Below are positions 1 through 64,000 of a DNA stretch of 64,000 nt, piece by piece. Under the pieces are notes generated by a model, which was given only the letters and a program-made list of their open reading frames with translations, searched no databases and had not been told where the DNA came from. The translations under genes were made by a program, and so were the position numbers. This stretch comes from Dokdonella fugitiva. GTDB taxonomy: Bacteria > Pseudomonadota > Gammaproteobacteria > Xanthomonadales > Rhodanobacteraceae. Positions within the stretch are counted from its first letter, which is position 1, and every line of letters starts with the position of its first letter. The stretch lies in contig NZ_JACGXL010000002.1 in assembly GCF_014138265.1 (NCBI RefSeq), positions 248,001-312,000 of the forward strand, in the 5' to 3' direction.

Positions 1-352
1 GCAGGGGTTCGGTGAACGGCAGTTCGCGCCCGACCGCCGACGGCGAGCGCCAGCTGCCGTCCTTCGAGCCGAGGATCTTCGCGCCGACGATGCCGGCGTA
101 GAGGCCACTCTGCGAAGGGCGGTCGAAACGCGGGTCCGGGCCGACCTCGGGCGGGATCAGCGCGCCCGCACGGGTCGTGTCGGACCCGGCGAGGTAGGCG
201 TACATGTAGCCCTGCAGGCGCTCGCGCAACGAGCTCTCGGCCGCTTCGTAGAACGCGCGGTCGAGTGCGATGAAGGCGAGCGCGAGGAACGCGGCGAGCA
301 CGAAGCCGGCCGCCGCGAGGGAGCGCGCTTGCAGCGACAGCGGGCGCGCCAC
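1..352 (-). CDS. phoQ: PhoQ-like sensor histidine kinase, N-terminal part only
   Basis: The sequence continues past the left window edge, so only about 117 N-terminal residues are visible. From the GTG at 352 the protein reads V-A-R-P-L-S-L-Q-A-R, then one strong membrane segment (about residues 10-29), then the start of a periplasmic sensor region. This is the N-terminal plan of PhoQ-type kinases. It starts 10 bases after the stop of the upstream phoP-like regulator, so the two form a kinase/regulator operon. HisKA and ATPase domains must lie outside the window. The GTG start is chosen because no ATG occurs between it and the regulator's stop codon. Confidence 0.8.
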   Translation of the reverse strand, partial: MARPLSLQARSLAAAGFVLAAFLALAFIALDRAFYEAAESSLRERLQGYMYAYLAGSDTTRAGALIPPEVGPDPRFDRPSQSGLYAGIVGAKILGSKDGSWRSPSAVGRELPFTEPL

Positions 353-362
353 GTGCGCGGTC

Positions 363-1079
363 TCAGGCGTTTTCTGCCTGCGCGTTGTCGTCGACCGGGT
401 TGTCGCTGCGCTCGAGCGCGAAGCGGTAGCCGCGGCCGCGCACCGTCTCGATCGGCTTGATCGCGTTGTCAGGGTCGAGCTTGCGGCGCAGGCGGCCGAT
501 GAACACCTCGAGCACGTTCGAATCGCGGTCGAAGTCCTGCTGGTAGATGTGCTCGGTCAGGTCGGCCTTCGAGACGAGCTCACCGGCATGCAGCATGAGG
601 TACTCGAGCACCTTGTATTCGTAGCTGGTCAGGTCGACCGTGCTGCCGTTGACCGCGACCGTCTGCGCGGTCGTGTCGAGCACGACCGGCCCGCACTCGA
701 GCGTCGGTCGCGACCACCCGCTCGCGCGCCGCACGAGCGCATTGAGCCGGGCGAGCAGTTCCTCGACGTGGAACGGCTTGACCAGATAGTCGTCGGCGCC
801 GTTCTTCAGCCCCTGCACCTTGTCCTGCCACGACGAGCGCGCGGTGAGGATCAGGATCGGATAGCGCTGCCCGGCCTCGCGCAGCTGCTTGACCAGATCC
901 ATGCCGGACAGTTTCGGCAGGCCGAGATCGATGATCGCCACGTCGAACGGCACTTCGCGCCCGAGATAGAGGCCTTCCTCGCCGTCACCGGCCGCATCGA
1001 CCGCGAAGCCGTCGCGCTTGAGGCGCGCCGCGAGCGTTTCGCGCAGGGGTGCCTCGTCTTCCACCAAAAGTACGCGCAT
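363..1079 (-). CDS. phoP: PhoP-like OmpR-family response regulator
   Basis: 238 aa. The N-terminal receiver domain (about 1-120) has the acidic pair E7/D8, phospho-acceptor D51 in the context AIIDLGLPK, the conserved Thr in LILTARSSW and Lys in YLVKPFH. The C-terminal winged helix (about 130-225) carries LTSYEYKVLEYL and ends with RGRGYRFAL. Start is the ATG at 1079, directly before MRVLLVEDE; an upstream in-frame extension does not look like protein. It lies between a PepSY gene and the PhoQ-like kinase, all on the minus strand. It probably controls envelope or cation-stress genes; the regulon cannot be read here. Confidence 0.92.
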   Translation of the reverse strand: MRVLLVEDEAPLRETLAARLKRDGFAVDAAGDGEEGLYLGREVPFDVAIIDLGLPKLSGMDLVKQLREAGQRYPILILTARSSWQDKVQGLKNGADDYLVKPFHVEELLARLNALVRRASGWSRPTLECGPVVLDTTAQTVAVNGSTVDLTSYEYKVLEYLMLHAGELVSKADLTEHIYQQDFDRDSNVLEVFIGRLRRKLDPDNAIKPIETVRGRGYRFALERSDNPVDDNAQAENA

Positions 1080-1122
1080 GTGTCCTCCGTCAGTCTCGTC
1101 CGTGCCCGCGCCGATGTGCCGC

Positions 1123-1359
1123 CTACTGCTCGGCCTGCACCTGCACGATGCGCACCTGGCCATCGCGGGTCAGGATCTTGATGCGATACACCTTGCGCTT
1201 GCCGACATTGAGCGCCTGCACCGACAGCACCTTGCCGCCCACTTCCTGCTGCGCCTGCGCCACCGCTTCCTGCACGCTGATCTCGCGCGCGTGCGCTACC
1301 GTCGCGGCGAGGACAGCGCAGAACAGGAGCAGCCGGCGATTTCGATTGGTTCGCATCAC
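1123..1359 (-). CDS. small periplasmic PepSY-domain protein
   Basis: 78 aa. A signal peptide (about 1-24: basic MMRTNRNRR, hydrophobic LLLFCAVLAATVA, cleavage near AHA) is followed by one PepSY-like module: VQEAVAQAQQEVGGKVLSVQ, then a beta-rich segment KVYRIKILTRDGQVRIVQV. A single PepSY protein just upstream of a PhoPQ pair is a recurring arrangement in Xanthomonadales, and it may modulate the sensor or a periplasmic protease (inference). ATG codons at 1359 and 1356 are both possible starts. It precedes phoP by 43 bases and is probably co-transcribed. Confidence 0.85.
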   Translation of the reverse strand: MMRTNRNRRLLLFCAVLAATVAHAREISVQEAVAQAQQEVGGKVLSVQALNVGKRKVYRIKILTRDGQVRIVQVQAEQ

Positions 1360-1540
1360 TCCGTCCGCATCATAGCGACCGCGGCTCTAACCGCGGAAGC
1401 CACGATCGCCGTTGGCCGGAGTCTCGGCAGCGGGGATTGAATTTCGGCTGAACCCGCTGCAAGGCCCTGCCCGCGCGAACAAAATTCCGCGCACCGGGAG
1501 CGCGGTGAAGCAGCCGTCCGCTGCGTCCGGCGAGGGCGGC

Positions 1541-2455
1541 TCAGAAGATCTCGGCGACGCAGCAGCGCAGGCTGCCGCCCGCCTTTTCGATTTCGTCGAG
1601 GTCGACCGCGCCGAGGGAGAAGCCGCCGCGCTCGAGCAGTGCGCGCTGCGACGGTTCGAGCACGGCCGCCGCCGCCGCGCTCATCCAGACGCGGTCGGGC
1701 GCGAGCGCGATCGCGTTGCCGGCGAACGCGCGCTTCTGCGCCGGGCTCAGGCGGACCGCCTGGCCGCCGTACGCGCGCGCGATCGCGTCCGGCACGGCCG
1801 GGTCGGCGAAGCCGTCGCCGGCGAGGATCACCGCGCGGCCGGCGAGCACCGCGAGCACGACGTTGGTGTGGTACTCGCCCGCGGCGAGTTCGAACGCGAA
1901 CGTGAGGCGCAGGCCGAATGCCTCGTGCATCGCGCGCGCGCCGGCCATGTCGCAGCGTTCGGACAGGCCGCAGTAGCCGATCCCGCGCGCGCGATCGATG
2001 ACGAGCGCACCGGTCAGCTCGGCGACGTAGTCGCCGCCCGACAGGTCGAGCTCGTGATAGCCGAGCACGTCGCGGAAGAAGCCGCGGATGTCGTCGCGCG
2101 CGGCCTCGCGCTGGCGCACCGGATGGCGCATGCGGCCGACGATGAGGTTGCCGCGCGCGGTCGCGAACACGTTGTTCGGGAACATGCCGTCGGGACAGTC
2201 CGGGTCGCCGGGGAAGGTCAGCACCGGCACGTCGGCGCCGAGGCGGCGCGCGAGTTCGGCGTGCTGGCGCAGCGCGCGCAGCGGGTCGGGCGCGCGCGAA
2301 AGATCCATGTAGCGGTTGTCGCGCGCCGATTCCTCGGCGAGCACGCTGCTCGCCGGGCTGACCAGGAACGCGCTGCGCGCGGTCGCCGCGCCGCGCATCG
2401 GGTAACGCTCGTCGGTGAACTCGGCGAGGAACGCGGCGGGGTCGGTGACGAACAT
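1541..2455 (-). CDS. amidinotransferase-fold hydrolase (arginine deiminase/DDAH-related)
   Basis: 304 aa. It shows the guanidine-modifying superfamily signature: MFPNN (91-95) and GGDYV (140-144) for substrate binding, catalytic His196 in EYHTN, and a nucleophilic Cys near the C terminus (C298 or C299 in GGSLRCCVAE). This fits the CtlX / arginine-deiminase-related hydrolases, which act on arginine, citrulline or methylated arginines; the exact substrate is not determined. No signal peptide, so cytoplasmic. It ends a minus-strand pair with tag, which stops 3 bases upstream of its ATG. Confidence 0.85.
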   Translation of the reverse strand: MFVTDPAAFLAEFTDERYPMRGAATARSAFLVSPASSVLAEESARDNRYMDLSRAPDPLRALRQHAELARRLGADVPVLTFPGDPDCPDGMFPNNVFATARGNLIVGRMRHPVRQREAARDDIRGFFRDVLGYHELDLSGGDYVAELTGALVIDRARGIGYCGLSERCDMAGARAMHEAFGLRLTFAFELAAGEYHTNVVLAVLAGRAVILAGDGFADPAVPDAIARAYGGQAVRLSPAQKRAFAGNAIALAPDRVWMSAAAAAVLEPSQRALLERGGFSLGAVDLDEIEKAGGSLRCCVAEIF

Positions 2456-2458
2456 GGA

Positions 2459-3040
2459 TCAGCCTCGGATCACGGCGTCGTGGCGGAAGCAGCCGACCAG
2501 GTGGTCATTGACCATGCCGGTCGCCTGCATGAACGCATAGCAGATCGTCGAGCCGACGAAGCGGAAGCCGCGCTTGCGCAGGGCCTTGCTCATGCGGTCG
2601 GACACGTCGGTCGTCGCCGGTACTTCGGCGCGCGTGCGCCAGCGGTTGCGCAACGGCCGGCCGTCGACGAACGACCACAGGAACGCGTCGAGGCTGCCGT
2701 GCTCGGCGATCGCCTCGAGCGTCGCGCGCGCGTTGTCGCGCACGGATTCGATCTTCATGCGGTTGCGGATCAGCCCGGCGTCGCCGAGCAGGCGCTCGAC
2801 GCGCGCGTCGGTGATGCGCGCGCAGCGCGCGATCTCGAAGTCGCCGAACGCGCGGCGGTAAGCCTCGCGCTTGGCCAGCACCGTGCGCCAGCTGAGGCCG
2901 GCCTGCGCGCCTTCGAGGCAGAGAAATTCGAACAGCGCGCGATCGTCGTGCAGCGGAACGCCCCACTCGCTGTCGTGGTAGTCGCGTTCGATCTCGCTGC
3001 CTGCGGCCCAGTCGCAGCGGACAGGCTCCCGGCCTTTCAT
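2459..3040 (-). CDS. tag: DNA-3-methyladenine glycosylase I
   Basis: 193 aa, close to E. coli Tag. It removes 3-methyladenine from alkylated DNA. Family landmarks are the zinc-site CDW near the N terminus, YHDSEWGVPLHDDRALFEFL, the helix around LCLEGAQAGLSW, LWSFV, and a C-terminal GFRFVGSTICYAFMQATG followed by VNDHLVGCF with the last zinc ligands. The ATG at 3040 is preferred over the GTG at 3064 because GAGGG sits about 7 bases before it. The next gene is divergent and very close. Confidence 0.93.
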   Translation of the reverse strand: MKGREPVRCDWAAGSEIERDYHDSEWGVPLHDDRALFEFLCLEGAQAGLSWRTVLAKREAYRRAFGDFEIARCARITDARVERLLGDAGLIRNRMKIESVRDNARATLEAIAEHGSLDAFLWSFVDGRPLRNRWRTRAEVPATTDVSDRMSKALRKRGFRFVGSTICYAFMQATGMVNDHLVGCFRHDAVIRG

Positions 3041-3104
3041 GTAACGACCCTCGATCGTGGACACGTATCATACGCAGCCCGCCGCCCGCGCCACGCGCAC
3101 GACT

Positions 3105-3983
3105 GTGACCGACGTCTCATCTTCCCGCCGTCCCGCGCTCGTCGCGCTCGCGCTGCTCACGCTGATCTGGAGCTACAACTGGATCGTCATGAAGCAGGCG
3201 CTGCGCTACAGCGGCCCGTTCGAGTTCTCCGCGCTGCGCTACGTGCTCGGCAGCGGGGTGCTGTTCGCGGCGCTGCTGCTGCGCGGCGAATCGCTGCGGC
3301 CGCCGCCGCTATGGCCGACCACGCTGATCGGCCTCGCACAGACGACCGGCTTCCAGCTGTTCGTGCAGTCGGCGCTGCTCGTCGGCGGCGCCGGCAAGAC
3401 GGCGCTGCTCGCCTACACGATGCCGTTCTGGGTCGTGCTGATCGGCTGGCTCGCGCTCGGCGAGAAGCCGACGCGCCGCCTCTGGCTCGGCCTCGCGGTC
3501 GCCGGTGGCGGCCTCGTGCTCGTGCTCGAACCCTGGCACGGCCTCGGCAACGCGGGCAGCTCCGCGCTCGCGCTCGCCGGCGGCGTCTGCTGGGCGATCG
3601 GCGTGGTCGCGTCGAAGCGGCTGTTCCAGCGCGGCGGTACCAGCGCGCTGTCGCTGACCGCGTGGCAGATGCTGATCGGCACGCTCGTCGTCGGCGTGAT
3701 CGCGCTGCTCGTACCGGAGAGGCCGATCGAGTGGACGAACTGGTTCATCGGCGCGCTCGTCTACAACGCACTCCTCGCCTCGGGCCTCGCCTGGCTCATG
3801 TGGTCCTACGTGGTCGCCCGGCTGCCGGCGAACGTCGCCGGCCTGTCGAGCCTCGTGATCCCGGTCGCCGGCATCGCGTTCGCGTGGCTGCTGCTCGGTG
3901 AAGTACCAACGCCGATCGAAGGTGCCGGCATCGCACTCATCGCCGCCGCGCTCGCCCTCGTGAACCTGCGCCGCGCTGGTTGA
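3105..3983 (+). CDS. EamA/DMT-superfamily transporter
   Basis: About 292 aa with ten hydrophobic segments in two five-helix EamA repeats. The first repeat begins ALVALALLTLIWSYNWI. The second begins SSALALAGGVCWAIGVVASK and ends in a short cytoplasmic tail LVNLRRAG. Such inner-membrane carriers export amino acids or other small metabolites; the substrate is unknown. The start is uncertain: a GTG at 3057 would extend it by 16 residues but would leave only 16 bases to the start of divergent tag, so the GTG at 3105 next to the first helix is used here. It converges tail-to-tail with the DUF2214 gene. Confidence 0.85.
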   Translation: MTDVSSSRRPALVALALLTLIWSYNWIVMKQALRYSGPFEFSALRYVLGSGVLFAALLLRGESLRPPPLWPTTLIGLAQTTGFQLFVQSALLVGGAGKTALLAYTMPFWVVLIGWLALGEKPTRRLWLGLAVAGGGLVLVLEPWHGLGNAGSSALALAGGVCWAIGVVASKRLFQRGGTSALSLTAWQMLIGTLVVGVIALLVPERPIEWTNWFIGALVYNALLASGLAWLMWSYVVARLPANVAGLSSLVIPVAGIAFAWLLLGEVPTPIEGAGIALIAAALALVNLRRAG

Positions 3984-3984
3984 C

Positions 3985-4437
3985 CTATCTCGATAGTCCG
4001 CGCGACATGATCACCGCTGCGAGCGGGATCAGCGCGAGCAGGTGCAGCTCGACCAGGACCCAGCGCCGCGCGCTGCGCCATTCCGCCTCGGGCACGCGCC
4101 AGCCCGGATCGACGCGGCGCGCGCGACGCCAGCGCAGGAATGCGCGCGTCGGCAGGATCGACAGCAGGCCGACCAGCACGAACAGCGTGACCTTCAGGTG
4201 GAACACCGGCGCGTGGGCGTAGAACGACCAGCCCTTGAGGCCGTACACCGCGCGCAGCGCGCCGCTCAGCAGCACGATGCCGGCGAGTGCGCCGTAGCCG
4301 GCGTCCGCGCGCGCGATGCGCTCGACGTCGAGCGCTCCGGCACCCGCGCGCAGCAACGTCCATTCCTTCGACAGGAACCAGATCATCGTGAAGATCGCCG
4401 CGAAGTGGAAATACGCGAGCAGGGCATCGGTCCACAT
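3985..4437 (-). CDS. DUF2214-family membrane protein
   Basis: 150 aa with four predicted membrane helices: ALLAYFHFAAIFTMIWFLS, ALAGIVLLSGALRAVYG, FHLKVTLFVLVGLLSILP, and VLVELHLLALIPLAAVIMS. Histidines in helices 1, 3 and 4 could be heme or metal ligands (inference). The pattern matches the uncharacterised DUF2214 family. It lies 18 bases downstream of the PLP dehydratase and may be its operon partner. Its stop codon is 1 base from the convergent transporter stop. Confidence 0.8.
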   Translation of the reverse strand: MWTDALLAYFHFAAIFTMIWFLSKEWTLLRAGAGALDVERIARADAGYGALAGIVLLSGALRAVYGLKGWSFYAHAPVFHLKVTLFVLVGLLSILPTRAFLRWRRARRVDPGWRVPEAEWRSARRWVLVELHLLALIPLAAVIMSRGLSR

Positions 4438-4455
4438 GGGTTTCGACTCCGCTGG

Positions 4456-5391
4456 TCAGTCGACGTTGCCGCCGGACAGGATGATGCCGACGCGGCGGCC
4501 CGCGAACGCGTCGCGATGGGCGAACACCGCGGCGAGCGCGATCGCCGACGACGGCTCGACCACCTGCTTGAGGCGCGCGGCGATCAAGCGCTGCGCGGCG
4601 AGCGTGTCTGCGTCGTCGACGGTGAGCACGCGCACCGCGCAGGCTTCGAGCAGTTCGAGGTTGATCGCGCCGATCGCGCCACGCAGGCCGTCGCAGACGG
4701 TGTCGGGCACGAGGTCGGTCACGCGCGTGCCGCGCCGCAACGATTCGTACGCGTCCGCCGCGCCGGCGGGTTCGGCCGCGAACACGGCGATGCCCGGCGC
4801 GAGCGCGCGTGCGACGAGTGCGCTGCCGCCGATCAGCCCGCCGCCGCCGACCGGCGTGAGCAGCACGTCGAGGCCGTCGATCTCGCGCAGCAGTTCGAGC
4901 GCGGCCGTGCCCTGGCCCGCGATCACGCGCGGATCGGTGTAGGGATGCACGAGCGTCGCGCCGGTCGCGCGGCGCACCCGCTCGGCCGCCTCTTCGCGCG
5001 CGGCGATCGTCGGCGCGCAACGGTGCAGGGTCGCGCCGTAGGCTTCGATCGCGGCGAGCTTGGAGCGCACCGCACCCTCAGGCACGACCACGTGCGCGCG
5101 AATGCCGCGCGTGCGCGCCGCGAGCGCGAGCGCCGCGCCATGGTTGCCGGAGGAGTGCGTGACGACGCCGCGCGCGGCATCCGCCTCGTCGAGCGACCAG
5201 ACTGCGTTGCAAGCACCGCGGAACTTGAACGCGCCGACGCGCTGCAGATGCTCGCACTTGAAGTGCAGCTCGGCGCCGGCGAGCGCATCGAGCGAACGCG
5301 AATGCATGACCGGCGTGCGGTGCGCGTGCGGCGCGATACGCGCGGCCGCGGCTTCGATCGCGCGGAAATCCGGCAGGGTGTGCGCTGGCAT
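4456..5391 (-). CDS. PLP-dependent threonine/serine dehydratase-like enzyme
   Basis: 311 aa, fold type II PLP enzyme. Visible: the Schiff-base lysine in GAFKFRGA, the phosphate/cofactor loop SSGNHGAALAL, the glycine loop GGGGLIGG, and the terminal LSGGNVD. The length matches single-domain catabolic threonine dehydratase or serine racemase, because there is no C-terminal ACT regulatory domain. It would convert threonine or serine to 2-oxoacids plus ammonia. The start is set at the ATG at 5391; an upstream in-frame start (5430) adds an unconserved 13 residues. Divergent from pepN with a 98-base spacer. Confidence 0.85.
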   Translation of the reverse strand: MPAHTLPDFRAIEAAAARIAPHAHRTPVMHSRSLDALAGAELHFKCEHLQRVGAFKFRGACNAVWSLDEADAARGVVTHSSGNHGAALALAARTRGIRAHVVVPEGAVRSKLAAIEAYGATLHRCAPTIAAREEAAERVRRATGATLVHPYTDPRVIAGQGTAALELLREIDGLDVLLTPVGGGGLIGGSALVARALAPGIAVFAAEPAGAADAYESLRRGTRVTDLVPDTVCDGLRGAIGAINLELLEACAVRVLTVDDADTLAAQRLIAARLKQVVEPSSAIALAAVFAHRDAFAGRRVGIILSGGNVD

Positions 5392-5489
5392 GTTCGCGGC
5401 GGCAGGCAGGCGGAGCGCGTCACGATACACGCGCGCGCGGCGTGCATGCTAGCCTGCCGTCCCGTTCCACCCCTGCCGCCGTCCCGCCG

Positions 5490-8138
5490 ATGAACGACCC
5501 CGCCGGCGCCAAGCCGACCCGCTTCCTGCGCGACTACCGCGCGCCGGCCTGGCGCATCGACGACGTCGAACTCGACGTCGAGCTCGACGCGGCCGCGACG
5601 ACCGTGCATGCACGCCTGTCGTTGCAGCAGGACGATGCGACCGCGCCGCTCGAGCTCGACGCCGAAGCGCTCGACCTGCTGGATCTGCGCGTCGACGGCC
5701 GCGTGCTCGCGGGCGACGAGTTCACGCTGGCCGACGGCCGGCTGGTCGTGCCCGGCCTGCGCGGCCCGCTCGTGCTCGAGTCGCGCGTGCGCATCGCGCC
5801 GGATCGCAACACCGCGCTGCAGGGCCTCTACCTCAGCGGCACGCCCGAGCACGGCTTCCTGCTCACCCAGTGCGAGGCCGAGGGTTTCCGTCGCATCACG
5901 CCGTTCCTCGATCGCAGCGACGTGCTCGCGCGCTACACGGTGACGCTGCGCGCCGATCGCGCGCGCTACCCGGTGCTGCTCGCGAACGGCAACGCCGACG
6001 GCGCCGGCGACCTCGGCGACGGCCGCCACTGGGCGCGCTTCGTCGATCCGCACCCGAAGCCGAGCTACCTGTTCGCGCTCGTCGCGGGCCGGCTCGAATC
6101 GATCGAGCGTACGTTCGTGACCGCGCAAGGCCGGCGCGTGCGCCTCGTCATCCACGCCGAGGCCGATGCGATCGGTCGCTGCGACTGGGCGATGCAATGC
6201 CTCGAGCACGCGATGCGCTGGGACGAGCAACGCTTCGGCCGCTGCTACGACCTCGACGCGTTCCACGTCGTCGCCACGCACGATTTCACCATGGGCGCGA
6301 TGGAGAACAAGGGCCTCAACATCTTCAACGCGAAATACCTGCTCGCCGACCCCGCGAGCGCGACCGACGACGACCATCGCCACGTGCTCGCGGTGGTCGG
6401 CCACGAGTACTTCCACAACTGGAGCGGCAACCGCGTCACCTGCCGCGACTGGTTCCAGTTGTGCCTCAAGGAAGGTCTGACCGTCTACCGCGAACAGGAG
6501 TTCGAATCCGACCTCGCCTCGCGCACGCTGCGCCGGATCGAGGACGTGCGCCTGCTCTGGCGTGCGCAGTTCAGCGAGGATGCGGGTCCGCTCGCACACG
6601 CGGTGCGACCGGACCGCTACAGCGAGATCAACAATTTCTACACCGCGACCGTGTACGAGAAGGGCGCCGAGATCGTGCGCATGCTCGGCGTCGTGCTCGG
6701 CCGCGACGGCTTCCGGCGCGGCCTCGACCTCTACTTCGCGCGCCACGACGGCACCGCCGCGACGATCGAGGACTTCCTTGCCGCGCTCGGCGACGCGAAC
6801 GACGTCGACCTTTCGCCCTGGCTCGCCTGGTACGAGCAGGCCGGCACGCCCGAACTGCGTGCGAGCGGTCGCCACGACGCGCGCCGGCGCTGCTACGAAC
6901 TCACGCTCGAACAACGCACGGCGCCGACGCCGGGACAGGCGCACAAGCGCGCGTTGCCGATCCCGGTCGCGGTCGCGCTGTTCGACCGCAGCGGACGCGC
7001 GTTGCCGCTGCGGCTCGACGGCGAGGACGCGGCCGTCGCCGCGAACGAGCGCGTGCTGCTGCTCGGCAGCGACAGCGCGACGTTCCGCTTCGTCGACGTC
7101 GACGAGGCGCCGACGCCGTCGCTGCTGCGCGGATTCTCCGCGCCCGTGCGCCTCGTGCAGGACACGTCGCCGCAGGCGCTCGCCGCGCTCGCGCGCCACG
7201 ACAACGACGGCTTCAACCGCTGGTTCGCGAGCGACGCGCTCGTGCGCCGCCTGTTCGCGCAGGCGCTCGCGCACGGCGAACCCGAGGCCACGCTGTTCTC
7301 CACGTGGACCGGCTGCGTCGGCAGCGCGCTCGACGACACCGGCGTCGATCCCGCGCTCGCCGCGGAGATGCTCACGGTCGCCGACGCGACGTCGCTCGCC
7401 GACGGCCTCGACGACGTCGATCCGGAAGGCGTGCACCAAGCGCGCGCGCGCGTCGAGACCGGGCTCGCGTGCGCGCTCGTCGCGCCGCTGCTGCGCCGCC
7501 GCCTCGCGCTCGGCGACGGCGGCGACCTCGCGGTCGAGCCGCTCGCGCAGGCGCGCCGGCGCCTGCGCAACGCCTGCCTCGCCGCGCTGTGCCGCGCCGA
7601 CGTCGCGCATGCGCCGCTCGCGCGCGCGCAATACGAACAGGCACGCAACCTCACCGACCGCCTCGCCGCGCTCGGCGTGCTGCTCAGCATGCGCGATGCC
7701 GGGGCGAGCGCCGCGCTCGCCGATTTCGCCGCGCGCCACGCCGGCGACGCGCTCGTGCTCGACAAGTGGTTCTCGCTGCAGGCCACCGAAGCCGATCCGC
7801 GCGCGTGCGAGCGCGTCGCGGCGCTGCTCGCGCATCCCGCGTTCCGCTGGAGCAACCCGAACAACGTCTATGCGCTGCTCGGCGCGTTCGCGCTGCGCAA
7901 TCCGCGCGCGTTCCATCGCGCCGACGGCGATGGCTACCGTCTCGTCGCCGACGCGATCCTGCGGCTCGACGCGCTCACGCCGCAGGTCGCCGCGCGCCTG
8001 GCGACCGCGTTCGGCGCCTGGCGTCGTTACGAGCCGATCCGGCGCGCGCTGATGCACCGCGAACTCGAGCGCATGCTCGGCCGCGAGCACCTCTCGCCCG
8101 ACCTCGCCGACATCCTCGGGCGCAGCCTCGCGGTCTGA
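5490..8138 (+). CDS. pepN: aminopeptidase N
   Basis: 882 aa, an M1-family zinc aminopeptidase of the cytoplasmic E. coli PepN type. The exopeptidase motif GAMEN lies at about residue 268-272. The zinc motif HEYFH follows at about 304-308, and the third ligand is the Glu in CLKEGLTVYREQEF. The C-terminal half is the alpha-helical domain typical of PepN. It trims N-terminal residues from peptides in protein turnover. Start ATG at 5490 precedes NDPAGAKPTRFLRDY, the usual N-terminal region. Many long overlapping frames here are shadows created by the GC-rich third codon position. Confidence 0.96.
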   Translation: MNDPAGAKPTRFLRDYRAPAWRIDDVELDVELDAAATTVHARLSLQQDDATAPLELDAEALDLLDLRVDGRVLAGDEFTLADGRLVVPGLRGPLVLESRVRIAPDRNTALQGLYLSGTPEHGFLLTQCEAEGFRRITPFLDRSDVLARYTVTLRADRARYPVLLANGNADGAGDLGDGRHWARFVDPHPKPSYLFALVAGRLESIERTFVTAQGRRVRLVIHAEADAIGRCDWAMQCLEHAMRWDEQRFGRCYDLDAFHVVATHDFTMGAMENKGLNIFNAKYLLADPASATDDDHRHVLAVVGHEYFHNWSGNRVTCRDWFQLCLKEGLTVYREQEFESDLASRTLRRIEDVRLLWRAQFSEDAGPLAHAVRPDRYSEINNFYTATVYEKGAEIVRMLGVVLGRDGFRRGLDLYFARHDGTAATIEDFLAALGDANDVDLSPWLAWYEQAGTPELRASGRHDARRRCYELTLEQRTAPTPGQAHKRALPIPVAVALFDRSGRALPLRLDGEDAAVAANERVLLLGSDSATFRFVDVDEAPTPSLLRGFSAPVRLVQDTSPQALAALARHDNDGFNRWFASDALVRRLFAQALAHGEPEATLFSTWTGCVGSALDDTGVDPALAAEMLTVADATSLADGLDDVDPEGVHQARARVETGLACALVAPLLRRRLALGDGGDLAVEPLAQARRRLRNACLAALCRADVAHAPLARAQYEQARNLTDRLAALGVLLSMRDAGASAALADFAARHAGDALVLDKWFSLQATEADPRACERVAALLAHPAFRWSNPNNVYALLGAFALRNPRAFHRADGDGYRLVADAILRLDALTPQVAARLATAFGAWRRYEPIRRALMHRELERMLGREHLSPDLADILGRSLAV

Positions 8139-8251
8139 GCGGCGCGCGGCCTGATAGCCGCACCCGCCGCAATCCGCTTACCCCAGTGCGCGGCGACGCC
8201 ATCCGGCGCGCCGTCCGCGATCGCCTCGCATCGCCACTGGGGAGTACCGCC

Positions 8252-11200
8252 ATGCATCGCCCGTCCGTCCCGCGAACGCTTCGCCTCGCCCTGCCGCTCG
8301 CCGGCCTGTGCGCGGTCGCGGCCGCCGCCGCGCCGCTGCCGCGTTTCGCGACGCATGAACTCACGCCGCTCGACTGCGCGCAGACGCCGTTCGGCCGCCA
8401 CGTCACGCTCGGCGGCGAAGCCGAGTACGTCGACCTCGTCGCGGCCGGTGCCGCGTTCAGCAACATCGACGAGTACCAGCCCGCCGCGCCGCCCGGCGAT
8501 CCGCTCGTGCGCACGTTCCGCACCGGCCTCCATCCCGGTGCGCTCGCCGGCAGCACTTTCCTCAAGGCGGTCAGCGTCGACCTCGACGGCGACGGCCGCG
8601 ACGAGGTCGTCACCGCGAATCGCGCAGCCGGCGGCGCGCTCGTGCTCGGCGTGTTCGAGCGCGGCGCGGGACCTTCGGCGAGCCTCGTCGACACCTGGAC
8701 GATGGCGCAGCCGTTCAACGTCGTCGACATGGTCGCCGGCGATTTCGACGGATCGACCGACCAGCAGCAGGAACTCGCGGTGCTCGTGCGCACGAGCACG
8801 TTCGGCCTGCGCCTGTTCGTGCTCACCGGTGCTGCGGGCGGCGGCATCGCCCAGGCCGACGGCGGCGCCGCGGGCGAGTGGGTGCGCAGCGACGCGGTCG
8901 GCCAGGTCAGCCTCGCCGCCGGCGACCTGCTGCTCGACGGCCGCGCGCAGATCGTCGTCGTCGACGAGAAGAGCTTCGGCGCGTCGCGCACGCTCGACTA
9001 CAACCTGCTCGAGTACCAGCCGGGCACGACGCAGTTGCCCGTCGCCGCGGGCGACAGCGCGATCGGCAGCAAGGTGTTCACGAGCGCGATCGGCATGACC
9101 TACCAGGCGGAGAACGGCTCGCCCGGCATCGACAACGTGCTCAAGCTCGAGGCGGACGCGGGCGACGTCGTCGACAGCGCCGCGGCCGAACTCGTCGTGC
9201 ACATGCAATTCGAGCAGTCGGGATACAACTACATCGGCGCGCGCCTGCACCACTTCACGACCACGCGCGACGGCGCCAACGTGATCACCGGCATCGGCTT
9301 CGCGAGCCGCGGCGCCGGCCAGGAATACGACTCGAGCCGCATCGTGCAGGGGCAGAACGAGGACGGCGTCGCGAGTTTCGAGGCGACCGTCGCCGACGTC
9401 GACCGCGTGTCGCCCGGCGAGATCGTGCTCGCGCGCGCGGACCCGAACTCGCGCCTGCAGGTGGACGTGTACAAGGCCGAGGTCGACCTCGCCGCCGGTT
9501 ACACCTGGGTCGAGAGCGGCATGGCGGTGCAGTTCACCAACACTTCGACCGGCGCGGTCGTGCAGCGCGACTGGAACTTCGGCGACGGCACCGGCCTCAT
9601 CCACGACCTGCACCCGACGCACCTGTATACCAGCGCGGGCAGCTACAACGTGAGCCTCAAGGTCACCGACGACGGCGGCGGCACGCGCACCTACGCGCAG
9701 ACGATCGCGGTGAGCGCGGGCGGCAGCGGCTCGGGCGGCAACGCGCCGGGCTACATGTACCACCTGCGCAGCTCGCCGAGCTACGCGGCGGGTTATGCCG
9801 TCGACAGCCTGCAGGCGCTGTCGTTCGTCAATGTCGCGGTCGGCGACATGGACAAGGACGGCATTCCCGAAGTCATGACGATCGCGCGCAACACGACCGA
9901 CACGCTGCTGCGCTCGGTCTGGCGCCTCGCCGACACGTCGGTGCCGGCGAGCTTCGCCGGTCGGCATTCCAGCGAGAGTTCGACCGCGTTCCCGGCGATG
10001 ACCGCGCTCGACCTCGTCGCGAGCGACTTCGACGGCGATTCGGTGCAGGCGACGCTCGGCACCGACTGCCGCCAGGTCGAGGAACCGCAGTTGCGCCAGG
10101 TGGTGTGGCTGCCGCCGTACTTCCAGCGCCTGCAGGCGTCCGCCGGCAAGCTCTCGACGTTCGGCGAATCGACCAGCGGCGGCTCGAGCTACGAGAAGCA
10201 GTCGGGCAGCTTCACGTCGCACGACGTGTCCGCGTACATCGGCGTCGGCGTCGGTTCCGACCTCGCCGGCGTGAACGCGTCGGTGCATGCGACCGCGGGC
10301 TACAACTACCAGTCGAGCTATGGCGCGATCCACGGCAGCGAGAACACCTTCACCGTCGACCAGGGCTACGCGCAGGACCACGGCGAGGCGCTCGCGGTGA
10401 TCGAGGAGAACAGCTTCAACTGCTACTCGTACCAGGTCGAGAGCGAGGCCGGCGGCGTCGACGGGGGCAGCGCGGTGCGCATGTGCGAGGTCATCGACGG
10501 CAGCCGCTTCATGTCGGCGAGCGACGCGCAGGCGTGGGACAAGGAGATCCCGGCCGCGTCGCCCGGCCATCCGCCTGCGCAGTGGATGCCGCTGCAGCGC
10601 GACTGGAACAGCATCGCGCTGTTCCGCCCGGTCGCGAGCAACGCCGCGTTCGCCGGCGGCAACGGCGCCGACAAGGCGACCGACGGCCTGTTCTCGACCG
10701 CGACCGAATCGAATGCGAGCTCGCAGCCGTACCTGCAGGTCGATCTCGGCGACGTGCGCGACGTGTCCAACATCCGCGTGTTCCCCGCGCACGGCGAGGA
10801 AGCGTCGCTGAAGGGCTTTCGCGTCTACGCCTCGGCGAGCCCGATGAACGGCGCCGGCGTGCCGTCCGGCGGTGGCGTGCGCACGTTCGCGCCGGAGACC
10901 GCGGACGATGTCGGCTTCGACCGCTGGAACATCTGGACGCGCGACGCCGCGAATCCGTCGACGATGCTGCGCGCGCGCTACATCCGCCTGCAGAATCCGG
11001 GCGCGGCGAGCCTGCACGTCGCGGAAATCCAGGTATTCGGCGACGTGCACGCCGAGCCGCCCGCGTATCCGGACGCGGTCTGCGACCCGGTTGCCGGCGA
11101 CGGCCTGTTCAACGCGTACGTGTGGGACGCGGCGCAGGCGACGTTCCGCAGCATCGAGGTGCGCGGCGACCTGCTCTGGAGCGGCGCCGGTTCGATGCCC

Positions 11201-11704
11201 GGCTGCACGAACTATTCGGGCCTGCTGCAGGCGTCGATCTGGCCGAACACCGTGGTCGGCGCGAGCGGCACGGTGACGTGGAACCTGAGCCAGGACGCGA
11301 GCACGCTCGTCGGCAGCAACACCAGCTTCGAGAGTTCGACGCGCGTCGGCGCCGAGTTCGACCTCGAGGCGGGCTTCATCGCGACGGTGCAGGCCGGCGG
11401 CGCGTACGAGTACACGCAGGGCATCACCGAAGACGTGCAGACGACGAGCTTCTGGGGCAGCGGCCTGGAGATCGGCGGCGAGATCAGCGGCTTCGATCCC
11501 GCCTACGCCTCACTCATCACGAGTTGCCGCTACAACCCGCGGCCGTACGCGTTCCATCTCGTCGACCTGTCGAACACGGGCTACCGGCACGACGTCTACG
11601 CGGTCGACTACACCGTGCACCAGGGGGCCGGCCTGTGGCAGCGCGGCGGCGTCCCCGTCCTGTGCCTGCACGACGACGCGATCTACGCGAACGGCTTCGA
11701 CTGA
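8252..11704 (+). CDS. large secreted FG-GAP/PKD/discoidin multidomain protein with GFD tail
   Basis: 1150 aa. A signal peptide (about 1-26) is followed by an FG-GAP/integrin-like region with Asp-rich loops such as DLDGDGRDE (about 111) and DMDKDGIPE (about 532). A PKD domain spans about 410-490 (WNFGDGTG, later SYNVSLKVTDDGG). A Gly/Ser-rich beta-hairpin-like segment covers about 636-720. An F5/8 type C (discoidin) domain lies at about 787-928 (DKATDG to AEIQVFG). A second beta-hairpin-rich segment covers about 1006-1083. The end is DDAIYANGFD. ATG at 8252 has GGGGAG just upstream. It is extracellular or surface-exposed, probably adhesion or carbohydrate binding; function is unknown. Confidence 0.85.
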   Translation: MHRPSVPRTLRLALPLAGLCAVAAAAAPLPRFATHELTPLDCAQTPFGRHVTLGGEAEYVDLVAAGAAFSNIDEYQPAAPPGDPLVRTFRTGLHPGALAGSTFLKAVSVDLDGDGRDEVVTANRAAGGALVLGVFERGAGPSASLVDTWTMAQPFNVVDMVAGDFDGSTDQQQELAVLVRTSTFGLRLFVLTGAAGGGIAQADGGAAGEWVRSDAVGQVSLAAGDLLLDGRAQIVVVDEKSFGASRTLDYNLLEYQPGTTQLPVAAGDSAIGSKVFTSAIGMTYQAENGSPGIDNVLKLEADAGDVVDSAAAELVVHMQFEQSGYNYIGARLHHFTTTRDGANVITGIGFASRGAGQEYDSSRIVQGQNEDGVASFEATVADVDRVSPGEIVLARADPNSRLQVDVYKAEVDLAAGYTWVESGMAVQFTNTSTGAVVQRDWNFGDGTGLIHDLHPTHLYTSAGSYNVSLKVTDDGGGTRTYAQTIAVSAGGSGSGGNAPGYMYHLRSSPSYAAGYAVDSLQALSFVNVAVGDMDKDGIPEVMTIARNTTDTLLRSVWRLADTSVPASFAGRHSSESSTAFPAMTALDLVASDFDGDSVQATLGTDCRQVEEPQLRQVVWLPPYFQRLQASAGKLSTFGESTSGGSSYEKQSGSFTSHDVSAYIGVGVGSDLAGVNASVHATAGYNYQSSYGAIHGSENTFTVDQGYAQDHGEALAVIEENSFNCYSYQVESEAGGVDGGSAVRMCEVIDGSRFMSASDAQAWDKEIPAASPGHPPAQWMPLQRDWNSIALFRPVASNAAFAGGNGADKATDGLFSTATESNASSQPYLQVDLGDVRDVSNIRVFPAHGEEASLKGFRVYASASPMNGAGVPSGGGVRTFAPETADDVGFDRWNIWTRDAANPSTMLRARYIRLQNPGAASLHVAEIQVFGDVHAEPPAYPDAVCDPVAGDGLFNAYVWDAAQATFRSIEVRGDLLWSGAGSMPGCTNYSGLLQASIWPNTVVGASGTVTWNLSQDASTLVGSNTSFESSTRVGAEFDLEAGFIATVQAGGAYEYTQGITEDVQTTSFWGSGLEIGGEISGFDPAYASLITSCRYNPRPYAFHLVDLSNTGYRHDVYAVDYTVHQGAGLWQRGGVPVLCLHDDAIYANGFD

Positions 11705-11705
11705 G

Positions 11706-11741
11706 AAAAAAAATCGGAGCCGCGCGCCGCACGGCTCCGAT
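11706..11741 (-). terminator. intrinsic terminator of the 61-aa gene
   Basis: A perfect 10-bp stem (ATCGGAGCCG at 11713-11722 with CGGCTCCGAT at 11732-11741) and 9-base loop is followed on the minus strand by eight T residues. It begins 2 bases after the stop codon of the opposing 1150-aa gene, so it may stop transcripts from both sides, though its plus-side U-tract is weak. Confidence 0.85.
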
Positions 11742-11794
11742 CTTCCCCTGTTCCACCGGTTGCGCGCGGCGCGATGCCGCGCGCGTGTGTTCTG

Positions 11795-11980
11795 TCAGGC
11801 CGGAAGCCTGCTCAGCGCTTCGTTGATCTTCGCGAAACGCGTTTCGAGCTGGTCGAGCGACGTGTTGGACGGCGCTTCGGACCGCGCGCCTTCGATCGCC
11901 ATTTCGAGGCGACCCAGTTCGATCATCAGGTCGTGACGCAGGAAGAGCGGATTGATACTCATGGTGGCGATGTTGCTCAT
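11795..11980 (-). CDS. hypothetical 61-aa helical protein
   Basis: 61 aa, cytoplasmic. I do not recognise a family. It has a short N-terminal stretch (MSNIATMSINPLF), then two amphipathic helices (LMIELGRLEMAIEGARS and LDQLETRFAKINEALSRL). It could be a small helical-hairpin or coiled-coil protein. A GGGAG lies 8-12 bases before the ATG at 11980, and a strong terminator follows the stop, so it is probably a real monocistronic gene. A second in-frame ATG at 11962 is possible. Confidence 0.7.
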   Translation of the reverse strand: MSNIATMSINPLFLRHDLMIELGRLEMAIEGARSEAPSNTSLDQLETRFAKINEALSRLPA

Positions 11981-12363
11981 GGCGCGTGCTCCCGGATTCC
12001 CTGTGTCCAGTACACAGCAAGGCCTGTGCCAACAGCGGAAACCGCGTATTGCGCGTTGCGATCACGATTTCGCACGCGCATGATGGCGTCGGCAGCGACG
12101 CGGCGCGTCGAAACCTGACGCGGTAAATCCCTCGCAGGCGATGACGGGCAAGAGTTCGCGACGATCGTCACAGTCTGCCAGTGGCGGTTGCGGCTAAGGT
12201 CGGAGCATCGGTGTCGCACAGCCACGCGGCGGCACCTCGACTGGGGAGGTTTCCAGGCGGAACGCGCCGTGAGGCGATTCCGAACGACAAACCGGGGGGC
12301 ACAGGGGCCGCCCGGCACTTCGCAAGCGCACGCTGGCGCGGTTTTCCCGCAGATTTCCGGCGC

Positions 12364-12379
12364 GCCGCATCGATGCGGC
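12364..12379. repeat. perfect 16-bp palindrome
   Basis: GCCGCATCGATGCGGC reads the same on both strands. It lies in the middle of the long gap before mnmG, 14 bases before another inverted repeat. It could be an operator for a dimeric regulator or part of a folded transcript; nothing else distinguishes these. Confidence 0.5.
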
Positions 12380-12393
12380 ATCGCCACCACTCA

Positions 12394-12453
12394 CTGGCGC
12401 CCGGCACACGGTCCTCTTGGATTCCCCCTGTTCCTACGACCGCCGGGCGCCAG
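12394..12453. repeat. 11-bp inverted repeat with 38-base loop
   Basis: CTGGCGCCCGG at 12394-12404 is exactly complementary to CCGGGCGCCAG at 12443-12453. There is no U-tract on either side, so this is not a standard terminator. Confidence 0.6.
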
Positions 12454-12590
12454 CCTCTCCCTCGCGAACACGACGTGCCGCAACCGCGCGAACGCGCAGG
12501 CGCACACGCGCTTTTGGAACGCCTGCCTCGTAGAGGCCGTACTCCTCTTTCGGAATGGCCGCCTCGGATCATCGAGGCCGCGATTCATTT

Positions 12591-12703
12591 GAGAAGTGCG
12601 GCCATGGATGGCCGCTGGTGGACGAGCCCGAAGCCGGGACATCACAAGCAGCAGCTCGGTCGATCCAGAAGGCAGCGATCCAGGACGGATCGCAAGAATG
12701 AAG
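12591..12703 (+). repeat. two-hairpin repeat element, copy 1
   Basis: Hairpin A is GCGGCCAT-GG-ATGGCCGC inside a 23-base stretch (12594-12616) found exactly, inverted, at 17088-17110. About 60 bases later comes hairpin B, GCGATCC-AGGAC-GGATCGC (12675-12693), followed by an A-rich stretch ending GAAGG. Copy 2 has the same order, spacing (52 bases) and ending. It resembles REP/BIME-type intergenic elements. Confidence 0.75.
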
Positions 12704-12706
12704 GTG

Positions 12707-12778
12707 CTCCCACCGACGCAGGCCGGCCCCTGAATTCCGGCCATCGGCGTGCTCGCATACGCCGTGCGTCGGTGGGAG
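12707..12778. repeat. 14-bp inverted repeat enclosing two smaller hairpins
   Basis: CTCCCACCGACGCA (12707-12720) pairs exactly with TGCGTCGGTGGGAG (12765-12778). Inside lie GGCCGG/CCGGCC (12721-12726 with 12737-12742) and GGCGT/ACGCC (12746-12750 with 12759-12763). The predicted fold is a three-way junction. It sits about 100 bases before mnmG. Confidence 0.7.
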
Positions 12779-12879
12779 TGTACGTCCAGTGCAGCATGTT
12801 CCGTGCCAGCATCGGACCGGCGGCTTGCTAGAATGCGCGCGCGGCCGGCGTTCCGGCCGGCACCGGTCGGCACTGCACC

Positions 12880-14757
12880 ATGTATACGTATGACGTCATC
12901 GTCGTCGGCGGCGGCCACGCCGGCACCGAGGCTGCGCTCGCCAGCGCGCGCTGCGGCGCGCGCACGCTGCTGCTGACCCACAATATCGAGACGATCGGCC
13001 AGATGAGCTGCAATCCTGCGATCGGTGGGATCGGCAAGGGCCATCTCGTGCGCGAAATCGACGCGCTCGGCGGCGCGATGGCGCTCGCGGCCGACCGCGC
13101 TGGCATCCAGTGGCGCACGCTCAACGCCTCGAAGGGACCGGCAGTACGCGCGACGCGCTGCCAGGCCGACCGCGTTTTGTACAAAGCGGCCATCCGGCGT
13201 CGGGTCGAGACGCAACCGGGCCTGACCCTGTTCCAGCAGGGTGTCGACGCGCTGCGCGTCGAGGGCGGCCGGGTGACCGGTGTCGTGACCCAGTCCGGTC
13301 TCGAGTTCCGCGCCGCGGCCGTCGTGCTGACCGCCGGCACGTTCCTCGCTGGCAAGATCCACGTCGGCCTGACCCAGCACGCGGGCGGCCGCGCCGGCGA
13401 CCCGCCGGCGCAACGGCTGGCCGAAACGCTGCGCGAGCTCGCGCTGCCGGTCGGCCGCCTCAAGACCGGCACGCCGCCGCGCATCGACGGCCGCACGATC
13501 GACTGGTCGCAGCTCGAGGAGCAGCCCGGCGACGATCCCGCGCCGGTGTTCTCGTTCCTCGGTTCGACCGCCGACCATCCACGCCAGGTCAGCTGCTGGA
13601 TCACCCATACGAGCGAGCGCACGCACGCGATCATCCGCGGCGCGCTCGACCGTTCGCCGCTCTACGGCGGCGTCATCGAAGGCACCGGCCCGCGCTACTG
13701 CCCGTCGATCGAAGACAAGGTCGTGCGCTTCGCCGACAAGGCCTCGCACCAGATCTTCATCGAGCCGGAAGGGCTCGACACGTTCGAGATCTATCCGAAC
13801 GGCATCTCCACCTCGCTGCCGTTCGACGTGCAGGTGGAGCTCGTGCGCTCGATCCGCGGCCTCGAACAGGCGCACATCACGCGGCCTGGCTACGCGATCG
13901 AGTACGACTATTTCGACCCGCGCGGCCTCAAGGCGTCGCTCGAAACCAAGGCGATCGACGCGCTCTACTTCGCCGGCCAGATCAACGGCACCACCGGCTA
14001 TGAGGAAGCGGCTGCGCAGGGCCTGGTCGCCGGTCTCAACGCCGCACGGGCGACGCGCGGCCTCGAGCCGTGGACGCCGCGCCGCGACGAGGCCTACATC
14101 GGCGTGCTCGTCGACGACCTCGTCACCAACGGCACGAGCGAGCCGTACCGCATGTTCACTTCGCGCGCCGAGTACCGCCTGCAGCTGCGCGAGGACAACG
14201 CCGACCTGCGCCTCACCGCGCAAGGCCGCGAACTCGGCTGCGTACCGCAGGAGCGCTACGACGCGACCTGCCGCAAGCGCGACGCGATCGAACGCGAGAG
14301 CGAGCGCCTGCGCGACCTGTGGGCGTCGCCCGCGAATGCGCTCGGGCGCGCGATCGACGCGACGCTCGGCATCACGCTCGCGCGCGAGACGAGCGCGCAC
14401 GATCTTTTGCGCCGGCCCGAAGTCGGCTACCGCGACCTCGTGCGCGTCGAGGGTGTCGGCCCGGGCGTCGACGACGCCGCGGTCGCCGAGCAGGTCGAAG
14501 TCGCGGTCAAGTACGCGGGCTACCTCGAGCGCCAGCGCGAGGAGATCGAGCGCAGTCGCCGCCACGACGACACGGCGATCCCGCCCGCGTTCGACTTCGA
14601 CGCGGTGCGCGGCCTGTCGACCGAAGTGCTCGGCAAGCTCAAGCTGGCGCGACCGCTCACGGTCGGCGAGGCGCGCCGCATCTCGGGCGTGACGCCGGCC
14701 GCGGTGTCGCTGCTGCTGGTCCACCTCAAGCGCGGCCTCGGCCGCCGCGTCGCCTGA
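12880..14757 (+). CDS. mnmG: tRNA uridine-5-carboxymethylaminomethyl modification enzyme, FAD subunit
   Basis: 625 aa, the usual MnmG/GidA length. The N-terminal dinucleotide loop is [13 protein letters not shown]. The family signatures [17 protein letters not shown] and the [11 protein letters not shown] region follow. With MnmE it installs the cmnm5 group on wobble uridine 34 of several tRNAs. In many bacteria mnmG precedes rsmG and parAB; here those genes are about 48 kb away and mnmG stands alone after a 0.9-kb gap. The GTG of the response regulator follows 4 bases after its stop, so read-through into the two-component genes is likely. Confidence 0.97.
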
Positions 14758-14761
14758 CGCC

Positions 14762-15430
14762 GTGCGCATCCTCGTCGTGGAAGACGATGCGCTGGTCGCC
14801 GACGCGATCCGGCGCGGCCTCGGCGAGGCGGGCTACGCGGTCGACCACGTCGATTCGGCCGAACGCGCGGGTACCGCGCTCGGCGCCGAGTCGTTCGATC
14901 TCGCGGTCGTCGACATCGGCTTGCCGGGTGCCGACGGGCTGGCCTTGTTGCAGCGCATGCGACGTGGCGGCAGCGCCGTCCCGGTGCTCATCCTGACCGC
15001 GCGCGACGCGCTCGCCGACCGCGTCAGCGCGCTCGACCTCGGTGCCGACGACTACCTCGTCAAGCCGTTCGCGCTGCCCGAACTCGTCGCACGCAGCCGC
15101 GCGCTGATCCGGCGCAGCCGCTCGGCGGCGAGCGCGGAGCTCGTGATCGGCGCGTTGCGCCTCGATCTCGCGGCGCGCCGCGCCGAGGTCGACGGCACCG
15201 CGGTCAGCCTGACCCGTCGCGAATGGGCGGTGCTCGAATGCCTCGCTCTCAACATCGGCCGCGTCGTCGCCAAGGACCGCCTGCTGCAGGCGATCGCCAA
15301 CTGGGACGAGGACATCGGCGCCAACGCGATCGAGGTGTACGTGTCGCGCCTGCGCACCAAGCTCGGCGGCGCGGCGCCGATCCGCACCGTGCGCGGGCTC
15401 GGCTACCGCCTCGATGACGCGCCCGGCTGA
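14762..15430 (+). CDS. OmpR-family response regulator (QseB/TctD-like)
   Basis: 222 aa. Receiver domain with acidic E7/D8/D9, phospho-acceptor D51 (VVDIGLPG), and Lys in DYLVKPF; winged helix with LTRREWAVLECL and final RGLGYRL. Start is a GTG 4 bases after mnmG. Its last 17 bases overlap the kinase start, so the pair is translationally coupled. Together with the kinase's 2CSK-type sensor region it resembles TctD/TctE or QseB/QseC systems; the signal is unknown. Confidence 0.92.
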   Translation: MRILVVEDDALVADAIRRGLGEAGYAVDHVDSAERAGTALGAESFDLAVVDIGLPGADGLALLQRMRRGGSAVPVLILTARDALADRVSALDLGADDYLVKPFALPELVARSRALIRRSRSAASAELVIGALRLDLAARRAEVDGTAVSLTRREWAVLECLALNIGRVVAKDRLLQAIANWDEDIGANAIEVYVSRLRTKLGGAAPIRTVRGLGYRLDDAPG

Positions 15431-16781
15431 GTCTTCGGTCAGCCGGCGCCTGCTGCGCCTGCTGTTGCTACCGCTCGCGCTGCTGCTCGGCATCGGCGTG
15501 TTCTTCGACTACGTGAGCGGTTCGGCGACGATCCGCGCCGCGTACGACCGCGCGCTGCACGAGATGGCGCTCGCGGTCGCCGCGCACCTGCGCGACGCCG
15601 ATGCCGACGGCCGCATCGACGCCGACCTGCCGCCGCAGGCGGTCGCCGTGCTGCGTGCCGACAGCGTCGACTCGATCTATTTCGCGGTGCGCGCGGGCGA
15701 CGGCCACCTCGTCAGCGGCGATGCCGACCTGCAGGCGCTCGCGGCGGGCAACGGCTCCGAATTCGGCGACGGCCACCTGCACGGCGAAGCGATCCGCTTG
15801 GTCACCCATCCGACGGTGATCGGCAGCACGCCGGTCACGATCACGATCGCCGAGACGACGCGCAAGCGCACGACGGCGATCCGCAGCATCCTCGCCAGCG
15901 TCGTGCTCACCGACATCGTGCAGCTCGCCGGCACGCTGCTGCTGGTCTGGCTCGGCGTGCGTTACGGCGTACGCCCGCTGCGCGCGCTCGGTGAACAGAT
16001 CGAGCAGCGTTCCGCGCGCGACCTCGCGCCGCTCGACCGCGCGCAGGTGCCGGTCGAAGTACGTCCGCTCGTGCACACGCTCAACGCGCTGTTCGAAACC
16101 GTGCGCGACAGCGCGCGCGCGCAGCAGCAGTTCCTCGCCGACGCCGCGCACCAGCTGCGCACGCCGCTGACCGGCATCATCGCGCAGCTCGACCTGCTCG
16201 CGCGGGAAGCGAGCGGCAACGGCTTCGCGCCGCGCGTGCTCGCGCTGCACGAGGGGACGCGCCGCCTCGCGCACACGGCGAACCAGCTGCTCGCGCTGGC
16301 GCGCTCGGAACGCTCGGCGACGACGCACGACGACTTCGCGCCGGTCGACCTCGAGGCGCTCGCCACCGACGCGGTCGCGCAGTACCTCGACCGTTCGCTG
16401 CACGCACGCATCGACCTCGGCGCGGAAACCGAGCCGGCGCGCACGCTCGGCAGTCTCTGGCTGCTGCGCGAGCTGCTCGGCAACCTCGTCGACAATGCGC
16501 TCGCGTACACGCCCGCGGGCGGCCGTGTCACCGTGCGCAGCGGCGTCGCCGGTGCCGTCGCGTTCCTCGAAGTCGAGGACGACGGTCCCGGCATCCCCAC
16601 GGATCAGCGCGCGCACGTGCGCGAGCGTTTCCGCCGCCTGCCCGGTTCGCCCGGCAACGGCTGCGGACTCGGCCTCGCGATCGTCGACGAGATCGCGCAC
16701 GCGCACGACGCGAGCTTCGTGATCACGGATGGCAACGACGGGCGCGGCACGCGCGCGCGCATCGAATTCCGCGTCGCCTGA
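15414..16781 (+). CDS. sensor histidine kinase (TctE/QseC-like)
   Basis: 455 aa. One membrane helix (about 13-33), a periplasmic region of about 130 residues matching the two-component sensor kinase N-terminal type, and a second helix (about 165-187, SVVLTDIVQLAGTLLLVWLG). A HAMP-like linker follows, then the H-box FLADAAHQLRTPLTG (His near 246), N-box LLGNLVDNALAYTP, G1 box EDDGPGIP and GCGLGLAIV. It autophosphorylates and passes phosphate to the coupled regulator. No further gene follows on this strand before the terminator at 16977. Confidence 0.92.
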   Translation: MTRPAESSVSRRLLRLLLLPLALLLGIGVFFDYVSGSATIRAAYDRALHEMALAVAAHLRDADADGRIDADLPPQAVAVLRADSVDSIYFAVRAGDGHLVSGDADLQALAAGNGSEFGDGHLHGEAIRLVTHPTVIGSTPVTITIAETTRKRTTAIRSILASVVLTDIVQLAGTLLLVWLGVRYGVRPLRALGEQIEQRSARDLAPLDRAQVPVEVRPLVHTLNALFETVRDSARAQQQFLADAAHQLRTPLTGIIAQLDLLAREASGNGFAPRVLALHEGTRRLAHTANQLLALARSERSATTHDDFAPVDLEALATDAVAQYLDRSLHARIDLGAETEPARTLGSLWLLRELLGNLVDNALAYTPAGGRVTVRSGVAGAVAFLEVEDDGPGIPTDQRAHVRERFRRLPGSPGNGCGLGLAIVDEIAHAHDASFVITDGNDGRGTRARIEFRVA

Positions 16782-16976
16782 GCTACGCCCATCGCCGGCT
16801 CCAAGGCCTACGCCGCAGGAATGCGCCGTTGCGCGCGTGGGGCGCCGGAAGGATGCCCTTCGCTTCGAAGGACGACGGCCGCTTGTCAGCTTGGCGAAAG
16901 CGAGTCGGCGCTATCGTCGCGGCGCGATGGGCGCCGGGACCTTCCACCCCAGGGAAGCACCGGCCGATTCGCACTC

Positions 16977-17017
16977 AAGGCGGCCCATATCCCCCAGGAT
17001 GGGCCGCCTTCTTTTTG
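16977..17017 (+). terminator. strong intrinsic terminator
   Basis: A perfect 12-bp stem (AAGGCGGCCCAT, 16977-16988, with ATGGGCCGCCTT, 16999-17010) and 10-base loop is followed by CTTTTTG. It lies 195 bases after the kinase gene, so it ends either that operon or a separate short transcript. Confidence 0.85.
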
Positions 17018-17018
17018 T

Positions 17019-17112
17019 GCGATCGTCCGTGATCGCGGCTTCGACAGAGCGATCCTGACCGCAGGATCTTTCGGTCTTCAGAGCTAGAGCGGCCATCCAT
17101 GGCCGCACTTTT
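17019..17112 (-). repeat. two-hairpin repeat element, copy 2 (inverted)
   Basis: On the minus strand: hairpin A (17106-17089) within an exact 23-base match to 12594-12616, about 52 bases of weakly similar spacer, then hairpin B (GCGATC ... GATCGC, 17036-17019) followed by an A-rich stretch ending GAAGG, as in copy 1. Hairpin A on the plus strand is followed by ACTTTT, so it might also act as a weak terminator. Confidence 0.75.
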
Positions 17113-17154
17113 CATCAAGAGCACAAGAAGAAAAAGCTGCTTCTTCGTGCGAAG

Positions 17155-17967
17155 TTACTTCTTGCGGGCTGCGTCGAGTTTTTCCTGTGCCATCTGCAGC
17201 GCCTTCATCGCGGCGTCGTGCATCGAGGTGATTTCCGCAGGCGCGACCTGGCCGCCGCCGTGCTTCTCGTTGATGAGCACGGAGCCGTCGTCGCCCCAGC
17301 CGACCAGCGCTCCGCCCTTCTGCTGCACGGCCATCAGCTTGCCGTCCTTGAAGCCGTAATAGACGGCCGAACGACCACCGGCGTCGAGTTCGGTGTTGAC
17401 GCGCACGTAGCGCACGACACCGCCTTCGCCGAACGCGTCCCACGCGACCGACGTGGTATCCGTCGTGTAGGTGCCGTTGACCGTCTTCATGCCGCCGATG
17501 CGGCCTTGCAGCTTCGTGAACTCGGCCTTGAGGCTCTCGGCGGGCGTCGCTTCGGCGGTGAGCACGATCTGCACGTTCGTGCCCGCGCCGTGCGTGAGCA
17601 CCGGCGCGGCGAGGCCGGCCTGGAAGCGACGGTCGCCGTCGACGAGCGTCGTGTTGACCACGTAGGTGCGGCCCGCGACGATCTTCGAGCGATCGAAGTC
17701 GAGCGAGAAGTTGAACGGAGCGGCGCCGCTCACGTCGAGCGTCTTCTCGGCGATCGCCGGCTGCGGCTGCGCGACGTCGACGAGATGCACCTCGAGCTTG
17801 CCCGCGCCGATCGTCATCGGGTCATGCAGGGTCACGCTACCGGTGATCGCCGCGCCTGGCGCGATCGCCGGCGCCGCGGCCTTGTCGGTGGTCGCCGTGT
17901 CGGTCGAGGAATTGCAACCGCCGAGCAGCGAGAGGGCGGCGATCGCCGCGAGCCAGTAGGTGCGCAT
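17155..17967 (-). CDS. YbaY/YscW-family lipoprotein
   Basis: 270 aa from the ATG at 17967 (in-frame alternatives at 17976 and 17982). A lipoprotein signal MRTYWLAAIAALSLLGGC carries a good lipobox (LGGC), so it is probably outer-membrane-anchored. Residues about 40-140 match the YbaY/YscW beta-sandwich: SVTLHDPMTIGAGKLEVHLV, then FNFSLDFDRSKI and a Y-V-V-N-T strand. The remaining C-terminal half is extra compared with E. coli YbaY, contains a beta-rich SAVYYGFKDGKLMAV motif and ends in a Lys/Ala helix. It stands alone. Function is unknown. Confidence 0.8.
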   Translation of the reverse strand: MRTYWLAAIAALSLLGGCNSSTDTATTDKAAAPAIAPGAAITGSVTLHDPMTIGAGKLEVHLVDVAQPQPAIAEKTLDVSGAAPFNFSLDFDRSKIVAGRTYVVNTTLVDGDRRFQAGLAAPVLTHGAGTNVQIVLTAEATPAESLKAEFTKLQGRIGGMKTVNGTYTTDTTSVAWDAFGEGGVVRYVRVNTELDAGGRSAVYYGFKDGKLMAVQQKGGALVGWGDDGSVLINEKHGGGQVAPAEITSMHDAAMKALQMAQEKLDAARKK

Positions 17968-17982
17968 GACTGTCATCTCCAA

Positions 17983-18293
17983 CGAGAACGAAAATTATCG
18001 TACAAAAGCGGGCTTGGCGCGGAAAACGGACGGGAACAACGGGCGTTCGCCGCGACCGGGGTCGTGCTGCGACGCGGCGACGCAGCCGCGGCACGCCGAT
18101 GGCTCACCATAGTCCGCGCCCGCGTCACGCGCAATCGCAGTGGCCGACTGCGACGTGAACGGTGCGCAGGATCGGCAACACCGGTGCATCGGGCCGCGCG
18201 GCGGCGGCCGGAAATCCCCGTGCGGCACCGATGCGGCGTCGGAGCCGCCGCGGCGGCCGCGTCATGCATTCGTGCCGCGTTCATGCGGGCGGG
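17983..18293. other. intergenic region, glyS to YbaY-like gene
   Basis: Both neighbours are on the minus strand, so this holds the promoter of the YbaY-like gene (AT-rich patch AAATTATCGTACAAAA at 17992-18007) and the 3' flank of glyS. Frames here have shadow composition. I see no clear terminator or RNA gene. Confidence 0.5.
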
Positions 18294-20450
18294 CTAGGCG
18301 GCCGGCAACTGCGAGATGTCGGCGACGGCGAGGAACGAGCCGGCGACCGCGCCGAGCAGCGACAGGCGGTTCGCGCGCACGCGCTCGTCGTCGACCATGA
18401 CCATGACGTCTTCGAAGTAGCGGTCGATCGGTTCGCGCAAGGTCGCGAGGCGCCTGAGCAGGCCGACGTAGTCGCGCTGTTCGACGTACGGCTTCGCGTC
18501 GACGAGTGCCGCGCGGTACGCCTCGCGCAATGCGCGCTCGGCGCCGTCTTCGAGCAGCGCATCGTCCACCGCGCCGAGGCCGATGCCGGCGGTCTGCCGC
18601 AGCAGGTTGTTGATGCGCTTGTTCGCCGCGGCGAGCGCACGCGCCTCGGGCAACGCCGCGAATTCGACCACCGCGCGCACGCGCCTGTCGAAGTCGGCGA
18701 GGTCGGGCGGCGCGAGTTCGCGCACGGCCTCGAACGCTTCCGCGGGAACGCCGCGATCGACGTAGTAGCCACGCAGGCGGTCGATGATGAAATCGTACAG
18801 TTCGGTCGCCAGCGCCGCTCGACGCTCGGCAGGATCGGGCGCGACGACGCGACCGTCCTTGCCCTTCGGCACGCCCGCAGCGAGCGCGCTGTCGGGCAGC
18901 TGCGCGAGTGCTTCGTCGAATTGCGCGCGCAGGTCGAGCGCGAGGCCGCCCTCGATCAAGGTGCGCGCGAGGCCGAGCGCGGCGCGGCGCAGCGCGAACG
19001 GATCCTTGTTGCCGGACGGCTTCATGCCGACCGCGAAGATGCCCGCGAGCGTGTCGATGCGCTCGGCGACCGCGAGCACCTGGCCGACCCGGCCTTGCGC
19101 GATGCCGTCACCGGCGAAACGCGGCCGGTAGAACTCGTCGAGCGCGAGCGCGACGTCGGCGTGCTCGCCGCTCGCGGTCGCGTAGTAGCGACCCATCGTG
19201 CCCTGCAGCTCGGGAAACTCGCCGACCATGCGCGTCATGAGGTCGCACTTGGACAGCGCCGCCGCGCGCGTCGCGAGCGCCGCGTCGACGTCGATGCCGG
19301 TGTCGCGCAGGCGGTTGGCGATCACGCGCGCGAGCTCGGCCACGCGCAACGTCTTGTCCCACACCGAGCCGAGCGACTGCTGGTAGGTGACGCTCTTCAA
19401 CGCCTCCTGCTGCGCCGCGAGCGGCGATTCGAGGTCCTCGTCGAAGAAGAATTTCGCGTCGGCGAAACGCGGCCGGATCACGCGTTCGTAACCCTTGCGG
19501 ATCTCGGCCGGATCCTTCGAATCGATGTTGGCGACGCCGATGAAGTGCTCGGTGAGGCGACCGTCGGCGTCGAATGCAGGTACGAACTTCTGGTTCGTCT
19601 CCATCGTCGTGACGAGTGCTTCCTGCGGCACGGCGAGGAAGTCGCGCTCGAACGCGCAGGCGATGCCGACCGGCCACTCGGTAAGGTTCGCGATCTCGTC
19701 GAGCAGCGCGTCGGACAGGCGTGGCACGGCACCCGCGGGCGCGACGCGCGCGACTTCGGCGCGAACGCGCGCACGCCGCTCGGCCGGATCGGCGAGCACT
19801 TTGGCCGCACGCAACGCGTCGAGCCACGACTCGGCGTCGACGACGTGCACGGGTTGCGGATGATGGAACCGGTGGCCGCGCGAACTGCGCCCGGACCTGA
19901 GGCCGAGGACCTGCGCATCGACCACGGCGTCGCCGTGCAGGATCACGAGCCAGTGCGCGGGGCGCACGAACGAATAGTCGTGGTCGCCCCAGCGCATCGG
20001 CTTGGGGATCGGCAGCGCCTTGAGCGCGTCGCCGACGATCTCCGGCAACAGCGCAGCGGTCGGCTGGCCCGGCTTCTCGCTGCGCGCGACGAAGCGCTCG
20101 CCCTTCGCGTCGGTCGTGCGTTGCAGCTGGTCGACGGCAAGGCCGTTCTTCGCGGCGAAACCGAGCAGCGCGGGCGTCGGTTGCCCGTTCGCGTCGAGAC
20201 CGATGTTCGCATACGGGCCGAGCGCTTCGGACTTCTGCAGCGGCTGCTGCGCGGCGACGTCCGGCACCAGCACGGCGAGCCGGCGCGGCGAACAGTAGCG
20301 CCTCGCGGCGGCGACGTCCGCGGCGATGCCGCGCTTCACGAGGCCGTCGCAGATGCCGCTCGCGAACGCGGTCGCGAGTTCGTCGAGTGCCTTCGGCGGC
20401 AGCTCTTCGGTGCCGAGTTCGATCAGGAGGGGGGCGGTGGCTGGGCTCAT
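18294..20450 (-). CDS. glyS: glycyl-tRNA synthetase beta subunit
   Basis: 718 aa, slightly longer than the E. coli beta subunit. It begins with the family's LLIELGTEELPPKAL and contains SRGHRFHHP and the C-terminal anticodon-binding region ending in LSLLGAVAGSFLAVADISQL. It forms the alpha2beta2 enzyme with GlyQ, encoded 76 bases upstream, and charges tRNA-Gly. The beta subunit supplies tRNA recognition. Confidence 0.97.
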   Translation of the reverse strand: MSPATAPLLIELGTEELPPKALDELATAFASGICDGLVKRGIAADVAAARRYCSPRRLAVLVPDVAAQQPLQKSEALGPYANIGLDANGQPTPALLGFAAKNGLAVDQLQRTTDAKGERFVARSEKPGQPTAALLPEIVGDALKALPIPKPMRWGDHDYSFVRPAHWLVILHGDAVVDAQVLGLRSGRSSRGHRFHHPQPVHVVDAESWLDALRAAKVLADPAERRARVRAEVARVAPAGAVPRLSDALLDEIANLTEWPVGIACAFERDFLAVPQEALVTTMETNQKFVPAFDADGRLTEHFIGVANIDSKDPAEIRKGYERVIRPRFADAKFFFDEDLESPLAAQQEALKSVTYQQSLGSVWDKTLRVAELARVIANRLRDTGIDVDAALATRAAALSKCDLMTRMVGEFPELQGTMGRYYATASGEHADVALALDEFYRPRFAGDGIAQGRVGQVLAVAERIDTLAGIFAVGMKPSGNKDPFALRRAALGLARTLIEGGLALDLRAQFDEALAQLPDSALAAGVPKGKDGRVVAPDPAERRAALATELYDFIIDRLRGYYVDRGVPAEAFEAVRELAPPDLADFDRRVRAVVEFAALPEARALAAANKRINNLLRQTAGIGLGAVDDALLEDGAERALREAYRAALVDAKPYVEQRDYVGLLRRLATLREPIDRYFEDVMVMVDDERVRANRLSLLGAVAGSFLAVADISQLPAA

Positions 20451-20472
20451 GGCGGCAATCTTGGTTTGCCGT

Positions 20473-20494
20473 CATTCCCGCGCAGGGGGGAATG
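20473..20494. repeat. inverted repeat between glyQ and glyS
   Basis: CATTCCC (20473-20479) faces GGGAATG (20488-20494) with an 8-base loop, in the 76-base glyQ-glyS spacer. It resembles the short GTCATTCCCGCG...GGGAATGAC intergenic repeat found widely in proteobacteria. It has no U-tract, so it is probably an RNA-processing or attenuating hairpin rather than a terminator. Confidence 0.45.
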
Positions 20495-20526
20495 CGGCGA
20501 TGACGTCGTGGTGGTCGGGAATCGTC

Positions 20527-21432
20527 TCAGGCGGCGGCGGGCGTCTTGCGCAGCGCCGGGAAGCCGAGCTTCTCGCGCTGCGCGTAGTACGCCTCGGCGA
20601 CCGCGCGCGACAGCGTGCGCACGCGCAGGATGTAGCGCTGGCGTTCGGTCACGCTGATCGCGCGGCGCGCGTCGAGCAGGTTGAACGTGTGGCTCGCCTT
20701 CATGACCTGCTCGTACGCGGGCAGCGGCAGGCCCGCTTCGACGAGCCGCTTGGCCTCCGCCTCGCAGGTGTCGAACCAGTCGAACAGCTTGGCGACGTTG
20801 GCGTGCTCGAAGTTGTACGTGCTCTGCTCGACTTCGTTCTGGTGGAACACGTCGCCGTAGGTCACGACGCCGTGCGGCGCGCGCGTCCAGACGAGGTCGT
20901 ACACGTTGTCGACGTTCTGCAGGTACATCGCGAGGCGCTCGAGCCCGTAGGTGATCTCGCCCGTGACCGGGCGGCATTCGAGGCCGCCCGCCTGCTGGAA
21001 ATAGGTGAACTGGGTGACTTCCATGCCGTTGAGCCAGACCTCCCAGCCGAGGCCCCAGGCGCCGAGGGTCGGCGATTCCCAGTTGTCCTCGACGAAGCGC
21101 AGGTCGTGCACGAGCGGATCCACGCCGAGTGCCTTCAGCGAACCGATGTAGAGGTCGAGGATGTCGTCCGGGTTCGGCTTCAGCACGACCTGGTACTGGT
21201 AGTAGTGCTGCAGGCGGTTCGGGTTCTCGCCGTAGCGGCCGTCCGTCGGTCGACGCGACGGCTGCACGTACGCGGCCGCCCACGGCTCCGGGCCGATCGC
21301 GCGCAGGAACGTGGCCGGATGGAACGTGCCGGCGCCGACTTCGGTGTCGAGCGGCTGGATCAGCACGCAGCCTTGCTCGGCCCAGTAGCGGTTGAGGGTC
21401 TGGATGACTTCCTGGAAGGTCGGTCCGGGCAT
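20527..21432 (-). CDS. glyQ: glycyl-tRNA synthetase alpha subunit
   Basis: 301 aa, the normal GlyQ length. Class II synthetase landmarks are [16 protein letters not shown] at the N terminus, [34 protein letters not shown] and the catalytic [20 protein letters not shown] region. It binds glycine and ATP and works with GlyS. Start ATG at 21432 begins MPGPTFQEV; upstream in-frame sequence is the antisense of the ATPase gene. It is transcribed divergently from that gene. Confidence 0.97.
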
Positions 21433-21448
21433 GCGCCAACTCACAAAG

Positions 21449-21476
21449 TTGCGTGCGAAAAGCGCGCTAGTATAGC
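21449..21476 (+). promoter_or_regulatory. candidate sigma70 promoter of the ATPase gene
   Basis: TTGCGT (21449-21454), a 16-base spacer and TATAGC (21471-21476) lie 26 bases before the ATG at 21503, in the short divergent spacer with glyQ. Confidence 0.4.
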
Positions 21477-21502
21477 GACGATACCCCTGCCGGACTCGCA
21501 CC

Positions 21503-23317
21503 ATGGCCAGCGTGACCCAGCTCCCGGGTGCCCCGAAACCGCACGCGCTCGGCCTGCACCGCCGACTCGACCTCGACGAGACGCTCGCCGCGCTGATCGG
21601 CGACGGGCTGCTGACCGAGGCCGACGCCAAGCGCGTCCGCGCCGACATCCGCACCACGCGCGGGCGCAGCGAGCTGCACCCGCTGGTGCTGGTGTCGAAC
21701 CTCAAGCTCGTCGATCACCGCCAGCCGGACAAGCCGCTCAGCCTCGAAGTGCTGACGCAATGGCTCGCCGCGAAGGCCGGCCTGCCCTACCTCAAGATCG
21801 ATCCGATGAAGATCGACGTCGCCAGCGTGACGCAGGTGGTCAGCCACGCCTACGCGCAGCGCTATCGCATCCTGCCGGTCGCGGTCAGCGAGATGCAGGT
21901 CGTGTTCGCGACGTCGGAGCCGTTCGACGCACGCTGGATGGCCGATCTCGGCCACATCCTGCGGCGCGACATCCAGCGCGTCGTCGCGAGCCCGCTCGAC
22001 GTCAACCGCTACCTCGCCGAGTGGTGGAGCGTGCAGCGCTCGATCCAGCGCGCGAAGGACGCGAAGAACGACGTCCACGACGGCCGCGCGATCCTCAATT
22101 TCGAGCAGCTCGTCGAGCTCGGCAAGACCGGCGAGGTCGGCGCGGACGATCGTCACGTCGTGCACATCGTCGACTGGCTGCTGCAGTACGCGTTCGAGCA
22201 GCGCGCGTCCGACATCCATCTCGAGCCGCGCCGCGACATGAGCAACATGCGCTTCCGCATCGACGGCGTCATGCACAAGGTGTTCGAGTTGCCGACGCCG
22301 GTGATGACCGCGGTCACGTCGCGCATCAAGATCCTCGGTCGCATGGACGTCGCCGAGAAGCGCCGCCCGCAGGACGGCCGCATCAAGACGCGCTCGCAGG
22401 GCGGCCGCGAGGTCGAGCTGCGCCTGTCGACGATGCCGACCGCGTTCGGCGAGAAGGTCGTCATGCGCATCTTCGACCCGGACATCGTCGTCAAGGAGTT
22501 CCGCCAGCTCGGCTTTTCGCCGTCGGAGGAGACGGTCTGGCGCGAGATGGTCGAGCGCCCGCACGGCATCGTGCTGGTGACCGGCCCGACCGGCTCGGGC
22601 AAGACGACGACGCTGTACTCGACGCTAAAGCACCTCGCCACGCCCGACCTCAACGTCTGCACGGTCGAAGACCCGATCGAGATGGTCTCGCCCGAGTTCA
22701 ACCAGATGCAGGTGCACGCGGCGATCGACCTCGATTTCGCCGCGGGCGTGCGCACGCTGCTGCGCCAGGACCCCGACATCATCATGGTCGGCGAAATCCG
22801 CGACCTCGAGACCGCGCAGATGGCGGTGCAGGCGTCGCTGACCGGCCATCTCGTGTTGTCGACCCTGCACACCAACGACGCGCCGAGCGCGCTCACCCGC
22901 CTGCTCGACCTCGGCGTGCCGAACTACCTGATCCAGTCGACCCTGACCGGCATCGTCGCGCAACGCCTCGTGCGCACGCTGTGCCCGCACTGCAAGGCCG
23001 AAGCGCCGCTCGACGTGCAGGCCTGGGCCGCGCTCACGCACCGCTGGCATCTCGCGCCACCGGCGAAGAACTACGGGCCGAAGGGCTGCCTCGAATGCCG
23101 CAAGACCGGCTTCCTCGGCCGCACCGGCATCTACGAGATGCTGCGCATCACGCCGGCGGTCCGCGCGCTGATCCAGCCCGACATGAATCTCGCGAAGCTG
23201 ACCGAGACCGCCTACGCCGAAGGCATGCAGCCGCTGCGCGCGTCCGCCGCGGCGCAGGTCGCGCGTGGCGTCACCACGATTCCCGAAGTCATCAATGTCC
23301 TGCCGCCGACCGACTGA
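21503..23317 (+). CDS. GspE/PilB-family secretion ATPase
   Basis: 604 aa. The N-terminal region (about 1-200) resembles GspE-type N domains. It is followed by the N2 domain with [10 protein letters not shown], Walker [11 protein letters not shown] (about 361-370), Asp box TVEDPIEM, Walker [12 protein letters not shown] (about 427), His box [14 protein letters not shown], and a zinc tetracysteine (CPHC about 493, CLEC about 530). These hexameric ATPases power type II secretion or type IV pilus assembly. No other gsp or pil gene is nearby, so it may serve a system encoded elsewhere. It overlaps the next gene by 23 bases. Confidence 0.9.
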
Positions 23318-24047
23318 CCGCCGACCCGCCGCGCGATTCCTGATCGTCCAGACCGGCAGCACGCTGCCCGCGGTGCGCGCGCGCCACGGTGATTTCCCCG
23401 ACTGGTTCCGTTCCGGCGTCGGCCTGCACCGGCGCGACGTCGACGTCGTGCGCGCGCACGCGGGCGAACGGGTGCCCGATCCGCGCGCGTATGCGGCCGC
23501 GATCGTGACCGGATCGCCCGCGATGGTCAGCGAACGGCTGGCGTGGAGCGAAGCGACGGCCGCATGGCTGCGCGACGCGATCGCGCACGGATTGCCGATC
23601 CTCGGTGTCTGCTACGGCCACCAGCTGCTCGCGCACGCACTCGGCGGTCGCGTCGACTACCACGCGAGCGGGCGCGAGATCGGCACGGTCGACATCCAAC
23701 GCCTGGCAGCCTCCGACGATGACGCCCTGCTCGCCGCGGCGCCGGCGCGCTTCGTCGCGCACGCTTCGCACCAGCAGAGCGTGCTCGAGTTGCCGGACGG
23801 TGCGGTCGTCCTCGCACGCTCTGCGCACGACCCGCACCACGCGGTGCGCTACGCGCCGCGCGTCTGGGGGCTGCAGTTCCACCCCGAATTCAGCGTCGAG
23901 ATCATGCGCGGCTACCTGCGCGGCCGACCGCGTGCGGCCAACGGCGACTGCCCCGCCGGCTGCTGCCCGGCGCGCGAACACGCCCCTGCGCCGGCAGCGC
24001 GCCGGCTGTTGCGCCGCTTCCGCTCGATCGCGCTGGCGAACGCCTGA
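23295..24047 (+). CDS. class I glutamine amidotransferase (GMP-synthase-type GATase)
   Basis: 250 aa. Catalytic triad: nucleophile Cys in LGVCYGHQLLAHALGG (about residue 106), and His/Glu in GLQFHPEFSVE (about 195). Such stand-alone GATases include gamma-glutamyl hydrolase or transferase-type proteins. The C-terminal tail has an unusual GDCPAGCCPARE cysteine cluster, perhaps metal binding (inference). Start ATG at 23295 lies inside the ATPase gene, giving a 23-base overlap and likely translational coupling. Confidence 0.85.
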   Translation: MSCRRPTDRRPAARFLIVQTGSTLPAVRARHGDFPDWFRSGVGLHRRDVDVVRAHAGERVPDPRAYAAAIVTGSPAMVSERLAWSEATAAWLRDAIAHGLPILGVCYGHQLLAHALGGRVDYHASGREIGTVDIQRLAASDDDALLAAAPARFVAHASHQQSVLELPDGAVVLARSAHDPHHAVRYAPRVWGLQFHPEFSVEIMRGYLRGRPRAANGDCPAGCCPAREHAPAPAARRLLRRFRSIALANA

Positions 24048-24077
24048 AGCGCCGCCCGGCGCGCAACCCCTTCCGCC

Positions 24078-24293
24078 TTACTTGCGCGCGCGGCCCGCGC
24101 GACGGATCGCGGCGAGCGGATCGCCGAGCTTGAGGCCCGACAGGTAGTCGCTGATCGCCTCGTTGGTGACGTCGTACAGCGGTCGACCCATGACCGCGGC
24201 GGCGGCCTTGAGGCTGTCACGTACGCGCTTGGAGACGCGCAGGCTGGCATCGCGCGCGTCGTCGGATTCTGCCGCAACTGTGGACTTCTTCAT
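24078..24293 (-). CDS. small ribbon-helix-helix-like protein (71 aa)
   Basis: 71 aa from the ATG at 24293, which has GGAGAG just upstream; longer in-frame readings run into the AT-rich promoter. The core is a short basic strand ASLRVSKRVRDSLK, then two helices (AAAAVMGRPLY and TNEAISDYL), the shape of RHH (Arc/ParD) DNA-binding proteins and antitoxins. The tail is basic (RRAGRARK). No toxin gene is adjacent: it is flanked by the convergent amidotransferase and by tatC. It may be an autoregulating repressor (inference). Confidence 0.7.
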   Translation of the reverse strand: MKKSTVAAESDDARDASLRVSKRVRDSLKAAAAVMGRPLYDVTNEAISDYLSGLKLGDPLAAIRRAGRARK

Positions 24294-24322
24294 GTTCTCT
24301 CCCGGCACCGGTGTGTAACCGC

Positions 24323-24351
24323 ACTTTATTTTGACTGTTTTAGAAGTGTAA
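24323..24351 (-). promoter_or_regulatory. candidate promoter with repeated TGTAAC boxes
   Basis: On the minus strand TTACAC (24351-24346), a 17-base spacer and TAAAGT (24328-24323) fit a sigma70 promoter about 30 bases from the 71-aa gene. TGTAAC (GTTACA on the minus strand) occurs at 24314-24319, 24347-24352 and 24403-24408: at the probable start site, over the -35 and upstream. The patch is far more AT-rich than its surroundings. Confidence 0.45.
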
Positions 24352-24489
24352 CTGTGATTAGGGCGCGGCAGGTAGGCCCGGGCGGACAACTGTGTGACGT
24401 TTTGTAACCTGAGCCAGGCCCAAGGCGGCCACGACGGCCACGACGGCGCGCCGGGCGCCCGAAGGGCCCGGCCGAGGAAGACCGGAAAA

Positions 24490-25251
24490 TCAGCTCCGCG
24501 AAGCGGCGTCGGACGGGGGCGGGACGGGGCGGGCGAGGGTACGTGCGCCGAAGATGCCGACCTCGTACAGCAGGCACATCGGCACCGCGAGCATCGTCTG
24601 CGAGAGCACGTCCGGCGGGGTCAGCACGGCGGCGATCGCGAACGCCCCTACGATCGCATAGCGGCGGCCGGCGGAGAGCTGGTCGGGCGTGACGATGCCG
24701 AGCGCGACGAGGATGACGAGCACGACCGGCACCTCGAAGCAGAGGCCGAACGCGAGGAACAGCATGAGCACGAAGTCGAGATAGCGGCCGATGTCCGGCG
24801 TCACCGCGACCCCGGCCGGCGCGATGCCGGTCATGAATGCGAACACGGCCGGCAACACGAGGAAATAGGCGAACGCGCAGCCGACGTAGAACAGGATGAC
24901 CGAGGACACGAGGATCGGCACGGCCAGGCGCTTCTCGTGGCGGTACAGCCCCGGCGCGACGAACGCCCAGAGCTGGTACAGCACGAACGGAATCGCGATG
25001 AACAGCGCGACGAAGAACGCGAGCTTGAGCGGGGTCAGGAACGGCGAGGCGACTTCGGTCGCGATCATCGTGCCGCCCTGCGGCAGGTGGTGGATCAGCG
25101 GCAGCGCGAGCCAGCCATAGAGCTTGTTCGCGAACGGCATCAGGCCGACCAGCACGAGCAGCACCGCGGCGACCGCCTTGAGCAGGCGCTCGCGCAGTTC
25201 GACCAGGTGCGAGATGAACGACTGCTCGCCGTCGTGCTCAGGTTCGCTCAT
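24490..25251 (-). CDS. tatC: Sec-independent protein translocase TatC
   Basis: 253 aa with six membrane helices. Conserved features are SFISHLVELRERLL at the N terminus, MPFANKLYGWLALPL, the loop FLTPLKLAFF, the TatC signature QLWAFVAPGLYRHEKR and LTPPDVLSQTMLAVPM in the last third. TatC recognises the twin-arginine signal and forms the translocase with TatA and TatB. Its start overlaps the 3' end of tatB by 14 bases. Confidence 0.96.
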   Translation of the reverse strand: MSEPEHDGEQSFISHLVELRERLLKAVAAVLLVLVGLMPFANKLYGWLALPLIHHLPQGGTMIATEVASPFLTPLKLAFFVALFIAIPFVLYQLWAFVAPGLYRHEKRLAVPILVSSVILFYVGCAFAYFLVLPAVFAFMTGIAPAGVAVTPDIGRYLDFVLMLFLAFGLCFEVPVVLVILVALGIVTPDQLSAGRRYAIVGAFAIAAVLTPPDVLSQTMLAVPMCLLYEVGIFGARTLARPVPPPSDAASRS

Positions 25252-25552
25252 CGGTCGGCGCTGCTGGCGGCGGTGGCGTTGGATTCACGCGTGCGGCGGC
25301 TTCGACGTCGGCCGCCGTCGCGTGGACGTCGGCGCGCACGTCGGCGGCGCGGCGTGCTTCGTCGATCGATTTCTTGAGGTCTTCGGCGGCGAGTTCGCGC
25401 TCGATCTCGCTGCGCACGTTCTGCCAGCTCGAGCGCGCACGGCGCACGAGCGCGCCGGCCGTGCGCGCGACGCGCGGCAGGCGCTCGGGGCCGAGCACGA
25501 GCAGGGCGACGACCGCGACGAGCGCGATCTCGCTGAAGCCGACATCGAACAT
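25238..25552 (-). CDS. tatB: Sec-independent protein translocase TatB
   Basis: 104 aa. An N-terminal membrane anchor MFDVGFSEIALVAVVALLVLG with the TatB-typical Glu and the GPERLP hinge is followed by a charged amphipathic helix and a Pro/Ala-rich tail. It belongs to the twin-arginine receptor complex with TatC and overlaps tatC, while tatA is 41 bases upstream in the same operon. Confidence 0.93.
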   Translation of the reverse strand: MFDVGFSEIALVAVVALLVLGPERLPRVARTAGALVRRARSSWQNVRSEIERELAAEDLKKSIDEARRAADVRADVHATAADVEAAARVNPTPPPPAAPTDERT

Positions 25553-25593
25553 GCGTATTCCCTGGGACCGGCGCGCTCGCGCGCGCCCGCACG

Positions 25594-25821
25594 TCAGTCG
25601 ACGCGCTCGTTCTTGCTGGTGTTGTTCGCCGGGCCGGCGTTCGCCGCCGGCGGATCGGCCTTGAGCTGGGCCTGGTCGGCTTCGCCGTCCTGCATGCCCT
25701 TCTTGAAGCCCTTGATCGCAGCGCCGACGTCTTCGCCGACGTTGCGCAGCTTCTTGGTACCGAACACGAGGGCGATGATCGCCAGCAGGACCAACCAGTG
25801 CCAGATGCTGAAACTACCCAT
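25594..25821 (-). CDS. tatA: Sec-independent protein translocase TatA
   Basis: 75 aa. The anchor helix [21 protein letters not shown] carries the FGTKKLR hinge, then the amphipathic helix [16 protein letters not shown] and an acidic, disordered tail. TatA oligomerises to form the twin-arginine pore. It is first in tatABC; the SYLF gene upstream ends 38 bases before it. Confidence 0.95.
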
Positions 25822-25859
25822 GGGACCACCCGACGAAATGACCGACGCGGCGCGTCGCG

Positions 25860-26540
25860 TTACTTCGTAGTGTACTCCTCCAGCAGGTCGCGGAAGTCGA
25901 CCACGGCATTCGGCACGCCGGATACGCCGCCCTCGAAGATGCGCCGCGCGGTCACGCCATTGCCATACACGGCCTGGTTCGCGTCGTTGTCGATCTTCAG
26001 CGCGGTGCCGTCGAGCGCCGCCCCCGCGAACAGGCCGCGCGAGCGCGAATAGGAGTAGATCTCGGCCTTGAGCTGGGCGTCGGTCGACGCCTGTGCCGAG
26101 CGGCCGACCGGACCCGCGGCCGCCGAGGCGTCGGCACCGAGCGTGAACTTGCCGTGCACGATCGAATCGACGCCACGCTGCGTGCGGAACACGAGGATGA
26201 CGTCGGTCGACGAGACACCGGCCTGGAAGCCGATGCTGCCGCCGGTCATGCTCACGAACGCGGGATTCGACCAGACGCCGTCGCGCGTCTTCACGGTGAC
26301 GAGCCCGCTGCCGTGGCGACCGCCGATGACGAGGCCGGCCTTGATCACGTCCGGCACGACGGCGATCGCATGCGCGTTTTCGAGCAGGTCGCGCGGAATC
26401 GCCTTGTCCGGCGCTTCCATGACTTCCTTGAGCACGCGCACCGCGTTCTCGGCGAGCTTGTTCTCCTCTTCGCCCGCGCGCGCCGGCACGGTCATCGATG
26501 CGAGCACGGCGGACAGCAGGGCGAACAGGGTGGCACGCAT
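25860..26540 (-). CDS. SYLF-domain lipid-binding periplasmic protein
   Basis: 226 aa. Signal peptide (about 1-22, cleavage near ARA-GEE), then the SYLF/Ysc84-like domain: [38 protein letters not shown], ... [23 protein letters not shown]-type loops and [19 protein letters not shown]. Bacterial members are exported; eukaryotic members bind phosphoinositides. The bacterial role is unclear. Start ATG at 26540, chosen because it opens a clean signal peptide; the longer frame upstream is not protein-like. It precedes tatA on the same strand. Confidence 0.88.
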
Positions 26541-26607
26541 GCGCGACTCCGGAAGGTGGATTCGGCCTACGTTAATCCGCGCGAGCTGAGCCGGCGATGA
26601 AGCGTGT

Positions 26608-27531
26608 TCAGGCGGGCCGGCCGCGACGATGCACGGCGACGGCCGCCACGAGCAGTATCGCGAGGACGCCGAAAGCGAGCGGCGAGCCGGCCGGCGCGGC
26701 CGCGGGCACGGCACCGGCGATGCATTGGGTGGAGCCGGTCGTGAAGCCCTTGATGCCGACTTGGCGCAGCGACTCGGGGCCGGTGATCGGACCAATCACG
26801 TGCACATGGCCGGTGTCGGGATCGATCGTCGCGAGATCGCTCCAGTCGGCGAGCGGGTCGGTGTCGTGTTCGGGTGGGATGTAGTTGATGACCGCCCACA
26901 ACGTGCCGGCGTCGTCGAAGCTCATCGCGACCGAATTGACCCAACGCTGCAGGTCCGTGCCGAACGGACCGATCGCGGTGGCGGCGCCGGTGTCGCGATC
27001 GATCCGGTAGAACGTGTTGTCGCCCTTGCCGCCGGCGCCGTAGAGTGTGTTGCCGCGTGCGACGAGGCCCGTGATCGTGTGCCCGGTCGGACCGACGAGG
27101 GTGGTCGCGCCGCTGGCCGGGTCGACGGTCCAGATCTTGTTCGCGACCGCCGAGACGAGCCAGAGCGTGTCGTCGCAGCTCGACGTCATGTTGAGGTCGA
27201 GCGCGTCGTTGCGGGTCGGATCACCCTGGCCGGTGAGGCCGAAATCGCCGATCACGCTCGCGCTGCCGCTGTCCGCATCGATGCGCACGAGCAGCTTGAA
27301 ACCGCCCGCTGCCGCGTACAGCGAGCCGTCGCGCAGGGTGGTGAGGCCACTGATGTTGCCGATCAGCTGGCCGGCGTAGCGGCCCGCCTCGCCGACGCGC
27401 GTCGCCTCGTGCTTGTCGAGGTCGATGCGGTACAAGGTGTCGAACGCCTCTCCATAGGCGGTCGCCGCCTGCGCCGGAACGGCGGCGACGGCAAGCATCC
27501 CTGCTGCGATGACGCAGGTCAGTGGGCGCAT
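26608..27531 (-). CDS. secreted beta-propeller-like protein with C-terminal membrane anchor
   Basis: 307 aa. Signal peptide (1-22, AQA-ATAY), then repeated short motifs of the type LYRIDLDKHEATRVG, LVRIDADSGSASVIG, IWTVDPASGATTLVG, FYRIDRDTGAATAIG and ATIDPDTGHVHVIG, indicating a five- or six-bladed propeller resembling DUF4394/YncE-like repeats. The end is a hydrophobic helix plus basic tail (LAFGVLAILLVAAVAVHRRG), like PEP-CTERM or IPTL-CTERM sorting tails but without a canonical motif. Function unknown. Confidence 0.75.
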   Translation of the reverse strand: MRPLTCVIAAGMLAVAAVPAQAATAYGEAFDTLYRIDLDKHEATRVGEAGRYAGQLIGNISGLTTLRDGSLYAAAGGFKLLVRIDADSGSASVIGDFGLTGQGDPTRNDALDLNMTSSCDDTLWLVSAVANKIWTVDPASGATTLVGPTGHTITGLVARGNTLYGAGGKGDNTFYRIDRDTGAATAIGPFGTDLQRWVNSVAMSFDDAGTLWAVINYIPPEHDTDPLADWSDLATIDPDTGHVHVIGPITGPESLRQVGIKGFTTGSTQCIAGAVPAAAPAGSPLAFGVLAILLVAAVAVHRRGRPA

Positions 27532-27682
27532 GGCGGCATGTTATCGTTATGGTAATCGTCTGCCCCGCGGTTGTTCCGCGTGGCGGCCCGAGTCTACCAG
27601 TAACGTCAACGCCGTCAAAACCTTAGCTTCCGGCGGCCTCGCGCAGGGTCGCCGCACGGCGGCCCCCCTGCCCGAACCCACG

Positions 27683-28798
27683 ATGCCGCGCTACTTCGGA
27701 CTGTCCAACCACCGCCACGGCGATCCCGTCGCCGCCGGCGTGCTGCTCGTCAACCTCGGCACGCCCGATGCGCCGACACCGCGCGCAGTGCGGCGCTATC
27801 TCGCCGAGTTCCTTGCCGATCCGCGCGTGGTCGAGCTGCCGCGCTGGCTCTGGCGCACGATCCTGCACGGCTACGTGCTGCGCGTGCGGCCGGCGCGCTC
27901 GGCCGCCCTGTACCAGCGCATCTGGACGCCCGAAGGCTCGCCGCTGGCGACCGGCACGGACGCACTCGCGCAGCGGCTGCAGGCGGCGCTGCGCGCGCAA
28001 CGCCCCGGCCCGATCCTCGTGCGCCACGCGATGCGCTACGGGCGGCCCGGTCTGCGCGCGGCACTGCGCGACTTCGCCGCGGCCGGCGTGCGGCGCCTGA
28101 TCGTGCTGCCGCTGTTCCCGCAGTACTCGGCGACGACGACGGCATCGGTGTTCGATGCGGTCGCGCGCGAATTCGCCGGCTGGCGCTGGCCGCCGGAGCT
28201 GCGTTTCGTCAACGATTACCACGCCGAGCCGCTGTACATCGAGGCGCTGGCGCGCAGCGTCGAAGCGCACTGGCAACGCCACGGCCGCGCGCAGCGGCTG
28301 CTGCTGTCGTTCCACGGGATTCCCGAGAAGAACCTGCATCACGGCGACCCGTACTACTGCCAGTGCCAGGCGACCGCGCGGCGCCTGCGCGAGCGCCTCG
28401 GCCTGGACGAATCCGATCTCGTCGTCACGTTCCAGTCGCGCGTGGGCCGCGCGAAGTGGCTGCAGCCGTACACCGACATGACCCTGGGCACGTTGCCCGC
28501 CGAAGGGGTCGGGCACGTGCAGGTGCTCTGCCCCGGTTTCGCGGTCGACTGCCTGGAGACGCTCGAGGAAATCGCGATCGGCAACCACGCGCGGTTCCTG
28601 CACGCGGGCGGTGAACGCTTCGACTACATCCCGGCGCTCAACGCCGGCGACGACCACGTCACCGCGCTCGCCGAGCTCGTGCTGCGCCACGGCCAGGGCT
28701 GGAGCGAATTCGATCCGGGCTGGGACGCGACGCGCGCGAACGCCCAACTGGCCGCCGCGCGCACGCGGCACGAACGGATCCGCGATGCGCAGCGCTGA
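27683..28798 (+). CDS. hemH: ferrochelatase
   Basis: 371 aa. GVLLVNLGTPDAPT, GSPL, YPLFPQYSATTTAS-like LPLFPQYSATTTASV and LLSFHGIPEKN (catalytic His) are diagnostic, with CPGFAVDCLETLEEI near the end. It inserts Fe2+ into protoporphyrin IX at the end of heme synthesis. ATG at 27683 begins MPRYFGLSNH; earlier in-frame starts read through non-protein-like sequence. The alpha/beta hydrolase gene overlaps its last 14 bases. Confidence 0.95.
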   Translation: MPRYFGLSNHRHGDPVAAGVLLVNLGTPDAPTPRAVRRYLAEFLADPRVVELPRWLWRTILHGYVLRVRPARSAALYQRIWTPEGSPLATGTDALAQRLQAALRAQRPGPILVRHAMRYGRPGLRAALRDFAAAGVRRLIVLPLFPQYSATTTASVFDAVAREFAGWRWPPELRFVNDYHAEPLYIEALARSVEAHWQRHGRAQRLLLSFHGIPEKNLHHGDPYYCQCQATARRLRERLGLDESDLVVTFQSRVGRAKWLQPYTDMTLGTLPAEGVGHVQVLCPGFAVDCLETLEEIAIGNHARFLHAGGERFDYIPALNAGDDHVTALAELVLRHGQGWSEFDPGWDATRANAQLAAARTRHERIRDAQR

Positions 28799-29642
28799 AG
28801 AGCTGCGCATCGACTTGCCGGCGGCGACGCTCGCCGCGAAGCGCTGGGGCGATCCTTCGGCACCGCCGCTGCTCGCACTGCACGGCTGGCTCGACAACGC
28901 GGGCTCGTTCGACGAACTCGCGCCGCGGCTCGCTGCGCGCTGGCAGGTCGTCGCCCTCGACCTGCGCGGCCACGGCCGGTCTTCGCACATCGGCGCGGGC
29001 GCGTGGTACCACTACGTCGACTATTTCGACGACATCGGCGCCGTGCTCGGCCATTTCGGCTGGGCGCGTGCGGACCTGCTCGGCCACTCGCTCGGCGGCA
29101 CGCTCGCGAGCCTGTTTGCGGCGGCATATCCCGAACGCGTCGGCGAGCTGCTGCTCGTCGAAGCGCTCGGTCCTCTGACGACGACGCTCGAGGATGCGCT
29201 GCCGCAGCTGCGCCGCGCGCTCGACCAGCATGCCGCGTTCGCCGCGCGGCGGCCGCTGCGCGTGTTCGCGACGCTCGACGAAGCCGTCGCCGCGCGCATG
29301 ATGGCGAACGATCTTTCCGATGCGGCCGCGCGCGCGATCGTCGCGCGCGGCGTGCAGGCGGTGGACGGCGGTTACGTCTGGTCGAGCGATCCACGCCTCA
29401 CGCTCGCGAGCCCGCAACGTTACGGCGAGGAACAGGTGCGCGCGATGCTGCGTGGCATCCGCGCGCGCACGCGCCTCGTGCTCGCCGATCCGTCGACGAG
29501 CTACCTGCCGACCGCGATGATGGATGCGCGCGCCGCGTGCGTCGCGGACATCCGCGTCACGCGCGTGCCGGGCCATCATCACTTGCATCTGGAGAACGCT
29601 GCAGCAGTGGCTGATGCGCTGCTGGTCGAAACGAAAGACTGA
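28785..29642 (+). CDS. alpha/beta-fold hydrolase
   Basis: 285 aa. Oxyanion region LALHGWLDNAGSF, nucleophile elbow LLGHSLGGTLA (Ser about 102), acid near the middle and catalytic His in VPGHHHLHLE near the C terminus. No signal peptide, so a cytoplasmic esterase or similar enzyme. Overlap with hemH (14 bases) implies co-translation. Substrate unknown. Confidence 0.85.
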   Translation: MRSAEELRIDLPAATLAAKRWGDPSAPPLLALHGWLDNAGSFDELAPRLAARWQVVALDLRGHGRSSHIGAGAWYHYVDYFDDIGAVLGHFGWARADLLGHSLGGTLASLFAAAYPERVGELLLVEALGPLTTTLEDALPQLRRALDQHAAFAARRPLRVFATLDEAVAARMMANDLSDAAARAIVARGVQAVDGGYVWSSDPRLTLASPQRYGEEQVRAMLRGIRARTRLVLADPSTSYLPTAMMDARAACVADIRVTRVPGHHHLHLENAAAVADALLVETKD

Positions 29643-29755
29643 TGCACCGAGCGCACGAAGAAAGCGCAAAGCTGAAGTCTTTTCCCCGCGCTCCGTGTTT
29701 CAGTCTTTTCCTTTCTCGATCGCCTTGGCCCGGTCCATTCCATCGGACGCCTGCG

Positions 29756-29869
29756 TCAGGGCGAAATCCAACCGAGATTGACGGCGACGATGAACGCGAC
29801 GGCGACGAGCGACAAGCCCGCTATTGTGCCGAGCAGATAGTGCAATACGTCGCGACGTGCGCGACTCAC
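29756..29869 (-). CDS. 37-aa single-pass membrane peptide, coupled to the YgjP-like gene
   Basis: GTG start at 29869 overlaps the stop of the YgjP-like gene as GTGA; the stop codon is at 29756. The peptide begins VSRARRDVLHY, then one hydrophobic helix (about residues 11-31, with Gly-Thr and Ala/Val) and ends NLGWISP. Positive charges at the N terminus suggest N-in orientation. The overlap argues for a genuine gene rather than chance. I do not recognise a family. Confidence 0.55.
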   Translation of the reverse strand: MSRARRDVLHYLLGTIAGLSLVAVAFIVAVNLGWISP

Positions 29870-30621
29870 GCCTGGATCAGGCGACTCAGCTCGGCCTTGA
29901 GCGCCTGGCCGTTGAGGCGCAACCAGTCGCGCTGTTCGCGCCAGTCGGGCATGAGCTTCTCGACCAGCGCCCAGAAGCGCGGCGAGTGGCTACGGATGCG
30001 CAGGTGACACAGTTCGTGCACGACCACGTAGCGAAGCGCCGCGGGCGGCGCGAGCGCGAGCGCGAGGTCGAGCGTAACGCGGTCGCGCGTGTCGAGACTG
30101 CCCCACAGGCTCTTCAGCGGCCGCAGCTTGACCGCGGTCGGCGCACGGCCGAGTTCGGGGCAATAGCGCGCGAGCCAGCGGCTCACGTCGCGGCGGATCT
30201 GCGCTTCGAGGAACGAACGCAGCAGCGCGCGGGCCGCGGGCAGGGTCGACTTGCCGTGGGGACGCGGCAAGGTCAGCACGAGGCGGTCTTCGAGCTGCTC
30301 GATCTGCGGGTAGGCGCCGTCGCGCCACGACAGGCGCGTAGTCTCGCCACGCAACGGCATCACGGTCGCCGCACCCGGCTTCAGCGCGGGCGGCGCCGAG
30401 CCGAGGCTGAGTTCGTCGAGCTTGCGCTCGAGCCATTCACCGTGCTTGCGCAGGAATGCGAACACCTGGGCCGGATGCGTGCCTTCGGGATAGGTGACGC
30501 GCGCTCCGCCCGGCGTCACGGTCAGGCGCAGGCGGCGCGCCTGCGGATGGCTCTTGCGCAACACCTTGATCGTTTCGCCGGCCGGCGTCGCCAGTTCAAG
30601 GTAGTCGTGCGCAAGTTCCAC
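29866..30621 (-). CDS. YgjP-like zinc metallopeptidase (DUF45)
   Basis: 251 aa. Zinc site HELCH (202-206) within YVVVHELCHLRIRSHSPRFW, with a third His about 212, as in YgjP/SprT-like M48-related peptidases. The N-terminal half is the DUF45 beta region (RRLRLTVTPGGARVTYPEG). No signal peptide, so cytoplasmic. The start ATG at 30621 gives a full-length product. A small membrane peptide is translationally coupled at its stop. Confidence 0.85.
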   Translation of the reverse strand: MELAHDYLELATPAGETIKVLRKSHPQARRLRLTVTPGGARVTYPEGTHPAQVFAFLRKHGEWLERKLDELSLGSAPPALKPGAATVMPLRGETTRLSWRDGAYPQIEQLEDRLVLTLPRPHGKSTLPAARALLRSFLEAQIRRDVSRWLARYCPELGRAPTAVKLRPLKSLWGSLDTRDRVTLDLALALAPPAALRYVVVHELCHLRIRSHSPRFWALVEKLMPDWREQRDWLRLNGQALKAELSRLIQA

Positions 30622-30654
30622 TTCATTTCTCCGACAGATCCGCGCGCGCGGCGC

Positions 30655-31572
30655 TCAGTCGCGCTCGCCCGGACGGGGAATTCCGAACCACTTTTCCAAT
30701 CGCTCGAACAGGTTCTTCAATTCGAGCGTCATCAACGCAAATGTCGCATCGAGTTCGGCGCGCGCCGATTCCGCGGTCCCGTCGCCGAGCTCGTCGAGCA
30801 CGCCGTCGAGGAAGCGGAGCTTGCGCACGACGAGATCTTCGCCGAGCACGAAACCCATCCGGTCGTCGAACACGAGGCCAAGCTGGAAGACCTGCTTGCC
30901 CGACTTCAGATGCTCCCGGATTTCGTCCGATTCAAGGTCCTGCCGACGGCAGCGAACGATCGCGCCCGCTTCGGCCGGATCCCGCAATTCGACCTCCTCG
31001 CCGAGCACCAGTCCTGCCGGCAGTTTCCCATCTATCAGCCAGCCCGTCATCAGGTTGCGCGGGGATTCCGACGGCGCCATCGGCGTAGCCGGGAAGCGGC
31101 CGAGCGCCTCGCGCACCTGACTGACGGCGTCCTCGGCCGCCTTCCGGCTCGCGCTGTCGACGACGAACCACCCCTGCTCGGCATCGAGATAAGCAGACAG
31201 CCGTGACGGGCGTATGAACGCGCGCGGTAAAAGTTCCGAAATTACCTCGTCCTTCAATCGTTTGCGTTCTTTCGCGCCGGGCCGGCGACCCTCCTTGTCG
31301 GCGATCTTCGCGATGCGGTCGGCGAGTTCCTCGGCCACCACGACGCCCGGCAACAGGCGTTCCTCGGCACCGATCGTGACGAGCGAATATGCACCGGTCT
31401 GGTGCAACAGTTCCTCGCTGTCGCGCCCGTACGGCGACACGAAGCCGCGGGTCGCCAGTTCCAGCGGCCCGCAATCGCGCAATCGGTGTGAATCGAGGTC
31501 TTTTGGCAGGTGTTTGATGCTTTTGGTGACACTTTCGGGAAAACGGAACAGGCTGAGGTTGCGGAAGAACAT
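30655..31572 (-). CDS. rdgC: recombination-associated protein RdgC
   Basis: 305 aa, the normal RdgC length. Begins MFFRNLSLFRFPESV; contains GFVSPYGRDSEELLH, LPGVVVAEELADRIA, KLPAGLVLGEEVELRDP and a C-terminal helical segment. RdgC forms a ring around double-stranded DNA and limits RecA-driven exchange. It is monocistronic; the 204 bases upstream to ttcA show no gene. Confidence 0.94.
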   Translation of the reverse strand: MFFRNLSLFRFPESVTKSIKHLPKDLDSHRLRDCGPLELATRGFVSPYGRDSEELLHQTGAYSLVTIGAEERLLPGVVVAEELADRIAKIADKEGRRPGAKERKRLKDEVISELLPRAFIRPSRLSAYLDAEQGWFVVDSASRKAAEDAVSQVREALGRFPATPMAPSESPRNLMTGWLIDGKLPAGLVLGEEVELRDPAEAGAIVRCRRQDLESDEIREHLKSGKQVFQLGLVFDDRMGFVLGEDLVVRKLRFLDGVLDELGDGTAESARAELDATFALMTLELKNLFERLEKWFGIPRPGERD

Positions 31573-31776
31573 GGCGGGACCGGATTCGGGTTCGGGAACG
31601 GGGTTCGTGGGCGCGATTCGCGGTCGGGGTTCGCGAAGCGTGGCGGACGTGTCATCGCGCGGAAAGCGGGAATCGACGTGGTCGCGCGTAGGTGGATCGC
31701 GATGGGATTGCGGCTTTCACCGGAATGCCGGGCAGGACAACGATGCGCAAGGACGCCGTAACGACGGCGGCTGCGG

Positions 31777-32652
31777 TCAGCTCGGGCCGTCGTCCGCACG
31801 CGCGGGCTCCGTGCCGGCGAGCCACGCCTGCGCGTCGGCGCGCCCGGCTACGGGATTCGCGCCGAGCCCGGCGAAATCGAACAGGCTGCGATCGGCGAGC
31901 TGCGACGGCGCGACGTTGCCGAGCGCACGGAAGATCGTCTCCGTGCGCCCCGGATGCTTCTTCTCCCACTCGGCGAGCATCGCCTTGATCGTCTTGCGCT
32001 GCAGGTTCTCCTGCGAGCCGCAGAGGTTGCACGGCATGATCGGGAAACCCTGCTGTTCGGCGTACGCCGCGATGTCGTCCTCGGCGCAGTACGCCAGCGG
32101 GCGGATCAGCACGTTGCGGCCGTCGTCCGAGCGCAGCTTCGGCGGCATCGCCTTCAGCGTCGCCTGGTGGAACAGGTTGAGGAACATCGTCTCGACGATG
32201 TCGTCGCGGTGGTGGCCGAGCGCGATCTTCGTGTAGCCGCGTTCGGCCGCGTGCGTATAGAGCGAGCCGCGGCGCAGGCGCGAACACAGGCTGCACATCG
32301 TCTTGCCTTCGAGGATCACGCGCTTGACGACGCTGTAGGTATCCTGCTCGAGGATCTCGAAGCGTACGCCGAGGCCGCGCAGGTAGTCCGGCAGGATCGC
32401 CGGATCATAGCCCGGCTGCTTCTGGTCGAGATGCACCGCGACGAGCTCGAAGCGTACCGGCGCCTTCGCCTGCAGCTTGAGCAGGATGTCGAGCAGCGTG
32501 TACGAGTCCTTGCCGCCGGACAGGCAGACCATGACGCGGTCGCCGTCTTCGATCATGTTGAAATCGGCGATCGCCTGGCCGACCTGGTGGCGCAGGCGCT
32601 TGGCCAGCTTGGCGGTTTCGTAGTCGTGCTTGCGGGACGGAATCGCGTTCAT
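31777..32652 (-). CDS. ttcA: tRNA 2-thiocytidine synthetase
   Basis: 291 aa. PP-loop SGGKDS (45-50), iron-sulfur cysteines in MCSLCS (C120, C123) and PCNLCGS (C208), and [15 protein letters not shown]. It thiolates C32 of some tRNAs using ATP and a [4Fe-4S] cluster. Divergent from tkt across a 200-base spacer. Confidence 0.95.
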
Positions 32653-32852
32653 GACCGCCTATTGTAGTCGGCGCCGGCGCCGGTTCCGAGACGCCCTCGC
32701 ACGGACCGTTGCCTTCACTTCCGCGACCGCCGCCGATACGGCAAAATTCGCGCCCTCTGCGCACCGGGACGGAATCCGGGCGAATCCCTCGTCTTCCGCA
32801 CGTCCGTCGCCCGGCGCCGCCGGCATCGCGCGTGCCCATCCGGAGTTGCGTC

Positions 32853-34850
32853 ATGACCAGCCCGAGCGTCGATACCGCCCGCCTCGCCAATGCAATCCGC
32901 TTCCTCTCCGCGGACGCGGTCGAGCAGGCGAAATCGGGCCATCCCGGCATGCCGATGGGCATGGCCGAGATCGCGGTCGCGTTGTGGACGCGCCATCTCA
33001 GGCACAACCCGGCCAACCCGCACTGGGCCGATCGCGACCGCTTCGTCGTCTCCAACGGCCACGGCTCGATGCTGCTCTATTCGCTGCTGCACCTGACCGG
33101 CTACGACCTGCCGCTGGCCGAGCTCAAGGCATTCCGCCAGCTGCATTCGAAGACGCCGGGCCATCCCGAAGTGCATGTGACCCCGGGCGTCGAGACGACC
33201 ACCGGTCCGCTCGGGCAGGGTCTCGCCAACGCGGTCGGCATGGCGCTGGCGGAGAAGCTGCTCGCGGCCGAGTTCAACACCGACGACGCGCGCGTGGTCG
33301 ACCACGCCACCTACGTGTTCCTCGGCGACGGCTGCCTCATGGAAGGCATCTCGCACGAAGCCTGCGCGCTCGCGGGCACGTGGCAGCTCGGCAAGCTGAT
33401 CGCGCTGTACGACGACAACGGCATCTCGATCGACGGCCAGGTGCAGGGCTGGTTCACCGACGACACCGCGGCGCGCTTCCGCGCCTACGGCTGGCAGGTG
33501 ATCGGACCGATCGACGGCCACGACGTCGATGCGGTCGATCGCGCGATCCGCGAAGCGAAGGAACACACGACCCAGCCGAGCTTCATCATCTGCCGCACGA
33601 CGATCGGCAAGGGCGCCCCGACGCGCGCGGGCACCGCCAAGGCGCACGGCGAGGCGCTCGGTGCCGACGAACTCGCGGCGACGCGCAAGGCGCTCGGCTG
33701 GGAACACGCGCCGTTCGAGATCCCGGCCGACATCGTCGCGGCGTGGGACGCGCGCGCAGCCGGTGCTCGGCACGAAGCGGAGTGGAACGCGCGCCGCGAC
33801 GGCTATCGCGCGAAGCACGCGGACCGCGCCGCCGAACTCGAGCGCCGCCTCGCCGGCGAACTGCCGGCCGACTTCGCCGAACGCGCCGCGAAGCTCGTCG
33901 CCGAAGCGAACGCGAAGGCCGAAACCGTCGCCTCGCGCAAGGCGAGTCAGTACGCACTCGAGGCGTTCGCGCCCGCGCTGCCGGAAATGCTCGGCGGCTC
34001 GGCCGACCTCACCCACTCGAACCTCACGTTGTGGAAAGGCGCGCCGCTACTCGCCGGCGGCGGCACCGGCCGGCACATCAGTTACGGCGTGCGCGAGTTC
34101 GGCATGGCCGCGATCATGAACGGCATCGCGCTGCACGGGGGCTACATCCCGTTCGGCGGTACCTTCCTCACCTTCAGCGACTACAGCCGCAACGCGATCC
34201 GCATGGCCGCGCTGATGAACCAGCGCGTGATCCACGTGTTCACGCACGACTCGATCGGCCTCGGCGAGGACGGCCCGACGCACCAGTCGATCGAGCACGT
34301 GTCGAGCCTGCGCCTGATCCCGAACCTCGACGTCTGGCGCCCGTGCGACACGGTCGAGACCGCCGTCGCTTGGAAGCTCGCGCTCGAACGCCGCAACGCG
34401 CCGACCGCGCTCGCACTGTCGCGGCAGAACCTGCCGTTCGTGCCGCGCAGCGATGCACAGATCGCCGCGATCGAACGCGGCGGCTACGTGCTCGCCGACA
34501 GCGACGGCGCGCCTGCGCGCATCCTCGTCGCGACCGGATCGGAAGTCGGCCTCGCGCTCGCAGCGAAGAAGCTCCTCGACGCCGACGGCCTGCCGACGCG
34601 CGTCGTGTCGATGCCGTCGACGGAAGCGTTCGACCGCCAGGACGATGCGTATCGCGCGTCGGTGCTGCAGGCCGGCGTGCCGAAGGTCGCGATCGAAGCG
34701 GGGACGACGGCATCGTGGTGGAAGTACGTGCGCGGCGACGGCAACGTCGTCGGCATCGATCGCTACGGCGAATCCGCGCCGGCCGGCAAGCTGTTCGAGT
34801 TCTTCGGTTTCACGCCGGAGAACGTCGCTGCGGTGGCGAAGAACGCGTAG
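32853..34850 (+). CDS. tkt: transketolase
   Basis: 665 aa. Opens with [14 protein letters not shown]; the thiamine-diphosphate motif starts at [15 protein letters not shown] and ends in DDNGISIDG. The central domain has [14 protein letters not shown] and the C-terminal domain [13 protein letters not shown]. It moves two-carbon units in the non-oxidative pentose phosphate pathway. ATG at 32853 has GGAG about 8 bases upstream. No gap, pgk or fba gene follows, unlike some gammaproteobacteria. Confidence 0.97.
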
Positions 34851-34966
34851 GGCGGGTGTAGGGCGGGTCGAGCGCGCAGCGCGAGTCCCGCCGCGCCATC
34901 GGACTCCATCCGTGCCAGCGTGCGCGCGCTGCGCGCGTATCGCCCTACGGTAGACTGCGCGATGCC

Positions 34967-35173
34967 ATGTTTCCCGACGACCCCGCCGCCATCGTCCGCC
35001 GCCTGACCGAACTGCGGATCGAGCATCGCGACCTCGATGCGGCGATCGCGCGCCTGCCGACCGGTCCCGGCTGCGACGAGCTGCAGCTCACGCGGCTGAA
35101 GAAGCGCAAGCTCAAGCTCAAGGACATGATCGCCTACCTCGAGAACAAGCTGATCCCCGACCTCGACGCCTGA
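34967..35173 (+). CDS. YdcH-like DUF465 protein
   Basis: 68 aa. One long helical hairpin: IVRRLTELRIEHRDLDAAIA, then ELQLTRLKKRKLKLKDMIAYLEN and an acidic end, the signature of DUF465/YdcH. Cytoplasmic; function unknown. Its stop is 10 bases from the stop of convergent plsB. The 116 bases before it after tkt carry a repeated TAGGGCGGG and no gene. Confidence 0.85.
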   Translation: MFPDDPAAIVRRLTELRIEHRDLDAAIARLPTGPGCDELQLTRLKKRKLKLKDMIAYLENKLIPDLDA

Positions 35174-35183
35174 GGCGCGGCGG

Positions 35184-37715
35184 TCAGGCCTGCGTCGACG
35201 CCGCGGCTTCGCTGCGCGTGAGCTCGGCCTGCTTCTCGGGTGTCAGCTTGAGGATGCCGTGGCGGATCTCGCGCGAGAGGATCACGCGCGCATCCTTGGC
35301 GACTTCCTCGAGCGTGAGGTCGAAATCGAGCTTGCCGTTCTCGTCGGCCCACACCACGCGCCGCTCGCGCAGTTTCTGGATGAAGCCGCGGAACAGGCTG
35401 CGATCGAAGAACTCCGGCGCATTGAGTTCGTGCAGCAGCGACAGGCGCTGCGCGCTGAGGTAGCACAGGTTCTCGAGTTCGCCCGCGGTCAGCGTGTGCG
35501 GGCCGTTCTTCACGAGCAGCGCGAGACCGATGTAGTAGCGCTCGATCGCCGGCAGCAGCGTGTGCGCGAGCGCGCGCAGGCGGAACGCGGGATCGCTCTG
35601 GCCCGGGCCGCGCTCCATGATGCGACCGTCGGCGTCCGCCTCGAGCAGCCCCTGCGCGATGAAGAAGTCGAGCGTCTTCTGGATGCGCTCGCCGAACTCG
35701 TCCTCGCTCCACGGCAGGAACAGCTCGGCCTGCACGAACGGGTAGATGAGACGGCCGAGGCGCAGGATCGACGTGCGCGCGAGGCGCCGGTTGTTGAGGA
35801 AGCAGCAGGCGACCCACGACGCGGTCGCGAACAGATGCGTGACGTTGTTGCGGAAGTAGCTCAGCAGGACGCCCTGCTTCGCGTCGACCGTTAGCACGTC
35901 GCCGAGCGGGTGCGCGACGCGGCGGATCCACTGCATCTTCTCGCCGTAGGCGATGATCTCGGCCGGACCGAGCGACGTCAGCGTGACGCGCTCGGAATAC
36001 GGCAGCGTCGAGAGCAGCGCCTTGTATAGCTCCAGCTGCGCGAGCAGGTCGGCCTCGGCCATCGCGTGCTTGGGCGTCGCGAGCAGCGCGACCGCGAGCA
36101 GGTTGATCGGGTTCGCGTGCGCGGCGCGGTTGATGTTGACGAGGATGCGCTCGCCGAGCGTGTCGACCGCGGCCTTCAGCCACGCGGGCTTCGCGTCCGG
36201 GTTCTCCGCCGCGCTCCTCCAGTCCGGCGCGATCTGGTCGAGCAACGGGGTGAGGAACAACGGCTCGCCGAAGTTGACCGTGACCGCACCGTAGTTGTCG
36301 CGCAGCGCGCCGAGGCCGCGCAGCAGCGCGCCCCACGATTCCTTTTCCTTCGGCTTGCCCGAGAGCTCGCCGATGTAGGACTCGCCCTCCATGATCTTCT
36401 CGTAGCCGATATAGACCGGCTGGAACACCACCGGCCGCTCCGGCTGGCGCAGGAAGCTGCGCAGGGTCATCGACAGCAGGCCGCCGCGCGGTTCGAGCGT
36501 GCGCCCGGTGCGCGAGCGGCCGCCCTCGATGAAGTACATCAGCGAGATGCCGCGCGCGATGAGCTGGCTCATGTACTCGCGGAACACCGTCGAGTAGAAC
36601 GGGTCGCTGAAGCTGCGCCGCAGGAAGAACGCGCCGCCGCGCCGGAGCAGCGGGCCGATCAGCGGCAGGTTGAGGTTCACGCCTGCGGCGATGTGCGGCA
36701 CGGTGAGCCCGTTGCGGTACAGCAGGTACGGCAGCAGCGCGTCGTCGGTGGTGCTGCGGTGGCACGGCACGAACACGACTTCGTGGCCGGGCACGATCTT
36801 GCGCAGCTCGGCGAAGTGGTTCATGTGCACGCCGCGGTAGATCTTCTCCCACAGGCCGGTCAGCATGAACGATGCCGAGCGCACGACCAGGTGCGACTGG
36901 TCGGCGGCGATCTCCCACGCGAACGCGCGCGCCTTGCGCGCGGCCTTGTCGCGATCGATGCCTTCCTTGCTCGCGTTGGTGTCGATCGCCTGCTGCACGG
37001 GCGCGGCGTTGACGACGCCGTCGATGAGCGTGCGTCGATGCGACAGGTCGGGCCCGATCACCGCGGCGCGGATGCGGCGGAAGTGCGCGCGCAGGATGCG
37101 CTGCAGCTTGCGCACGCCGCGCTCGGCTTCCGGCTGGTCGGCGATGACTTCGCGCAACGACACCGGTGCGGCGAACTGCACGTGCGTGTCGCGGCCGTTG
37201 AGCGCGAGCGCGAGCAGCCGGCGGAAGCGGCCGACGACGACCCAGTTCTCCGAGAACAGCACGCTGAACCAGCCCGATTCGCGATCCGGCGCGCGGCCGA
37301 CGAAGATCGACACCGGCACGAGGCGCACGTCCTGTTCCGGATGCGCGCGCACGATGTCGGCGAGCAGGCTCAGCGTCTCCGAACGCGTCGGATGCGGCTG
37401 GCGGCCGAACACGCGTGGTCGGCGCGACAGCGCGACCACCGCGCGACGGCGCTTGATCGGCAGCTGGTCGGCGGCCGCGTAGGGCGAGGGCAGGCCGGCT
37501 TCGGCGCACGCCTGCTCGAGGATCAGCGTGTCGGACAGGCCGTAGCGTTCGATCACGTAGACCGTCGGGCGCGCGTCCTCGGGCAGCAGCGTGTGGACGT
37601 CTTCAGGCGTGCGATGGATGCGGATCCACGGGCGCAGCAATGCGCCGAACGCCTTGAGCCAGGCAGGCACCTGCGCGGCCTCGGGCGGGCGCGGCGCCGG
37701 TTGCGAGTCGTTCAT
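35184..37715 (-). CDS. plsB: glycerol-3-phosphate 1-O-acyltransferase
   Basis: 843 aa, somewhat longer than E. coli PlsB. Acyltransferase motif I, HRSTTDD, lies in VFVPCHRSTTDDALLPYLL (about residue 315), followed by GGAFFLRRSF, FIEGGRSRTGRTLEPRGG and FQPVYIGYEKIMEG. It transfers an acyl group to the sn-1 position of glycerol-3-phosphate, the first step of phospholipid synthesis, at the inner membrane. Start ATG at 37715. Confidence 0.96.
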   Translation of the reverse strand: MNDSQPAPRPPEAAQVPAWLKAFGALLRPWIRIHRTPEDVHTLLPEDARPTVYVIERYGLSDTLILEQACAEAGLPSPYAAADQLPIKRRRAVVALSRRPRVFGRQPHPTRSETLSLLADIVRAHPEQDVRLVPVSIFVGRAPDRESGWFSVLFSENWVVVGRFRRLLALALNGRDTHVQFAAPVSLREVIADQPEAERGVRKLQRILRAHFRRIRAAVIGPDLSHRRTLIDGVVNAAPVQQAIDTNASKEGIDRDKAARKARAFAWEIAADQSHLVVRSASFMLTGLWEKIYRGVHMNHFAELRKIVPGHEVVFVPCHRSTTDDALLPYLLYRNGLTVPHIAAGVNLNLPLIGPLLRRGGAFFLRRSFSDPFYSTVFREYMSQLIARGISLMYFIEGGRSRTGRTLEPRGGLLSMTLRSFLRQPERPVVFQPVYIGYEKIMEGESYIGELSGKPKEKESWGALLRGLGALRDNYGAVTVNFGEPLFLTPLLDQIAPDWRSAAENPDAKPAWLKAAVDTLGERILVNINRAAHANPINLLAVALLATPKHAMAEADLLAQLELYKALLSTLPYSERVTLTSLGPAEIIAYGEKMQWIRRVAHPLGDVLTVDAKQGVLLSYFRNNVTHLFATASWVACCFLNNRRLARTSILRLGRLIYPFVQAELFLPWSEDEFGERIQKTLDFFIAQGLLEADADGRIMERGPGQSDPAFRLRALAHTLLPAIERYYIGLALLVKNGPHTLTAGELENLCYLSAQRLSLLHELNAPEFFDRSLFRGFIQKLRERRVVWADENGKLDFDLTLEEVAKDARVILSREIRHGILKLTPEKQAELTRSEAAASTQA

Positions 37716-37836
37716 GCGTCGAGTCTATCAGGATGGCGGAACCACGCCCTCGCACGCGCATCGACGGAACGCGTCGATGCGCATGCGGGTAGCGCGGATC
37801 CGGCCGACGAGCGTGCCGCGCCGGGCGCGGCGCGCG

Positions 37837-38778
37837 TCAGCCCTGCTTCGGTTCCGCGGCCGGCGCGGTCTCGACCTGCGGCGCCGCGGCGGCCGGTGCA
37901 GCGGACTGCTCCGCGGCCTTTTCCTTGAGCTTCTCGATCGTCTGCTTGCCGTACCAGCGGCCGTCGACGTTGACCATCTCGGTGGTCGCGGTGAGCGGCG
38001 CGCCGAGCAGCGTGTACGACAGCTGCACCGATGCGGTCTTGCCGTCGTTCGACAACACCTGCGGCTTGATCGAATCGAGCGTCTGGTCGATCGAGAAGCC
38101 GTACACAGCGAGCGCGTCCTTGAGGCCGATGAACGCGATGCGCGCCTTCTGCATCGACTGGTCGTAACTGAGCGCGCGCGCTTCGTCGAGCGACTTGAGG
38201 TTCATGTCGCGCGCGGCCTTGGCGACGATCGCGATGACCTTCTTGATCGATTCGGCGTCGGTGAAGCGCGTCTTCACGACCCACGCCTGCAACGCATCGA
38301 CCGCGGCCACGGCCTGCGTGCGTTCGGCTTCCGACATCGTCTGGTTCTGCTGGATCATGTTCTTGACCCAGCCGGCGCCGGCCATCGCGTACATCGGCAG
38401 CTGCTGCTGGTACTGCGCGTCGAATTCCTTGAGCTTCGGCTCGATCTCGGCGAATAGCTTCTGCTCCGCGTCGGGCGCGGTCAGCTTCGCCATCGTCTCG
38501 TTGAACTGAGTGCGCTGTTCCTCGGTGATCGGCTCCTGGTCCTTGTCCTTGCCCCAGTCGGCCTTCGCCTTGGCGAAGTCGGCCGGCGGCAGCGCGTTCT
38601 GCATCAGGCCGGCGATGTCGCCCTGCTTGATCGACTGCACCGAGGCGAGGATCGCCGCGTCCGGCGTCGCCGCCGCCGCAGGTGCGGTCGCAGCGGTTTC
38701 GGCAGGCTTCTGTTCGCAGCCGGCGAAGAAGACGAGCAGCGACGCCGCGAGCGCCGCGCGGACCAGAGGCTTGACCAT
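37837..38778 (-). CDS. hypothetical lipoprotein, helical
   Basis: 313 aa from ATG 38778. A signal sequence (VRAALAASLLVFFAGC) ends in a lipobox-like FFAGC; the rest is helical and charged, with an Ala/Glu tail ending AAEPKQG. An internal region (AIAVDALQAWVVKTRF, DARALSYDQSMQKARIAFIG) and a late beta pair (SVQLSYTLLGAPLTATTEMV, DGRWYGKQTIEKL) are visible. The layout suggests an outer-membrane-anchored periplasmic protein. I do not recognise it. An upstream in-frame ORF overlaps a terminator, so 38778 is the supported start. Confidence 0.75.
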   Translation of the reverse strand: MVKPLVRAALAASLLVFFAGCEQKPAETAATAPAAAATPDAAILASVQSIKQGDIAGLMQNALPPADFAKAKADWGKDKDQEPITEEQRTQFNETMAKLTAPDAEQKLFAEIEPKLKEFDAQYQQQLPMYAMAGAGWVKNMIQQNQTMSEAERTQAVAAVDALQAWVVKTRFTDAESIKKVIAIVAKAARDMNLKSLDEARALSYDQSMQKARIAFIGLKDALAVYGFSIDQTLDSIKPQVLSNDGKTASVQLSYTLLGAPLTATTEMVNVDGRWYGKQTIEKLKEKAAEQSAAPAAAAPQVETAPAAEPKQG

Positions 38779-38862
38779 GAGCGTTCCCCAAGGGTTGGAA
38801 GGCCGCGAACTGTAGCAGCGCGCCGATACAGCGGCCACTATGCGCGGCCGCCCGTCCGCCAC

Positions 38863-38897
38863 AAAAAAATAAACCCGGGCGGCGGAGCCATCCGGGT
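38863..38897 (-). terminator. intrinsic terminator of the acid phosphatase gene
   Basis: On the minus strand ACCCGG (38897-38892) pairs with CCGGGT (38878-38873), with a 13-base loop, and is followed by TTATTTTTTT. It lies 159 bases downstream of the phosphatase stop at 39056 and upstream of the lipoprotein gene. A nearby CCGGCA/TGCCGG palindrome (38903-38915) is adjacent. Confidence 0.75.
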
Positions 38898-39055
38898 GGA
38901 ATCCGGCAGTGCCGGAGGAGGAAATCGTACGTCGTTCTCTGGGGGCTGTCCCGTCGGGCGACCGGTTCATCGGCCGGCCCGCAATTCCTGAGGACGATTG
39001 TACTTAGCGGATGGAGCTGAGGCAACACTTCATGTGTATACGAATAAGTAGTTGA

Positions 39056-39943
39056 TCAGTAACGAAGTTGATCCAGCTTGGCCGCACGCTGCCGCGTTTC
39101 GGGCTGAGCCCAGTCGTTGTTGAACAGCGCCGGCTCCCACGAACCGTAGGTCGGGTTCGGCAGCACGAACCAGCGCTCGCCGAACCAGTCCGCGTAACCG
39201 GACACGGCATCGCGGCGACCTTGCGGCGTGTTCGCCAGCACGTCGACGAAGTCGCCGAGCTGGTCGCCGAGCTGCAGCAACACGCGGTGCGTGCGCCCGA
39301 TCAGGCGGCGTCGGCAACCCTTTTCGCTACCCGACTGCTCGCAGCCGTCGACGACCGTGCCGAGGCCGAGGAACACGGGCTCCGCCACCGCGATCGGGAA
39401 GCCGGCCTTGCGCAGGTTCGCGAGCGTCGCGTCGTTGAGGTCCTGTGCACGATTGGACAGGTAGAACACGGTGACGCCGCGCGCGGCGGCGAGGCGCGTG
39501 AACTCGAGCGCGCCGGGCAACGGCTGCGCCGTTTCCTCGCGGCACCACTGCGACCACGTGAACTCGTCGAAGCGCTTGCCGTCACGCACGAGTCGCGCCT
39601 GGTACGGCGAGTTGTCGAGCACGGTCTCGTCGATGTCGAGGATCACCGCAGGCGCGAGTCGGCGCGCCTTGCCCGTGCGTTCCTCCCGTGGCAGCGCATC
39701 CCAGTCGCGATCCTTCAGCGCGTGCAGCAGCTGTTCGCCGGCATGACGGTACACCTCGCGATAGAGGAGATCGTGCTCGATCGCGGTCTGCGTCCACGCG
39801 ACCGCGTTGAGGTTGTCGTTAGCCGCGGGACCCGCGACGACCGGCGCTACCGCGGCCGGCGCGTCGGCGTGCGGACGCGTCGCCGCGCAACCGGCGAGCG
39901 CGCCGAGCGAGAGCGCGATCAGGAAAGGACGGACGTTCGGCAT
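39056..39943 (-). CDS. HAD-family 5'-nucleotidase, lipoprotein e(P4)-like acid phosphatase
   Basis: 295 aa. Lipoprotein signal MPNVRPFLIALSLGALAGC (lipobox LAGC). HAD motif I DIDETVLDNSPY (about residue 102; two Asp nucleophile/acid residues), motif II in VTVFYLSNR, and FGERWFVLPNPTYGSWE near the end. This family (Haemophilus e(P4)/HppA type) dephosphorylates nucleotides or NMN at the cell surface. The ATG at 39943 opens the signal peptide; the longer frame overlaps the divergent permease gene. Confidence 0.88.
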   Translation of the reverse strand: MPNVRPFLIALSLGALAGCAATRPHADAPAAVAPVVAGPAANDNLNAVAWTQTAIEHDLLYREVYRHAGEQLLHALKDRDWDALPREERTGKARRLAPAVILDIDETVLDNSPYQARLVRDGKRFDEFTWSQWCREETAQPLPGALEFTRLAAARGVTVFYLSNRAQDLNDATLANLRKAGFPIAVAEPVFLGLGTVVDGCEQSGSEKGCRRRLIGRTHRVLLQLGDQLGDFVDVLANTPQGRRDAVSGYADWFGERWFVLPNPTYGSWEPALFNNDWAQPETRQRAAKLDQLRY

Positions 39944-40061
39944 CGTGGCTCCGGGATTGGAAAGCGCGAGGGCAGCCCCTAGGATCAGGAGAGTGTATGA
40001 CACGCGCTCGCACGGACGCCCGTCCGACGCTGCCGCTCGCCAGCCATCGCCCGGGACGCCC

Positions 40062-41078
40062 ATGGATCCTTCGATCAGTTCGCGCATCCAGATCGCCTCG
40101 TACGTGCTCGCTGGCCTGGCGCTGGTGCTCATCCTCGAACTGCACCTGCTGCCTGCGTTGCTCGCCGGCCTGCTCGTCTACGCGCTCGTCGAGGCGCTCG
40201 CGCCGCCGCTGCAGCGGCATCTTCCCGGCGCGCGCGCGCACGGCCTCGTCGTCGCCCTGCTCAGCGTCGTCGTCGTCGGCCTGCTCACGCTCGCGATCAT
40301 CGGCACGGTGTCGTTCCTGCGACGCGAACTCGGCGAACCGGGCGCGCTGTTCGAAAGCCTGATGCCGCTGATCGATCGCGCGCGTGCGCAGCTGCCGCAG
40401 GTCGTGGTCGACCACCTGCCCGACAGCATCGACGACTTCCGCACTGCGGCGGTCGAGTGGCTGCGCGCGCACGCGTCGCAGCTGCAGCTCGCCGGCAAGA
40501 CCGCCGCGCGCGTCGTCGTGCACCTGCTCATCGGCATGGTGCTCGGCGCGATGGTCGCACTCGCCGACGCGGCGACGCATCCGGACAAGCGCCGCGGCCC
40601 GCTGGTCGAGGCGCTCATGCAGCGTTGCCGCAGCCTCGTCGCCGCGTTCCACGACATCGTGTTCGCGCAGGTGAAGATATCGGCCGTCAACACGCTGTTC
40701 ACCGCGATCTTCCTGCTCGTCGTGCTGCCGCTGTTCGGCACCAGCCTGCCGTTCGCGAAGAGCCTCGTGGTCGCGACGTTCATCGCCGGCCTGTTGCCCG
40801 TGGTCGGCAACCTCATCTCCAACACGCTCATTTTCGTGGTCGGCCTGTCGCTGTCGTTCGGCGTGGCGATCTCGGCGCTCGTCTACCTCATCCTTATCCA
40901 CAAGCTCGAGTACTTCCTCAACGCGCGCATCGTCGGCACGCAGATCCGCGCGCGCGCCTGGGAGCTGCTCATCGCGATGCTGTTCATGGAAGCCGCGTTC
41001 GGCGCAGCCGGCCTCGTCGCCGCACCGATCTACTACGCCTACCTCAAGCGCGAGCTGTCGACGCTGAAGCTGATTTGA
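40062..41078 (+). CDS. AI-2E (PerM)-family transporter
   Basis: 338 aa with about eight membrane helices: ASYVLAGLALVLILELHLL and ALLAGLLVYALVEALAPPL at the N terminus, LVVALLSVVVVGLLTLAIIG, and a C-terminal bundle TLIFVVGLSLSFGVAISALV. This is the PerM/YhhQ-type exporter family including AI-2 exporters and permeases. Substrate unknown. ATG at 40062 precedes DPSISSRIQ. It converges with rhtA, which ends 8 bases away. Confidence 0.88.
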   Translation: MDPSISSRIQIASYVLAGLALVLILELHLLPALLAGLLVYALVEALAPPLQRHLPGARAHGLVVALLSVVVVGLLTLAIIGTVSFLRRELGEPGALFESLMPLIDRARAQLPQVVVDHLPDSIDDFRTAAVEWLRAHASQLQLAGKTAARVVVHLLIGMVLGAMVALADAATHPDKRRGPLVEALMQRCRSLVAAFHDIVFAQVKISAVNTLFTAIFLLVVLPLFGTSLPFAKSLVVATFIAGLLPVVGNLISNTLIFVVGLSLSFGVAISALVYLILIHKLEYFLNARIVGTQIRARAWELLIAMLFMEAAFGAAGLVAAPIYYAYLKRELSTLKLI

Positions 41079-41085
41079 ACCGCGC

Positions 41086-41967
41086 TCAGGCCGGGGGCGG
41101 GATCGCGTCGGGCCGGCGCAGGCTGAGCGCGGTGCCTGCCGCAGCCGCGACGATCGCCGCGATCGCGAGCCATTGCAGCGGGTCGAGGCGCTCGCCGAGG
41201 AAGGCCGCACCCGCTGCCGCCGCGAGCGCAGGTTCGAGGCTCAGCAACGTGCTGAACGTGCGCGACGGCAGGTGGGTCAGCGCGATCATCTCGAGCGTAT
41301 AGGGCAAGGCGGAACTCAGCACCGCGACGCCGAGCGCGAACGGCAACAGCGACGGCGACAGCAGCGCCGAGCCGGCATGCGCGAATCCGATCGGAACCGC
41401 GAGCAGTGCGCCGATCGAGGTGCCGAGCGTCGCCGCGTCGGCGCCGTAGGACGCTCCGGCCCGCTTGCCGAGCACGATGTAGAGCACCCAGCCGACGCCG
41501 GCCGCGAGCGCCAGCGCGACGCCGAGTGGGTCGAGCGAGCTCGCCTGTTCGCGCAACGGCAGCAGCATCAGCAGCCCGACCACCACCAGCGCGACCCAGA
41601 CGAAGTCGACCCAGCGGCGCGACCCGAACAACGCGAGCGCGAGCGGACCGGTGAACTCGAGCGCCACCGCGATGCCGAGCGGGATCGTGCGCAGGGACAG
41701 GTAGAACACGAGGTTCATCGCGCCGATCGCGAGGCCGTAGCCCCACAGCGCGCGCCAGTCCCTGCCCGCGTGCGAACGGCGCCACGGGCGCCGCCACGCC
41801 AGCAGGATGAGCGCGGCGAGGCCGAGCCGGTAGGCCGTCGCGCCGGCGGCACCGACCGCGGGAAACAGGTGCTTGGCCACCGCCGCGCCGCACTGGTAGG
41901 ACAGCATGCCGACCAGCAGTGCGCCGATCGCGAGCAGGATGCGCGTGAAGTTCGAACGCGTGGACAT
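41086..41967 (-). CDS. rhtA: EamA-family exporter, RhtA-like
   Basis: 293 aa, ten membrane helices in two EamA repeats. RhtA-type landmarks: MLSYQCGAAVAKHLFP, PLGIAVALEFTGPLALALFG, VGWVLYIVLGKRAG and LTHLPSRTFSTLLSLEPALAA. E. coli RhtA exports threonine and homoserine. The 41967 ATG is chosen at the first helix rather than the longer frame to 42030. Confidence 0.85.
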   Translation of the reverse strand: MSTRSNFTRILLAIGALLVGMLSYQCGAAVAKHLFPAVGAAGATAYRLGLAALILLAWRRPWRRSHAGRDWRALWGYGLAIGAMNLVFYLSLRTIPLGIAVALEFTGPLALALFGSRRWVDFVWVALVVVGLLMLLPLREQASSLDPLGVALALAAGVGWVLYIVLGKRAGASYGADAATLGTSIGALLAVPIGFAHAGSALLSPSLLPFALGVAVLSSALPYTLEMIALTHLPSRTFSTLLSLEPALAAAAGAAFLGERLDPLQWLAIAAIVAAAAGTALSLRRPDAIPPPA

Positions 41968-42070
41968 GCAGGCAGGCCGGAGCAGGATGTGCGGCGATCT
42001 TCGCAGATGTCGGGCCGGCGCATCCCGCACGCGCGTGCGCCTGCTGCCAGCCCGTGTCAGCAGTAACGGG

Positions 42071-44050
42071 TCAGTCGGCGAGCAGGCTCGCGAGGCGGGC
42101 GATGTGCGAGGTCGCGAGTTCCTGCTTGTGCGCGGCGTCCTGCTCGGCGTCGCGGCCGCTCCAGTGCAGGTCGTCCGTCGGCAACTCGGCGAGGAAGCGG
42201 CTCGGCTGGTTCGCGATGATCTCGCCGAAGCGCTTGCGGCGTTTCGCGTACGACAGCGACAGCTGTTCCTTCGCGCGCGTGATGCCGACGTAGAGCAGGC
42301 GGCGTTCCTCCTCGATGCGGCCTTCCTCGACGCTGCCTTCGTGCGGCAGGGTCGTGTCGTCGACGCCGACGAGGAAGACGAAGCGGAACTCGAGTCCCTT
42401 GGCCGAGTGCAAGGTCATCAGGCGCGCCGCATTGCCGGGTTCGTCGCGATCGCCGTGGCTGAGCAGCGCGAGCTGCGCCGCGAGGTCGCCCGCCGCGCCT
42501 TCCTTCTGCATCGCGCGGAACCACTCGCCGAGCTCCTTGAGGTTCTCGAGCCGCCGCTCGCGCAACGCGGGTTCCTTCACCTGCGCGGCGATGTGCTCGG
42601 CATAACCGATGCGCCGCACGAGTTCGTCGACGAGATCGGCCGCCGGCATGCGCTCGGCCTTCGCCGCGAGTTCGCGCACGAGGGTCGCGAAGGCGACCAG
42701 CGACGACGCCGCACGGCCGGTGAGCTGGCCGAGCACGGCGTCGCTCTGCGCCGCGCGCAGCAGCGAGACGTGGCGCGCGCCGGCGAGTTCGCCGAGCTTC
42801 TCGAGCGTGGTCGCGCCGATGTCGCGCCGCGGCAGGTTGACCACGCGCAGGAACGCCGCGTCGTCGTCGGGATTGTTGGCGAGGCGCAGGTAGGCGAGCA
42901 GGTCCTTCACCTCGGCGCGATCGAGGAACGCGGTGCCGCCGGTCACGTGGTACGGCACGCGCGCGAGGCGCAGCGCCTTCTCCAGCGCGCGCGACTGGTG
43001 GTTGCCGCGATAGAGGATCGCGAATTCGTGCCATGGCGCCTTGTGCTTCTCGGCCAGATGCGCGATCGCGCCGGCGACGCACTCGGCTTCGTGCTCGTCG
43101 TCGCGGCATTCGAGCACGCGCACCGGCGGCCCTTCGCCCTGTTCGCTCCACAGGCGCTTCTCGAACAGGTGCGCGTTGTGCGCGATCACCTTGTTCGCGC
43201 AACGCAGGATGCGCCGGGCGCAGCGGTAGTTCTGCTCGAGCTTGACCACGCGCAGCTTCGGATAGTCGCGCGAGAGTTCGGCGAGGTTCTCCGGGTTGGC
43301 GCCGCGCCACGCGTAGATCGACTGGTCGTCGTCGCCGACCGCGGTGAACAGGCCGCGTTCGCCGGCGAGCGCCTTGACCAGCCGGTACTGCGCCGAATTC
43401 GTGTCCTGGTATTCGTCGACGAGCAGGTAGCGCAGGCGTTCGCGCCAACCCGCGCGCGCTTCCCCGTCGCCTTCGAGCACGCCGAGCGGCAGGCGGATGA
43501 GGTCGTCGAAATCGACCGCGTTGAACGCGGCGAGGCGGCGCTGGTAGGCCGCGTAGATCTCCGCCGCCTCGCGCTCGCGCGCGCCGGACGCGGCCACCGC
43601 GGCCTGTTCCGGCGTGAGTCCTTCGTTCTTCGCGCGCGAGACGAGCGACTGCAGCGCGAACAGCGCGTCCGGCTTGATCGCCTTCGGCGCGAGTTCCTTG
43701 ATCATGCCCTGCGTGTCGTCGGCGTCGAGGATGGAGAAACCGCGTCGCAGTCCGGCGCGCGCGTGCTCGATCTGCAGGAACTTCAACCCCAGCGCGTGGA
43801 ACGTGCATACCGTGAGACCTTCCGCGGCGGTGCCCGAGACGAGCTTGCCGACGCGCTCGCGCATCTCGCGCGCGGCCTTGTTGGTGAACGTGATCGCGGC
43901 GATCTTCGCCGCCGGCACCTGCCGGCGCTTGATCAGGTGCGCGATCTTCTCGGTGATCACGCGCGTTTTTCCCGAACCCGCGCCGGCGAGCACGAGCAGG
44001 GGGCCGTCGCAGTACTCGACGGCGGCGCGTTGTTGCGGATTGAGGCTCAT
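42071..44050 (-). CDS. rep: ATP-dependent DNA helicase Rep
   Basis: 659 aa, close to E. coli Rep (673). UvrD/Rep superfamily 1A motifs in order: Q motif SLNPQQRAAV, Walker A GAGSGKT (23-29), FTNKAAREMRERV, LLVDEYQDTN (Walker B), VGDDDQSIYAWRGA, VKLEQNYRC, VTLHSAKGLEF-like LMTLHSAKGLEFRFV and YVGITRAKEQL. It helps restart stalled forks. ATG at 44050 begins MSLNPQQRA. Divergent from the beta-helix protein gene. Confidence 0.95.
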   Translation of the reverse strand: MSLNPQQRAAVEYCDGPLLVLAGAGSGKTRVITEKIAHLIKRRQVPAAKIAAITFTNKAAREMRERVGKLVSGTAAEGLTVCTFHALGLKFLQIEHARAGLRRGFSILDADDTQGMIKELAPKAIKPDALFALQSLVSRAKNEGLTPEQAAVAASGAREREAAEIYAAYQRRLAAFNAVDFDDLIRLPLGVLEGDGEARAGWRERLRYLLVDEYQDTNSAQYRLVKALAGERGLFTAVGDDDQSIYAWRGANPENLAELSRDYPKLRVVKLEQNYRCARRILRCANKVIAHNAHLFEKRLWSEQGEGPPVRVLECRDDEHEAECVAGAIAHLAEKHKAPWHEFAILYRGNHQSRALEKALRLARVPYHVTGGTAFLDRAEVKDLLAYLRLANNPDDDAAFLRVVNLPRRDIGATTLEKLGELAGARHVSLLRAAQSDAVLGQLTGRAASSLVAFATLVRELAAKAERMPAADLVDELVRRIGYAEHIAAQVKEPALRERRLENLKELGEWFRAMQKEGAAGDLAAQLALLSHGDRDEPGNAARLMTLHSAKGLEFRFVFLVGVDDTTLPHEGSVEEGRIEEERRLLYVGITRAKEQLSLSYAKRRKRFGEIIANQPSRFLAELPTDDLHWSGRDAEQDAAHKQELATSHIARLASLLAD

Positions 44051-44240
44051 CGGCGCGAATTCGTCGGCGCGAACCGGAACGGTCGGGCGATTGTGCCGTG
44101 CGCAGGCCGCCGCCGACAGCTTGACAGGAGGCGGGACGCGTTCTGACGAGGCGCCCGGACACGAATCGCGTGGATCGTTGGGATTTTCGCCGCGCCGTCG
44201 CGTAACGGGAGGGGCCACCATCGCCCTTCATGGAGCCGCC

Positions 44241-45479
44241 ATGTCCGTTGCCCGCTCGACCTGTCGCCCGATCGCCGCCGCCCTGCTGCTCGCCTTCGGC
44301 CATGCCGGCGCGGCCGCGATCATCGACGTGGACGTCGGTGGCGACGTGCACGTTTCCGGGCACTGCACGCTGCGCGAAGCGATCGCCGCCTCGAACACGC
44401 ACGCGAGCCCGGCCGACACGAAGTGCAGGGCAGGCAGCGACGGCGGCAACACGATCGCGATCCCGCCCGCGCTGGCGCCGATCGAGCTCGGCGGTGCGCC
44501 GCTCGATATTGCCGACGCCGGCGGTGAAACGACGATCCGCTCGGCCGTCAGCGGTGTGCGCGTGGACGTACGGCGGGTGTCCGGTTCCGGCTCGGTGTTC
44601 AGCGCGAGCCGGCCGGTCGCGTTCGAGGACGTGGCGATCTCGGGCGGCCACGGCGACATGGCAGGCGGCGGCATTTCCGCCGGCGCCACGACCGTTTCGC
44701 TGACGCGCAGCCGCGTATCGGACAACTGGTCGAACTACTTCGGTGGCGGCATCCTCGTCACCGACGGCAGCACGCTGACCCTCGTCGACAGCACCGTGTC
44801 GGACAACGCCACCGGCGACCTGGGCCTCGGCGGCGGCATCGCCGCGGACGACGCCTCGACGATCGTCCTCACGGGCAGCACGGTGTCGGGCAATACGTCG
44901 GGCGACGGCGGCGGCGTGTTCGCGTGGCGAGGGACGGTCAGCCTGAGGAACAGCACCGTGTCCGGCAACACCGCGACCGGCCAGGGCGGGGGCATCGCGA
45001 CGTACCAGGTCGACGGGCTCGACCTGATCCAGAGCACGATCACCGCCAACACCGCATCGGTGGGTGCCGGCATCCGACTCTACAGCCGCGCCGCGCTCGG
45101 CACGTCGGTGACCGCCTTCGGCAGCCTGCTCGCGGGCAACACCGGTTCGCCGGACATCGAGCACGCGAACGGCGCGGACGACGCCATCACCGGCGACCAC
45201 AACCTGATCGGCACGATCAGCGCGCACATCGCGTATCCGTCCGACACGCTGAGCTGCGACCCGCGTCTGCAGCCCCTCGCCGGCAACGGCGGTCCGACCG
45301 CGACGCACGCGCTCGCCGCTGACTCGTGCGCGCGCGACGCCGGCGGGTTCATGGCGTGGAGCAACTACGACCAGCGCGGCGAGGGCCATCCGCGATTCGT
45401 CGGCGATGCGATCGACATCGGAGCGTACGAGTACGCCGCCGCCGACACCGACCGCCTCTTCGCCGACGGCTTCGATTGA
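44241..45479 (+). CDS. secreted CSLREA-domain beta-helix protein with GFD tail
   Basis: 412 aa. Signal peptide (about 1-25), then the CSLREA-type N-terminal signature GHCTLREAIAASN (about 41-53). A right-handed parallel beta-helix follows with repeated SxxSDN and SGNTSGDGGGV motifs (about 120-330), and then the Asp/Cys-rich choice-of-anchor region (DHNLIGT, DTLSCDPRLQPLAGNGGPTA, DIGAYEY). The last residues are DTDRLFADGFD, the tail also found on the 1150-aa and cupredoxin proteins here. It is an extracellular adhesin or surface structure; no catalytic motif is evident. Start ATG at 44241. Confidence 0.8.
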   Translation: MSVARSTCRPIAAALLLAFGHAGAAAIIDVDVGGDVHVSGHCTLREAIAASNTHASPADTKCRAGSDGGNTIAIPPALAPIELGGAPLDIADAGGETTIRSAVSGVRVDVRRVSGSGSVFSASRPVAFEDVAISGGHGDMAGGGISAGATTVSLTRSRVSDNWSNYFGGGILVTDGSTLTLVDSTVSDNATGDLGLGGGIAADDASTIVLTGSTVSGNTSGDGGGVFAWRGTVSLRNSTVSGNTATGQGGGIATYQVDGLDLIQSTITANTASVGAGIRLYSRAALGTSVTAFGSLLAGNTGSPDIEHANGADDAITGDHNLIGTISAHIAYPSDTLSCDPRLQPLAGNGGPTATHALAADSCARDAGGFMAWSNYDQRGEGHPRFVGDAIDIGAYEYAAADTDRLFADGFD

Positions 45480-45483
45480 CGCG

Positions 45484-46335
45484 TCATCCGCACGCCTGCA
45501 ACGCGCCGAGCACCGCGGCGCAATCGGCCTCGATCTTCAGCGACAGCAGGTCGTCCGCGCGCGTACGGCCGAGGTTGAGCGCGGCGATCGGCTTGCGCGC
45601 CCGTTCCGCCGCGCGCGCGAAGCGGTAGCCCGAGTAGACCATCAGCGAGGAGCCGACGACGAGCATCGCGTCGGCGGCTTCGAGCGCCTGCGTCGCGCGC
45701 TCGACGCGCTCGCGCGGCACGTTCTCGCCGAAGAACACCACGTCGGGCTTGAGCAGGCCACCGCAGCTGTCGCAGTCGGGCACGACGAAGCGCTCGAAGG
45801 CGAGACCCTCGAGATCGGCGTCGCCGTCGGGCGCGTCGAGTGCGTCGAAAGAGAGCCATTCCGGATTGCGCCGTTCGAGTTCCTGCTGGAACTGCGCACG
45901 CGGCGTGCGGCGCTCGCAGCCGAGGCAACGCACGCGATCGAGCCGGCCGTGCAGGTCGACCACCGCTGCGTGACCCGCTGCCTGGTGCAGCCCGTCGACG
46001 TTCTGCGTGACGAGCAGCGCGATGCGTCCGTCGCGCTCGAGCGCCGCCAGAGCGCGGTGCGCCGCATTCGGGCGCGCGACACCGAAGCGGCGCCAGCCGA
46101 CGAGGCTGCGCGCCCAGTAGCGCGAGCGCGCGAGCGCGTCGCCGACGAACGCCTGCAAGGTGATCGGCGGCGTGCGCTTCCAACCGCCGTCGCGGTCGCG
46201 ATAGTCGGGGATGCCCGACGCCGTGCTGATGCCTGCTCCGCCGAGCACGAACAGGCGAGCATGCGCTTCGATGAAACCGGCGAGGCGCGCGGCGGCGTCG
46301 GCGAGCGCGGCCGACGCCTCGGGAACGGCGTTCAT
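45484..46335 (-). CDS. SIR2-family NAD-dependent deacylase (sirtuin)
   Basis: 283 aa. NAD loop [14 protein letters not shown] (33-46), TQNVDGLH (110-117), catalytic His129 in VVDLHG, zinc cysteines C137/C140 and C188/C191, PDVVFFGE and [11 protein letters not shown]. The SIRT4-like (class II) N-terminal motif and spacing differ from short CobB, so the preferred acyl group (for example lipoyl or glutaryl) is uncertain. Ends 5 bases after the beta-helix gene's stop; divergent from tdk. Confidence 0.9.
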
Positions 46336-46418
46336 GCGCGCATTCTCGCGCGTTCCCCGCGCGGATGCAGCCGTCGCGGGTATGCTGTGCGCCCGCTCCG
46401 CGTCCCGCGTCCCGACCG

Positions 46419-47060
46419 ATGGCCAAACTGTATTTCTACTACTCGGCGATGAATGCCGGAAAGACCACCACCCTGCTGCAGAGCGCGTACAACTACCACG
46501 AGCGCGGCATGCGCACGCTGATCCTCACGCCGCAGCTCGATACGCGCGTGGGCGAAGGCGTGGTCGCCTCGCGCATCGGCCTGCGCGCGAACGCGCGCCG
46601 CTTCACGCGCGAGGACGACCTGCTCGCGCTCGCGCAGGCGGACATCGGTGCGCGCGGCAAGCTCGACTGCGTGCTCGTCGACGAGGCGCAGTTCCTGTCG
46701 AAGGCGCAGGCCTGGCAGCTCAGCGACATCGTCGACGTGATCGGCATCCCGGTGCTCGCCTACGGCCTGCGCACGGACTTCCGCGGCGAACTGTTCGAAG
46801 GCAGCCAGTACCTGCTCGCCTGGGCCGACAATCTCATCGAGATCAAGACGATCTGCCACACCGGGCGCAAGGCGACGATGGTCGTGCGCGTCGACGGGCA
46901 CGGCCGCGCGGTCACCGACGGCCCGCAGGTCGAGATCGGCGGCAACGATCGCTACGTCTCGGTCAGCCGTGCCGAATTCAAGAAGATCATGGCCGGCGAG
47001 AGCACGGTCGAACTGCAACAGCCGGTGCTGCCGCTCGACCATCCGCGCGAGCCGGCCTGA
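46419..47060 (+). CDS. tdk: thymidine kinase
   Basis: 213 aa. P-loop [11 protein letters not shown] (11-21), catalytic VLVDEAQFL, and [12 protein letters not shown]. It phosphorylates thymidine in the salvage pathway. Compared with E. coli Tdk, the structural zinc site has lost three of four ligands: ICHTG has Thr where ICHCG has Cys, and VSVSRAEFK has Ser and Ala-Glu where VSVCRKHYK has Cys and His. ATG at 46419 begins MAKLYFYYS. Confidence 0.92.
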
Positions 47061-47093
47061 GCCGGGAAGCGCACGCGACGCGAGCGCGCTCGC

Positions 47094-48104
47094 TCAGCGC
47101 GCCGGTGCCGCGGCGCCTCGCTGCAACGCCTTGCGGATCGCCTCGACGACCGCATCCGGCCGGTCGAACTGCACGTCGTGCGAGGAATGCGCGACCGCGA
47201 CGACCTCGCCGCGCGTCGAAGTCGCCGCGAGCGCCGCCTGGGTTTTCCGGCGCGTCGGTTCGAGCACCTTGCGGTCGTCCGGCGAGGCGTCGTCGAACGG
47301 CGCGTCCGGCTGCAGCACGATCAGCGGCATCGCGCCGTGCGATTCCCGCGGCGAAACCGCCTGCTTGTAGAGCGCGTTGCTCGTTTCGTGCATCGATATC
47401 AGCGTGCGCCAGAACACCGGCTGCGCCTTGTACGCATGTTGCGCGGCGTTCAGCGCATCGCTGAAGCGCGGATCCGGACCGCGCAGGCAGCGCTGCAGCT
47501 CCGGCGGCGGCGATGCGTCGAGCTCGTGCTTTTCGGCACCGCGTTCGCAGATGCGGTAGTAGGCGAGGCCTTGCGCCGTCTGCTCGTCTTCGGACTGCTG
47601 CCATGCCGGCGAGAACTCCGCGACGTGCTGCGGCGGCGGATCGACGAGCACGAGCGCCGCGACGTCGGCGGGATGCCGGTCGGCGTAGCGACGCGCGATG
47701 TTGGTGCCGTACGAATGGCCGACGAGCACGATCGGCGTGGCGAGGTGCGCCGCATGCACCAGCGCGTGCAGGTCGGCCGCGTACGCGTCGATGTCGCGCG
47801 GCAGCGGTCCGCCGTCGCTGAAGCCGTAGGCCGCGCGATCGTAGGCGCACGCATGCGCGAACTTCGCGACGTCGGGTTGCACCTTCGACCACGCCATCGA
47901 ATCCGCGGTGGCGCCGCTTTCCAGCAGCACGGTCGGGCCGCTGCCGGAACAGCGCAGGTTCAACGCACGCCCGCCGATGTCGACGCGCGTGCCCGGCTTC
48001 GCATAGGCGTCGAGCGCCGCGTCGGGCCGGTCCGCCGCGTCGGCACGCGCGAAGGACACGGCGAGGATGCAGCAGCGCCACAGCGTGCGCGACGAGCGAA
48101 TCAC
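47094..48104 (-). CDS. exported alpha/beta hydrolase
   Basis: 336 aa from the GTG at 48104. A signal peptide (V-I-R-S-S-R-T, then TLWRCCILAVSFARADA) precedes an alpha/beta-hydrolase: VLLESGATADS, nucleophile elbow VLVGHSYGTNIA, Asp in LQPDAPFDD region and His in AHSSHDVQFD. Exported esterase or lipase-like enzyme. An in-frame extension to 48143 exists. Neighbours are mutM upstream (88 bases) and tdk convergent. Confidence 0.8.
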   Translation of the reverse strand: MIRSSRTLWRCCILAVSFARADAADRPDAALDAYAKPGTRVDIGGRALNLRCSGSGPTVLLESGATADSMAWSKVQPDVAKFAHACAYDRAAYGFSDGGPLPRDIDAYAADLHALVHAAHLATPIVLVGHSYGTNIARRYADRHPADVAALVLVDPPPQHVAEFSPAWQQSEDEQTAQGLAYYRICERGAEKHELDASPPPELQRCLRGPDPRFSDALNAAQHAYKAQPVFWRTLISMHETSNALYKQAVSPRESHGAMPLIVLQPDAPFDDASPDDRKVLEPTRRKTQAALAATSTRGEVVAVAHSSHDVQFDRPDAVVEAIRKALQRGAAAPAR

Positions 48105-48192
48105 GCGACCCCCGGGGTCCAGGCGGAAACACAGTCTGGCCAACCGGCCGTTGCAATTGTTGCGCGCTCGCGGAACGCGTCGACGCGCACGT

Positions 48193-49005
48193 TCAACGCT
48201 GGCAGCGCGGGCAATGGAAGGTCGAGCGCTGGCCGATCACGCTCGCACGGATCGGCGTGCCACAGACGCGGCACGGCTCTCCCGCGCGACCGTAGACCGC
48301 GAGTTCCTGCTCGAAGTAGCCGGGCGTGCCGTCCGGGCTGATGAAGTCGCGCAAGGTGGTGCCGCCGCGGCGAATCGCGTAGGCAAGGATGCGCTTCACC
48401 TCCGCGGCGAGCCGCACGTAACGCTCGCGCGAGACGCTGCCGGCCGCGCGCTTGGGATGGATGCCCGCGGCAAACAGCGCTTCGCTCGCGTAGATGTTGC
48501 CGACGCCGACGACGATGGCCTGGTCCATGAGGAACAGCTTGACCGCCGCGGCGCGACCGCGCGAGCGCGTCCACAGGTAGTCGCCATCGAAGGTGTCGGA
48601 CAGCGGCTCGGGGCCGAGGCCCGCGAGCAGTTCGTGCGTTTCGCCGCGCGGCTGCCAGAGCTGCGAACCGAAGCGGCGCGGATCCGTGTAGCGCAGCACG
48701 TGGCCTGAATCGAGGTGCCAGTCGACGTGGTCGTGCAGCCCGACCGGCGTCGCCGCGGGCAGTACCCGCAACGATCCGGACATGCCCAGGTGCAGCAACG
48801 CGCTGCCCGGCTCGGTGTGCACGAGCAGGTACTTCGCGCGCCGCTCGATCGCCTCGATGCGTTGCCCCGGCAACTGCGTGCGCAACTCGCGCGGGATCGG
48901 CCAGCGCAGGCGAGGCTGGCGGATGTCGAGCGCGACGACGCGGCGACCGACGAGGTGCGGTGCAAGGCCGCGGCGCGTCGTTTCGACTTCGGGCAGCTCC
49001 GGCAC
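48193..49005 (-). CDS. mutM: formamidopyrimidine-DNA glycosylase
   Basis: 270 aa, the usual Fpg length. After the initiator (GTG at 49005) the catalytic Pro2-Glu3 occur in [13 protein letters not shown]. Further: the Lys in [32 protein letters not shown] and a C-terminal zinc finger CRVCGTPI...HCPRCQR. It removes 8-oxoguanine and formamidopyrimidines from DNA. It is the last gene of the minus-strand operon with the gld-like ABC genes: the preceding stop is 4 bases from this GTG. Confidence 0.95.
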
Positions 49006-49009
49006 GTGC

Positions 49010-49501
49010 CTAGTCCTTCTTCGCCGCGATGGCGCTCGTGAACAGCAGCGCGCTGAAGCGGTCGGGCACCAGCGCGATGGTATCGCCGACCGCGACGTAG
49101 CGATCGCCGCGGATCGCATCGGTACCGCCGAAGCGCAGTTCCGTGTCGTCGATGCGCAAGGTCGCAAGCGGCGGCACGAGCCCGACCTTCGCCGCTTCGA
49201 GATCGGCCGCGGCGTGGCGGAAGCGCACGGGCGCGTGCGCGATCGCGAGCAGGCGCGCGACCATCGCGTCGTCGGCGGGCGCATCCGGGTCGCGCTGGCG
49301 CCAGTGCGCGTCGACCTTCTCGTAGTGGCGCGCGGTGCAGCCTGCGCAGGTGACGTCGATGCGCTTCGCCGCCGCGGGATCGAGCGTCGTCAGCGGGTCG
49401 AGCGCGAGCGCGCGCTCGTGGCGCAGCTCGGCGAACACGGCCGCGCCGAGTACGGCGGTCGCAGCGATAAGGAACACGAGGGTGCGCGTGCGTCGCCTCA
49501 T
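49010..49501 (-). CDS. single-pass exported protein, DUF4340-like
   Basis: 163 aa. A membrane anchor ([20 protein letters not shown]) is followed by a periplasmic domain with CAGC, a segment [19 protein letters not shown] and [18 protein letters not shown], similar to the DUF4340 proteins that follow GldG-like genes. In the same operon as the GldAFG-like ABC transporter. Function is unknown; a transporter accessory role is inferred. Confidence 0.7.
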
Positions 49502-49547
49502 CGACGCAGCCTAGCAGGTCGCGCGCACGCGATCGCGTCGCCTGCGC

Positions 49548-50897
49548 TCAACGGCGCCGGCGACGCCACCAGATGAGCACGCCCGTCGCCGCGAGCAGCA
49601 GCGGCAGCGCGACGAGGAACAGCAGCGCGAGCCCGGTCAGCGCGCCCTGCGAGAGCGCGAGTTCGCGGTCCGGCGCGCTGCGGTCGGGCACCGCGATCTG
49701 GGCGTCGTCGCCGAGCAGCCAGTCGAACACGCGCTGGCCGAACTCGCGGTTGCCGCCGTTGCCGAGGTAGCTGTTGGAGAGGAAGTCGCCGTCGCCGACG
49801 ACGACGATGCGCTGTTCGCGCTTGTCCGGTCGCGGCGACACGCGGCTCAATGCGAACGCGAGGTCGAGCGGCCCGGGAATCTCGCCCGCGTCGGCGTCCT
49901 GGCGGACCGTGTCGGCGTTCTCGCCCGCCTTCGGGATGTGGCCGGTTTCGTTCCACGATTTCGCGCTCGAGCGCAGCAGCGGCTGCACCGCCCAGCGCGT
50001 GTCGCTGAGCTTCGCCAGTGCGACCGGCTGCGGCAGCAGCGTGGTGAGGGCGAAGTCCTTCGTGAGCGGCGACGGTGGATATGTGTTGATGGCGACGAAA
50101 CTCGGATCCTGCAGGCCGAATGCCTGGCCGTTGCCGTCGACGACGACGCCGGGCAGCACGCGCACGCCGAGCGTGCCGGCGAGTTCATCGAGGCCCGCGT
50201 CTTCGTCCGGTTCGGTGAGCCAGAGCAGCGCGCCGCCGCCGTCGACGTAGGCGACCAATGCGGCGACGAGCGCCGGGGCGAGCTTCACCTGCGGATCGGC
50301 GACGACGACGAGGTCGGCGTTGTCGGGCACCTTGCCCGTGCTCGCGAGCGGCAGTGGTACCGCGCGCACGCCGCGGCTGGCGAGGTTGGCGACGAACGAG
50401 CCGAGGTCCGCGTTCGCCTTGCCGAGCGGCTGCCGCTCGCCGTCGCCCTCGAGGAACGCGACGATGCGCTCGCGCGTGCGCGACAGGCGCAGCAGCGCGC
50501 TCGAGAACTCGCTTTCGCCGAGCACCTTGAGGCGCTCGCTGCGCTCGCGGTAGCGCAGCTCGAGTTCGCCGTCGACGCTGACGCCGGCCGCGCGCATCGC
50601 GCCGGGATCGGCGTCGGGATCGACGAAGCGCAGCGTGAGATCGGGCTTGGCACGCCGGTAGCGATCGACGAAGTCGCCGACGACCGCGCGCAGGCCGCCC
50701 TGGCGGCTCGCGTAGCTCGTCACCTCGACCGGGCCGTCGAGTGTCTTGAGCAACGCGATCGAGTCGGCGCCGAGGCTCGCGCCGTGGCCGTGGCTCCAGT
50801 CGCTCGAGAAGCCGAAGCGCGTGCCGAGGAATGCGAGCAGCGCCGCGAGCAGCAGCACGAACAGCACGTACAGCGCGTTGCCGAAACGCTCGCGCAT
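49548..50897 (-). CDS. GldG-like ABC-associated protein
   Basis: 449 aa. Membrane anchors at both ends: an N-terminal helix (NALYVLFVLLLAALLAFLGT) and a C-terminal helix (LTGLALLFLVALPLLLAATG) with basic tail. The periplasmic region has a GldG-type fold: VTSYASRQGGLRAVVGDFVDRYR, LTEPDEDAG, VVVVGDGDFLSNSYLGNGGNR. GldG, with GldA and GldF, forms the ABC complex of gliding bacteria; homologues in non-gliders have unknown roles. The ATG shares one base with the permease stop. Confidence 0.82.
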   Translation of the reverse strand: MRERFGNALYVLFVLLLAALLAFLGTRFGFSSDWSHGHGASLGADSIALLKTLDGPVEVTSYASRQGGLRAVVGDFVDRYRRAKPDLTLRFVDPDADPGAMRAAGVSVDGELELRYRERSERLKVLGESEFSSALLRLSRTRERIVAFLEGDGERQPLGKANADLGSFVANLASRGVRAVPLPLASTGKVPDNADLVVVADPQVKLAPALVAALVAYVDGGGALLWLTEPDEDAGLDELAGTLGVRVLPGVVVDGNGQAFGLQDPSFVAINTYPPSPLTKDFALTTLLPQPVALAKLSDTRWAVQPLLRSSAKSWNETGHIPKAGENADTVRQDADAGEIPGPLDLAFALSRVSPRPDKREQRIVVVGDGDFLSNSYLGNGGNREFGQRVFDWLLGDDAQIAVPDRSAPDRELALSQGALTGLALLFLVALPLLLAATGVLIWWRRRRR

Positions 50898-51658
50898 CAG
50901 TCGGCGCTCCCGCGCAGCGTGTCGAGGCGACGCGTCGCGAGCGCGAGCGCGAGCGCGGCGGCGAGCACGAAGTAGACGATGTCGACGCTCGCGACGATGC
51001 CGCGGAAGAACGGCTCGAGGTGTGTCGGCAACGCGAGGTAGTTGATGCCGGAGTTGGAAACGCCCTGCAGGCGCGCACCCGCGTCGACGACCGCGAGCAA
51101 CGCGGACAACGCGAACGCGGCCGCCGCGGCCAGCGCGGGCTGCGAGGCCCAGGCCGAGCACACGAGGCCGATGCCGGTCAGCGCTCCCGCGAACAGCGCG
51201 AGGCCGAGCAGCGCCGCGGCGATCTTGCCGAGGTCGAGCGTGGTGCCCGCGGCGAGCGCGAGCGGCATCACCGCGACGAGCGCGACCAGCACGAGCACGT
51301 AACCGAACGCGCCGACGAACTTTCCGAGCACGATGCGCAGGTTGCCGACGCCGCTCGCGAGCAGCAGCGGCAAGGTCGCGGCGCGCCGTTCGCCCGCGAA
51401 CGCGCGCATCGTCACGAGCGGCACCAGCGGCAGCAGCAGGTTCGACAGGCTGCGCAGCAGCGGTATCGCGACGAGATCGGTCACGCCGGGCGCGTCCTTG
51501 AGGCCGCCGAGCTTCGGCGCGAGGTCGACGAATGCCTGCAGCGCGAGCAGGAACTGCCACGCCATGAACGCGAGCACGACCGCCGCGAGCGTCCACGCGA
51601 ACGGCTGCGCGCGCAGGCGCCGCCACTCGTGCGCCGCGATGAGCAGCGTCGCGTTCAT
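50897..51658 (-). CDS. ABC transporter permease, GldF-like
   Basis: 253 aa. Six predicted helices starting AWTLAAVVLAFMAWQFLLAL; also LLLPLVPLVTMRAFAGERRAATLPLLLAS, typical of ABC-2 permeases. The gene starts with ATG at 51658 in a 4-base overlap with the ATPase stop, and its own stop touches the GldG-like start. Confidence 0.87.
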   Translation of the reverse strand: MNATLLIAAHEWRRLRAQPFAWTLAAVVLAFMAWQFLLALQAFVDLAPKLGGLKDAPGVTDLVAIPLLRSLSNLLLPLVPLVTMRAFAGERRAATLPLLLASGVGNLRIVLGKFVGAFGYVLVLVALVAVMPLALAAGTTLDLGKIAAALLGLALFAGALTGIGLVCSAWASQPALAAAAAFALSALLAVVDAGARLQGVSNSGINYLALPTHLEPFFRGIVASVDIVYFVLAAALALALATRRLDTLRGSAD

Positions 51659-52587
51659 GCGACCGCGGCCGGTGCGTCGCTCGCGGCGATCGCGAGGAAG
51701 GTCGATTCGAGCGGCAGCGCGTCGGCGCCGAGCGCGGTGAGGCCGAAGCCGTGCGCGACGACCGCGGCGGCGAACGCGTCGATCGCGCTGCCGGGCGCGA
51801 GTTCGACGCGCCAGTGGCCGAGGTCGAGCGGCTCGGCCGCGACGACCATCGGCAACGCGCGCCAGTCGTCCGCGCGCAACGCGCGCGCGACACCGACGCG
51901 CAGCGAGGTCGTCGCCGACGCGTGCACCTCGCCTGCGTGGCGCAGTTCGCCGCGATGCAGGATCGCGACGCGGTCGCAGCACGCGGACACGTCGGGCAGC
52001 ACGTGCGTCGACAGCACGACCGCGTGCTCGCGGCCGAGGCCGCGCACGAGTTCGCGCAGCCGGAGCGCCTGCACCGGGTCGAAGCCCGAGGCCGGTTCGT
52101 CGAGCACGATGAGTTCGGGTTCATGCACGATCGCCTGCGCGACGCCGACGCGCTGACGGTACCCTTTCGACAGCGTACCGAGCGGGCGGCGGCGCATCTC
52201 GCCGAGCTCGCAGCGCTCGATCGCGCGCGCGACCGCGGTGGTGACCGCGCCGCGCGCTACGCCGTGCAGGCGCGCACAGAAGCGCAGGTACTCCTCGGCA
52301 TCGAGTTCGACGTGCAGCGGCGGCGTCTCGGGCAGATAGCCGATGCGCCGGCGCGCGAGTTCGGGGTGTTCGTAGAGATCCTCGCCGCCCAACCGTACGC
52401 TGCCGGATGTCGGCGCGAGCACGCCCGCGATCATCCGCAACGTCGTCGTCTTGCCGGCGCCGTTGACGCCGAGCAGGCCGAGCACTTCGCCACGCGCGAG
52501 TTCGAGGTCGAGGTCGCGCACGACTGCGCGGCCGGCGAGCCGACGGCCGGCCTGGACGAGTGCGAGGGTGGGTGCAGGGGACGTCAC
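51655..52587 (-). CDS. ABC transporter ATP-binding protein, GldA-like
   Basis: 310 aa. Walker A LLGVNGAGKTTTLRM (38-52), signature LSKGYRQRVGVAQA, Walker B ELIVLDEPASGFDP, H-loop VVLSTHVLPD. The extra C-terminal domain of about 90 residues resembles other GldA-type ATPases. First gene of the operon with the permease, GldG-like protein, DUF4340-like protein and mutM. Substrate unknown. Confidence 0.9.
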   Translation of the reverse strand: MTSPAPTLALVQAGRRLAGRAVVRDLDLELARGEVLGLLGVNGAGKTTTLRMIAGVLAPTSGSVRLGGEDLYEHPELARRRIGYLPETPPLHVELDAEEYLRFCARLHGVARGAVTTAVARAIERCELGEMRRRPLGTLSKGYRQRVGVAQAIVHEPELIVLDEPASGFDPVQALRLRELVRGLGREHAVVLSTHVLPDVSACCDRVAILHRGELRHAGEVHASATTSLRVGVARALRADDWRALPMVVAAEPLDLGHWRVELAPGSAIDAFAAAVVAHGFGLTALGADALPLESTFLAIAASDAPAAVA

Positions 52588-52730
52588 GACGTTCGATTGT
52601 TAAGGTTTCGGCCCGCCGACGGCAAGCCTGAACGCGCGAAACCGCGTCGCAAACCTTGACGCAATCGCATGGCGACCCCACCCCGGTACGCGTATAGTCG
52701 ACTTCTCCTCCCGGGGTTCTTCGCAATTCC

Positions 52731-53936
52731 ATGTCCGACACACTGATTTCGCTGGCCGCCCGTGGCCTGACCCAGGCCAGCTGGGGCACCTGGATCGTCT
52801 ATCTGCTGGTCGTGACCCAGCTGACGATCTTCGCGGTCACGCTCTACCTGCATCGCAGCCAGACGCATCGCGGCGTCGACTTCCATCCGGTCGTCGCGCA
52901 TTTCTTCCGCTTCTGGTCGTGGATCAGCACCGGCATGGTCACGAAGGAATGGGTCGCGATCCATCGCAAGCACCACGCGAAGGTCGAGACCGAGGAAGAT
53001 CCGCACAGCCCGCAGATCTACGGCATCCGCAAGGTGTTCTGGGAAGGCGTCGAGCTGTACCGCGAGGCGAGCGAGAAGCGCGACGACATGGAGAAGTACG
53101 GTCGCGGCACGCCGGACGACTGGATCGAGCGCGTGCTGTACAGCGGCCACCCGTACTGGGGCCCGACTCTGATGGCGATCATCGACCTCGCGCTGTTCGG
53201 CGCGGTCGGCGGTGTGATCTGGGCACTGCAGATGGTGTGGATCCCGTTCTGGGCCGCCGGCTTCGTCAACGGCATCGGCCACTGGTGGGGCTACCGCAAC
53301 TTCGAATCCGCCGACACCTCGACGAACGTGTCGCCGTGGGGCGTGTGGATCGGCGGCGAGGAACTGCACAACAACCACCACGCGTTCCCGAGCTCGGCGA
53401 AGTTCGCGCTGCGCAAGTGGGAATTCGACATCGGCTGGGCGGCGATCCGCGGCTTCGAGATGCTCGGTCTCGCCAAGGTGCTGCGCGTCGCGCCGACGCT
53501 CGACGTCCGCCCGAACATGAACCTGCCCGACACCGAGACGGTGAAGGCGTTGCTGTCGCACCGCTTCCACGTCATGAGCGACTACTTCCGCGGCGTGATC
53601 GCGCCGACCCTGCGCGAGGAAGCCGCGAATGCGGGCGCCGGCATCAAGGCGCTGCCGCGCAAGCTGCGCAAGGCGCTCGGCAACGGCGGCCGCTGGCTCG
53701 ACGCGGCGTCGCGCGAGCGCATGACCGCATTCACCGAGAAGCATCCGCAGCTGCGCACCGTGTGCGAGTTCCGCGCACGCCTGGCCGAACTCACCGAGCG
53801 CAACGGCCGCAACGCGGAAGGCATGCTCGAGGGCGTGAAGGAGTGGTGCCGCGAGGCGGAACAGACCGGCATCCGCACGCTCGCCGATTTCGCCGCACGC
53901 CTCAAGGGCTATCGCCTCGCAGGCGAAGCCGCCTGA
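52731..53936 (+). CDS. acyl-CoA/acyl-lipid delta-9 desaturase
   Basis: 401 aa. The three membrane-desaturase His boxes are HRSQTH (41-46), HRKHH (78-82) and HNNHHAF (about 213), within two helical pairs (e.g. IVYLLVVTQLTIFAVTLYL, FVNGIGHWWGY). It places a cis double bond in acyl chains, probably at delta 9, to raise membrane fluidity. The TATAGT at 52693-52698 is a possible -10 for its promoter. A terminator follows at 53963. Confidence 0.92.
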   Translation: MSDTLISLAARGLTQASWGTWIVYLLVVTQLTIFAVTLYLHRSQTHRGVDFHPVVAHFFRFWSWISTGMVTKEWVAIHRKHHAKVETEEDPHSPQIYGIRKVFWEGVELYREASEKRDDMEKYGRGTPDDWIERVLYSGHPYWGPTLMAIIDLALFGAVGGVIWALQMVWIPFWAAGFVNGIGHWWGYRNFESADTSTNVSPWGVWIGGEELHNNHHAFPSSAKFALRKWEFDIGWAAIRGFEMLGLAKVLRVAPTLDVRPNMNLPDTETVKALLSHRFHVMSDYFRGVIAPTLREEAANAGAGIKALPRKLRKALGNGGRWLDAASRERMTAFTEKHPQLRTVCEFRARLAELTERNGRNAEGMLEGVKEWCREAEQTGIRTLADFAARLKGYRLAGEAA

Positions 53937-53962
53937 CGGCGATCCGCCGAGCTCTTCGAAGA

Positions 53963-53985
53963 AGCCCGCCGCGTGCGGGCTTTTT
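53963..53985 (+). terminator. intrinsic terminator of the desaturase gene
   Basis: AGCCCGC (53963-53969) pairs with GCGGGCT (53975-53981), 5-base loop, followed by TTTTC. It lies 27 bases after the desaturase stop. Confidence 0.85.
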
Positions 53986-53994
53986 CATGCGCGA

Positions 53995-54447
53995 TCAGTC
54001 GAGGAAACGCGCCGCATGGTCGGGCTCGGGCAGCCAGCACGCCTCGCTGCGACCGAACCAGCGGTAGCGGTGGCGCGCAAGCCAGCGATAGGCAGGATCG
54101 CGCAGCCTCCGCGGCACGAGCCGCAGCAGGCGCGTCGCGCGCCAGGCGCCACCGAAGCCGTCGAGCACGCGCAGGATCGCATCGCTGTCCGTGCTCGCGC
54201 GGCCGCGCTCGAGCAGCAGCAGCGAATTCGGATCGTCCGGATCGAGGCCGTGCTCGCGCAACAGCGCTCGTCCGTGTCCGGACTGCATCGACGCGAAGCG
54301 GTAGCGCGCGGCGTGGTCACGCGCGAGCACGAAGCGCACCCAGCGGCTGCACAGCAGGCACACGCCGTCGTAGACGAGGATCGCCTCACCAGCGGACGCG
54401 TTCTCCGTCGCGGGCGGCGGATCCCCGGTGGCGGTGGTCTTTTCCAT
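53995..54447 (-). CDS. DCC-family thiol-disulfide oxidoreductase-like protein
   Basis: 150 aa. The family signature ILVYDGVCLLCSRWVRFVL contains the redox CxxC (VCLLC); later LLRLVPRRLRDPAYRWLARHRYRWFG and the end WLPEPDHAARFLD match DUF393/DCC proteins. Thioredoxin-like fold, role unknown. ATG at 54447 is preferred to the longer frame to 54465. Next to rpmG and rpmB on the same strand, with a terminator between. Confidence 0.85.
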   Translation of the reverse strand: MEKTTATGDPPPATENASAGEAILVYDGVCLLCSRWVRFVLARDHAARYRFASMQSGHGRALLREHGLDPDDPNSLLLLERGRASTDSDAILRVLDGFGGAWRATRLLRLVPRRLRDPAYRWLARHRYRWFGRSEACWLPEPDHAARFLD

Positions 54448-54474
54448 GCGCGCATGCTGCCGCAATGCGCGCGC

Positions 54475-54502
54475 AAAGAAAAACCCGCCACGGGGGCGGG
54501 TT
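54475..54502 (-). terminator. intrinsic terminator of rpmBG
   Basis: On the minus strand AACCCGCC (54502-54495) pairs with GGCGGGTT (54489-54482), followed by TTTCTTTGC. It lies 39 bases after the rpmG stop. Confidence 0.8.
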
Positions 54503-54540
54503 CTTCGTCGATCGCAGCGTGCGGCGCGCAGGCCGTTCGC

Positions 54541-54705
54541 TTACTTGATCTTGCCTTCCTTGTACTCGACGTGCTTGCGCACGACCGGGTCGTACTTCTT
54601 GACCGCCATCTTCTCCGGCGTGTTCTTCTTGTTCTTGTCGGTGGTGTAGAAGTGGCCGGTGCCGGCCGAGGAGATCAGACGGATCTTGTCGCGCTTGGAT
54701 GCCAT
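54541..54705 (-). CDS. rpmG: 50S ribosomal protein L33
   Basis: 54 aa. The reading frame gives [20 protein letters not shown] at the N terminus, then [19 protein letters not shown] and ends VEYKEGKIK, matching L33 throughout. A strong purine-rich ribosome site (GGAGGAG) precedes the ATG at 54705. It lacks the zinc Cys pairs of the CxxC form of L33. Follows rpmB by 13 bases. Confidence 0.97.
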
Positions 54706-54718
54706 GGTGTTCTCCTCC

Positions 54719-54955
54719 TCAGACCTTTTCGCCGCGCTTGCGCAGTTCGGCGATGACGACTTCGATGCCCTTCTTGTCGATCGTGCGCAGGCCGTGGCTC
54801 GACACGCGCAGGCTCACCCAGCGGTTCTCGCTCGGCACCCAGAAGCGGCGCTCGTGCAGGTTCGGCAGCCAGCGGCGCCGCGTCTTGTTGTTGGCGTGGG
54901 AAACGTTGTTGCCGGAAAGGGCGCCCTTCCCGGTGACTTGGCAGATTCTGGACAT
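54719..54955 (-). CDS. rpmB: 50S ribosomal protein L28
   Basis: 78 aa. Starts [20 protein letters not shown] and continues [20 protein letters not shown], matching L28. Ends ELRKRGEKV. Zinc-free form. ATG at 54955; the longer reading frame upstream is not conserved. The operon order rpmB-rpmG is the usual gammaproteobacterial one. Confidence 0.97.
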
Positions 54956-55286
54956 GCGAACCTCGATGTTCGGTGCCGACCTTGGCCAGGACGACGGCGG
55001 CCCAGCGGCGACGTTGCGCCATGCGGTGCTGGAAGCCCCTGACCGATCGACGCGGGCGGACCGCATGCCGGGATCCGCGTCCCCGAAGGGCGATGAACGG
55101 TGCAGGGAGCCGCGCTTTATAGCGGAATCAGCGGCTTGCGGCAAGTGCGGCCTTCGCCCGCCTGGCCCGGGCGGGTCGGGCGGGCGGGCCCACCCCCAGG
55201 TTGCCTCATCGGCGCCGTGCCGAAATCTGCTGCAGCGCAGCGAGCACTGCTAAGCTCGGGCTTCATTTGCCCGGAGCCCGAAGGCC
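54956..55286. other. divergent intergenic region, rpmB and ppc
   Basis: No gene. It holds promoters for rpmBG (minus) and ppc (plus). GC-rich inverted runs occur at 55156-55190. Next to ppc, CGGGCT/AGCCCG (55257-55262 with 55275-55280) forms a stem whose loop and right arm hold the GGAG preceding the GTG start. Confidence 0.5.
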
Positions 55287-57992
55287 GTGCCCACGACGCG
55301 CGAGGCGGAATTCGAACCGACCGACCCCGCCCTGCGCGAGGACGTGCGCCGGCTCGGGCGCCTCGTCGGCGAACTGCTGGTCGAGCAGGCGGGTGAACCG
55401 TTCTACCAGCGCGTCGAATCCGCGCGCGCGGAGGCGATCCGCCGCCGCAACGCGGGCGAGGGCGTCGAGCACCTCGCCGAGCGCCTGTCCGGCTTGGACG
55501 CCGCCGAAGCCGATGCGCTCGGCCGCGCGTTCTCGACCTACTTCCAGGTCGTCAATGTGGCCGAACGCGTGCAGCGAATCCGGCGCCGGCGCGACTACCA
55601 GCTCGCCGGCGCGGCGCCGCAGCCGGACGGCCTGCACGACGTGCTGCTGCGCCTGCGCGCGGCCGGGGTCGGCGCCGCCGAGCTGCTCGACGCGCTGCCG
55701 CGCATCGACGTCGAGCCGGTGTTCACCGCGCACCCGACCGAGGCGTCGCGCCGCTCGCTGCTCGAGAAGGAACAGGAGATCGTGCGCGCGCTCGTCGCCG
55801 ATTTCACCGGCCCGCGCACCGACGCCGAACGCGCGGTCGACTGGGCGCGCCTGCGCATGGCGCTGACGAGCAGCTGGCAGACCGCCGACCTCTCGCCCGT
55901 GCGTCCGTCGGTGCAGGACGAACTCGACCACGTCGACTTCTACCTGTCCGACCCGCTCTATCGCGTGATCCCGGTGTTCTACGAAGTGCTCGAACAGGCG
56001 ATCACCGACGTCTATGGCACCTGCCCCGCGCTGCCGCGCATCGTGCGCTTCGCGTCGTGGGTCGGCGGCGACATGGACGGCAACCCGAACGTCGGCGCGG
56101 CGACGATCGCGGCCGCGCTGCGCAAGCAGCGGCAGATCGTGCTCGGCTGCTACCGGCGCGAATGCGCCGACCTCGCGCGCCTGCTCACCCAGACGCTCGA
56201 CCGCGTCGACGTCGACGAACGCGTGCTCGCGCGGTTCGCCGCGTATCGCGAGCTCGTGCCCGAAGCCGCCGCGAAGATCCGCCCGCGCCACGAGAACATG
56301 CCCTACCGCTGCCTGCTGCAGCTCGTCGGCGCGCGCCTGGCGGCGACCGCGCACGATGCGCCGGGCAGCTACGACGACGCGAACGCGTTCGCCGCCGACA
56401 TCGAGCTGGTCGCGGCGAGCCTGCGCGCGCATGCGGGCGCGCACGCGGGCTGGTTCGCCGTACGCCGCCTGCAGCGGCGCATCGCGACGTTCGGGTTCCA
56501 TCTCGCGCGGCTCGACGCACGCCAGGATTCGCGCGTACACGCGATCGCGCTCGCCGAAGCGCTCGGCAGGCTGCCCGACGACGCGGTCGCGCGCGCGGCC
56601 GCCATCGCGCCGTACGCGCACGGCGCACGCGTGCTCACCGTGCGCGACGAGGACGTGGCGCTCGCGCGCACCGTCGCGGTGTTCGCGACATTCGCCGACG
56701 CGCGTCGGCGCCACGGCGACGCCGCGCTCGGCGCCTACGTGATCAGCATGGCCGGCAGCCTCGCCGACGTCCTCGCCGTGCTCGCGCTCGCGCGTGCGGG
56801 CGGCCTCGTCGACGCCGGCGGTGCGGTGCCGCTCGACGTCGCGCCGTTGTTCGAGACGATCGACGACCTGCGTGCCGCACCCACGACGTTCGCCGCATTG
56901 CTCGCCGACCCGGTCTATCGCGCGCACCTCGCCGCGCGCGGCGATCGCCAGACGATCATGCTCGGCTACTCCGACAGCGCGAAGGACGGCGGCATCCTCG
57001 CCGCGCGCTGGGCGTTGCAACGCGCGCAAGTCGAACTGCTCTCGGTCGCGCGCATGCACGGCGTCGCCCTCACGTTCTTCCACGGCCGCGGTGGCTCGAT
57101 CAGCCGCGGCGGCGGCAAGGTCACGCGTGGCGTGATGGCCGCGCCGCGCGGCGCCGTCGACGGGCGCCTGCGGGTGACCGAACAGGGCGAGGTGATCCAC
57201 CAGAAGTACGGCATCCGCGCGCTCGCGCTGCGCAGCCTCGAGCAGGGCGTCGGCGCGGTGCTGCTCGCGACCTTGCGGCCGCGCGCGCCCGAGCCGCGCG
57301 AGTCGCGCTGGCGCGAAGCGATGCACGCGCTCGCCGACGACGGCGCGTCGGCCTATCGCGAACTCGTCGCAGGCACGCCGGGTTTCGTCGACTACTTCCG
57401 GCTCGCCACGCCGATCGACGTGATCGAGCGCATGACGCTCGGCTCGCGCCCGGCACGCCGCGGCGTCGGCGCGGGTGGCGTCGAATCGCTGCGCGCGATC
57501 CCGTGGGTGTTCGCGTGGACGCAGTGCCGCGCCGGGCTCACCGGCTGGTACGGCGTCGGCAGCGCGCTCGAACGGGCGGCCGCGCGCGGCGACGAGGCGC
57601 TGCTCGGCGAGATGGCGCGCGACTGGGCGTTCTTCCGCACGCTCGTCGAGGACCTCGAGATGCTGCTCGCCAAATGCGACCTCGGCATCGCCGAACGCTT
57701 CTCGCAACTGGCAGGGCCGTTGCACGATGCGTTCTTCCCGCGCATCGTCGCCGAGTTCGAACGCACGGTCGCCTGGCTGCTGCGCCTGCGCGGGCGCGAG
57801 CGCCTGCTCGCCGACGACGCGCGTCTCGCGCAGTCGATCCGCCTGCGCAATCCGTACACCGATCCGATCAGCCTGATCCAGGTCGATCTGCTGCAACGCT
57901 GGCGCGCGGCGGGCGGCGCCGACGACGCGATGTTCGCCACGCTCGTGTCGAGCGTGCACGGCGTCGCGCAGGCGCTGCAGAACACGGGCTGA
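55287..57992 (+). CDS. ppc: phosphoenolpyruvate carboxylase
   Basis: 901 aa, the normal bacterial length. Active-site [12 protein letters not shown] (catalytic His about 150), [26 protein letters not shown] and the C-terminal [16 protein letters not shown], ending with the conserved NTG. It makes oxaloacetate from PEP and bicarbonate, refilling the TCA cycle. Start is GTG at 55287, with GGAG about 11 bases upstream inside a possible hairpin. Confidence 0.96.
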
Positions 57993-58068
57993 CGGGCCAC
58001 CACCCGACGCGATGCGTCCGTGCAGGTTCGGCACGCAGCGCGACACGCGCGCAGCGCGCGGCGCCGCC

Positions 58069-58785
58069 TCAGACTTCTTCGGTCGCGGTGCGCTTCGAGC
58101 GCTTGATGAGCCAGGCGACGCCGCGCAGGTCGGCGATGCCGACGAGCGCGCGGTTGAGGTTGTTGTACTTCGAGATGCCGCTGCCGCGCGGGCGGTGGTT
58201 GACCGGCACCGACTTCACCTGCCAGCCCGCGCGCTGCATCAGCGCCGGCAGAAAACGGTGCATGTGGTCGAAGTAGGGCAGGTCGAGGAAACTCGCGCGC
58301 TCGAACAGCTTGATGCCGCAGCCGGTATCGGGCGTATCGTCGCGCAGCAGGCGCGAGCGGATCGCGTTGGCCCACTTCGACGCCCAGCGCTTGCTGCCCG
58401 AGTCGCGGCGGTTCACGCGCCAGCCCGCGTAGAGCTTGATCGCCGCAGGGGACTCGTCGCGCATCGCGAGCAGCTTCGGGATGTCGGCGGGATCGTTCTG
58501 GCCGTCGCCGTCGAGCGTGGCGATCCACGCGCCGCGCGCGGCCTTCACGCCGTTGCGGATCGCCGTGCTCTGCCCGCTCTGCGCGAGGTGGCGCACGACG
58601 CGCAGCTCCGGATAAGCCGCCTTCGCGGCCGCGAGCACCGCGAGGCTGTCGTCCTTGCTCGCGTCGTCGACGTAGACGATCTCGAAATCGACGCGACCAC
58701 GCAGCGCGGCGGCGATTTCGGCGAGGAGCGGCGGGATGTTGTCGCGCTCGTTGAAGACGGGCACGACCACGGACAATGCGGGCAT
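58069..58785 (-). CDS. GT2-family glycosyltransferase (dolichyl-phosphate-mannose-synthase-like)
   Basis: 238 aa. GT-A fold: LSVVVPVFNERDNIPPLL, VYVDDASKDDSL, and the nucleotide-sugar DxD region ATLDGDGQNDPADIPK (about 88-103), then MHRFLPALMQRAGWQV and VNHRPRGSGISKYNNLNRAL. DPM1/GtrB-type proteins transfer a sugar to a polyprenyl phosphate. No C-terminal membrane helices are present, so it acts at the cytoplasmic face. Acceptor is unknown. Confidence 0.88.
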   Translation of the reverse strand: MPALSVVVPVFNERDNIPPLLAEIAAALRGRVDFEIVYVDDASKDDSLAVLAAAKAAYPELRVVRHLAQSGQSTAIRNGVKAARGAWIATLDGDGQNDPADIPKLLAMRDESPAAIKLYAGWRVNRRDSGSKRWASKWANAIRSRLLRDDTPDTGCGIKLFERASFLDLPYFDHMHRFLPALMQRAGWQVKSVPVNHRPRGSGISKYNNLNRALVGIADLRGVAWLIKRSKRTATEEV

Positions 58786-58913
58786 GGCGGCGGGCCGGTT
58801 CGCGAAAGGCGCGCATTATCGCCGGTTTTGCCGGCCGCGGCGGCGACCGGCGCGAAGCCCTGCGCGCAATTGCCGCAGGGCTTAGCCGCGTGCGGTCCGC
58901 GCCGGACGCCGCC

Positions 58914-59639
58914 TCAGTTGGCGCCCGAAGCGACCCGCGGCAGGCCTTCGAGCGCGTTGCGCCAGGCGTGTTCGAGCGCGTCGAAGCGCGCATCGGAAGC
59001 GGCGAGCATGAACAGCGTGCCGTCGGCCATCGGCACTTCGCGCGCGACGAGGCCGGCGCGATGGAAGCCCGACGCCTTCTCGGCGCGGTCGCGCACGATG
59101 TAGACGACGCTGACAGGCCCACCGGTGCCGGCGCTGACCATGTGCACGCTGCGCCAGCGGCCGATCGGGCACTCGCTGACGTAGGCGACCTCGGGTGGCA
59201 CGTCGGCGAGCTTGACGCCGCGGTCGGCGAACGCGTGCTCGACCTCCGCCTGCGGCACGGGCGCGACCATCGCGAGCGCATCGTGCTCGTCCGGCGCGGT
59301 CACGTGGGCGGCGACCATCGCGCGCAGGCTCGTCGCCTGGCGGTAGCGCACGACGCCGAACGCGAGCAGCACGCTCGCGGCCGCGGCGAGCGCGATCCAG
59401 CCGAGCCGGCGACGCGGCTGGAACGGTTCGACCACGTCGCTGCGTCGTGCGGCGAGGATGCGCTCGGCGAGACCATCGGGCACGGGCACCGCGAGCGCCG
59501 CCGACAGGCGTGCCTCGAACGCCTCCGCGTCGGCGGCGAGCGCGGCGCAGGCACTGCAGGTCGCCATGTGCGCGCGCGCGTCGGCGTCGCCCACCTGCGG
59601 GTCGCTGCCGAGGAGCCGGCGGAACTCAAGGCAGTCCAT
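58914..59639 (-). CDS. anti-sigma factor (DUF3379-like), zinc-binding
   Basis: 241 aa. A cytoplasmic N-terminal zinc finger of the ZAS type: H24-x3-C28-x2-C31 in RAHMATCSAC. A membrane segment is at about 79-98 (LGWIALAAAASVLLAFGVVR), and the rest is periplasmic. It should hold the ECF sigma factor inactive until a periplasmic or redox signal. Its start overlaps the sigma gene by 14 bases. Confidence 0.85.
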   Translation of the reverse strand: MDCLEFRRLLGSDPQVGDADARAHMATCSACAALAADAEAFEARLSAALAVPVPDGLAERILAARRSDVVEPFQPRRRLGWIALAAAASVLLAFGVVRYRQATSLRAMVAAHVTAPDEHDALAMVAPVPQAEVEHAFADRGVKLADVPPEVAYVSECPIGRWRSVHMVSAGTGGPVSVVYIVRDRAEKASGFHRAGLVAREVPMADGTLFMLAASDARFDALEHAWRNALEGLPRVASGAN

Positions 59640-60189
59640 GCAGCTCCGCCTCCGGTTCCTTGCCGTCGAGCAACGCGCGCAGCTTCTGGCGCGCGCGGAA
59701 TACCTGGGTCATCACCGCCGATTCGCTGATGCCGAGCTGCGCCGCGACCTCGGCGCAGGAGAAGCCGCCGAGCACCTGCAGCACGAGCGGCTCGCGGTAC
59801 TTCGGCTCGAGCCTGGCGATCGCCGCGCGCAGCACCGCGTCTTCGCCGCGGTGTTCGGGGCCGGGCGTGTCGTCGCTGAGTTCGAGGTCGGTGATATCGG
59901 TGGTCGGCATCGGCTTGCGTTCGTAGAGGCGCGCGTGTTCGCGCCGCAGGATCGTCGCCAGCCATGCTTTCGCCGCGATATCGTCTCGCAGCGCATCGAG
60001 CGAGCGCCATGCGCGCAGGAAGGTCTCCTGGACCAGATCCTGCGCGAGCGCGTCCTGGCCGCAAAGCCAGTACGCGTAGCGGTAGAGCTCGCCCGAATGC
60101 GCGCGCACGAGTGCCTCGAACTGCTGCTGGCGGTTACCCGCCACGCCAACAGACCGGGGTTTGCCGTCCTGGCTTGCAACTTCCGTCAT
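59626..60189 (-). CDS. ECF-family RNA polymerase sigma factor
   Basis: 187 aa. Region 2: LYRYAYWLCGQDALAQDLVQ, followed by ETFLRAWRSLD (core binding and -10 recognition). Region 4: FSCAEVAAQLGISESAVMTQ, followed by VFRARQKLRAL. It begins 10 bases after the stop of the cupredoxin gene and overlaps the anti-sigma gene, so all three probably share one message. Its target promoters are not shown by the sequence. Confidence 0.93.
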   Translation of the reverse strand: MTEVASQDGKPRSVGVAGNRQQQFEALVRAHSGELYRYAYWLCGQDALAQDLVQETFLRAWRSLDALRDDIAAKAWLATILRREHARLYERKPMPTTDITDLELSDDTPGPEHRGEDAVLRAAIARLEPKYREPLVLQVLGGFSCAEVAAQLGISESAVMTQVFRARQKLRALLDGKEPEAELHGLP

Positions 60190-60198
60190 GCGCGGGAA

Positions 60199-60966
60199 TC
60201 ACCCATCGAAGCCGTTTTCGAAGATCAGGTCGGGCGTATTGACGGTGAAACTGACCGGCAGCGTCAACGGGTCGTGAGCCACGTCGTTGCTGTGCACGCA
60301 TATGTTCGCACTGTACGCGCCCGGTGTCAGGCTGGTCGCGTCGAGGGTGACGCCGATGCTCGCGGCGACCCCGCCCGCGGCGATCGAGCCCGAAGTCGGG
60401 GCGAGCGCGATCCACGGCACGTCGACAGGCGCGACGCAGCCGGTCGAGGAGGTGTCGACCGTCCAGTCGAGGGTCGCGCCACCGGTGTTGGCGAGTTCGA
60501 ACCCGGTGGTCGCGCTGCCGCCGGCCTCCGCCGATCCGCTCACGCTGCCCGGCGTGACTTCGACGTTCGGCGTCGCCGCGGAGCCGACCGTGATCGAGCC
60601 GGCCATGCCGATGCCGCCGGAGCCACCATGGATTTCGCAGTAGTAGCCGATCGTCCCCGCGGTCGGGAACGTGACCGTGGCTTGCCACGCATTCGCCGAC
60701 GCGTCGCCGTTGCCGCTGCCGACGCCGTCGCAGCCGTCGGCGCAGCGGAATTCGGTGATCGCACCGTCGTCCGACTTCACGTTGTGGAAGCCGAGGCCGG
60801 CCGGGTCGTTCATGAACGTGACGGTGTCGCCGACCGCGATGGTCAGCGGCGAAGGCTCGAAATGACGTCCGCCGGGCCCGTTCTTGGCGAGCACGACGTG
60901 GTCCGCGGCGAACGCGGGGGTGGCGCAGAAAGCGAGGCTGGCGACGGCGAGAGCGGTACGACGCAT
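60199..60966 (-). CDS. exported cupredoxin with Ig-like domain and GFD tail
   Basis: 255 aa. Signal peptide (about 1-20, AFA-ADH). A plastocyanin-like domain (21-128) holds putative copper ligands H61 in GFHNV, C110 and H113 in YYCEIHGG, and a Met at 121; the His-Met spacing is longer than in plastocyanin, so copper binding is likely but not certain. Two extra cysteines (C75, C79) precede it. A beta-sandwich domain follows (about 134-245), and the end is TPDLIFENGFDG. It is the first gene of an operon with the ECF sigma factor and anti-sigma factor. Confidence 0.8.
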   Translation of the reverse strand: MRRTALAVASLAFCATPAFAADHVVLAKNGPGGRHFEPSPLTIAVGDTVTFMNDPAGLGFHNVKSDDGAITEFRCADGCDGVGSGNGDASANAWQATVTFPTAGTIGYYCEIHGGSGGIGMAGSITVGSAATPNVEVTPGSVSGSAEAGGSATTGFELANTGGATLDWTVDTSSTGCVAPVDVPWIALAPTSGSIAAGGVAASIGVTLDATSLTPGAYSANICVHSNDVAHDPLTLPVSFTVNTPDLIFENGFDG

Positions 60967-61076
60967 GGCGGTGACTCCCCAGGGGTGGCGGTCCCCGTGG
61001 GTACCGGAACGGAGCGCGCGGGTTGCCTGTCGTCGAAAATCATACCTCTAGGCGGAGTACGGCTCCGCCCGCAGCA

Positions 61077-61949
61077 TTAGCGGATGCGCTCGAGGATGCC
61101 GTCGAGTTCGTCGAGGCTGTGGTAGTGGATCACGAGCTTGCCGCGACCGTTGCGCGCGTGGGCGAGGCGCACGCGCGTGGCGAGCTTCTCGGCGAGGTCG
61201 CGCTCGAGCGCGGCGATGTTCGGGTCCGGTTTCGCCGCGGCCTTGGCCGGCTTCGCGCCATCGCCGCCGGCGCGGCGCACCGCGTCCTCGAGTTCGCGCA
61301 CGGACCAGCGCTTCTCGACCGCAATGTGGGCGAGCGCGACCGCGCGCGCCTCCGGCAGGGTCGCCAGCGCGCGCGCGTGGCCCATTTCGAGCTCGCGATC
61401 GTCGAGCAGGCGCTTGATCTCGGCGGGCAGCTCGAGCAGGCGCAGCAGGTTCGACACCGCCGCGCGAGAACGGCCGACCGCTTCGGCGGCCAGCTGGTGG
61501 GTGAGGCCGAATTCGTCGATGAGGCGCGACAGCGCCTGCGCTTCCTCGAGCGGCGAGAGGTCCTCGCGCTGGATGTTCTCGATCAGCGCCATCGCGACGA
61601 CGGCCTGGTCGGGCACCACCTTCACGAGCGCGGGAATTTCGCCGAGGCCGGCCTGTTGCGCGGCGCGCCAGCGGCGCTCGCCGGCGATGAGCTCGTAGCG
61701 GTCCGGTCCGATCGCGCGCACGACCACGGGCTGGATCAGGCCCTGCGCGCGGATCGACGCGGCGAGTTCCTCGAGAGGCTCGGCGTCGAAGTGGTGGCGC
61801 GGCTGGTATTTGCCGGGCTGGATCGCGTGGATCTCGAGCGTGCGCAGCTCGCCTTCGGTGTCGACCACGGCGGCCGGCGCGTCACCGCCGCCGCCGAGCA
61901 GCGCGTCGAGGCCACGGCCGAGGCTGGAAGGGCGTTTCTTGGCTGCCAT
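61077..61949 (-). CDS. parB: chromosome-partitioning protein ParB
   Basis: 290 aa. Begins KKRPSSLGRGLDALLGGGG; ParB core QIxxxxxQPRxxFD-like IQPGKYQPRHHFDAEPLEEL, box II GERRWRAAQQAGL, helix-turn-helix LGLTHQLAAEAVGRSRAAVSNLL-type region and a C-terminal dimerisation segment ending ILERIR. It binds parS and, with ParA, segregates origins. No centromere palindrome of the parS type is visible nearby. It follows parA by 28 bases. Confidence 0.95.
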   Translation of the reverse strand: MAAKKRPSSLGRGLDALLGGGGDAPAAVVDTEGELRTLEIHAIQPGKYQPRHHFDAEPLEELAASIRAQGLIQPVVVRAIGPDRYELIAGERRWRAAQQAGLGEIPALVKVVPDQAVVAMALIENIQREDLSPLEEAQALSRLIDEFGLTHQLAAEAVGRSRAAVSNLLRLLELPAEIKRLLDDRELEMGHARALATLPEARAVALAHIAVEKRWSVRELEDAVRRAGGDGAKPAKAAAKPDPNIAALERDLAEKLATRVRLAHARNGRGKLVIHYHSLDELDGILERIR

Positions 61950-61977
61950 GCGTGCGGTTCCTCGTGCGCTCGTCGCG

Positions 61978-62757
61978 TCAGTGCGTCGCCGCGCTCGCCG
62001 GATGGCGTCGCAGCATCTCGCCGGCGAGACTCAGGTAGGCGACGGCGCCGCGCGATTCGCGGTCGTACAGGTTGATCGGCTTGCCGTGGCTCGGTGCCTC
62101 GGCGAGGCGGATGTTGCGCGGGATGATCGAGCGCAGCACCTTGTCGCCGAAGTGCTTGGTCAGCTGCAGCGACACCTCGTTGCCGAGGTTGTTGCGCGCG
62201 TCGTACATCGTGCGCAGCAGGCCTTCGACTTCGAGCTGCGGGTTGAGGCGCAGGCGCACCGCCTTGATCGTGTCGAGCAGGCTGGTCAGCCCCTCGAGCG
62301 CGAAATACTCGCACTGCACGGGAATGAGCACGCCTTGCGCGGCGGTGAGCGCGTTGATCGTGAGCAGGTGCAGGGTCGGCGGGCAGTCGATGAGCACCGT
62401 CTCGTAGCGGTCGCCGAGCTTGGCGACCTGCTCCTTGAGGCGCGATTCGCGCGCGAGCGCGTCCATGAGCTTGAGTTCGGCCGCGGTGAGGTCGCCGTTG
62501 CCGGGCAGCAGGTCGAAACCGCCCTCGGTCGTCACGATCGCGCGTTCGATCGGCGCCTCGTCGAGCAGCACTTCGCAGCCGTTCGGCTTGGCCGTGCGCT
62601 TGTCGATGCCGGACGCCATCGTCGCGTTGCCCTGCGGATCGAAATCGATCAGCAGCACGCGGTGCTTTTCCTCGGCGAGTGCCGCGGCCAGATTGACCGC
62701 GGTCGTGGTCTTGCCGACCCCGCCCTTCTGGTTCGCGATCGCGATGATGCGCGTCAT
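61978..62757 (-). CDS. parA: chromosome-partitioning ATPase ParA (Soj)
   Basis: 259 aa. Deviant Walker [10 protein letters not shown] (11-19), [30 protein letters not shown], and [14 protein letters not shown]. It partitions the chromosome origin with ParB. Its ATG overlaps the rsmG stop by 4 bases (ATGA). Confidence 0.96.
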
Positions 62758-63425
62758 GCCCGTGCCACCCGTTCCTGTGGGTCCGGGCCGTCGGCGCCGG
62801 AACCGCTGATTATGACCACGTGGCGCTCCGCCTCCAAACCGGGCACGACGAGCGGCTCGACCGCCTCGACCGTGAAGCCGGGCGGCAGCGCGTCGATTTC
62901 GTCCTGCGGATGGCGCCCCTTGAGCGCGAGCCAGCGGCCGCCCGGCGCGAGCAGGTGGCCGCCCCAGGCGAGCATGTCGGCGAGCGTCGCGAACGCGCGC
63001 GCGGTGATGCAGTCGAACCGGCCCCGCACCGCCTCGACGCGCGCCTCGGCGACGCTCACGTTGGCCAGACGCAGTTCGCGCACGGCCGCGCGCAGGAAGC
63101 GCGTCTTCTTGCCGTTCGAATCGACCAGGGTCACCGCGCGTTCCGGCGCTACGATCGCGAGCGGGATGCCGGGCAGGCCGGCGCCCGTGCCGAGATCGGC
63201 GAGCGTCGCGCCGCGCACGTACGGCATGATCGCCAGCGAGTCGAGCAGGTGGCGGGTCACCATCTCGACCGGGTCGCGTACCGCGCTGAGGTTGTAGGTC
63301 GCGTTCCAGCGGTGCAGCAGCGCGAGGTAGTCGAGCAGGCGCGCGACGACGACGTCGGGCAGGTCGATTCGCAGGGCTGCGAGACCCGCGCCGAGGCGCT
63401 GCCGCAGCGGATCGCGGTCAGACAT
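62754..63425 (-). CDS. rsmG: 16S rRNA (guanine-527-N7) methyltransferase
   Basis: 223 aa. SAM-binding motif [50 protein letters not shown] and GGRWLALKG are diagnostic for RsmG/GidB. It methylates G527 of 16S rRNA. It heads rsmG-parA-parB, the usual cluster except that mnmG is far away. The 63425 ATG begins [14 protein letters not shown]. Confidence 0.95.
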
Positions 63426-63497
63426 GGCGGTCGCAACGATACGGGGGGCGCGCAGTATCCGCGCGCCCGCGCGCAAAATCCACCGCGCGGGCGATAT

Positions 63498-63953
63498 TCA
63501 GGCCGCGGCGAGGTCGACGCGGGCGACGAGCAAGCCGCGCTCGCGAAGCTCGCTGTTGAGCGACTGCTTGAGCCAGCGCCGGCGCGCCTCGGCCTCGTCG
63601 GGCAGCACGGCGTAGTCGAACAGGCGCCGCGTGGTGACCCGCAACAGTCCCTCGACGTCGTCGATGACGACGTCGGCGCGCTGCGGGTCGAGCACCTGGA
63701 AGTAGACGAGCGCGTGGTAGTCCTGCGCACCGCGGTGCAGCTGGTCGACCGCGACGGTCGCCCCGGCGAGGTCGATCTTGTGGGCGACGCGCTCGAGCAG
63801 CGGCAGGACGACGTGCAATCCCGCGCCGACCGTACGGATGCGGCCGCCACGGCTGCGCAATGTGTAGACCTGGCCCTGGGGGATGCGGCGGACGCACGCG
63901 GCGACGAGCAAGGCCATCCCGCACAGCGCGGCGATCAGGATCGGGGAACTCAC
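63498..63953 (-). CDS. SPFH/band-7 domain protein, short
   Basis: 151 aa. An N-terminal hydrophobic segment (ILIAALCGMALLVAAC) that also forms a lipobox (VAAC) is followed by an SPFH core: IPQGQVYTLRSRGGRIRTVG, LHVVLPLLERVAHKID, DYHALVYFQVLDPQRADVV and a helical end. It is much shorter than stomatin or HflK/C, lacking the C-terminal coiled coil. Its upstream gene lies outside the window. Role unknown; membrane microdomain function is inferred from the family. Confidence 0.7.
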   Translation of the reverse strand: MSSPILIAALCGMALLVAACVRRIPQGQVYTLRSRGGRIRTVGAGLHVVLPLLERVAHKIDLAGATVAVDQLHRGAQDYHALVYFQVLDPQRADVVIDDVEGLLRVTTRRLFDYAVLPDEAEARRRWLKQSLNSELRERGLLVARVDLAAA

Positions 63954-64000
63954 GTTTTCTTCTCTGCGACGTTCTTGTTATCGGGACAGCAACTACGGAG

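Follow-up and report, generated by a model that had tools for sequence, protein, structure and literature searches.

A recurrent nine-residue tag on unrelated exported proteins of Dokdonella fugitiva, a candidate address label for a type II secretion system

Substrate choice by the type II secretion system (T2SS) is a long-standing open question, and the excerpts of the literature on which we draw here (PMC7949064; PMC12369372) state that no common linear signal is known. For PelI of Dickeya, the first of these excerpts describes an exposed nine-residue loop (loop 3) that acts as the T2SS signal and contacts both GspC and GspD (PMC7949064). For VesB of Vibrio, secretion needs the PDZ domain of EpsC and the Ig-fold serves as the recruitment signal, according to the second (PMC12369372). 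VesB, which bears a GlyGly-CTERM, is described there as a T2SS substrate (PMC12369372; see also PMC13393428), and a further excerpt describes MYXO-CTERM proteins as being sorted by T2SS (PMC11980579). Our search of the open-access literature found neither a tag shared among T2SS substrates, nor the motif described below, nor a Dokdonella sorting signal.

The window analysed here, a stretch of 64,000 nucleotides from Dokdonella fugitiva, encodes three exported proteins that end in closely similar peptides. An FG-GAP/PKD/discoidin protein of 1150 residues (8252..11704, plus strand; Pfam PKD_4, 5.5e-12, and F5_F8_type_C_2, 9e-7) closes with D-A-I-Y-A-N-G-F-D-stop (11675..11704, plus), and its homologue L201 (42% identity across 506 residues), from a different species of the genus, is tag-terminated too. 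A beta-helix/choice-of-anchor Q protein of 412 residues (44241..45479, plus; NCBIfam choice_anch_Q, 3.9e-18, with CSLREA at 0.0034, below that model's cut-off) ends in D-R-L-F-A-D-G-F-D-stop (45450..45479, plus). The third protein, a cupredoxin with a BACON-like domain (255 residues; 60199..60966, minus; Pfam Copper-bind, 8.5e-8, and BACON_2, 2.5e-6), ends in D-L-I-F-E-N-G-F-D-G-stop (60199..60231, minus), and its BACON_2 match stops short of the tag, at residue 228 of 255. An earlier note, made from this DNA, had pointed to these tails, and all are found: IYANGFD-stop at 11681-11704 and LFADGFD-stop at 45456-45479 on the plus strand, and IFENGFDG-stop at 60199-60225 on the minus strand. Its view of the carriers as unrelated is borne out by Pfam and NCBIfam (FG-GAP/PKD/discoidin, CSLREA-like/choice-of-anchor Q beta-helix, and cupredoxin plus BACON), and a home-made test gave signal-peptide-like starts on all three, in agreement with the signal peptides it had assigned. 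An aspartate stands at position -2 in every one of the three tails (DAI, DRL and DLI).

The tag recurs in its own genome (4.77 Mb in 13 contigs) far beyond chance. Compared with a reversed-pattern control, the general core pattern NTNTWYNNNRAYGGNTTYGAN gave 170 matches against 2, and a GC-rich version of the pattern 126 against 1. When 100 listed places of the GC-rich pattern were read in frame, 81 had 0-9 codons between motif and stop, and the stop followed directly in 26 of these 81 terminal copies; another 13 had 13-213 codons to the stop and 6 ran past the end of the fetched stretch, these two groups including copies inside proteins and near the mature N terminus. From the 170 core matches and the terminal share of 81 in 100, we estimate that well over a hundred proteins carry the tag, mostly once per protein and on exported proteins. 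Asp occupies position -2, which is not part of any search pattern, in 79 of 86 aligned terminal copies, and the resulting consensus in this genome spans nine residues, D-x-[IVL]-F-x-[DN]-G-F-[DE]. In some genera of relatives Ser or Arg replaces Gly, giving D-x-[IVL]-F-x-[DN]-[G/S/R]-F-[DE]. Searches of NCBIfam and Pfam gave no name for the tag. Some copies (L038, L044 and L045) have Cys at the x position and a second Cys several residues upstream (for example C-GRDDT-VYCNGFD), which suggests a disulfide-closed form.

Conservation at the base level is confined to the nine tag codons; past the stop codon, 20 sampled positions show almost none. Codon choice within the tag broadly matches that of the upstream body, the search pattern itself limiting some of the third bases. 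The tag is thus a selected protein motif rather than a DNA repeat.

By a home-made, lenient predictor, 54 of the 60 complete tagged ORFs contain, at some point along the frame, a signal-peptide-like start, in keeping with the Sec or Tat signal peptide expected of type II substrates. A bias towards exported proteins was also seen when tagged ORFs were compared with untagged coding-like neighbours, 41 of 47 against 37 of 77 having such a start by a crude, lenient predictor. The suggestion of the earlier note that the tail is a recognition-type tag on exported proteins is supported. The cargo itself is diverse. The 84 tagged proteins of set A2 match 57 Pfam families, none of which is present in more than 9 members, and among the 25 commonest of the 54 NCBIfam families matched, choice-of-anchor Q occurs in 15 of the 84. 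The NCBIfam matches listed also include an LPXTG-anchored peptidase family (2 of 84), a MYXO-CTERM-anchored family (1) and a rhombosortase-dependent family (1), and some of the carriers are adhesin-like (beta-helix, FG-GAP, DUF5122, fn3). Choice-of-anchor domains precede different anchors in different bacteria. In the present carriers the distance from the GAYE end of the choice-of-anchor Q domain to the tag is not constant.

Copies away from the C terminus are conserved between species. L015 and L217, its counterpart in a second species of the genus, both carry the tag directly behind the signal peptide. The S8 protease L068 and its counterpart L221 have it in an insertion that follows the catalytic-serine motif at a short distance, and their C termini are tagless. 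Relatives of these two proteases have only a short stretch at the insertion, and many of them have a tag-like C terminus. Among 15 members of the S8 family with the C terminus in view, L068 and L221 carry an internal copy only; the tag is terminal and strict in 4, terminal but degenerate, as judged by eye, in 7 (for example IFADDFE or LLINGFE) and absent from 2. A further 7 members ran off the locus. Of the genomes searched for this family with its moving tag (L275-L300), 14 of 19 tag-positive and none of 18 tag-negative ones had a member. The tag is retained despite diverged flanks in 15 pairs of homologues from two species, picked for a tag on both sides. Retention of the tag at shifting positions is hard to square with cleavage at the C terminus and speaks for an exposed linear motif. 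The comparison strongly indicates a short linear motif that would need no cleavage, displayed mostly at a flexible C terminus and also behind the signal peptide or in a domain insertion. The tag is very probably an exposed recognition tag for export or surface sorting.

Among 200 genomes of the order, the tag count is strongly bimodal by genus, and among 281 genomes drawn from the class, all 277 that lie outside the order have at most 7 matches, about background. A search of named species genomes with one exact GC-rich terminal form returned 24 stretches, 23 of them assigned to Lysobacterales or below and 1 only to Gammaproteobacteria; 14 of the 24 are labelled Dokdonella. The variant forms also read as C-terminal, at 10 of 10 places in a Ser-form genome and 8 of 10 in an Arg-form genome. 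One complete f9 genome (G019) has neither a GspD match nor a tag excess, unlike nearly all other f9 genomes examined.

The T2SS is present in the genome of D. fugitiva, which holds two classes of its secretin GspD (TIGR02517). GspD was the sole machinery family that we profiled, in 39 genomes (19 tag-positive, 3 Arg-form and 17 negative). A tree of 40 GspD sequences, built with the tag-bearing genomes G011, G028 and G051 left out, contains one clade of 19 rows (support 96/98), here called class A, which draws 16 rows from tag-positive and 3 from Arg-form genomes and none from tag-negative ones. Its nearest outsiders are two long-branched copies from tag-negative Lysobacteraceae, and class B GspD occurs both in genomes with the tag and in genomes without it.

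A class A profile (A1) and a variant-tolerant tag pattern were then applied to the same 200 genomes, a genome being called tag-rich at a net tag count of at least 10, a threshold of our own choosing (a threshold of 15 gave the same picture). Class A was scored in 101 of the 200, in 7 of them from partial matches assessed by eye on the basis of bits per aligned position; 9 Lysobacteraceae genomes with a sister copy were scored as lacking it, and the tables were compiled by hand from pattern and profile counts. Outside family f8, the 123 genomes with a completeness of at least 95% comprise 58 with class A, of which 55 are tag-rich, and 65 without it, of which 2 are (55 both, 3 class A only, 2 tags only, 63 neither). 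Adding f8 gives 140 genomes of this completeness, of which 56 have both, 4 class A only, 11 tags only and 69 neither; for all 200, fragmented ones included, the corresponding numbers are 92, 9, 24 and 75. Within the Rhodanobacteraceae (f1), tag-rich genomes make up 5 of 5 with class A and 0 of 29 without. In f2 the only genome with class A reaches a net count of 84, and a count of at least 10 is seen in 1 of the 34 others. A stricter-variant table at threshold 8, for which Arg-form counts came from just 63 genomes, sorted the 140 genomes at least 95% complete into 56 with both features, 6 with the tag alone, 3 with class A alone, 71 with neither and 4 in between. The genera g24 and g63 are informative: class A is present and DGF[DE] tags are few, the tag being mostly of the Arg form instead. 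This form gave 10-89 matches, against 0-3 in the control, for 18 of 21 g24 genomes and for the single g63 genome; its counts are low in G089, G183 and G197 (1, 4 and 8 matches).

In f8 (34 genomes) the association fails, a net count of at least 10 being reached by 2 of the 6 that have class A and by 16 of the 28 that lack it (p 0.39). Two f8 genomes, G063 and G097, are 97 and 98% complete and have terminal tags without class A. Across G063, G097, G122 and G171, none of which has class A, 24 of 51 matches were read, and 17 of these 24 distinct places are terminal, two of them in very short frames; such tags may belong to a different reader or be a relic. Class A is accompanied by a net count under 10 in G082, G064, G089 and G183. 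Outside f8, tags without class A occur in G086 and G123. The tag-rich G123 is an assembly of 530 contigs, and the 10 Ser-form matches of G086, a member of the Lysobacteraceae (1 in the control), are perhaps a repeat family. The co-occurring translocon that the earlier note had proposed to look for has a candidate in the class A T2SS, which tracks the tag outside f8, but the f8 genomes do not follow. Independent co-losses are few, because tag and class A both follow phylogeny; we count about 3, read from family and genus labels without a species tree. Other genes lost alongside the two would correlate equally, and the association is a correlation, not proof. As class A goes with the tag in most relatives, the tag may be an address label for the class A system.

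The class A cluster of D. fugitiva includes, in this order, gspC, gspD, gspE, an ORF on the opposite strand and gspF. The ORF between gspE and gspF (L123:15486-16922, minus) encodes 478 residues with no Pfam match and, by eye, a signal-peptide-like start. Class A GspD resembles the canonical solved T2SS secretins, and class A GspC has an HR region followed by a C-terminal PDZ domain, which aligns across the 18 genomes of A3 and matches PDB entries of the PulC and EpsC PDZ domains. The class B GspC-like protein of the same genome (L124) is about 200 residues long and, judged by eye only, ends after an HR-like part. In Xanthomonas XpsC the corresponding region is described, in the excerpt used here, as a single predicted helix with no PDZ (PMC11981180). 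A PDZ domain is not sufficient, since the related GspC of tag-negative G061 also has a PDZ-like end. Canonical PDZ ligands present a free C-terminal carboxylate at a fixed distance. The tag departs from this, with 0-9 residues after the terminal motif and some copies internal, and this variable spacing would require either a non-canonical mode of PDZ binding or another reader.

To account for these observations, we propose, at a probability of about 0.4, that this T2SS uses a true linear address tag, its PDZ-bearing GspC (with GspD) recruiting a hundred or more unrelated folded proteins through one nine-residue motif at any position in the chain. The portable tag would be exposed in the periplasm on the exported protein and bound there by the PDZ domain of class A GspC, perhaps together with the N-domains of the secretin. 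Binding might take the form of an added strand with a turn at [DN]-G, and the tag-bound folded protein would then be recruited and handed to the secretin for export. The class A T2SS is the likeliest reader of the tag, which we put, whatever the details, at about even odds.

The alternative that deserves most weight is a docking tag. Whatever the route by which the proteins pass the outer membrane, the tag would afterwards bind a receptor in that membrane or in the matrix, so that they stay cell-bound, and class A would merely be co-inherited. Position independence would fit such a docking role, as would cargo that is partly adhesin-like or in anchor-named families and f8 genomes that keep some tags without class A; against it stand the tight correlation with class A outside f8 and the lack of any known receptor, and we consider it rather unlikely. 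A sorting signal removed by a soluble or membrane protease in the manner of a sortase, in line with the cleavage system that the earlier note considered, is improbable by comparison. The per-genome abundance recalls PEP-CTERM or MYXO-CTERM, and 81 of the 100 listed copies do lie within nine codons of the stop. However, no hydrophobic helix or basic end accompanies the motif, at most nine residues following it in those copies, and cleavage at the conserved N-terminal or internal copies would behead or split the protein. As the same note had stated, the tail is not a PEP-CTERM, GlyGly-CTERM or LPXTG signal: none of the NCBIfam sorting models matched any of ten tails scanned, the only NCBIfam match being, once, to the preceding choice-of-anchor Q domain (choice_anch_Q). 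Terminal sorting models were likewise absent from the 25 commonest of 54 NCBIfam families on the 84 whole tagged proteins. A tripartite sorting signal is rejected on anatomy and on the ten-tail scan. C-terminal cleavage was also our first working idea, dropped given the N-terminal, linker and internal copies; the conserved tags behind the signal peptide (L015/L217) and within the protease domain (L068/L221) speak against a cleavage system tied to the C terminus, and the tag is probably not a cleaved C-terminal signal.

Marginally less probable again is a stability cap that shields flexible C termini from periplasmic tail-specific proteases. The acidic residues before and within the tag and its usual terminal position would suit this role, which leaves unexplained the specific aromatic core, the N-terminal and internal copies and the bimodality between genera. 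Least credible of all is that the peptide is the last strand of a common domain, or that a DNA repeat happens to encode it, for which nothing speaks beyond recurrence itself. The folds differ, with 57 Pfam families over 84 proteins, the GAYE-to-tag spacer is of variable length, and conservation of the DNA ends at the tag; a buried strand and a DNA repeat are both rejected on this fold diversity and tag-limited conservation.

If the proposed linear address tag for T2SS is correct, it would contradict the view that T2SS signals are structural and without common sequence, and the tag would predict from sequence alone much of the secretome of many poorly known Lysobacterales. It would also offer a short peptide for functional tests, grafting and crystallography of T2SS recruitment. 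Should the tag instead serve for docking, it would define an unknown surface-display system.

T9SS C-terminal domains, folded units of about 70 residues, and LPXTG signals, which depend on a helix and a sortase, mark exported cargo for delivery to the surface. Neither a T9SS nor an LPXTG model was among the matches of the ten tails. The GlyGly-CTERM/rhombosortase, MYXO-CTERM/myxosortase and PEP-CTERM/exosortase systems place C-terminal tags on many exported proteins too. These signals are described, in the excerpt cited, as tripartite, with a transmembrane helix and a basic end, and as cleaved (PMC11980579), whereas the present tag has no helix and no basic end and also occurs away from the C terminus. 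The likeness to PelI and VesB lies in an exposed nine-residue loop or a portable domain, with secretion information read by GspC, through its PDZ domain for VesB and together with GspD for PelI. In the excerpts on which this comparison draws (PMC7949064; PMC12369372), each of those signals is shown for one substrate with its homologues and is regarded as structural, whereas here one motif is spread over many unrelated proteins.
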